Source: a virus. From it: 26,754 nucleotides of DNA. Where the stretch lies: positions 1-26,754 of the IMG/VR virus record IMGVR_UViG_3300035182_000695; one strand, written 5' to 3'. A model generated the notes under the pieces. The model saw only the letters and a list, made by a program, of their open reading frames with translations. It was not told the DNA's origin and did not search any database. How positions within the stretch are numbered: the stretch's first letter is position 1; every line of letters starts with the position of its first letter. Positions 1-26,754 of the stretch are shown here, in pieces. Position numbers and translations under genes: made by a program.

Positions 1-296
1 TCTTATTTATTTATTTTATTTATCTTACTTAGTTAGTAGAGCGTTAGTCCTCCACCTTTTGTTTCCAACGTCTCCGACGATTTTTTTTATTTTTGCTTTT
101 AAGCTTGATTCTTTTTGTTGATGTTAATTTATTGCACGTCAAATTAAATTGCTGCAACTAATATTTTTTTCACGGTCAACTTATTTATTGTTGATAACTT
201 ATTTAAAAGTTTAACTCATTATATTTTTATAATCAGATTATTCAAATTCTTTGGCCTGACTCTAAAAATGTTAAAACGAATATTTTTTTATTTTAT
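1..296. other. Non-coding left flank
   Basis: No coding frame is visible on either strand. The segment is very AT-rich, with a short GC-richer patch around 45-80. It contains a small AT-rich inverted repeat (TTAATTT at 124-130 against AAATTAA at 141-147) that could be part of the left end of the tnpB element, but no end motif can be fixed. It ends at the tnpB promoter. Confidence 0.5.
69..88 (+). terminator. Possible weak intrinsic terminator
   Basis: CGTC (69-72) pairs with GACG (76-79) around a 3-base loop, followed by A and eight T (81-88). The 4-bp stem is short for an intrinsic terminator. If real it would end an upstream + strand transcript before the tnpB element. Confidence 0.25.
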
Positions 297-327
297 TTTG
301 TATTTTTAAATAAAATGTCTATATTTG
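297..327 (+). promoter_or_regulatory. Bacteroidota-type promoter of tnpB (first copy)
   Basis: A -33 box TTTG (297-300), a 19-bp spacer and a -7 box TATATTTG (320-327) match the Bacteroidota primary sigma consensus exactly. The tnpB ATG is at 332, so the expected transcription start falls at or one base before the start codon. The tnpB mRNA would then be leaderless or nearly so. Confidence 0.75.
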
Positions 328-331
328 TGCT

Positions 332-1594
332 ATGTTAAAGGCTTTCAAGTACAGACTATACCCAAACAAAGAACAGCAAATTGCTTTAGATAAGCATATT
401 GGTAGCGTTCGTTTTGTTTATAATTTAGCTTTAGAAACTAAAAAGGTGGCGTACAATAACGCTCGTGTAAATCTTTCGAGATACGATTTACAAGTTCAAT
501 TAAAAGACTTGAAAAAAGAATGTGAGTGGTTGAAAGAAGTAAATAGTCAGAGTTTACAAGTTGCATTAATGAACTTAGATGCTTCTTATTTGAGTTATTT
601 CAGAGGATTAAAAGACGGAAGTATTGATAAGAAAAAAAATAATTATGTTAATTCTAAATTATCAAAAGGATTGCCGATAGACAACAATAAACTTCAAAAC
701 ATAGGAAAGCCGAAATTCAAAAGTAAAAAAGACAGCGTTCAAAGTTTCAATTGTCCTCAGAATTTTTACATAATAGACGGTAAATTAGATATTCCTAAAT
801 TAAAAACTGGAATTAAAATAATCTTACACAGAAAATTAGTTGGAGAACAAAGAAACGTAACTATAAGCAGAACATCAACAGGGAAATATTTCGCATCCAT
901 ATTAGTTGAAGACGGATTCGTGGCGCCGAAATTAAAGAAAATAAAACCTGAAACATCAGTAGGATTAGACTTAGGTATTAAAACATTTGCTGTTTGTAGC
1001 GATGGAAAAGAAATAGAGTCGCCTAAATTTTTAAGAGAATCTTTAAAAAGAATAAAAATATTACAAAAAAGACAAGCGAAAAAAAATAAAGATAGTAATA
1101 ACAGTAAAAAAGCATTAAAAAAAATCGCATTAGCGCACGAAAAAGTTGCTAATCAAAGGAAAGATTTTCTACACAAAGAAAGTAATTTGATAACCAAAAA
1201 TTATGATACAATTTGTTTAGAAGATTTAGCAGTTTCAAACTTAGTGAAAAATCATTCATTAGCTTTATCAATAAGCGATTCGGGATGGAGTATTTTTACT
1301 CGATTTGTAAAATATAAAGCAGATTGGGGAGGTAAAAACTATATTGAAATTGATAGATTTTTTCCTAGCAGCAAGCTTCACGCAAAATGCGGTTACATAA
1401 ATAAAGACTTGGAATTAATTCAGCGAGAATGGACTTGTAAATGTGGTGAATTAGTAAACCGAGACTTAAATGCAGCAATAAATATTCGCAATTTTGCGTT
1501 AAAACAAACAGGAGTGGGACGCTCCAAAGTGCTTGTGGAGTTGCCGACAATGGTCGGGGCTATGAAACAAGAAGCACATAAGATTATTATCTAG
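332..1594 (+). CDS. tnpB: TnpB, RNA-guided endonuclease of an IS200/IS605-type element
   Basis: This is a complete 420-aa TnpB, the ancestor-type relative of Cas12. It binds an omegaRNA transcribed from its own 3' end and cuts DNA matching the guide. The OrfB-type helix-turn-helix N terminus (FKYRLYPNKEQ, residues 5-15) is followed by a split RuvC domain. The catalytic residues are D213 in GLDLGIKT, E297 in CLEDL and D378 in NRDLNAAINI, all present, so the nuclease looks active. The zinc ribbon is atypical: H350-x2-C353 and C369-x-C371. Residues about 95-122 form a charged insertion that the second TnpB in the window lacks. The start is fixed by the conserved MLKAFKYR beginning just after the promoter. 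No TnpA transposase lies within the window, so mobility would need TnpA in trans, or the gene has been kept for its nuclease activity. Confidence 0.95.
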   Translation: MLKAFKYRLYPNKEQQIALDKHIGSVRFVYNLALETKKVAYNNARVNLSRYDLQVQLKDLKKECEWLKEVNSQSLQVALMNLDASYLSYFRGLKDGSIDKKKNNYVNSKLSKGLPIDNNKLQNIGKPKFKSKKDSVQSFNCPQNFYIIDGKLDIPKLKTGIKIILHRKLVGEQRNVTISRTSTGKYFASILVEDGFVAPKLKKIKPETSVGLDLGIKTFAVCSDGKEIESPKFLRESLKRIKILQKRQAKKNKDSNNSKKALKKIALAHEKVANQRKDFLHKESNLITKNYDTICLEDLAVSNLVKNHSLALSISDSGWSIFTRFVKYKADWGGKNYIEIDRFFPSSKLHAKCGYINKDLELIQREWTCKCGELVNRDLNAAINIRNFALKQTGVGRSKVLVELPTMVGAMKQEAHKIII

Positions 1595-1624
1595 TGTAGT
1601 TCACAATAATCCTTCAATCGATGA
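1511..1624 (+). ncRNA. Probable omegaRNA 3' scaffold, right end and guide of the first tnpB element
   Basis: Two hairpins sit at the tnpB 3' end. The first is CCGAC (1544-1548) with GTCGG (1553-1557) around the loop AATG. The second is CACATAAGAT (1575-1584) with ATCTAGTG (1589-1596), which has two bulged A residues. The second ends in GTAGTTCAC (1596-1604), which from memory matches the right end of many IS605-type tnpB elements. By the omegaRNA rule the guide would begin at 1605 and cover about 1605-1624, including the ATG of the next gene. The 5' boundary of the RNA is a guess. Confidence 0.5.
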
Positions 1625-1830
1625 ATGACGAATCATTAATGCCATTTGGAAAATACAAAAACATTAGACTTGCAAATATCCCTGCGAGTTACTTCTTTTA
1701 TCTCGAACCTGGAATGAAAGAAAAAGCCCCTAATAAGCGCAGTTTGACTGAAAAACTTCTACTAGACTACATAAACGACAATCGAGATGTTCTAAATAAA
1801 CAGGTCAATGAGTCAAGAAGCGGTAATTAG
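1621..1830 (+). CDS. DUF3820 family small protein
   Basis: The 69-aa protein matches the DUF3820 pattern at its N terminus: LMPFGKYKNIRLANIPASY (residues 6-24) resembles the usual MPFGKYKG...L.DIP.SYL signature. DUF3820 proteins are common in phages and bacteria; their biochemical role is not established. Its ATG lies only 16 bases past the inferred right end of the tnpB element, so the insertion probably separated the gene from its original upstream region. It may now be expressed by read-through from the tnpB promoter. It is not part of the P1 unit, whose promoter lies downstream of its stop. Confidence 0.8.
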   Translation: MNDESLMPFGKYKNIRLANIPASYFFYLEPGMKEKAPNKRSLTEKLLLDYINDNRDVLNKQVNESRSGN

Positions 1831-1861
1831 GCGTTAACTTTAATATACTTAACATCAGATT

Positions 1862-1937
1862 GTTAATAACTTTACAAACATTTTATTTGCAGATGTGTAT
1901 ATTCGTTGTATATTTGTGTAACAATTAAGTTAAACAC
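1862..1937 (+). promoter_or_regulatory. Promoter P1 with conserved upstream palindrome and leader
   Basis: The palindrome GTTAATAAC (1862-1870) is followed 15 bp later by the -33 box TTTG (1886-1889, continuing as TTTGCAG), a 19-bp spacer and the -7 box TATATTTG (1909-1916). A 21-base leader, TGTAACAATTAAGTTAAACAC (1917-1937), follows; its core TTAAGTTAA is palindromic. The same arrangement recurs at P2 and P3. Transcription should start near 1920, giving a leader of about 36 nt to the ATG at 1956. Confidence 0.85.
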
Positions 1938-1955
1938 TAGCAAAATCAAGACATT

Positions 1956-2348
1956 ATGAGTAATTTTCAAGCATCAGAATCAGGAGTTATCAAAGCAGGT
2001 GATATAGCATCATTCAAAGGATTTTGGGATGCGGAAGTTAAGACTGCTGATAAAGGAATCATTACAGTTATAGGAAACGATGGTGTGTTTATGGACGATT
2101 CTTTTCAAAAGAAAGAAGAATTCACTATCGAAGACTTAAAGCGTATTTTCAGAAAGTTTAATGTGCTTCGTCCAGAAAATACGCACGAATCGATTATAAA
2201 ATACTCAAAACTTTACGAATCAGACAGATTTCCTGTTTCTGTACATAGAATGATACTTAATGCGATAAAGCCTCACAGAAACGATTTAAAGCAGTTGCAC
2301 GATAAGTTTCTTGCATTAGTTGAAAACAAAATTGGTAAAATCTATTAA
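1956..2348 (+). CDS. Hypothetical protein, first gene of unit P1
   Basis: I do not recognise this 130-aa protein. Residues about 12-48 look like a run of short beta strands with glycines (for example GIITVIGNDGVF). The C-terminal two thirds are charged and helical. It has no signal peptide or membrane segment, so it is probably cytosolic. It is the promoter-proximal gene behind P1, the position of strongest expression, and the next gene follows after 2 bases. Confidence 0.85.
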   Translation: MSNFQASESGVIKAGDIASFKGFWDAEVKTADKGIITVIGNDGVFMDDSFQKKEEFTIEDLKRIFRKFNVLRPENTHESIIKYSKLYESDRFPVSVHRMILNAIKPHRNDLKQLHDKFLALVENKIGKIY

Positions 2349-2350
2349 TT

Positions 2351-2674
2351 ATGAAAAAGTACACTCAATTAGAAACGGAACAAAGAGAAGCTCAAGCGAG
2401 ATTCGATAAAGCAATCTATTTAACTTATGTTGAATATGGAAAATACAACCAGTATAAGCGTATTAATAAGGAGTTGTTTATTGAGATGTTAAATAACAAG
2501 GTTGATAAAAAAACAACTCACGAATTTGATAAAAAAAGAATTTATAGAATAGCTGACAGTAAGGAAATTTGGATTGATAAAAATAAAAATGTTTTAGGTG
2601 AGGTTTTCACGGAAGTTTGTAGGGACAATGAAGATATTGTTTTAGAATCATTTTGGATTAACGAAGGATATTAA
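2351..2674 (+). CDS. Hypothetical protein
   Basis: This 107-aa soluble protein has a charged, Tyr-rich helical N terminus (residues 1-50) and a C-terminal half with several short predicted strands ending in an acidic stretch (CRDNEDIVLESFW). No family is recognised. It starts 2 bases after the previous stop and is clearly in the same transcription unit. Confidence 0.8.
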   Translation: MKKYTQLETEQREAQARFDKAIYLTYVEYGKYNQYKRINKELFIEMLNNKVDKKTTHEFDKKRIYRIADSKEIWIDKNKNVLGEVFTEVCRDNEDIVLESFWINEGY

Positions 2675-2686
2675 AAACTACTCATA

Positions 2687-2893
2687 ATGTTTGATAGTAA
2701 GCAAGAATTAATAAAAAGGCATAAAGCTAAGCATCAAGAGGAGTTGCTTGAGATTTTCATTCTAATAGAAGAAAATACTATGCAAACAAAAGTACAGGCG
2801 CTTACTAGATACGCAAGGCTTTTTGGCATGACTGATAAAATAAAAGCGAATGAAGAAATGAAAAAAGCTTACTCTGAATTTAATACCAAATAA
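2687..2893 (+). CDS. Small helical phage-type hypothetical protein
   Basis: The 68-aa protein is almost entirely helical and highly charged. The segment LIEENTMQTKVQALTRYARL (residues 26-45) and the following FGMTDKI resemble small conserved hypothetical proteins of Bacteroidota phages. This is recognition from memory, not a search. No catalytic motif is visible. It lies 12 bases after its neighbour in the P1 unit. Confidence 0.75.
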   Translation: MFDSKQELIKRHKAKHQEELLEIFILIEENTMQTKVQALTRYARLFGMTDKIKANEEMKKAYSEFNTK

Positions 2894-2904
2894 AAAAATA
2901 TAAA

Positions 2905-3234
2905 ATGAAATCATATTATTCTCTAATGTCAATGTTTGCACTTTCAATGATGAGTGCAGATAATTTTGGCAACACAACAAATAGGCGTTCTAATTTTATT
3001 TCTGATGAAGAATTAGAGCAAAAGAATAAGCCTAACTATAAATTCAATTTCTCTATTCCTAAAAGTACAAAGTTGTATCTGTTTGAAAGCAATGGAAACT
3101 TTGAAACTTTCACAGAGTTTGCAAGTCGTAATGAAATGCCAAATTATTGTGTGTTTCATTGTATTGCAATAAATGATAAGTCAGCATTAAATAAGTTTAA
3201 TAAATGGAAATTATCAAACAGTGCAGGATGCTAA
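2905..3234 (+). CDS. Hypothetical protein
   Basis: The 109-aa protein opens with a Met/Ser-rich, weakly hydrophobic stretch (residues 3-18, YYSLMSMFALSMMSAD). This is too polar for a convincing signal peptide or membrane helix. A disordered middle is followed by a compact beta-rich C terminus (residues 48-105). No function is known. Its stop codon overlaps the beginning of the first structured spacer, the TAA lying inside GCTAAC. Confidence 0.75.
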   Translation: MKSYYSLMSMFALSMMSADNFGNTTNRRSNFISDEELEQKNKPNYKFNFSIPKSTKLYLFESNGNFETFTEFASRNEMPNYCVFHCIAINDKSALNKFNKWKLSNSAGC

Positions 3235-3242
3235 CACTTGCC

Positions 3243-3318
3243 ACTAACGTTACGAAGCCTTGCTTAGTTTGACTCTTAGCGGTTATGTAATGCCAAATTG
3301 AGCAAGGGTTGGGTTAGT
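3243..3318 (+). other. Structured non-coding spacer E1 (attC-like or RNA hairpin)
   Basis: An outer stem pairs ACTAAC (3243-3248) with GTTAGT (3313-3318). An inner 14-bp stem pairs CCTTGCTTAGTTTG (3258-3271) with CAAATTGAGCAAGG (3294-3307), fully paired with two G-U wobbles, around a 22-base loop. It is GC-richer than its surroundings and sits in a spacer of 135 bases, in a region where spacers are usually under 15. The AAC/GTT outer pairing with unequal internal spacers resembles an integron attC site; a structured regulatory RNA is the alternative. Confidence 0.55.
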
Positions 3319-3369
3319 AACAGTAGCCAAATTAAAATTTAAAAACAAATAACAATTAAAAATACAATT

Positions 3370-3612
3370 ATGAAAAATTCAAGTGTAACAATAAAAGGAT
3401 TAACAAGAATACAAGCAAATGCATTAGCTCTTTTGTGCGAGGATGAAGCTATCGGCAAATTGATTAATGAAAAAATGGATGAAATAAAATCCACAACAGA
3501 GGAAGGAGATGAGTTATATGATTTATGTAGTTCATTAGAGGACGAAATGGCTTCAATGGATTTTGACGACTCTGATGGTGACGTTAATCATGTTGCTGAT
3601 TTTGGCGCTTAA
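3370..3612 (+). CDS. Small acidic protein between two structured spacers
   Basis: The 80-aa protein has a helical N-terminal half (VTIKGLTRIQANALALLCED, residues 6-25) and a strongly acidic tail (DFDDSDGDVNHVADFGA). The tail could mimic nucleic acid or bind cations; this is inference. No family is recognised. It is the only gene bounded on both sides by hairpin-bearing spacers (E1 and E2), giving it the look of a single-gene cassette. It has its own A-rich leader of about 30 bases and no visible promoter. Confidence 0.75.
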   Translation: MKNSSVTIKGLTRIQANALALLCEDEAIGKLINEKMDEIKSTTEEGDELYDLCSSLEDEMASMDFDDSDGDVNHVADFGA

Positions 3613-3655
3613 TAAACCTATATCAACACCCGAAGCATAAACATCAAAGGCTATT

Positions 3656-3711
3656 GGTGCTAACGGATTGCACCTAATAAATCGGCTTGCTGTTTATTAG
3701 GTGCTGTTACC
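3656..3711 (+). other. Structured non-coding spacer E2 (12-bp perfect hairpin)
   Basis: GCACCTAATAAA (3670-3681) and TTTATTAGGTGC (3693-3704) form a perfect 12-bp stem around an 11-base loop. An outer pairing GGT...AAC (3656-3658, 3662-3664) with GTTACC (3706-3711) gives the same layout as E1. An alternative hairpin is possible between GGTGC (3656-3660) and GCACC (3670-3674), so the element could switch between two folds. There is no T-tract after the stem, so it is not a standard intrinsic terminator. Confidence 0.6.
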
Positions 3712-3772
3712 TGCTGGCGGACTGAATGTTGCTATAAGACTTTAATATAAAAACAATTTAACAAATAAAAAT

Positions 3773-4153
3773 ATGACAATCAGATTAAATATTAAGAGAA
3801 TCGCCTTTGTCGGCTTAGTATTAATGCTATTCAGCTTTATGTTAGCTACAATATTCAAGTTCTGTCAATTATCTCAAGTGATACAACAACCTCAGCGTGA
3901 TGTTGCTATTACTATGTCAATTATTTTTATTGCTGCTGTTGGCTGCTTACTTTGTTTACTCGCAGTTGTTTTATCTTCTATCAATAGCGTTAAAGAGATT
4001 ATAGATGAGCAATATCAAGAACGAATGGATGAAAATCAAACAGCACTTGCGGGAGAAATTATATCGATGGTTAAAAATCATCAAGGCAGCGGAAACGCAT
4101 TATTTAAAATACTAACAGAATTTCACCTTACTAAAAAGAAAAACAATAACTAA
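3773..4153 (+). CDS. Small two-helix inner-membrane protein
   Basis: The 126-aa protein has two strong hydrophobic segments (about residues 9-29 and 45-70) separated by a short polar loop, then a soluble charged C-terminal tail of about 55 residues predicted to be helical. By the positive-inside rule both ends are probably cytoplasmic (RLNIKR precedes helix 1). No family is recognised. It lies downstream of spacer E2 and 22 bases before the large 708-aa gene. Confidence 0.8.
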   Translation: MTIRLNIKRIAFVGLVLMLFSFMLATIFKFCQLSQVIQQPQRDVAITMSIIFIAAVGCLLCLLAVVLSSINSVKEIIDEQYQERMDENQTALAGEIISMVKNHQGSGNALFKILTEFHLTKKKNNN

Positions 4154-4175
4154 AATAAAAAAACAAAAAGATAGT

Positions 4176-6302
4176 ATGAAAAAGTTCAACGCAACAATTC
4201 AAAAGCACTTCGACGAGATGTGCAAAACAGGCAAACTGTTCAGAGTAAAATTAACAGGACAAGAAATTTGGGACTTGTATCTCAAATCATTCGACAACGA
4301 CCCAATGTTCAGAGACCCCGAAAGCTCTACACATAACTGTAATCATTGCAAAAATTTCATTAGAAGATACGGAAACATAGTTTCTATCTCAGAAGACTTC
4401 AAAATTGTAACATTGTTTGATGTGCAAGCAGATGAAGAATTTGTTAGCGTTGCAGCCGCTTTATCTAAGGCAGTTAAATCATCTAAGGTGGCAGAAGTGT
4501 TCTTTGAAACATTTGATGAGCTTAATAAGCTTCCTTATGAGAGCTGTAATAAGAAAAACGCATTGTTTCAATTAGGTGTTGATAAAAACACTAAACGCTA
4601 TACTAAAGAAGAAGCCGAGAAGTTTGGTGTTGTTAAAGCTAATCAATTGGTTGAGTTTCATCACTTGCACTTATCATTACATAAAGACTTTGTAGATACA
4701 ACTGGCAATTCTGTTGAATCAATTATGGGTAAATACAGAGATGACAAAAATGTTTTCGAGCGTGCTATGGAAACAATCTCTTTAGACACTTTACACTTAG
4801 TTCGAGATTTAATCAATCAAGGTTCTTTACTAGACGGACAAACTCACCTGTATAAAGTTGAGCAAATGATTCCTTTGAAAAAAGAATACGATGAATTGAG
4901 TAAAGCGCAAAGAAGTAATTGGTGTTGGATTAAGTCTTACAAATTTCAGTTAGCTAAATTCAGAAACGAATTAATAGGCGTTTTATGTACTGAGCTTTCA
5001 GAAGGCAAAGAAATTAATGAAGCGTGTCAAGCTTGGAACAAACGAGTTGACCCTATCAATTATATGAAAACAACCGCTCCAATAACTAAAAAGCAAATCG
5101 CAGAAGCTAAAGAGTTTGTTGAGCAAAATGGCTATACTGAGTCCTTTGATAGAAGATTCGCTACCATCGAAGACATTAAAGCGTCTGAGATATTACACAT
5201 CAACTCAGGAAAAGGCGGACTTGAAGAGGTTTCTATTTTTGATAGCGTGAAAGCAACATCTTCAACAAGACACAAAAGAAATGAGTTCGACGGCATTGAA
5301 GAAGTGAGCATAGAGAAATTTATGGAAACTATTCTGCCTACTTGCTCTTCTGTTGAAGTGCTTTTAAGAAGCGCACACGAAAGTAATTTAGCGTCTTTAA
5401 CAACAGCTAACAATCCTGATAGCAAGAATATCTTTAAATGGAGTAACAATTACTCTTGGACGTTTAATGGCGATTTAGCCGGCAAATCTCAAATCAAAGA
5501 TGCTGTAAAGTCAAGAGGTGGAAATGTAGAAGGTGTTATGCGTATTAGTTTATCTTTTCCTGACACTACTGATGATTATGATTTACACTTAATCGAGCCT
5601 AACAGAAATCAAATATCTTATAGTAATTTGAGAGTTAAGCATTCATCTTCGGGTATGTTGGATTTAGATGCTCAAGGACGAGATGGAAATCAACCTGCTG
5701 AAAAACGAGTAGAGAACATTATCTACACAGACAAAGCTAGTATGCCAAAAGGTGCTTATCAAGTATATGTAAACAACTATTCTGAAAGAGGATTACATAC
5801 CGCATTTATGCTAGAAATTGAAATTGATAATGAAATTACTGTTTTGAAATTGAAACCAAAAAAATCAATCAACAAGATTAATGCTTGTAAAATTGAATTT
5901 GACGGAAACAATTTTGAATTAACGCCTTGCGAAGGAATGGAAGTTACTGATTCAAAATCTATCTCTAAAGAAATTTACGGATTAGAAACAAATCAATTTC
6001 ATAAAGTAAATTTAGTTTGCTTGTCACCTAATCATTGGGGAGATAACAATGTAGGCAATAAGCATTACTTCTTTATGCTAGACAAATGTAAATCTCCTGT
6101 AAGCATTAGAAGCTTTCATAACGAGAACTTAATGCCTGAGTTAGCTGCTCACAGAAAAGTAATGGAGGTACTCGCTAGTTCAAACTCTATTACATCAACA
6201 GACAAACAACTTTCGGGACTCGGATTTAATGCGACGGTCAGAGAAGAGTTGATTGTTAGGCTAACAGGTACGCATAAAAGAACATTGAAAATTAAATTCT
6301 AA
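4176..6302 (+). CDS. Large phage-type protein with a DUF2135/YfaP-like beta domain
   Basis: At 708 aa this is the largest protein here. The N terminus carries a possible metal site, H53-x-C55-x2-C58, in NCNHCKNFIRRYG. The middle (about residues 70-450) is mostly helical. Residues about 460-540 carry the DUF2135/YfaP-like pattern: DYDLHLIEPNRNQISYSN, then SGMLDLDAQGRDG, ENIIYT and GAYQVYVNNY. This beta sandwich is often found with vWA or adhesion-type proteins. A conserved C-terminal block SPNHWGDNNVGNKHYFFM starts near residue 618. There is no signal peptide, so it is probably cytosolic or a virion-associated factor. Proteins of this architecture occur in phages of several phyla; their role is unknown to me. 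The 129-aa gene after it looks like a functional partner. Confidence 0.9.
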   Translation: MKKFNATIQKHFDEMCKTGKLFRVKLTGQEIWDLYLKSFDNDPMFRDPESSTHNCNHCKNFIRRYGNIVSISEDFKIVTLFDVQADEEFVSVAAALSKAVKSSKVAEVFFETFDELNKLPYESCNKKNALFQLGVDKNTKRYTKEEAEKFGVVKANQLVEFHHLHLSLHKDFVDTTGNSVESIMGKYRDDKNVFERAMETISLDTLHLVRDLINQGSLLDGQTHLYKVEQMIPLKKEYDELSKAQRSNWCWIKSYKFQLAKFRNELIGVLCTELSEGKEINEACQAWNKRVDPINYMKTTAPITKKQIAEAKEFVEQNGYTESFDRRFATIEDIKASEILHINSGKGGLEEVSIFDSVKATSSTRHKRNEFDGIEEVSIEKFMETILPTCSSVEVLLRSAHESNLASLTTANNPDSKNIFKWSNNYSWTFNGDLAGKSQIKDAVKSRGGNVEGVMRISLSFPDTTDDYDLHLIEPNRNQISYSNLRVKHSSSGMLDLDAQGRDGNQPAEKRVENIIYTDKASMPKGAYQVYVNNYSERGLHTAFMLEIEIDNEITVLKLKPKKSINKINACKIEFDGNNFELTPCEGMEVTDSKSISKEIYGLETNQFHKVNLVCLSPNHWGDNNVGNKHYFFMLDKCKSPVSIRSFHNENLMPELAAHRKVMEVLASSNSITSTDKQLSGLGFNATVREELIVRLTGTHKRTLKIKF

Positions 6303-6330
6303 ATATAAATCAAATAAAAAAACAGAAAAA

Positions 6331-6720
6331 ATGGAAATGTACAAAGAAGCAACAAGACTTGGACTAAGAGTTCAAACAACAAGAGGTCCTTTATCAATTG
6401 AACAATTGTGGGACTTAAAATTAACTGAATTAGATGCTTTAGCAGTATCTCTTCAAGAGGCTCACGAAAAATCAAAAAGTAAATCGTTTTTGGACACTAA
6501 GACTGTTAAAGACAAAGGAATTAAATTACAATTCGATATTGTATTAGACATTCTTAATACTAAAAACGAAGAGCAAAAAGCCGCCAAAGAGTCTGCGAGA
6601 ATCAAAGCGCACAACAACAGAATTGACGAGCTTATCGCTGAGAAAAAAGATAAAGTTATGGAAGCTAAATCTATCAAAGACCTTGAGAAGATGAGAATTC
6701 CAGTAGAGTCAGAAGATTAA
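6331..6720 (+). CDS. Conserved phage protein, partner of the 708-aa protein
   Basis: The 129-aa protein begins with a pattern I recognise from many phage genomes: MYKEATRLGLRVQTTRGPLS (residues 3-22), then EQLWDLKLTELDALAV. This is followed by FDIVLDILNTK and a long charged coiled-coil C terminus (about residues 78-125). The family has no known biochemical activity, but the coiled coil suggests oligomerisation or binding to a partner. It is separated by 28 A-rich bases from the 708-aa gene and ends just before a hairpin, so the two form a natural sub-operon. Confidence 0.85.
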   Translation: MEMYKEATRLGLRVQTTRGPLSIEQLWDLKLTELDALAVSLQEAHEKSKSKSFLDTKTVKDKGIKLQFDIVLDILNTKNEEQKAAKESARIKAHNNRIDELIAEKKDKVMEAKSIKDLEKMRIPVESED

Positions 6721-6729
6721 TAAACAATA

Positions 6730-6754
6730 GTGGGAAGGTGTTATGCTTTCCCAC
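6730..6754 (+). terminator. Hairpin after the 708-aa/129-aa pair, probable partial terminator
   Basis: GTGGGAA (6730-6736) pairs with TTCCCAC (6748-6754), extended by one G-C pair past a bulge, with a loop of about 8 bases. It is followed by TTATTT and an A tract. The U run is short, so termination may be partial, or the hairpin may protect the 3' end of the upstream transcript. No promoter consensus was found between it and the next gene. Confidence 0.55.
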
Positions 6755-6774
6755 TTATTTAAAAAAAACACAAA

Positions 6775-6996
6775 ATGAAAAAATCGGAAATAAAGTTCAG
6801 TCTGTCTTTACTTAAAATGAACAGAAAGTACCATAAATCAGGAATGATTAACTCTAATATTGTTGAAAAAAACAGAAAAAATTTAAGCAAAAGCACAATT
6901 AATATGTTAGAGAAAAAATTTAAAAACCACTCATCGTATTATAATGATTTATCACTTGCGATAAATGCACTTGAAAAACAACTTAAATCAAAGTAG
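6775..6996 (+). CDS. Small basic helical hypothetical protein
   Basis: The 73-aa protein is Lys/Asn/Ser-rich with strong net positive charge (FSLSLLKMNRKYHKS near the N terminus, FKNHSSYYNDLSLAINALEK near the C terminus). It has no membrane segment. The charge would suit nucleic-acid binding, but nothing specific supports that. It is the first gene after the hairpin and ends 2 bases before a lipoprotein gene. Confidence 0.7.
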   Translation: MKKSEIKFSLSLLKMNRKYHKSGMINSNIVEKNRKNLSKSTINMLEKKFKNHSSYYNDLSLAINALEKQLKSK

Positions 6997-6998
6997 CT

Positions 6999-7232
6999 AT
7001 GAAGAATAAATTATTACTATTGACAATAGCATCTTTACTTACAGTTGCTTGTAATGAATCGAAAAACACAACAATACAATCTACCAACGTACAGATTAAA
7101 GGAATCGAAATAGAAACTTACATTTTTGATAGTTGCGAATATGTAGGAAGCATTATAGAAAACGCTCACAACCAAGATTGGATGACGCATAAAGGAAATT
7201 GTAGATTTTGTAAATATCGTAACAGTAAATAA
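6999..7232 (+). CDS. Small predicted lipoprotein
   Basis: The 77-aa precursor has a typical signal peptide (MKNK, then LLLLTIASLLTVA) and lipobox LTVAC, with C18 as the lipidated residue. The mature part holds further cysteines in FDSCEYVG and KGNCRFC, which could form disulfides or bind metal in the periplasm. The DSCEYVG...THKGNC arrangement resembles small lipoproteins I recall from Bacteroidota phages and prophages. A possible role is superinfection exclusion or envelope modification, which is inference only. Confidence 0.85.
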   Translation: MKNKLLLLTIASLLTVACNESKNTTIQSTNVQIKGIEIETYIFDSCEYVGSIIENAHNQDWMTHKGNCRFCKYRNSK

Positions 7233-7233
7233 A

Positions 7234-7653
7234 ATGAACATTGTAGCCGAATTAGAACAAACAACTAAAGAATTGTACAAATTAAACGCTTATAAAGAAG
7301 GTTTGTATAAAAAAATTGAAAACAATTTAAAATCTTATTTAATAGGTAAATACAAAGGTACTGTAATTAAAAGAGATAATTTGCAATATGTTTTTTTTAA
7401 TCTAAGGGTTTATGCTGAGTTTCATCATGATAATATCAGTCCTGCAAATTTAAAAGCTACTTTATATTTTACGATAATTTCAAAAATAACTTCTGTACAA
7501 AAAAAAGAATTAGATGAAGCTATACGAGATTTTGAGTCAAACAATGGAATCTGGTTAGGCGGTCGTAGAAAAATAGATTTATGTCTGAGCATTGAATACA
7601 CATTTACAATACAAGAAGCAATGGAAAATAATATTGATTTACAAATTAAATAA
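7234..7653 (+). CDS. Hypothetical protein with N-terminal coiled coil
   Basis: The 139-aa soluble protein opens with a probable coiled coil (residues 1-35) followed by a beta-rich domain containing LQYVFFNLRVYAEF and KATLYFTIISKI. No family is recognised. It starts one base after the lipoprotein stop and ends 2 bases before the first member of the seven-paralogue family, so the three are co-transcribed. Confidence 0.8.
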   Translation: MNIVAELEQTTKELYKLNAYKEGLYKKIENNLKSYLIGKYKGTVIKRDNLQYVFFNLRVYAEFHHDNISPANLKATLYFTIISKITSVQKKELDEAIRDFESNNGIWLGGRRKIDLCLSIEYTFTIQEAMENNIDLQIK

Positions 7654-7655
7654 TT

Positions 7656-8114
7656 ATGACAAAGAAACACATACTACAAATTTTCGCAATGAATATCGGT
7701 AACAATGTTATTGTGCCTGAGCTTGCAAATGCTATTGAATTAAAAGCTTTTCATTTAAGCAGGGCGGAAGAAGATAAATGCGAAATGATTCTTCCAAAGA
7801 AGCGATTGATTGACATAGAAGAGTCGCATATATTCAAGCTAATAGAGTTTATGTCGCCTAGCATTGATTGCGAAACCGACAATGTTCAAATCACGCTAAA
7901 AGAATCTAACGGAGCGTACTATAATTTCAAGCCTAAATATGGCTCTAAAATATCCGGCTATTTATCTTACAAAGATGATATGAGTTTCCAAATGTATCAG
8001 TACTTGCATTGGCTTGGCTACGCATTATCTGTAACGCTTTTGAATGAAGATTTAACTCCGGTAACATATAGCGTAAAAGAGTTGATTGAAAAAGAAATCG
8101 TAAAAATAATCTAA
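7656..8114 (+). CDS. Paralogue 1 of the YLQSKGYALP family (divergent)
   Basis: The 152-aa protein has both blocks of the family. Block A is KKRLIDIEESHIFKLIEF (about residues 49-66), equivalent to LKSLSNVTDAEIIELF in the best-conserved member. Block B is the C-terminal MYQYLHWLGYALS followed by YSVKELIEKEIVKII, but with about 11 extra residues between the halves. The variable N-terminal and middle parts suggest divergence of recognition around a common scaffold. There is no membrane segment or catalytic motif, and the function is unknown. Confidence 0.85.
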   Translation: MTKKHILQIFAMNIGNNVIVPELANAIELKAFHLSRAEEDKCEMILPKKRLIDIEESHIFKLIEFMSPSIDCETDNVQITLKESNGAYYNFKPKYGSKISGYLSYKDDMSFQMYQYLHWLGYALSVTLLNEDLTPVTYSVKELIEKEIVKII

Positions 8115-8117
8115 GCT

Positions 8118-8897
8118 ATGAAATTCGCATATACAGAAATAAAACAAAAAGAGAGCGGTAGAATTGGAAGATATGCTTGCTTAGTGAATGAAAAACCTAA
8201 GCCTGAATATAAGTCTAAAGGCTATAATCGTTCTGAACACATGGCGCTACTTGAATGGCAAAAGAACCATATTGAAATTAAGTTCTTTGATGCTCAACAA
8301 GAAATACTAATCGAAACTCACATAAGAAGTGAAAGCATTCCTGAGCATATCGATATGGCTCTTATTGCAGGAGTAGAAACTGATTGCGTTGTTGTTATTG
8401 AAGGTAAAGCGCATTTTAAAATGCCTGTATATAAAGATTTAAACAAAGTAGAAGTGCCGTCGTTTATGCTCACATTTATCAGGGTATCAAATCAAAAACT
8501 AGAATGTGTTTGTAATGAATACGATTTTGAATTGAAAAATTACGATGAATGGCTTTCTAAAAGCACTATCATTAAATTTAGCGACGAAGATGAAGAGCAT
8601 AAAGTTTTCAGATACACAATAAACGAATTTAGAAAACGTGATAACACATTATCTATGTCAACTATGCTTACTCTAGGGATTAAAACAGATTGTATATCAA
8701 TCGAAAATTCGGTTGCTAAATTTAAAAAGCCTTTAAGTATTGATGAAAGAGACGCAGAAGATGTTTTGAACACTCAGATATACAATGTATTGTTTAGCTG
8801 TTTTCTTCACGGTAGAGATACAGTAGAATCATTTAAAGACTACAATGATAGAAACAATGTTGTCGAATTTATAAAAACATTAGTGCGTAAAAAATAA
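8118..8897 (+). CDS. Hypothetical protein with internal duplication
   Basis: The 259-aa soluble protein contains two copies of a module of about 54 residues. The first, residues about 52-104, runs from IEIKFFDAQQE to TDCVVVIEGKAHFKMP. The second, about 151-205, runs from IIKFSDEDEE to TDCISIENSVAKFKKP. Shared positions are IKFxD, a G-[VI]-x-TDC turn, IE and AxFKxP. The intervening region has three further cysteines. No known family is recognised. It starts 3 bases after paralogue 1. Confidence 0.85.
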   Translation: MKFAYTEIKQKESGRIGRYACLVNEKPKPEYKSKGYNRSEHMALLEWQKNHIEIKFFDAQQEILIETHIRSESIPEHIDMALIAGVETDCVVVIEGKAHFKMPVYKDLNKVEVPSFMLTFIRVSNQKLECVCNEYDFELKNYDEWLSKSTIIKFSDEDEEHKVFRYTINEFRKRDNTLSMSTMLTLGIKTDCISIENSVAKFKKPLSIDERDAEDVLNTQIYNVLFSCFLHGRDTVESFKDYNDRNNVVEFIKTLVRKK

Positions 8898-8903
8898 AAT
8901 AAT

Positions 8904-9143
8904 ATGAAAAACAAAATGCTATTGCTTTCGATTTCAACTATACTTCTTTTCAGTTGTCAAGACGAAGCCCCTATTTTTAATAAATGGAATCCATTTGTTG
9001 TTCACGAAATTAAGTACTACAAAGATTCATTAGATTGCTACACGGCACTTTATGTAAAAGCTCGTGGTGTTGTACACTCTAATCTGTATGCAAAACGAGG
9101 AATGTTTAAAATCGGCGACACTATTAATGTTTCAAAAAAATAA
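8904..9143 (+). CDS. Small predicted lipoprotein, possibly surface-exposed
   Basis: The 79-aa precursor has a signal peptide (MKNKMLLLSISTILLF) and lipobox LFSC with C18 lipidated. The residues after it, QDE, resemble the acidic lipoprotein export signal that sends Bacteroidota lipoproteins to the outer surface. The N-terminal signal is nearly identical in design to that of the lipoprotein gene at 6999, but the mature parts are unrelated. A phage surface lipoprotein would fit blocking of superinfection; this is inference. Confidence 0.85.
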   Translation: MKNKMLLLSISTILLFSCQDEAPIFNKWNPFVVHEIKYYKDSLDCYTALYVKARGVVHSNLYAKRGMFKIGDTINVSKK

Positions 9144-9147
9144 AGTT

Positions 9148-9636
9148 ATGAAGGTAATTATTAAATCATTTGACGGTACAGTTTTACCGTTTCTGTCTGA
9201 GTTAGATGTTCCTAGCGAAATAGATAATCCTGATACTGTGGAATTAACTTACGATTTTAGAATTAGAAAGTTTCACTTACAATTAATAAAATTGGAGTGG
9301 GAAACTTCACTTGATAAGTATTGCGTTAAAACAAAAGCTTTAAACTCTTATAGAAACAACCGTGATGGATATTTTCAATTCGAGAAGGCTTTAGAGATAG
9401 GAATTGATGTAACTAAATATGCAGATGTTGAAACTAAAATAAGTGCTGCTGGAGATATAGGTGTTCGTAGAATAGTTCACTTTAAATCTACATACAAAGA
9501 GCCTGACAAAGGAAAGCCATTTATAGAAGCTGCTGTTAAAGATTTATTGAATGAGTTACATAGAGAAGAAATAACATTTAGCAGAATGGTTGAGAAAATG
9601 AATGAAGTAGCAATTGAATGGTCGCACAAAAAATAA
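9148..9636 (+). CDS. Hypothetical protein
   Basis: The start is placed at the ATG at 9148, four bases after the lipoprotein stop; an upstream in-frame extension to 9064 would run through the lipoprotein gene. The 162-aa protein is soluble, with a beta-rich N-terminal half (TVELTYDFRIRKFHLQL) and a helical C terminus (EAAVKDLLNELHREE). No family is recognised. It precedes the frameshifted paralogue 2. Confidence 0.8.
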   Translation: MKVIIKSFDGTVLPFLSELDVPSEIDNPDTVELTYDFRIRKFHLQLIKLEWETSLDKYCVKTKALNSYRNNRDGYFQFEKALEIGIDVTKYADVETKISAAGDIGVRRIVHFKSTYKEPDKGKPFIEAAVKDLLNELHREEITFSRMVEKMNEVAIEWSHKK

Positions 9637-9655
9637 TCAATTTAATAATACAAAA

Positions 9656-10100
9656 ATGAAACCAAATAAAACAACAACAATCACAAACGAATTAAGATTA
9701 CCTATTTTACGCTATGTACATTGGACAAGAATGCTACATAGAAAAAGGTAGAGTTACAGGCGTTAAGAAACAAATCATTCCAAAAGTATTGGACTTTAAA
9801 AAAGACAATGATAGTTTCATAGATGCTACAAGTGCAATATTTGGAAACCACCCTATTCTTTTAAAAAGCTTAGCTAGTGTCAGTCATGCTGACATTATAG
9901 AAGTTTGCAAAATTGAGTATGGCGAACAATATGGTTTATTGGATGACACTTTACTTATTGGCGATAGAATCATACAAGCAATGGAATTTGGCTTTAAATC
10001 TTTTCAGTACTTACAATCTAAAGGTTACGCTCTTCCATATTTAGATTACTCGGTAGAGCAGCTAGTGAAATTAAAAGTTTACAAACTAATTAAACAGTAG
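9656..10100 (+). pseudogene. Paralogue 2 of the YLQSKGYALP family, apparent +1 frameshift
   Basis: The family's N terminus and body lie in different frames. ATG 9656 opens MKPNKTTTITNELRLPILRY, matching other members (MKNITQEIKLKILHNY, MKSISEKVRACIYNQY), but the frame stops at about 9751. The body continues one frame over from 9714 to 10100 (128 codons) with GQECYIEKG, block A LLKSLASVSHADIIEV and block B FQYLQSKGYALPYLDYS. Removing one base in CGCTATGTACATT (about 9705-9717) would give a continuous protein of about 147 aa. It may be a disabled gene, a sequencing error, a recoding site, or a shortened protein started at ATG 9714. Confidence 0.75.
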
Positions 10101-10101
10101 T

Positions 10102-10305
10102 ATGAAAAAAAGCGAAATAATAAAGAAACATTTTGGAGAAGGTAAAGCTTGTGAATTACACAACATCGGACAAGCTATGCAGGAATATTCCGATTTGAAT
10201 GTTAGAAATGCAATATATAAATATTTATCTCAAGGATGCCCGAATAGAAAAGGATTAACTTGGGTTGATTGGGTTGATAACTATCTTAAAAACGAAAAAC
10301 AATGA
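10102..10305 (+). CDS. Small hypothetical protein
   Basis: The 67-aa protein is helical in its first half (IIKKHFGEGKACELHNIG) and Trp-rich at the end (LTWVDWVDNYLKNEKQ). No family is recognised. It starts one base after the previous stop, and its stop overlaps the next start (ATGA), so translation is probably coupled. Confidence 0.75.
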   Translation: MKKSEIIKKHFGEGKACELHNIGQAMQEYSDLNVRNAIYKYLSQGCPNRKGLTWVDWVDNYLKNEKQ

Positions 10306-10580
10306 AACCTATACATAAATTAAATGGCGGTGATGGCGCTACACTTTGCAATAATTGTAGTACTGTAATATCAAAAGGATTAACGGACGAATTGTTTTGT
10401 GATTCTTGTAAAAACACACCGGCTGTAAATGCAAAGATGTTGAGACATAAAGTTGTTTTATTTAAAAAAGAAGTTGTTAATGAAGGCGCAACAAAATTCT
10501 TTTGTGAAATAGATTTTAAAGGTAGCACCATCTGTACCAGTCAATGCACTAGATGTAAAAAAATAGAAACGGAATCGTAA
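10302..10580 (+). CDS. Zinc-ribbon phage protein
   Basis: The 92-aa protein has an N-terminal zinc ribbon, KLNGGDGATLCNNCSTVIS with C16-x2-C19 and then C33-x2-C36. A second Cys set (C78, C82, C85) lies near the C terminus. The opening KPIHKLNGG-GATLCN is one I recognise as a recurring small hypothetical protein of Bacteroidota phages. Metal binding is likely; the partner is unknown. It overlaps the upstream gene by 4 bases and the downstream one by 1. Confidence 0.85.
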   Translation: MKPIHKLNGGDGATLCNNCSTVISKGLTDELFCDSCKNTPAVNAKMLRHKVVLFKKEVVNEGATKFFCEIDFKGSTICTSQCTRCKKIETES

Positions 10581-11008
10581 TGACAACAAAGCTAGAAAGA
10601 CAGTTTGAAGAGTATAAACAAAAGACTCTCACAAAGAGAAATGAAAATGAAGCTAAATTAAAATTAGCCCATTGTGTAATTCCTGTTAGAGGAATGGGCG
10701 CAACAAAATCTAAAGATGTTTCCAGAACGCCTTACACTATTGTTGATGTTCATCCAACACTAAAATCAATAGCTGTTCAAATTGATACAGTTTCGTTTTT
10801 GGAAGGCTCATATAATCCAGAAACAGGAAAAGAGTACGCTCGATTTAAAAAGAATAAAGATGCGCCTAAAATAAAATACACTCTTCGTCAAGACGGAAGA
10901 TATTATGAATATCAGACCTCTTGTAGCGATTGGAATAATTCAATATTTATCGGACAGCGTTTATTCTATGACAAAAATCAACCAACAGTACATAAATATA
11001 AAAAATAA
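10580..11008 (+). CDS. Conserved phage-type hypothetical protein
   Basis: The 142-aa protein has a charged helical N terminus (residues 1-30), then a beta-rich core (TPYTIVDVHPTLKSIAVQID, then IKYTLRQDGRYYEYQTS). The PYTIV-V...I-VQ-D...LR-DGRY pattern resembles a common family of Bacteroidota phage hypotheticals, recognised from memory at moderate confidence. It starts in a TAATG overlap with the zinc-ribbon gene. Its stop lies in the short tandem repeat that begins at 11003. Confidence 0.8.
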   Translation: MTTKLERQFEEYKQKTLTKRNENEAKLKLAHCVIPVRGMGATKSKDVSRTPYTIVDVHPTLKSIAVQIDTVSFLEGSYNPETGKEYARFKKNKDAPKIKYTLRQDGRYYEYQTSCSDWNNSIFIGQRLFYDKNQPTVHKYKK

Positions 11009-11042
11009 ACAATATGAAAATAAACAATATGAAAATAAACAA
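11003..11042 (+). repeat. 15-bp tandem repeat duplicating a start region
   Basis: The unit AAATAAACAATATGA occurs at 11003-11017 and 11018-11032, followed by a partial third copy AAATAAACAA (11033-11042). Each full unit carries an A-rich leader and an ATG in the same frame (11014 and 11029), so the next gene has two equivalent starts. Confidence 0.9.
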
Positions 11043-11313
11043 ATGGTACGCACTCTCATTGAGAGTAATAGGCTTATTCGTAACGGCAATGATTGTGTCT
11101 TTCTCTCCTGAATTATTAAGAGATTTTTTCGCAGATGAACTTTATAAAGTAGATAGCTCAGGCTATAATTGGCATCACTCTTTAGTTGATGATGATTGGA
11201 GTTGGGGTTACAGACATTACTTATATTTCTTTATGTGTCTTGCATTATTTATAATACAAGCAGTAAGATTGTTTAAGTGGATTGAAAAATATTCTGATGA
11301 GTTTAAAGCGTAG
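11014..11313 (+). CDS. Small two-helix membrane protein
   Basis: The protein is 99 aa from the first ATG, or 94 from the duplicated ATG at 11029. Hydrophobic segments lie at about residues 12-30 (YALSLRVIGLFVTAMIVSF) and 69-86 (YLYFFMCLALFIIQAVRLF). The loop of about 38 residues between them is rich in Trp and Asp and probably faces the periplasm. It is a candidate phage membrane or exclusion protein, by position and architecture only. No family is recognised. Confidence 0.8.
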   Translation: MKINNMKINKWYALSLRVIGLFVTAMIVSFSPELLRDFFADELYKVDSSGYNWHHSLVDDDWSWGYRHYLYFFMCLALFIIQAVRLFKWIEKYSDEFKA

Positions 11314-11320
11314 TGAAATT

Positions 11321-11518
11321 ATGATGAAACACACTCAAACGTACTATCTTTGGAAAGATAAAAATGGTACATTCTTTATTACAGATTATAAAGAAACAGA
11401 TAAAAAAGGTCGGGTTAATATTGACGGCTATGGCTACTTAGAAGTTGAATTGGAATTAAGCAGCAAAGTCAAAACAGATTTGTTAACTCACGTTCAAGCA
11501 CTAACATACAAAAGATAA
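11321..11518 (+). CDS. Small hypothetical protein
   Basis: It is 65 aa from ATG 11321 (ATG 11324 is equally possible). An in-frame TTG at 11282 inside the preceding gene is less likely. The sequence is beta-rich (YYLWKDKNGTFFITDYKETD, then VNIDGYGYLEVELEL), suggesting one small barrel or sheet. No family is recognised. Confidence 0.65.
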   Translation: MMKHTQTYYLWKDKNGTFFITDYKETDKKGRVNIDGYGYLEVELELSSKVKTDLLTHVQALTYKR

Positions 11519-11523
11519 AAATA

Positions 11524-11997
11524 ATGAGACAATTAAAACTTAGAAGTAATATGGGAAACGGTAAAACTGAATACACAGAAGAAGCGAAACGAATACACGC
11601 TATGAATAAAGTAATAGCTGAGTTTGACGGCTACAGGACGTACAGTAAAACATACGGAAGAAATCACGGCATAGGCGGCGGTATGTTAGATATACCGAAA
11701 GAGTGTATAATTGAAAAACTGAAATACCATTCATCGTTTGATGCTATTGCACCAATCATTTATAGGCTAGAGTCAGTTACAGATACAAATATTATGTTTT
11801 ACATAACAAAGGGCTTTTGTGGTTGCGTTCACGATTGGGTTGATACATCTACGGAAGAATTCAAGAATTTCAAAAACACTTCTATTGATTACAAATACTC
11901 TTCGTTTAATGGAGCTAGAATATTAGCAATTCATCAAGCGGTTTATGATTGCATAGTTTGGTATAACGAATTAAGACAAAGTAAAGAAAATGTCTAA
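11524..11997 (+). CDS. Phage-type hypothetical protein
   Basis: The 157-aa protein has a core starting with NKVIAEFDGYRT (about residue 28). Further on, LKYHSSFDAIAPIIYRLESV (about residues 66-85) matches the 'YHSSWD.L.PVV..IE' signature of a widespread phage hypothetical family sometimes described as an ABA-sandwich domain. The first 25 residues look like a loose extension; ATG 11551 or 11602 is a possible alternative start. It overlaps the next gene by 8 bases. Confidence 0.8.
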   Translation: MRQLKLRSNMGNGKTEYTEEAKRIHAMNKVIAEFDGYRTYSKTYGRNHGIGGGMLDIPKECIIEKLKYHSSFDAIAPIIYRLESVTDTNIMFYITKGFCGCVHDWVDTSTEEFKNFKNTSIDYKYSSFNGARILAIHQAVYDCIVWYNELRQSKENV

Positions 11998-12211
11998 ATA
12001 TTTTTTAATAACGGTAACAAATCAAGACGGAAAAAGCAGAACATTCGTTGAAGAAGGTAATTCTGTTTTTAGCGCATTTATGAATAAATTAAAAGCAACT
12101 AAAGAAATTGAAGGATGGAAATTTCCATACAATACAAGTAGTATTACTTTTGCTCAAGAAGCCTCTAAGGAAGATTATGGGTCTTACTCATCACACAAAA
12201 ACGCTATGTAA
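11990..12211 (+). CDS. Small hypothetical protein
   Basis: The 73-aa protein has an N-terminal strand pair (YFLITVTNQDGKSRTFVEE) followed by a helix (SAFMNKLKATKEIEG) and a Ser/Tyr-rich tail. No family is recognised. It overlaps the previous gene by 8 bases, and its stop overlaps the next short start (TAATG). Confidence 0.75.
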   Translation: MSKYFLITVTNQDGKSRTFVEEGNSVFSAFMNKLKATKEIEGWKFPYNTSSITFAQEASKEDYGSYSSHKNAM

Positions 12212-12345
12212 TGAGAACTAAGTACATTCGATATACTCGAATAGTAAAACACTCTATTCTTTATGTGCTAACATTCAACAAAGAACACTACTACGAAGTA
12301 ACGCATTACTACTATATGAAACGATTCACAAACATTAAAAATTAA
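12211..12345 (+). CDS. Very small basic, Tyr-rich protein (44 aa)
   Basis: The frame begins at an ATG sharing one base with the preceding stop, the coupling style used throughout this region. It encodes 44 residues rich in Tyr, His, Arg and Lys (MRTKYIRYTRIVKHSILYVL at the start). It fills an otherwise unexplained gap of about 138 bases and stops 4 bases before the next ATG. No function can be inferred. Confidence 0.6.
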   Translation: MRTKYIRYTRIVKHSILYVLTFNKEHYYEVTHYYYMKRFTNIKN

Positions 12346-12349
12346 AACA

Positions 12350-12553
12350 ATGACAAAAATTATTTTATCAAGAACGAATCCTACAACAGGCTCGCCATTC
12401 TATTTTATCAATGTATATAACAAAGACAATATAGGATTTACCCTCAGTCAATTCTCTGCAATGATTAGTGAAGCGCAATATCTATCAATGAAAGGCGTAA
12501 CAGAAGAAGTATATCAAGCAGAAGGTAATTTATATGTTGTTAATCTAGCTTAA
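12350..12553 (+). CDS. Small hypothetical protein
   Basis: The 67-aa soluble protein has N-terminal strands (TKIILSRTNPTTGSPFYFIN), a central helix (SQFSAMISEAQYLS) and a final strand (GNLYVVNLA). No family is recognised. It sits directly before the three tandem paralogues. Confidence 0.75.
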   Translation: MTKIILSRTNPTTGSPFYFINVYNKDNIGFTLSQFSAMISEAQYLSMKGVTEEVYQAEGNLYVVNLA

Positions 12554-12563
12554 AAATAAAAAT

Positions 12564-13028
12564 ATGAAAACAGTAAAAGAATTATTTATGCCATACAATC
12601 TGGCTATGATTGCAAAACAAAACGGTTTTAAAGAGAGGTGCTTCTCTATGTATGTTACTGATAATTATGGCGGCACTCCCGAAGAGCCTAAGTTAATAAG
12701 CGTTGGCGGTCATTGGGGTAGCGGAATTGGCTCTTCAATGATTGACGTTAAAGACTTTCAATTGAAGTACGAAGAATGTCCAGCTCCATTATACGCTCAA
12801 ATAGTAAATTGGTTTAGAGATAATCACGGCTTAGTACTTGATGTTTATCAAGAGTGGGATTACGCTGATAAATATACTGGCAAGTGGGAAATAGATATAA
12901 GCATACTCAATAATTACAAGCCCGATAAAGAGAAGCCTACTTATGGAGGTGTTACTAAATTCAATGAGTATAATGAAGCTTGGAATAATTTAATTGAACT
13001 TGCATTTGAAACAATATCAAAAAAATAA
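12564..13028 (+). CDS. Tandem paralogue A of the LFLPYELAxIAKEKGF family
   Basis: The 154-aa protein is the longest of three adjacent relatives. The N-terminal block VKELFMPYNLAMIAKQNGFK is followed by a variable Gly-rich insert (residues about 30-60), the core APLYAQIVNWFRDNHGLVLD and a C-terminal helix (NEAWNNLIELAFETI). The family recurs in Bacteroidota phages and prophages without known function. The LYxQIxxWFRxxH core suggests a conserved helical fold. There is no signal peptide. Confidence 0.85.
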   Translation: MKTVKELFMPYNLAMIAKQNGFKERCFSMYVTDNYGGTPEEPKLISVGGHWGSGIGSSMIDVKDFQLKYEECPAPLYAQIVNWFRDNHGLVLDVYQEWDYADKYTGKWEIDISILNNYKPDKEKPTYGGVTKFNEYNEAWNNLIELAFETISKK

Positions 13029-13033
13029 TATCA

Positions 13034-13396
13034 ATGAAAAATATAAAACAATTATTCTTGCCGTACGAATTGTCTGCTATTGCAAAAGAAAAAGGATTTA
13101 ATGAACCTGATATGTTCTTTTGGAGCATTGGCGCAGAAGATTTTAAACAAGTGTTATGGTCTAATCAATATTCAAGAGGTAACTCGATAGACGCTCCACT
13201 TTATCAACAAATATTAGATTGGTTTAGAGAAAAACACAGAATAGATATTGATATAAGTTGCGATTACGAAAGGGAAACTTGGTGGTTTGGATTTAGAAAA
13301 AAAGGATGCGCTTACAATAAAGATTATTCTATGAAGTTCAAATCTTACTACGAAGCACTTGATAAAGCAATAGAAGAATCTTTTAAACTAATTTAA
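13034..13396 (+). CDS. Tandem paralogue B of the LFLPYELAxIAKEKGF family
   Basis: The 120-aa protein carries the family blocks IKQLFLPYELSAIAKEKGF, APLYQQILDWFREKHRIDID and a C-terminal YYEALDKAIEESFKLI. It lacks the central insert of copy A. Copies A and B are 5 bases apart and copies B and C 12, an arrangement best explained by tandem gene duplication followed by divergence. Confidence 0.85.
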   Translation: MKNIKQLFLPYELSAIAKEKGFNEPDMFFWSIGAEDFKQVLWSNQYSRGNSIDAPLYQQILDWFREKHRIDIDISCDYERETWWFGFRKKGCAYNKDYSMKFKSYYEALDKAIEESFKLI

Positions 13397-13408
13397 TAAA
13401 AAATTATT

Positions 13409-13750
13409 ATGAAGCATTTATTTTTACCCGAAAATTTACAAAAGATTGCATTTGAAAAAGGCTTCAAAGAGCCTATATTGAAAAGCAATACAACATTTCA
13501 TTACCCTAATACGAATTATGTTTTTTCTGACGGCGGTATTTTGTATCAACAGATTGTCGATTGGTTCAGAAACCAAAAAATACTAATTGAAATATTTCCA
13601 ATAGATGATTGGAACTCTTGGTCATATAAAATAAGCGCAGAAGATGCTATGGCTCCTTTCTTCGTAGCTGTTCAATATGACGTTGAGTTTGATGATTATA
13701 TTAAAGCAATGAATGAAGCAATTAGTGAAGCGTTTGAATTAATAAAATAA
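13409..13750 (+). CDS. Tandem paralogue C of the LFLPYELAxIAKEKGF family
   Basis: The 113-aa protein is the shortest of the triplet. It retains KHLFLPENLQKIAFEKGFKE, ILYQQIVDWFRNQKILIEI and the helical C terminus YIKAMNEAISEAFELI. The middle region differs from both neighbours. The unchanged ends and divergent centre suggest a constant scaffold with a variable surface. Confidence 0.85.
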   Translation: MKHLFLPENLQKIAFEKGFKEPILKSNTTFHYPNTNYVFSDGGILYQQIVDWFRNQKILIEIFPIDDWNSWSYKISAEDAMAPFFVAVQYDVEFDDYIKAMNEAISEAFELIK

Positions 13751-13761
13751 AAAATAAAATT

Positions 13762-14112
13762 ATGGCAACAAAAATTACAGGTAAAAAGAGATTGCGTGAA
13801 ATTCAAAATGAATACACTAAAGGATTCACAAATAATTACAGCGTAGGTCTAATTAAAATGGCTATCGCTCACGGCTTTGATGAGCAAAATAAAGAAATAA
13901 ATAAACTCATTAAACAGCAAAGGGAGGAAATCAATGTTTTAAAAGCTAGAATATCTAATTTAAAGACTGAAAACTTGAAATTGATAGTCTTACTCAAAAA
14001 AGTTTCAAAGTGCGCTAAAAAGAGCAATGTAATAGCGGAATTAAATGAAATTCTGTTAAATGAGACTGATTTAGTTCTAAAAGGCAGTAAAAAAGCTTAT
14101 TTGAAGAAATAA
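13762..14112 (+). CDS. Coiled-coil protein, last gene of unit P1
   Basis: The 116-aa, Lys-rich protein has a long predicted coiled coil over about residues 40-80 (IKQQREEINVLKARISNLKT is part of it) and two cysteines nearby. It probably forms a homodimer. The basic charge would allow nucleic-acid contact, but there is no domain to support it. It is the last gene before promoter P2. Confidence 0.8.
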   Translation: MATKITGKKRLREIQNEYTKGFTNNYSVGLIKMAIAHGFDEQNKEINKLIKQQREEINVLKARISNLKTENLKLIVLLKKVSKCAKKSNVIAELNEILLNETDLVLKGSKKAYLKK

Positions 14113-14122
14113 ACAATGCTTT

Positions 14123-14198
14123 GTTAGCAATTATTTTCAATAAAAGTTTGCAGATTCAAAAAGATGTTATATATTTGTGTAACATTTAAGTTAAGCAC
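14123..14198 (+). promoter_or_regulatory. Promoter P2 with conserved upstream site and leader
   Basis: The -33 box TTTG (14147-14150, as TTTGCAG), a 19-bp spacer and the -7 box TATATTTG (14170-14177) are followed by the leader TGTAACATTTAAGTTAAGCAC (14178-14198), which differs from that of P1 at two bases. GTTAGCAAT (14123-14131) lies exactly where P1 and P3 have GTTAATAAC, 15 bp upstream of the -33 box, and matches it at 6 of 9 positions. The ATG follows at 14219. Confidence 0.85.
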
Positions 14199-14218
14199 CA
14201 TTTTTAAAAAAAGACAGT

Positions 14219-14704
14219 ATGATGAAGACAGCTCAAGACAAGAATAGCGATATAGTTCTATTCAGAGATTTAAAAACAATCCCATTATTATTTGTTGAAA
14301 ACGACCTTTGTTTATCAGAGAGAGATAAAGCAGACATTGAATGTTTTTTAACTGGTATGCAGAAAGGCTTCGAGAAACTTGAAAACTTCAATATCAAATA
14401 TGTGTTTGACGCATTCGGCAACAGAGACACATTCAAAGAACTTGAGAAAGCTGAAAATATTATGTTGTACACATACTTTACAGGCGATTCATATTCTATG
14501 CTGAAAAACTTTATAGCGATGTGTAAAGTAAATAACTTAAAGAACAAAAGAATATTTGATGTAGTCGATAGAAGCGTTTTAGGTAACACTTTAGATTCCG
14601 TTAAAGAAGATATTGAACTTTTAGATAAAGAGCATAACATTAGCTTATATACTTTGCCTAGAGGTATGTTTGATTGTTTTACTAAAATAAACTCTGAATT
14701 TTAA
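14219..14704 (+). CDS. Hypothetical protein, first gene of unit P2
   Basis: The protein is 161 aa from ATG 14219; the next codon is also ATG. It is soluble and alternates helices and strands (TIPLLFVENDLCLSERDKAD, then IMLYTYFTGDSYSMLKNFIA). It could be a small alpha/beta fold, but no catalytic motif is seen and no family is recognised. It is the promoter-proximal gene of P2 and is followed after 2 bases by paralogue 3. Confidence 0.85.
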   Translation: MMKTAQDKNSDIVLFRDLKTIPLLFVENDLCLSERDKADIECFLTGMQKGFEKLENFNIKYVFDAFGNRDTFKELEKAENIMLYTYFTGDSYSMLKNFIAMCKVNNLKNKRIFDVVDRSVLGNTLDSVKEDIELLDKEHNISLYTLPRGMFDCFTKINSEF

Positions 14705-14706
14705 AA

Positions 14707-15156
14707 ATGAAAACAAATTACACCGTAGAGCAAATAATAGATATTTGCAAACAACTATTCCCTAGATACATTGATTGCGCTTTTAAATTGACGAAGCCTG
14801 AATCAACAGAATGGTTACCTTTAACTATACTGAGACTTCAACACATGAACGAATTTTATTTATGGACTCAGCATCCGCTTCAACTTAAATCATTGACATC
14901 TATTACTGAGGAAGATTGTAAAAAGATTGCAAAACTTATTGTTATACCTCACATAACCGGTCAATCAAAAAAACTAAGTATTCAGTTTTATATAGAAGAT
15001 AGGGCTAGAAAATCTTTCTCCGAATCGGTTCTTATGTTTCAGTATTTACAATCAAAGGGCTATGCACTACCTCAGCTAGTATTTTTAGACGATGAAGCGA
15101 AAGTTTTGACGGTAGATGAACAGATTGAATTAGGAATTATAGAAATAATAAAATAA
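14707..15156 (+). CDS. Paralogue 3 of the YLQSKGYALP family
   Basis: The 149-aa protein has the N-terminal helix NYTVEQIIDICKQLFPRYID, block A HPLQLKSLTSITEEDCKKIA and block B FQYLQSKGYALP. Instead of the usual YSVEDLV it then has an insertion (QLVFLDDEAKVLTVDEQIEL) before the terminal IIEIIK, like paralogue 1. The function is unknown. Confidence 0.88.
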   Translation: MKTNYTVEQIIDICKQLFPRYIDCAFKLTKPESTEWLPLTILRLQHMNEFYLWTQHPLQLKSLTSITEEDCKKIAKLIVIPHITGQSKKLSIQFYIEDRARKSFSESVLMFQYLQSKGYALPQLVFLDDEAKVLTVDEQIELGIIEIIK

Positions 15157-15157
15157 T

Positions 15158-15493
15158 ATGGAGAAGTTCTCAAAATTTATAATCGAAGGCGAAAACCTTA
15201 TTATAATGAAAGTAACATTTCATAAAGAAATTGTAACTGATGCAACTAAAGTTAAAGGCGGCGGTTGGTTTAAATACTTACAGCATACAGATATGTTTGT
15301 TTTTAGCGGCGATAGCCACGATTTCGGTCCAGCTAAATTTGAAGACATACAACAATGCGTTAAAAACGGAAAAGTGTTTTCAGATAACAGACTTTACAGA
15401 AACATATCGCACAAACATAATTTCGGTTATGATACAGGCAGCGAAATAATTGAACTCAAAGCAGACGAATCTAACCTTAACGAAGAAATATAA
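15158..15493 (+). CDS. Conserved Bacteroidota phage hypothetical protein
   Basis: The protein is 111 aa from ATG 15158; an internal ATG at 15206 gives the conserved core only. The core KVTFHKEIVTDATKVKGGGW, then FSGDSHDFGPAKFEDI and FGYDTGSEIIEL, matches a family I recognise from Bacteroidota phages (GGGWF...GDSHDFG...FEDI). The family's role is unknown. The start at 15158, one base after the previous stop, fits the packing of the region. Confidence 0.85.
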   Translation: MEKFSKFIIEGENLIIMKVTFHKEIVTDATKVKGGGWFKYLQHTDMFVFSGDSHDFGPAKFEDIQQCVKNGKVFSDNRLYRNISHKHNFGYDTGSEIIELKADESNLNEEI

Positions 15494-15951
15494 TGAAATC
15501 AATATCAGAAAAAGTAAGAGCCTGTATATACAATCAATACAAGTTAGGCGCAGCTCCAGACATTCAAACAGATGTAAATCCAATTACTTTGGCATCTACT
15601 TGGTACTATTCTAAAAAAATAAAAGCAACTCGCTTAATTGATTTATCAGATGTTGATATTTTAAGACTTGCCGACATAGATGACTTGCTTACAAAAGAAT
15701 CTAAAATAATTCGAGACGGAAATGTTATTAGTGTTCAATCTTACATAGACGATGAGCTTTACGAACTATGCGTTGACTGTAAAGATTGTTTTATCTTTCT
15801 TAAAAAAGAAGGCAAGTGCATTCCTTTTATGACGGCTCTATCTATGTATCAATACTTACAAGCTAGGCAATACGCACTTCCTTATTTAGGATATACAGTA
15901 GAAGATTTAATTGAATTAAATGTTTTTAAAATAGTTGAAAATGAAAAATAA
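15493..15951 (+). CDS. Paralogue 4 of the YLQSKGYALP family
   Basis: The 152-aa protein has the N-terminal ISEKVRACIYNQYKLGAAPD, block A KKIKATRLIDLSDVDILRLA and block B MYQYLQARQYALPYLGYTVE followed by DLIELNVFKIVE. The middle has several cysteines (CVDCKDC near residue 96) not shared with the other copies. It overlaps the previous gene by one base (TAATG), and the next gene begins inside its end. Confidence 0.9.
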   Translation: MKSISEKVRACIYNQYKLGAAPDIQTDVNPITLASTWYYSKKIKATRLIDLSDVDILRLADIDDLLTKESKIIRDGNVISVQSYIDDELYELCVDCKDCFIFLKKEGKCIPFMTALSMYQYLQARQYALPYLGYTVEDLIELNVFKIVENEK

Positions 15952-16219
15952 AAATATAATTTTTACGCCAGCGATTATACTTATCATTGGAATACCTTTA
16001 GCTATATGGATAGGCTCAAGTTTAGGCAACGGATTAGCGGAAGCTGACAGAAAGGGAATGGAATCAATTATTAAATCTCAAGAAGCTCAACATAGTCATT
16101 TAGGCGAAGTTGTTGTGATAGATGGAGACTCTGCTACTGTTGTTGACATAAATTTTTGGTGTAAGTATGTACTAAGTAATGGTAAGGAACTAAACGGAAG
16201 TTACTTCGATAAAAAATAA
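15941..16219 (+). CDS. Small single-pass membrane protein
   Basis: It is 92 aa from ATG 15941; a TTG at 15935 would add two residues. The basic start MKNKN is followed by one hydrophobic helix (IIFTPAIILIIGIPLAIWIG, about residues 6-25). A soluble C-terminal domain follows, with a beta-rich segment (LGEVVVIDGDSATVVDINFW), probably periplasmic. There is no lipobox. No family is recognised. Confidence 0.8.
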   Translation: MKNKNIIFTPAIILIIGIPLAIWIGSSLGNGLAEADRKGMESIIKSQEAQHSHLGEVVVIDGDSATVVDINFWCKYVLSNGKELNGSYFDKK

Positions 16220-16223
16220 AATT

Positions 16224-16457
16224 ATGGCGGTATATCAATTTATATTTAAAGCTGAGGCTCAATTTTCAACTGCGATTGAGCTAAATGATAATCAGTACGA
16301 GAAAATAAAGAAACTAATTGGAGATAAAAATATGTTACTAAACGGAAACAAAAAAGATGCTTCATTAATAAAATTTTTTATGGCTGGCACAGAATATGAC
16401 ATATTTATTCCTACTGATATTGAAGAGATAGAAACACACAAATTAAAACCTTTATAA
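16224..16457 (+). CDS. Small hypothetical protein
   Basis: The 77-aa protein has an N-terminal strand (YQFIFKAEAQFSTAIEL), a helix, and a C-terminal pair of strands (IKFFMAGTEYDIFIPTDIEE). It is probably a small alpha/beta fold. No family is recognised. It is packed between neighbours with 4- and 2-base gaps. Confidence 0.75.
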   Translation: MAVYQFIFKAEAQFSTAIELNDNQYEKIKKLIGDKNMLLNGNKKDASLIKFFMAGTEYDIFIPTDIEEIETHKLKPL

Positions 16458-16459
16458 AA

Positions 16460-16909
16460 ATGAAAAAGATGCAATTCGATACATCTCACTACGGAGAGTA
16501 TAAACAAAACGCAGAGAACTTCGGTTACAATGCAATTGTAATAACTGGTCCAATTATGGGCAAAAAAGATGTTGAATTCGGTAGAGTTGTTCAAGTCAGA
16601 AAAAAATCAGGCGCTTACGGAAGCGATACAGTATTATTAAGAAGGGCAGATAGTAGCTTGCATTCTTATCACAATATGGGTTTCTTTTCAGTATCTAAAG
16701 ACTACTTGCCTTTATATGAAGAAGCGATGAAAGAATGTGATGATAAGAAGTTAGACACAGGAGATAATACTTATAATATAATGGGCAATAATGCTGTTAA
16801 AGGCTTCGTAGTAGAAGGCTTAGATGACACTAACGGAAAAGTACACTCATTCGCAGTTACTACTACAAAAGAAAAAGACGGTACAATTAAAAAAACAATT
16901 ACAGCATAA
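16460..16909 (+). CDS. Hypothetical protein
   Basis: The 149-aa soluble protein has a beta-rich N-terminal half (GYNAIVITGPIMGKKDVEFG, then GRVVQVRKKSGAYGSDTVLL) followed by a helix and a Gly/Asn-rich C terminus. The N-terminal part may be an SH3-like barrel, which is a weak inference. No family is recognised. It shares a TAATG overlap with the next gene. Confidence 0.8.
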   Translation: MKKMQFDTSHYGEYKQNAENFGYNAIVITGPIMGKKDVEFGRVVQVRKKSGAYGSDTVLLRRADSSLHSYHNMGFFSVSKDYLPLYEEAMKECDDKKLDTGDNTYNIMGNNAVKGFVVEGLDDTNGKVHSFAVTTTKEKDGTIKKTITA

Positions 16910-17382
16910 TGACAACAAAAGAATTAATGGTAGGTAATTTAGTTAGACTAAACAACCCGATGCACCGTAAAGATGATAACGGAAAAATATTATCAGTATT
17001 ACAAATACAAGACGAAGCAATTAGTTGTTTTCCTATAATTGATTTGCCGTGTGCGTTTTGTTTTGGGCAGTTAATTAAATACATAGAGCCAATTCAATTG
17101 ACACACGAAATTATTAAAGCGTTAGGATTTACTATTGAACAAAAGCAAGTATCTCTAAATGTTGGTGGAGAGCTATTTGAATATGCTATTAACGATACTC
17201 TTGTTATTTGGTACAATAAGTCAAAAGGCTTTACGCTAGATTCAGTAGTTAGAGCGAAAGATAATCCAAGAGGAGAATCTGTTTATTACAATTCTGTTCA
17301 CGAAATACAAAATTTGTTTTTTGCTTTGAAAAAAAGAGAATTAGAAATTGATGTTAAAAAAATATTAGAAGCTACAAAATGA
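16909..17382 (+). CDS. Conserved Bacteroidota phage protein (VHxLQNLxFAL family)
   Basis: The 157-aa protein matches a family I recognise from Bacteroidota phages. It has an N-terminal barrel-like part (KELMVGNLVRLN...GKILSVLQIQ), a middle LTHEIIKALGFTIE, and the C-terminal signature SVHEIQNLFFALKKRELEID, close to the usual YVHQLQNLYFALTGEEL. No function is known. It overlaps the next gene by 4 bases (ATGA), indicating translational coupling. Confidence 0.88.
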   Translation: MTTKELMVGNLVRLNNPMHRKDDNGKILSVLQIQDEAISCFPIIDLPCAFCFGQLIKYIEPIQLTHEIIKALGFTIEQKQVSLNVGGELFEYAINDTLVIWYNKSKGFTLDSVVRAKDNPRGESVYYNSVHEIQNLFFALKKRELEIDVKKILEATK

Positions 17383-18065
17383 AAAATGTAATTCTACAGG
17401 ACGGACGATACTATAAAGAATTTGATGTAGTATTAGTAGCAAGTAAGGAAATAGGTAAAGCTGGCGATTTAGTTTATAACGAACGAAACAAAGATTTGTT
17501 TATTGCTAGAATAGATTGTGGTCAAATATATAAACACAATTTATTTTTTCTATCTGATGAAAAGATACAAGAAGGAGATTGGTATTTAGATGATTTGCTT
17601 GACTTTAGAAGAGCTGTAACATCTGATGAAGATTATTGGAGCGCAAGACCTAAATACAAAAAGATAGTTGCAACAACAATCGATTTAATTTATCCAATTG
17701 CAAACAAGAACCAACAACCTAAATTCTTACCAAAGCCTAATGCTGAATTTATTGATTTTTACATTGGACGTAAATTACATTTAAACGATAGCTATGAAAC
17801 TTTAATTGAGCTGCGCAAAGACTTCTATGGACACTTTGACGAAGGTGGCGAAGATTGGAGATACAATGTAAAAATATGTTTAGATGGAACAATGAATACT
17901 AAAGCAGTTGATTCTATTTCTATTGAATATTGGAATGAGCTTTTTGATATTTTTTACATTGAGAATGATGCACATATTCAAAAGTGGTCATCTGAAAACA
18001 GACTTCTTTTAGAGTTCAAGAAGTGGACTAAAAAACAAACTAAATTCAAAATAATAAAAAAGTAA
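17379..18065 (+). CDS. Conserved Bacteroidota phage hypothetical protein
   Basis: The 228-aa protein has, in the middle, LFFLSDEKIQEGDWYLDD, then KKIVATTIDLIYPIANKNQQ and LPKPNAEFIDFYI. The order 'S.E.I..GDW ... KI.ATT ... LP.P...FI..Y' is a pattern I associate with a common Bacteroidota phage family, often found beside the VHQLQNLYFAL family as here. It has no membrane segment. The function is unknown. Confidence 0.88.
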   Translation: MKNVILQDGRYYKEFDVVLVASKEIGKAGDLVYNERNKDLFIARIDCGQIYKHNLFFLSDEKIQEGDWYLDDLLDFRRAVTSDEDYWSARPKYKKIVATTIDLIYPIANKNQQPKFLPKPNAEFIDFYIGRKLHLNDSYETLIELRKDFYGHFDEGGEDWRYNVKICLDGTMNTKAVDSISIEYWNELFDIFYIENDAHIQKWSSENRLLLEFKKWTKKQTKFKIIKK

Positions 18066-18067
18066 AA

Positions 18068-18592
18068 ATGAAAAATATAACGCAAGAAATAAAATTAAAA
18101 ATATTACACAATTACTCAGGCTGTAATTGCTTAACTAAAATTTCATCGTTTGATGTAAAACAATTAATTTACATAGACGGCGATACTTTGTCAGAAAAAG
18201 GGAGAGCATATTTTACTGAACCGGAAATATTGGTTTCGAGTCTTAAAAATATTTTAAAAGCGCACGTTTGCGAATTAGCTAAAATATTAAATGACAAAAC
18301 GGCCTCTTACACTTGCGAACTATACAGTATGAATGATACTGATTCGGTTTTTAAAATTACATACTCAGAATCTCCTTTAGAGAATATGTGGATTCAATTT
18401 TATTATAACGAGGGTTCTTTTTCTTTATTAAGAGGTGGAAACAATGCAATGGATGCAACTGAGATAGGCACGATGAGTCACCATATTCTTGAAGCGTATC
18501 AATATTTGCAATCTAAAGGCTACGCATTACCATACTCTGATTTCAGCGTGAATGATTTAGTTAATTTAGGAGTTTATCAATTATCTGTTTAA
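18068..18592 (+). CDS. Paralogue 5 of the YLQSKGYALP family
   Basis: At 174 aa this is the longest member. The N terminus is MKNITQEIKLKILHNYSGCN, block A EPEILVSSLKNILKAHVCEL and block B AYQYLQSKGYALPYSDFSVN followed by DLVNLGVYQL. The extra length lies between the blocks (about residues 75-130). The variable region differs from those of the other members. Confidence 0.9.
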   Translation: MKNITQEIKLKILHNYSGCNCLTKISSFDVKQLIYIDGDTLSEKGRAYFTEPEILVSSLKNILKAHVCELAKILNDKTASYTCELYSMNDTDSVFKITYSESPLENMWIQFYYNEGSFSLLRGGNNAMDATEIGTMSHHILEAYQYLQSKGYALPYSDFSVNDLVNLGVYQLSV

Positions 18593-18601
18593 AAAAATAC
18601 A

Positions 18602-18748
18602 ATGGCAAAGAAACAAAATACTAAATATGATAAGCCTTACTTTCAGCCTATCAACAATGAACAGTCTGTGTTTATGCACCAAATAGACAAAACAAAAGCG
18701 AAGAGTGTTTGCAGGAATTCAGCTAACAAGAAAAAGAAAAAGCGATGA
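18602..18748 (+). CDS. Very small basic protein (48 aa)
   Basis: The frame runs from ATG 18602 to TGA 18746-18748 and ends in a Lys-rich tail (NKKKKKR). It starts with MAKKQNTKYDKPYFQP and carries a single Cys. Its stop overlaps the next short frame as ATGA, the local coupling pattern, which supports both being genes. It could bind nucleic acid through the tail. No family is recognised. Confidence 0.65.
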   Translation: MAKKQNTKYDKPYFQPINNEQSVFMHQIDKTKAKSVCRNSANKKKKKR

Positions 18749-18924
18749 AACACTTTGAGCAACAAGAGCGAAAACTTAGATTCTCATTAAAGGGAAGAGC
18801 TGCTAAACATCACTCAGGAAAAACAATAAAGAAGCTTCGCAACAAATCGTTTAGAATGAAATTAAAGAATGATTTAAACGCATCTAAATCAGATTTAAAA
18901 AGAGATGTTGGTTACGAATACTAA
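18745..18924 (+). CDS. Very small basic protein (59 aa)
   Basis: The frame from ATG 18745 to TAA 18922-18924 gives a 59-residue, strongly basic helical protein (RFSLKGRAAKHHSGKTIKKL in its first half). Its start overlaps the previous stop by 4 bases. Together with the 48-aa frame it accounts for the 343-base interval 18593-18935, which would otherwise be empty. Confidence 0.65.
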   Translation: MKHFEQQERKLRFSLKGRAAKHHSGKTIKKLRNKSFRMKLKNDLNASKSDLKRDVGYEY

Positions 18925-18935
18925 AATTAAATAAA

Positions 18936-19121
18936 ATGAATGACATTTATGTATATAAATACAAAAGTACAGGAAGACAATTTACATCTACTGCCAATCC
19001 TCTTGTTATGCAAGTGCATCTTTATTTTATTGTGGCTAAAAGACTAAAAAATAAATCTGAAATAGAATATCCAATTTTGATAGGTGTTTGCAAACTAAAA
19101 GAAATAAAAAAAACAAAATGA
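18936..19121 (+). CDS. Small hypothetical protein
   Basis: The 61-aa protein has Thr/Ser-rich N-terminal strands (YVYKYKSTGRQFTSTANPLV), then a hydrophobic strand or short helix (MQVHLYFIVAKRL) and a basic tail. It is not clearly membrane-spanning. Its stop overlaps the next start as ATGA. Confidence 0.7.
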   Translation: MNDIYVYKYKSTGRQFTSTANPLVMQVHLYFIVAKRLKNKSEIEYPILIGVCKLKEIKKTK

Positions 19122-19447
19122 TTGATATAGATAAAATCAGACAAATATTAAACTCAGATGCCAACAATGAAGCGATGGAGTTTCAAATATTAGCAGTAAT
19201 AGCGAAAGACAAAGATGCCATTCCTAGTGTTATGAAAATGCTAGCAGAAGAGCGAGATGTAAAACGTAAATTAATTTCTGATATGAATACTAAACTGTCT
19301 CTTGCTCACACATACATTGATGAGCGAATCGAATTAAAAGAAGAGCAGAAAAAAAGATTCAATAAAGGATTTGTTATGGAGCAAATTGCAATTTTCTATA
19401 AGACTTATGCTAACTACATTGAACACGCATTTAATTACAGATTTTAA
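19118..19447 (+). CDS. Conserved Bacteroidota phage helical protein
   Basis: The start is placed at ATG 19118 in the ATGA overlap, rather than at an in-frame upstream ATG at 19088. The 109-aa protein begins MIDIDKIRQILNSDANNEAM and continues DAIPSVMKMLAEERDVKRKL and SDMNTKLSLAHTYI, a pattern I recognise from Bacteroidota phage hypotheticals. It is entirely helical and probably an oligomer or adaptor. No catalytic motif is visible. Confidence 0.85.
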   Translation: MIDIDKIRQILNSDANNEAMEFQILAVIAKDKDAIPSVMKMLAEERDVKRKLISDMNTKLSLAHTYIDERIELKEEQKKRFNKGFVMEQIAIFYKTYANYIEHAFNYRF

Positions 19448-19677
19448 TGAAAAAAAGACTTTATGTATCAAACGAGCCTAAATACATTGAAGTTCTTGGA
19501 ATAGAGCGAAACTACTTCATCAGAAAGTGTGATGACAAAACGCAGTTCTATACAGGTAGAAGTGATTTTAAATTTTGCACATTAAATATGGCTCAAATAT
19601 ACACATTGAAAGACGCTAACGAAATAATTCGTAGCTTGAAAATAAATTGCGAAGCGGTAAAACTAGAAAACATTTAA
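19447..19677 (+). CDS. Small hypothetical protein
   Basis: The 76-aa protein is beta-rich in the first 50 residues (KRLYVSNEPKYIEVLGIERN, then YFIRKCDDKTQFYTG) with a C-terminal helix. No family is recognised. It shares one base with the previous stop (TAATG). Confidence 0.75.
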   Translation: MKKRLYVSNEPKYIEVLGIERNYFIRKCDDKTQFYTGRSDFKFCTLNMAQIYTLKDANEIIRSLKINCEAVKLENI

Positions 19678-19681
19678 CACT

Positions 19682-20248
19682 ATGATAGATACTCTTTCTA
19701 CACAAATAACTATACGAAGAATTAAAAAATGGTGTGAGGATAATCCTAATGACGCAAAAAGATTAGCGGCAATTAATTGTGATACTGAAATAAGAAATTT
19801 TACCGTATTTCAAATTGGCGACCCTTTAGGTAGAATAACTGTTATTAATAATGGAGCTATGTTGCCTCACTTTGCTATTTCTATAATGTATATTATGAAA
19901 GGCTCAATAGGATTTGAAATAACCGAAGATACATATAACGAACTAAAAAAGATATATTTAAAAAAAGATAAAATGGATAAATTTGAAACAGAAGGACTTG
20001 TTTGGGAAATTGATGCTAAGCGAAAAACTATTTCGCCTTCTAACCCATACGGCAATAAAAAACTAAACGAATCAGAAATTTTAAAATCGCTTGAGTTTGA
20101 AGAAAATAAACAACGCTTTAAAATCATTGCTAGCGAGTGCAAGAGCGGCGTTATTTTAAATTCTGAACACTTAGCTTATACAGACAAGGATATGCGACCA
20201 TTTCGCTTAAATGACAATAATGAAGCTACTGTTCTTTTAAAGAAGTAA
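19682..20248 (+). CDS. Hypothetical protein
   Basis: The 188-aa soluble protein begins with a helical segment (TIRRIKKWCEDNPNDAKRLA) followed by strands (FTVFQIGDPLGRITVINNGA) and a mixed, charged C-terminal half. A small alpha/beta domain is likely. No family is recognised and no catalytic residues stand out. It ends just before paralogue 6. Confidence 0.8.
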   Translation: MIDTLSTQITIRRIKKWCEDNPNDAKRLAAINCDTEIRNFTVFQIGDPLGRITVINNGAMLPHFAISIMYIMKGSIGFEITEDTYNELKKIYLKKDKMDKFETEGLVWEIDAKRKTISPSNPYGNKKLNESEILKSLEFEENKQRFKIIASECKSGVILNSEHLAYTDKDMRPFRLNDNNEATVLLKK

Positions 20249-20254
20249 TTGAAA

Positions 20255-20632
20255 ATGGATAAATATATCAAAGAGGAAGTTAGAATGGCTGTAATGTATC
20301 AGTATCACGGTCAAAATATTCTCAGAAAATGGGGCGAAGATAATGTAATTCAATTGTGGAGAGACTTTAATCCTGCAATCTTTTATCTCGAAGCTAAATC
20401 GATTAAAAACATATCAGAGCAGCATTTAAACGAACTTTCTGAAATACTTGTCGTTCTGTCTCCCGAAGCATTCATCGAACACTTGATAAATGACTACACT
20501 TATGCGTGTAGACCGAACAGAACAATTCAAGCTTACCAGTTCTTAATTCAAGCGGGTTACGCTATGCCTTTTGCTGATTACACAATAGAAAGATTAGTAA
20601 ACGCAGGTGTTTATAAGATAGCTAACACCTAA
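20255..20632 (+). CDS. Paralogue 6 of the YLQSKGYALP family
   Basis: It is 125 aa from ATG 20255; a TTG at 20249, directly after the previous stop, would add two residues. The N terminus YIKEEVRMAVMYQYHGQNIL is followed by block A YLEAKSIKNISEQHLNELSE and block B AYQFLIQAGYAMPFADYTIE then RLVNAGVYKI. It is a compact member with a short middle region. It is the last gene of unit P2. Confidence 0.88.
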   Translation: MDKYIKEEVRMAVMYQYHGQNILRKWGEDNVIQLWRDFNPAIFYLEAKSIKNISEQHLNELSEILVVLSPEAFIEHLINDYTYACRPNRTIQAYQFLIQAGYAMPFADYTIERLVNAGVYKIANT

Positions 20633-20634
20633 CT

Positions 20635-20710
20635 GTTAATAACTAATATCGAAATAAATTTGCAGGAATGAAATAATGTTGTACATTTGTGTAACATTTA
20701 AGTTAAACAC
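20635..20710 (+). promoter_or_regulatory. Promoter P3 with conserved upstream palindrome and leader
   Basis: GTTAATAAC (20635-20643) lies 15 bp before the -33 box TTTG (20659-20662, as TTTGCAG). A 19-bp spacer, the -7 box TACATTTG (20682-20689) and the leader TGTAACATTTAAGTTAAACAC (20690-20710) follow. The leader differs from that of P1 at one base. The upstream palindrome overlaps the region just after the stop of paralogue 6. The ATG is at 20727. Confidence 0.87.
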
Positions 20711-20726
20711 TATTAAAATCAAGACA

Positions 20727-21152
20727 ATGCAAGCTGACATTTTTAAAATAATCGCAGAAAATAAGCTAAGTGAATCAAAGCTTCCAGTTATAGTTAAAGA
20801 AACATACAAAGAGATATTTGTAGAGATGCACGATGAAGTCTGTATTTTATTTATTGCGAAAAACGAAAACGGTGATTATATTTTAGGCTCACTTATCAAC
20901 GAATATGATGAGATTAAAAGTTATGCATATTTCCATACAGTTACTTCTCTCGAATACTTACAATTATTTTTGAATAGGAAAATGTCTCTTATTGAAGTTA
21001 TGAAAGAGTCTTTGGGTATTTGGGTTCACTTGAAAAATTGGACAAATAATCACGAATCAATTTATTGTATTCCGTTATCAAATATTCCAGGAGACTTTCT
21101 TCCTTTGAAAGACTCTTACTATCCTGAGTTTTTAGAAAACATTACACTTTAA
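20727..21152 (+). CDS. Hypothetical protein, first gene of unit P3
   Basis: The start is placed at ATG 20727, 38 bases past the -7 box. An in-frame ATG at 20676 lies inside the promoter and cannot be transcribed from it. The 141-aa protein has a central pattern, CILFIAKNENGDYILGSLIN followed by YLQLFLNRKMSLIEVMKES, that loosely resembles DUF6575-type proteins; I hold this at low confidence. It is soluble with no catalytic motif. Confidence 0.85.
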   Translation: MQADIFKIIAENKLSESKLPVIVKETYKEIFVEMHDEVCILFIAKNENGDYILGSLINEYDEIKSYAYFHTVTSLEYLQLFLNRKMSLIEVMKESLGIWVHLKNWTNNHESIYCIPLSNIPGDFLPLKDSYYPEFLENITL

Positions 21153-21161
21153 TATTCATCA

Positions 21162-21401
21162 ATGAAATTAACACATTGGATAATTATGCGAATGAATTTG
21201 TTAACGGATGAAACGATACTGTATAAAACAAAGTTAACCAAACCTCAAGCAAATAGAATTTTAAAAGCATTAGCTGCTAAAAATAAAACAGTAGTTACAG
21301 AAGAAATAGGTGTTAATACTCAAAAATACTACTATGGATTAGGTAAATCAAACGTAATGCTCGATAGAATCATCAGAAAAAATAACAAAAAAACAAAATA
21401 A
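21162..21401 (+). CDS. Small basic hypothetical protein
   Basis: The 79-aa protein has a helical core TKPQANRILKALAAKNKTVV (about residues 26-45) and a basic tail (RIIRKNNKKTK). The core has the look of a small helix-turn-helix or ribbon fold, but no specific DNA-binding motif can be defended. It follows the P3 leader gene by 9 bases. Confidence 0.75.
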   Translation: MKLTHWIIMRMNLLTDETILYKTKLTKPQANRILKALAAKNKTVVTEEIGVNTQKYYYGLGKSNVMLDRIIRKNNKKTK

Positions 21402-21404
21402 GTT

Positions 21405-21611
21405 ATGACATTAGAATTAAACAAAACTTATCTGACTAAAGCAGGTCACATAGTTAAAATTGAGAATGTTGATTATAACAAGTTAAGTCCTTTCTCAGGA
21501 ACTATCAAAAACGGAAACGATGTAGTGCGTGTAGCTTCTTTTAAAGAGAACGGCAACTACTCTTATGACGGAAGAGCAACAACATTTGATATTGTTAAAG
21601 AAGTAAATTAA
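21405..21611 (+). CDS. Small beta-barrel-like phage protein
   Basis: The 68-aa protein starts TLELNKTYLTKAGHIVKIEN, followed by KNGNDVVRVASFKENGNYSY. The 'G..Y.T..G..V.I......... F.G......... Y..DG' order is typical of small beta-barrel hypotheticals in phages. No function is known. It starts 3 bases after the previous stop. Confidence 0.8.
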   Translation: MTLELNKTYLTKAGHIVKIENVDYNKLSPFSGTIKNGNDVVRVASFKENGNYSYDGRATTFDIVKEVN

Positions 21612-21614
21612 ACT

Positions 21615-21860
21615 ATGGAGGCAGAGCAAGGTTTAGCAGATGCGCTAAAAGAAATACTTGAAAGCAATCAAGAGCGAGTTTCAAAATTCATTAATGAAGA
21701 GAATCAGCTTTTACTTAGAATTGATTTCTACGAGTCGCATAATTTGCAAGAAGAAAAAAGAATTGCTTTAATAAAGTACGAAGCATTATCTAAGGTGCTT
21801 TACAGATACAAAACAATGGTTGCTGACACTCAGGTATTACTTGATAAATGGAACTCTTAA
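21615..21860 (+). CDS. Small coiled-coil protein
   Basis: The 81-aa protein is almost entirely helical with heptad-like hydrophobic spacing (LADALKEILESNQERVSKFI, then LLLRIDFYESHNLQEEKRIA). It is probably a dimer. No family is recognised. Confidence 0.75.
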   Translation: MEAEQGLADALKEILESNQERVSKFINEENQLLLRIDFYESHNLQEEKRIALIKYEALSKVLYRYKTMVADTQVLLDKWNS

Positions 21861-21871
21861 AACATACGAAA

Positions 21872-22093
21872 ATGACAAATACTAAAAAATTAACTACTGA
21901 AAAGTACAAAGGCGTTACAATTACAGAAGAATGGATTCCGAGTGGGGAATATACAATGTTTACATCTGATTTATCAGCGCACTCCGACCCTACTGTTAGA
22001 AAGTGTAATTGTTTTGGTGCTGATTTAAAAATGATTAAACAGATGATTGACGAGAGATTAATCGAACTAAAATTAACCGAATACACTAAATAA
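21872..22093 (+). CDS. Small hypothetical protein
   Basis: The start is chosen at ATG 21872 (73 aa). An in-frame ATG at 21848 would overlap the previous gene by 13 bases and add eight residues. Beta-rich first half (KYKGVTITEEWIPSGEYTMF), then CNCFGADLKMIKQMIDERLI forming a helix. No family is recognised. Confidence 0.75.
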   Translation: MTNTKKLTTEKYKGVTITEEWIPSGEYTMFTSDLSAHSDPTVRKCNCFGADLKMIKQMIDERLIELKLTEYTK

Positions 22094-22094
22094 A

Positions 22095-22406
22095 ATGGAA
22101 GAAAAAAACTCAATCGATGCCGTTAAAGGCATTCATAAAACAGTTAAAAGTTTGAACAGAATGATGATGTTTTTACTATTCGTTATCAAAGTTTTAAAAT
22201 ACGGAACTATTTGTATTGGCTCACTATTCGTAATAGGTTGGATTATGTTGCTTGTTGCGTTTATTTGGACAATAAACTATCACTACCTTAAATTGTTCTT
22301 CACCATACCAATTGTAGGAGTAATAATCTTAATTATCTGTTACGCACTAATTGAATCAATAAAAATTTCACAAAAAGCAAAACAAAATGACACACACGCC
22401 AAATAA
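22095..22406 (+). CDS. Small two-helix membrane protein
   Basis: The 103-aa protein has strong hydrophobic segments at about residues 37-60 (GTICIGSLFVIGWIMLLVAF) and 67-88 (LFFTIPIVGVIILIICYALI). The N-terminal amphipathic stretch and the polar tail are probably both cytoplasmic. The last 20 bases overlap the next gene. It is one of four small membrane proteins in the window that have no lipobox. Confidence 0.8.
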   Translation: MEEKNSIDAVKGIHKTVKSLNRMMMFLLFVIKVLKYGTICIGSLFVIGWIMLLVAFIWTINYHYLKLFFTIPIVGVIILIICYALIESIKISQKAKQNDTHAK

Positions 22407-22668
22407 ATACAAGCATAAGCCTTGGGGTTCTATTTTAGGTAGAGCAGAGTATGAAATTATCGCATTAAACATAATGGTTATTTTAGACCGTACAGGTAAT
22501 ACTTTCAGAAAACTTGAATGGGATGAATATAAAGCTGAAAGATTGAGAGATGGCAATTTTTCTGATGGCGAGAAAAAATACTTCGATGAAGTTCAATATT
22601 TATCAGAAGGTAAAGTAGAAGACTTGCAAAACTTCTCTAAAGATTGGGATTTTTCAACTAAAAAATAA
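22387..22668 (+). CDS. Conserved phage protein (KPWGS...EWDEYKAERLxDGNF family)
   Basis: The 93-aa protein contains KPWGSILGRAEYEIIALNIM (residues 11-30) and TFRKLEWDEYKAERLRDGNF, a signature I recognise from phages of several hosts. It is soluble and helical, with no known activity. It begins inside the end of the membrane-protein gene and its stop overlaps the next start (TAATG). Confidence 0.85.
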   Translation: MTHTPNKYKHKPWGSILGRAEYEIIALNIMVILDRTGNTFRKLEWDEYKAERLRDGNFSDGEKKYFDEVQYLSEGKVEDLQNFSKDWDFSTKK

Positions 22669-22970
22669 TGAAAACAACGCACTCAATTATTAATACAATC
22701 ACTCTTGATAGCTCAAAGCACTCAACTGATGTTGAGTATTGGAATAGTGTTGCGAATGGCGCTAAGGTTGAGCCGTTAAACAAACCTTGCAAACGTTGCG
22801 CAATAACAACAGATTTTTATCAAGAGATGGCGGATAATTTAAGTACTCAACCAACAGACATACAAAACAAAGTAATGGATAGTTGGGATTGTCATAACTC
22901 ATTAGGCCGACGTGGCTGCGCAGGAATTAGAAACTTTATAAAAGAAAAACAATGTCAACATCAACAGTAA
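22668..22970 (+). CDS. Cys-rich, probable zinc-binding phage protein
   Basis: The 100-aa protein has candidate metal ligands C41-x2-C44 (KPCKRCAI), then C75 in SWDCHN and C84 in RRGCAG, the spacing of a small treble-clef or zinc knuckle. The '.C..CA ... W.CH... .C.G' arrangement recurs in phage hypotheticals. The last 19 bases overlap the next gene. Confidence 0.8.
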   Translation: MKTTHSIINTITLDSSKHSTDVEYWNSVANGAKVEPLNKPCKRCAITTDFYQEMADNLSTQPTDIQNKVMDSWDCHNSLGRRGCAGIRNFIKEKQCQHQQ

Positions 22971-23407
22971 AAGGAGAATTACACGGATTATGTTATCGCA
23001 CATCTTGTAAAAATGATAATGCTATATACTTTAACCATAGCGCCAGACAACACTATTGTTTAGAGTGCGCTGAGTTTATCAATAGCGAAAACTTCAAAGA
23101 TTCTATTCGATTGTACGGACACGTTTTATGCACGCTAGCGCCGTCGGTAGCAAATGAAAATCTGATTAGAAAAATAATTGTAGAAACTGTTTCGCAAGTA
23201 GAAGAGAAATCCGAATCTACTGTTATGCCAACAATAACTGAAACAATGTTGAAAAATTGTATGGTCAAATACGCTAAAAAAAAGTGTCAAGAACAAAGAG
23301 AAATTTGTAGTAATATAGAAAGTATAAGCTTTAGATGTGAGACGCTAGAAGATATTGCAGAGCATAGAGAAGATGTGAAAAACGCAGACGAGCCAATATT
23401 TAATTAA
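22952..23407 (+). CDS. Zinc-binding phage protein (LCYxTxC ... YYCxECA family)
   Basis: The 151-aa protein has the N-terminal metal-binding region LCYRTSCKNDNAIYFNHSAR (C14, C19) then HYCLECAEFIN (C36-x2-C39), followed by RLYGHVLC. This layout matches a widely distributed phage family recognised from memory. The C-terminal 80 residues are variable and helical with more Cys. The function is unknown; binding to a nucleic acid or protein partner is likely. Confidence 0.85.
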   Translation: MSTSTVKGELHGLCYRTSCKNDNAIYFNHSARQHYCLECAEFINSENFKDSIRLYGHVLCTLAPSVANENLIRKIIVETVSQVEEKSESTVMPTITETMLKNCMVKYAKKKCQEQREICSNIESISFRCETLEDIAEHREDVKNADEPIFN

Positions 23408-23408
23408 G

Positions 23409-23708
23409 ATGAGAAATAGAGATTTAAAGCTGCTTATAATTGGCTCCGTTGGCATAGGTATTTCAACTGCTATTTGCGCTCAACGGGCATTAAAAGAAAC
23501 TGGTTGCGAGATAATCGTTATAGATGATTTGAATTTTGACAAAGACTTTCAAGCAGAACGATTCAAACTAACAGATTTACCAAAGATTGATTTTAAAAGT
23601 CCTTTAGGTAAATACAAACAGCAAGAATTGCAGAATCAGTTTACATCTCCAATAGATGCAATAAAACCAAAAGGAAAAAGAAATAATATTAAAAACCATA
23701 AAAAATAA
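23409..23708 (+). CDS. Small protein with a degenerate P-loop-like start
   Basis: The 99-aa protein starts with a hydrophobic strand, then a glycine loop IIGSVGIGISTA, a helix (ICAQRALKETG) and a second strand ending in IIVIDDL. This is a beta-loop-alpha-beta arrangement like a P-loop or Rossmann start. Aligned to the Walker A consensus GxxxxGK[ST], the Lys position is Ile, so nucleotide hydrolysis is unlikely. The remainder is basic and low in complexity. It could be a remnant of a larger NTPase or a nucleotide-sensing decoy. Confidence 0.75.
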   Translation: MRNRDLKLLIIGSVGIGISTAICAQRALKETGCEIIVIDDLNFDKDFQAERFKLTDLPKIDFKSPLGKYKQQELQNQFTSPIDAIKPKGKRNNIKNHKK

Positions 23709-23709
23709 T

Positions 23710-23853
23710 ATGCCGCCATTAAAAACATACATATTTATTTGTGAAACAGACCGAATAGAAATTACAATTAAAGCATACAATGAAAATTCGGCTAATAAGA
23801 TGTTAAACTATACAGTTAAAGATTCAAGTCTATTCAAAATAAAAACAACATGA
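23710..23853 (+). CDS. Very small hypothetical protein (47 aa)
   Basis: The frame from ATG 23710 to TGA 23851-23853 starts one base after the previous stop, and its own stop overlaps the next start as ATGA. The sequence has two strands (KTYIFICETDRIEITIKAY) and a short helix. This perfect packing argues that it is translated. No family is recognised. Confidence 0.68.
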   Translation: MPPLKTYIFICETDRIEITIKAYNENSANKMLNYTVKDSSLFKIKTT

Positions 23854-24302
23854 AAACAATAATAGCAGAGGATAAAGCAAAGTTTTATAATCAATATCAA
23901 TTCACTCATTCTTGTTTTGAAGGAATTAGCAATTCAATTTGGCACATCAACCATTCATTAGCTCTTGGTTATTATGTTGTAAACGGCGATTTTGGGAAAA
24001 TTTATATGAATGAAGCTTCGCCATTATTACTAAAATCTTTATCAAACGTAACAGATGCAGAAATAATTGAACTGTTTAATATGATGTTCAACAAAGACCA
24101 TTCAGATAAGTCAGATTCGTTTAAAATCGGAATAGGCAAGTCTTGGGTAGATTCATACAACAGAAATGCAGAGATGTTTGTCCCTTTCAACTACATTAAA
24201 GGCTACCAATATTTACAATCGAAAGGCTATGCACTTCGCTATATGGACTATTCAGTTGACGATTTAGTAGAAAACAAAACAATTAAACTAATTAACCCTT
24301 AA
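23850..24302 (+). CDS. Paralogue 7 of the YLQSKGYALP family
   Basis: The 150-aa protein gives the clearest form of the family: N-terminal AEDKAKFYNQYQF, block A SPLLLKSLSNVTDAEIIELF and block B GYQYLQSKGYALRYMDYSVD followed by DLVENKTIKLI. It is the only member in unit P3, so each of the three units carries at least one copy. Confidence 0.9.
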   Translation: MKTIIAEDKAKFYNQYQFTHSCFEGISNSIWHINHSLALGYYVVNGDFGKIYMNEASPLLLKSLSNVTDAEIIELFNMMFNKDHSDKSDSFKIGIGKSWVDSYNRNAEMFVPFNYIKGYQYLQSKGYALRYMDYSVDDLVENKTIKLINP

Positions 24303-24306
24303 TAAA

Positions 24307-25065
24307 ATGATTTACATTCAATCTAACAGAGAGAAATCACGTCCGCATCACTTTGATTGCGCAAGTGCATTGTATGGCGCCATAGACAGCGCAATTGATT
24401 ACAGATTAGTTTCACTTGAAGATGTTCAAGCAGGAAAGTATGATGTTCTAATTAAACAAAACCTTTTTGTAGGCTCAGTAGAGTTTATGCGAGAAGTTTT
24501 TAATCGAATTGGAATTAATGAAATTTCATTACCTGAGAATTCAGACAGACCGTCTAAAATAATTTCGTTATTCGATGCTCATAAAATAGTTTCAGAAGGT
24601 AAGAAAATATTCATCAAGCCTGTTCAGATGAAATTGTTTACAGGATTAGTTTTAGACGGAACAACTTACACTTGCTTGAGAGATTTGCCTGGCGACACTC
24701 AAGTTATGTGCTATGAGCCATTTGAAGGAAAAATATTGAGTGAATGGAGAATTTATGTTGACAAAGGAAAAATTGTTGATTCAAAAAACTACTCAGGTGA
24801 TTTTAAAGTTCAACCTCGTTATGATGACATTGAAGCTACTCTTTATGATAATGTTGTAAAGAAACAATTTCCTGATACATACGTTGCTGATTTCGGTGTA
24901 TTAGAAATAATTAAGTCAAGCGGTATGTATCACGAAACAGTTGTTGTAGAGTATAACGATATGTATTCTATTGGTAACTACGGATTACCGAATGATGTAT
25001 ATTTAAAATTACTTTCAAAAAGATACTTTGAAATTATGCGTAATTACCGAAATTTAGAAAAATAA
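24307..25065 (+). CDS. ATP-grasp protein, R2K type
   Basis: The 252-aa protein has the ATP-grasp features of the R2K clade (formerly DUF4343). These are the ATP-binding lysine region IFIKPVQMKLFTG (K104, K109), LSEWRIYV (E146, R148), YSGDF (from Y162), DFGVLE, and the metal-binding pair VVEYND (E215, N217), followed by GNYGLP and KRY. ATP-grasp enzymes join a carboxylate to an amine through an acyl-phosphate. R2K members in phages are thought to modify a protein or peptide target, but the substrate is unknown. All key residues are present, so it is probably active. It is cytosolic and is the only clear enzyme in the three units. Confidence 0.88.
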   Translation: MIYIQSNREKSRPHHFDCASALYGAIDSAIDYRLVSLEDVQAGKYDVLIKQNLFVGSVEFMREVFNRIGINEISLPENSDRPSKIISLFDAHKIVSEGKKIFIKPVQMKLFTGLVLDGTTYTCLRDLPGDTQVMCYEPFEGKILSEWRIYVDKGKIVDSKNYSGDFKVQPRYDDIEATLYDNVVKKQFPDTYVADFGVLEIIKSSGMYHETVVVEYNDMYSIGNYGLPNDVYLKLLSKRYFEIMRNYRNLEK

Positions 25066-25069
25066 AAAG

Positions 25070-25606
25070 ATGAAGGCTTTAATTAAAACAATAAATGGAA
25101 TGTTTAGGGTGTGTACTGATAATATCAAAACAGACGCTAAAGACATTGAGCAAGAGAAAATTGATAACGCTTACAATTTAGCGTTGGCTAATGTTTTAAA
25201 CGTATTAAAACCTGAAAATAATTGTGAACACAATTGGTATAATGTACCAAATTATGATACTAAAAAAGGAAATTGGGCTGTTTGTGATAAGTGTAAATGT
25301 TGGAAAAAATTAGATTCTGAGCCGCTTATTGAAAGCGAAATTAAATTGAGTACGGATGAGGAAGAAATCATTTACTCACTTATTAAAAAGCATATTAACA
25401 ACTATTACAAAGATGACCAATTTTTTGAATCAGTAAAAGGACAATTGACTTATGTAGCAAAAGCTATGCAAGAATTCACTCAATTAAAAGATGCTGAAAT
25501 AGCAAAGTTAAAAGAGATGCTGCCTAAAGTATGTAATCACGAATTCGTTTCATCGGCCGCATATAAAGGCGCTAAATATTGCGGTAAATGTGGCGCTTAC
25601 AAATAA
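25070..25606 (+). CDS. Protein with two CxH-CxxC zinc modules
   Basis: The 178-aa protein carries two similar metal sites: C52-x-H54 with C72-x2-C75 (CEHNWYNV...VCDKCKCW), and at the very C terminus C155-x-H157 with C171-x2-C174 (CNHEF...YCGKCGAYK). The region between them is helical and charged. The duplicated C-x-H...C-x-x-C unit suggests a zinc-ribbon pair linked by a spacer. It is the last gene of unit P3, ending 6 bases before the second tnpB promoter. Confidence 0.85.
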   Translation: MKALIKTINGMFRVCTDNIKTDAKDIEQEKIDNAYNLALANVLNVLKPENNCEHNWYNVPNYDTKKGNWAVCDKCKCWKKLDSEPLIESEIKLSTDEEEIIYSLIKKHINNYYKDDQFFESVKGQLTYVAKAMQEFTQLKDAEIAKLKEMLPKVCNHEFVSSAAYKGAKYCGKCGAYK

Positions 25607-25612
25607 AATTCA

Positions 25613-25620
25613 TATATTTG
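25613..25620 (+). promoter_or_regulatory. Promoter of the second tnpB
   Basis: The -7 box TATATTTG (25613-25620) matches the Bacteroidota consensus. The -33 region holds only TGTG (25589-25592, spacer 20), a one-mismatch form of TTTG. Transcription should begin near 25624, giving a leader of about 130 nt before the ATG at 25755. It has no upstream palindrome or leader like P1-P3. Confidence 0.55.
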
Positions 25621-25624
25621 TATC

Positions 25625-25749
25625 GCACAACAATTAAAACTAAAAATGATTTTCAAAAAAAATATTTAAAAAAACGCCTTCAAACAATTGGTAACTCTTG
25701 TCATTTTTGGCTTTTGTTGTGCAAAACCGATTGCAAGAAGGCTGTTTTT
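25625..25749 (+). other. Structured leader of the second tnpB, possible pseudoknot
   Basis: Two long-range pairings interleave. GCACAACAA (25625-25633) pairs with TTGTTGTGC (25714-25722). AAAAAC-GCCTTC...CAATTGG (25670-25691) pairs with CCGATTG...GAAGGC-GTTTTT (25727-25749). The order A-B-A'-B' is pseudoknot-like. The 3' arm ends in GTTTTT six bases before the ATG, so it could act as an attenuator, or it could be the subterminal hairpin of the element's left end. No gene lies in 25607-25754. Confidence 0.5.
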
Positions 25750-25754
25750 AATAA

Positions 25755-26754
25755 ATGCTAAAATCGTACAAATACAGGATATACCCAACAGATGAACAGA
25801 AGCAAAAATTAGCTTCTTACTTCGGCTGTTGCCGATTTGTGTATAACATTGGACTTGAAACGAAAATTGCGGCTTGGAATTCAGCCAAAGTTAATTATAA
25901 CTCATTTGATTTATCAAAACAATTAACTGAACTTAAAAACACGGATGCGAAATGGCTATGCGAATGCCCCGCACAATCATTACAACAATCTCTTCGGAAT
26001 TTAGATAAAGCTTACTGTAATTTCTTTACTTGTAAAGGGTTTCCTAAATTTAAAAACAAACACTCAAAACAGTCAGTTCAGTTCGCTCAATATGTTAAAG
26101 TGAATTTACAGGATTCAACCGTGTTTTTACCGAAATTAAAAGGCGTTTCTGCGAATTTTCATCGTAAATTTAAAGGCGAAATAAAAACAGTTACAGTTTC
26201 AAAAACTACTACTGATAAATATTTTGTGAGCATTTTAGTTGATAATAAAATCGAGCTTCCGAAGAAAAAACCAATCAAAGAAAAAACAGCGATTGGCATT
26301 GATTTAGGCATCAAAGATTTAGCAATTTTATCTGATGAAACAGTTTTTGAAAACAAAAAGTTTCTAAGAAATTCACTCGCAAATTTAAGAGTTCAACAGC
26401 GTTCGCTATCAAGAAAAAAGAAAACGAGTAATCAATATAAAAAACAAAAGCTAGTCTTAGCAAAGCTTCACGAGAGAATTAAAAATCAGCGTGAAGATTA
26501 TTTACACAAAGTAACAACTTCGATAATCAAGAAGTATGATACAATTGTGTTGGAAAATTTGAATGTGACAGGTATGGTTAAGAATCACAATTTAGCATTA
26601 TCCATAAGTGATATGGGTTGGTCAAACTTCAATCGAATGCTGGACTACAAAGCTGAGTGGTACGGAAAAAATATTATCCGCATCGGAAGATTTGAGCCCT
26701 CAAGCAAAACCTGCTCAGAATGCGGCAAAATAAACAAAGAATTAAAGCTATCTG
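25755..26754 (+). CDS. tnpB: Second TnpB, partial at the window edge
   Basis: The frame is open from ATG 25755 to the last base (333 codons visible of an expected 370-420). It has the N terminus YKYRIYPTDEQK, RuvC-I D183 in GIDLGIKD, RuvC-II E267 in VLENLNV, and the first zinc pair C320-x2-C323 (KTCSECG). The RuvC-III aspartate, omegaRNA and right end lie outside the window. It differs clearly from the first TnpB: a shorter N-terminal domain without the charged insertion, and a canonical CxxC. The two are therefore separate acquisitions, not recent duplicates. Both point the same way and no tnpA is seen. Confidence 0.93.
   Translation, partial: MLKSYKYRIYPTDEQKQKLASYFGCCRFVYNIGLETKIAAWNSAKVNYNSFDLSKQLTELKNTDAKWLCECPAQSLQQSLRNLDKAYCNFFTCKGFPKFKNKHSKQSVQFAQYVKVNLQDSTVFLPKLKGVSANFHRKFKGEIKTVTVSKTTTDKYFVSILVDNKIELPKKKPIKEKTAIGIDLGIKDLAILSDETVFENKKFLRNSLANLRVQQRSLSRKKKTSNQYKKQKLVLAKLHERIKNQREDYLHKVTTSIIKKYDTIVLENLNVTGMVKNHNLALSISDMGWSNFNRMLDYKAEWYGKNIIRIGRFEPSSKTCSECGKINKELKLS

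Follow-up and report, generated by a model that had tools for sequence, protein, structure and literature searches.

The closest described counterparts of this locus are integron components carried by phages. The available portion of PMC9892861 reports such components in 21 phages, Polaribacter phage P12002L included, with 17 attC clusters as well as complete integrons with IntI, and it describes the recombination of one P12002L site with attI1 through IntI1. IntI itself is defined by an IntI-specific domain that is described as required for recombination and that serves in the detection of integrases (PMC9668308, in the part available). In the accessible text on IntegronFinder 2.0 (PMC9024848), the single complete integron mentioned for Bacteroidetes proper is that of Salinibacter. 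Within a literature coverage that lies mostly outside subscription journals and preprints, no publication was found that describes such arrays together with a recombinase dedicated to them in phages. As far as these sources extend, integron sites in phages are already known, and the compact recombinase without the IntI domain, the attI-like site and the large family of sites form the new part.

The window, the whole stretch of DNA that was analysed, covers positions 1 to 26,754 of a virus record (IMGVR_UViG_3300035182_000695) totalling 146,216 bases. A 708-aa protein encoded at 4176–6302 exhibits 56% identity to its counterpart in Cellulophaga phage phi4:1 (Lightbulbvirus, 145,865 bases), and the window phage is identified as a relative of this phage. 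Two loci, L003 and L005, belong to close relatives of the window phage (65% and 62% in P0003), and both encode the compact recombinase, with an attI-like site. No empty site is available for comparison with the locus in the window, since the genes that flank E1 and E2 lack counterparts adjoining the P0003 relatives. DNA similarity searches against phage records gave no match for window positions 2900–4200, nor for one array region. Gaps of at least 80 nt make up 7 of the 57 between listed ORFs, two of these being the E1 and E2 spacers, so the description of the region in the sequence-only reading as having almost no spacers is a fair one. At 332–1594 the window encodes a TnpB-like protein (OrfB_IS605 plus a Cas12f1-like TNB domain), and the start of this gene is repeated at 73%, 25 kb away (25755–25799), which suggests a second TnpB-like copy running off the window. 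There is also an 81-nt repeat with three copies in or beside gaps (1861–1941, 14122–14202 and 20634–20714), containing TTTG and TAnnTTTG words that presumably resemble Bacteroidota promoters.

The hairpins E1 and E2 are very probably phage-borne integron sites for which related phages encode the proposed recombinase, and the window would hold one intact cassette between two eroded ones. The features of the region are as follows:

2905–3234, + strand: gene of the left-neighbour cassette, 109 aa (P0004), with relatives in L240 and L299
3237–3248, + strand: putative end of the left cassette, CTTGCCACTAAC, which fits the family end TTGNNNNTAAC
3244–3317, + strand: E1, attC-like hairpin, pairing checked in the sequence
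3248–3663, + strand: predicted sole intact cassette, E1 plus the gene up to TAA, its ends placed by the crossover in relatives
3313–3377, + strand: cassette leader, common to cassettes with other genes in other phages
3370–3612, + strand: cassette gene, an open reading frame for an acidic protein of 80 aa of no known family
3616–3667, + strand: cassette tail, common to other phage cassettes
3660–3710, + strand: E2, attC-like hairpin of the next cassette rightwards, matched by the R1 model
3706–3772, + strand: leader of the right-hand cassette, GTTACCTGCTGGCGG..., with matches in other phages
3773–4153, + strand: gene of the right-hand cassette, 126 aa with a hydrophobic N-terminal half, right cassette end missing

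E1 is composed of CTAAC (3244–3248), a 9-nt gap, a stem of 14 bp of which two pairs are G-U (3258–3271/3294–3307), a 5-nt gap and GTTAG (3313–3317). The corresponding parts of E2 are CTAAC (3660–3664), a 5-nt gap, a perfect stem of 12 bp (3670–3681/3693–3704), a 1-nt gap and GTTAC (3706–3710), and because the right word reads GTTAC, the outer pairing of E2 is limited to TAAC/GTTA. Opening the last four pairs of the E2 stem produces gaps of 9/5, as in E1. These coordinates, the AAC/GTT outer pairs, the gaps of 9/5 and 5/1 and the stem lengths had all been described correctly from the sequence alone. The competing GGTGC/GCACC hairpin described for E2 also exists (3656–3660/3670–3674), but a role for it as an RNA switch found no support and was rejected. 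A scan for CTAAC, a stem of at least 8 and GTTA over 1.04 Mb (the window and the loci), with the reversed sequence as control, gave 21 matches versus 44 in the control; the count is not enriched. Four of the real matches have stem scores of at least 12, three of them being E1, E2 and the L005 hairpin, versus a best score of 9.5 in the control. The folding energies on the + strand are ordinary (RNA z of −1.6 for E1 and −1.8 for E2), and folding energy was dropped as evidence since neither value is exceptional. Alone, E1 and E2 are not compelling; the related family elsewhere is judged to lift them above chance.

Comparison with other phages assigns E1 and E2 to a large family of hairpins in phages of Bacteroidota. 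In L005, which belongs to a relative of the window phage, one hairpin follows the same plan, and the viral contig L095 carries a row of about seven hairpins, each followed by one small gene. When a strict pattern was taken from L095, viral contigs gave 77 matching stretches, and 257 Gb of genomes of bacteria and archaea gave 7, one of them in a record of Anoxynatronum, a member of the Firmicutes. The covariance model R1, built from 48 strict-pattern elements with none from the window, matches E2 at 3651–3721 (49.1 bits, E=6.6e-11); its match to E1 is not significant (8.7 bits, E=4.9). Near copies of E1 occur at L260:5560–5665 (82% to window 3245–3347, running on into the same leader) and L123:12120–12189, with further copies of this type in L142 at about 12,960, L193 and L201, and most of the E1-type copies lie within arrays. 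E1 is accordingly placed in a sister type of the R1 hairpins, and R1 probably misses such sister types. A pattern of the E1 type gave 5 stretches, among which L198, L200 and L166 carry the same site; L199 looks like chance coding sequence and was rejected. A looser pattern, TGCTAACG..GTTATCTGCTG, was also set aside, as only L092 of its 10 viral stretches is element-like by eye. Neither Polaribacter phage Leef_1 nor Cellulophaga phage Ingeline_1 has an R1 match in its recombinase region. By appearance, the cultured phage Leef_1 (L301, 5400–6000) has cassette-like inverted ends, GTTGGTAACAGTTAAATTTTA...TTTAATTGTTACCAAC, with a gene start inside a hairpin and a cassette end directly before the integrase.

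In the 48 aligned elements, paired cells make up 97.3%, and 62 stem cells have changed on both sides compared with 16.9 after shuffling (0 of 500 shuffles as high). This covariation, together with the 9/5 gaps of E1, fits an attC-like imperfect hairpin with an uneven internal loop. The outer TAAC/GTTA words are invariant in the set and thus give no information by themselves, and the constancy of TAACG and GCTGTTA is partly selection, since R1 and the 48 elements were drawn by one strict pattern. Relatives lacking AAC/GTT, which had been named as evidence that would speak against the attC reading, were not encountered; TAAC/GTTA is present in 48 of 48 aligned elements, chosen by a pattern containing both words. 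The R boxes RYYYAAC and GTTRRRY are found in 11 and 12 among 151 distinct elements, with a composition expectation of 11.8% and 11.5%, and the consensus is not kept in the family, being fitted only at the composition rate. In the window, CACTAAC/GTTAGTA of E1 and TGCTAAC/GTTACCT of E2 do not fit RYYYAAC/GTTRRRY.

The left-neighbour cassette ends at the first of the hairpins. The relative of its P0004 product in L240 (5504–5779, 31% identical, tblastn E=7e-6) is encoded by the last gene before the recombinase site there, and a second relative is found in L299 (E=5e-7). No GTTAGTGG start partner of this cassette occurs in window 1–6500, and the cassette looks eroded because its own hairpin is missing. 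E1 is assigned to the cassette of the 80-aa gene because of the putative crossover position. The two ends of this cassette (3314–3328 and 3649–3663) are inverted copies, matching at 9 of 12 positions after TTA/TAA and at 9 of 15 over a longer stretch; among other cassettes, 2 of 136 ends and 6 of 127 starts also reach the latter value, some of which carry identical shared cassette ends. Its leader is 91% identical to L193/L166/L234 and 97% over 39 nt to L126, and its tail is 94% identical to L122:8456–8405 and 88% to L126 (3607–3665) and L119 (3610–3676). The 80-aa protein itself has no relative that was found, and PHROG and Pfam gave no match. E2 and the leader following it exhibit 82% identity to L164:11152–11263, 88% to L142:10594–10678 and 96% over 55 nt to L260:6655–6709, while the 126-aa protein behind them has no relative in 300 loci and no CAGGTAAC end partner of the right-hand cassette occurs in window 1–6500. 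Near-identical leaders and tails surround unrelated genes in L122, L126, L166, L193, L260 and window 3313–3667. Such cassettes appear to be shared shells with swapped content.

The arrays of this family have a uniform organization. Every locus with at least two elements has all of them on one strand (49/49), and the longest ORF between elements lies on the element strand in 117 of 124 cassettes, a count that leaves out the duplicates L257, L276 and L277. Cassette ends were tested with 180 of 198 R1 rows, leaving out 16 whose E exceeded 0.01 and two that were shadows on the reverse strand; 79 of 96 cassettes are distinct, and the 60 under 900 bases entered the permutation. In these 60, the 15 bases after the start TTA and the 15 before the end TAA are complementary at 8.53 positions versus 4.76 for permuted partners (0 of 10,000 permutations as high). 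The flanks of one hairpin are complementary at 4.55 of 15, the level of chance. Complementarity between the ends of one cassette, and not between the flanks of one hairpin, is what an integron cassette predicts, the site being complete only in the circle. Some contigs contributed more than one locus (for example L104/L232; L139/L192/L235; L099/L193/L200/L234), so locus counts are not counts of independent phages, and many records are metagenomic fragments, with the terminase PF03237 in only 16 of 50 array records.

The cargo was sampled as 77 proteins, namely 73 cassette proteins together with three encoded in the window and one in L005. Pfam identified N6/N4 methyltransferases (6), Mom (2), Dam (2), DUF551 (2), MT-A70 (1) and others found once each. 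The L005 cassette (9084–9911) encodes a prokaryotic viperin (E=4.6e-90). By eye, this viperin cassette lies downstream of two tRNA-like sequences. In L100, L142, L153, L297 and L095, several cassette ORFs begin in the hairpin loop and cross the right arm as ..LGAV or ..AV, and the recombination site would thus encode the N-terminus of the protein.

No PF00589 tyrosine recombinase was identified in the 146-kb record of the window, by a search that was positive in 14 of 14 control genomes. A cluster of attC without integrase (CALIN) is defined by at least two attC sites under the published attC models and by the lack of intI; the record of the window has two attC-like sites and no PF00589 protein. 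Searches for recombinase and terminase took 50 of the 77 viral loci, many of them fragments, and PF00589 is present in 9 of the 50 array records. There are ten array-type recombinases, leaving out one longer, weaker match in G003, with lengths of 266–289 aa. Nine of the ten lie downstream of a same-strand element, at a distance of 164–2539 nt, the exception being G025. The conserved alignment columns of the phage recombinases presumably correspond to the catalytic residues. The IntI model TIGR02249 scores all 9 of 9 recombinases under its curated cut-off, with the match split into two stretches, and the IntI-specific domain is absent: residues 180–241 of IntI4 (2a3v) have only 19 counterparts. 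By sequence, the closest solved relatives are XerA-like proteins (4a8e, 5hxy), followed by IntI4, and the predicted fold is likewise led by XerA and IntI4 with 5hxy first, at a mean pLDDT of 84.4 and a pTM of 0.64 that leave the domain placement uncertain. A protein search extended the group to 80 related recombinase loci, 79 of which entered the element and strand analysis, L166 having been searched before. The R1 elements in the 79 loci share the strand of the recombinase in 70 of 70 cases; 67 lie upstream of it, and the 3 that lie downstream are each followed by another attI-like site. Only 32 of the 79 loci contain an R1 element, so that either the model covers a narrow range or some recombinases are without an array.

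At the end of many arrays stands the gene of a compact tyrosine recombinase, with TAACTAYTATATGTA in front of it. This conserved sequence, the attI-like site, lies about 80 nt before the recombinase start, and cassette ends of the form TTGNNNNTAAC run into it (33 aligned loci). A looser form of the site is found in 53 of the 79 loci versus 160 of 4000 random stretches. Among eight loci that share one recombinase, four contexts occur: the 900 bases on the right side of TAAC are 96–100% identical, and the 300 bases on its left side are 22–30% identical between the contexts. In L232 and L234, cassettes identical over 287–339 bases occupy different places. The break in identity at TAAC and the relocated cassettes place the probable crossover at TAAC and indicate that cassettes change place, and the site is recognized on this basis as a conserved attI where cassettes exchange.

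It is unlikely that the hairpins are canonical attC sites from bacteria, worked by a host IntI, with the phage recombinases being unrelated phage integrases. The recombination of the P12002L attC site by class 1 IntI1, described in the available part of PMC9892861, would suit such an origin, and R1 hairpins do occur in the methyltransferase region of P12002L (29996–30066, E=0.002; 30897–30965, E=0.0013), where they likely represent the recombined site. However, the R boxes match the canonical consensus only at the composition rate, a host IntI does not account for a compact recombinase at the array end with a conserved site at which exactly the cassettes change, and a bacterial origin is at odds with the presence of just one or two elements in 23 of 395 Bacteroidota genomes, which may be prophages. 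Of the attC plan proposed in the sequence-only reading, the part that stands is therefore that of attC-like sites bounding one cassette gene, as the comparisons indicate, and not that of canonical attC, given the R-box rate and the recombinase.

It is very improbable that cassettes spread without a site-specific step, through homologous recombination in the leaders, tails and hairpins that they share. Leaders and tails are common to cassettes with different genes, and site-specific recombination alone does not account for them, but identity drops from 96–100% to 22–30% at TAAC in every different-context pair, and the strand uniformity and the adjoining recombinase would have to be explained otherwise. 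The least credible account makes the hairpins structured RNA elements of a phage operon (regulators, terminators or a translation switch), since, although they stand 5′ of genes and an ORF begins inside the hairpin in several cassettes of other phages, the regulatory or small RNAs raised earlier as alternatives gained no positive support, Rfam families at gathering score gave 0 matches in the window, and an RNA role alone does not predict inverted cassette ends, TAAC swapping or a neighbouring recombinase. A side role of the hairpins in translation may exist.

Under the phage integron reading, each site is a hairpin of TAAC, an uneven internal loop, a variable stem-loop and GTTA, probably used as folded single-stranded DNA. 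The compact XerA/IntI-like recombinase of related phages would cut at TAAC/GTTA, the hairpin and its gene would be excised through a putative circular intermediate, and the circle would be inserted at another hairpin or at the attI-like TAACTAYTATATGTA beside the recombinase gene. The cassette of the window may have been gained with the help of a recombinase acting in trans, provided by another phage or a prophage in the same cell. The comparisons support the family, the arrays, the cassette ends, the recombinase link and the crossover position; they record history and not activity, and recombination at this locus is read from sequences. Counted against a phage integron are the lack of a recombinase in the record, the failure of R1 to find E1, the lack of one end in each neighbour cassette, the 41 of 50 array records without PF00589, the restriction of R1 elements to 32 of 79 recombinase loci and the ordinary folding energies.

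A wider proposal, held with fair though lesser confidence, is that phages of Bacteroidota own an independent integron lineage. Its recombinase would be compact and lack the IntI domain, TAACTAYTATATGTA would serve as its attI, its sites would be coded by no more than GTTA and the shape of the hairpin, and its cassettes would be inverted. Small genes from a common pool, among them those for DNA methyltransferases, Mom-like modifiers and a viperin, would be passed between phages by this lineage, which may resemble a form ancestral to IntI integrons or be of independent origin. Because the available text of PMC9668308 holds the IntI domain necessary and uses it for detection, a working integron without it would, if confirmed, change what integrons need and escape domain-based detection. 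Phages would then possess a dedicated means of exchanging genes for defence and anti-restriction, which would account in part for the sharp mosaicism of their accessory regions. The phage integron is testable in phages with cultured hosts, P12002L and, as a lead, Leef_1.

Among known systems, the closest solved relatives of the phage recombinase are XerA and archaeal Xer proteins (4a8e, 5hxy). Xer proteins act in chromosome-dimer resolution at fixed sites and are not known to have cassette arrays. The likeness to Polaribacter phage P12002L lies in phage-borne cassettes with methyltransferases and R1-family hairpins in that region; in contrast, the available portion of PMC9892861 reports no dedicated compact phage recombinase, attI of the TAACTAYTATATGTA kind or large family. 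In Treponema integrons the recombinase and cassette genes are also transcribed in one direction, but intI is read towards attI, according to the part of PMC3607928 available, whereas the phage recombinase is downstream of the array and is read away from attI. It seems that phages operate a counterpart of the gene-trading integrons of bacteria: as in the bacterial and archaeal integron of IntI, attI and attC, there are arrays of one-gene cassettes, folded asymmetric sites ending in GTT, and a tyrosine recombinase beside a conserved insertion site where cassettes are exchanged. Unlike IntI integrons, the phage recombinase has no IntI-specific region and the R-box consensus is not kept, and unlike the standard arrangement, the phage cassette genes point towards attI and the recombinase, which itself reads away from attI.
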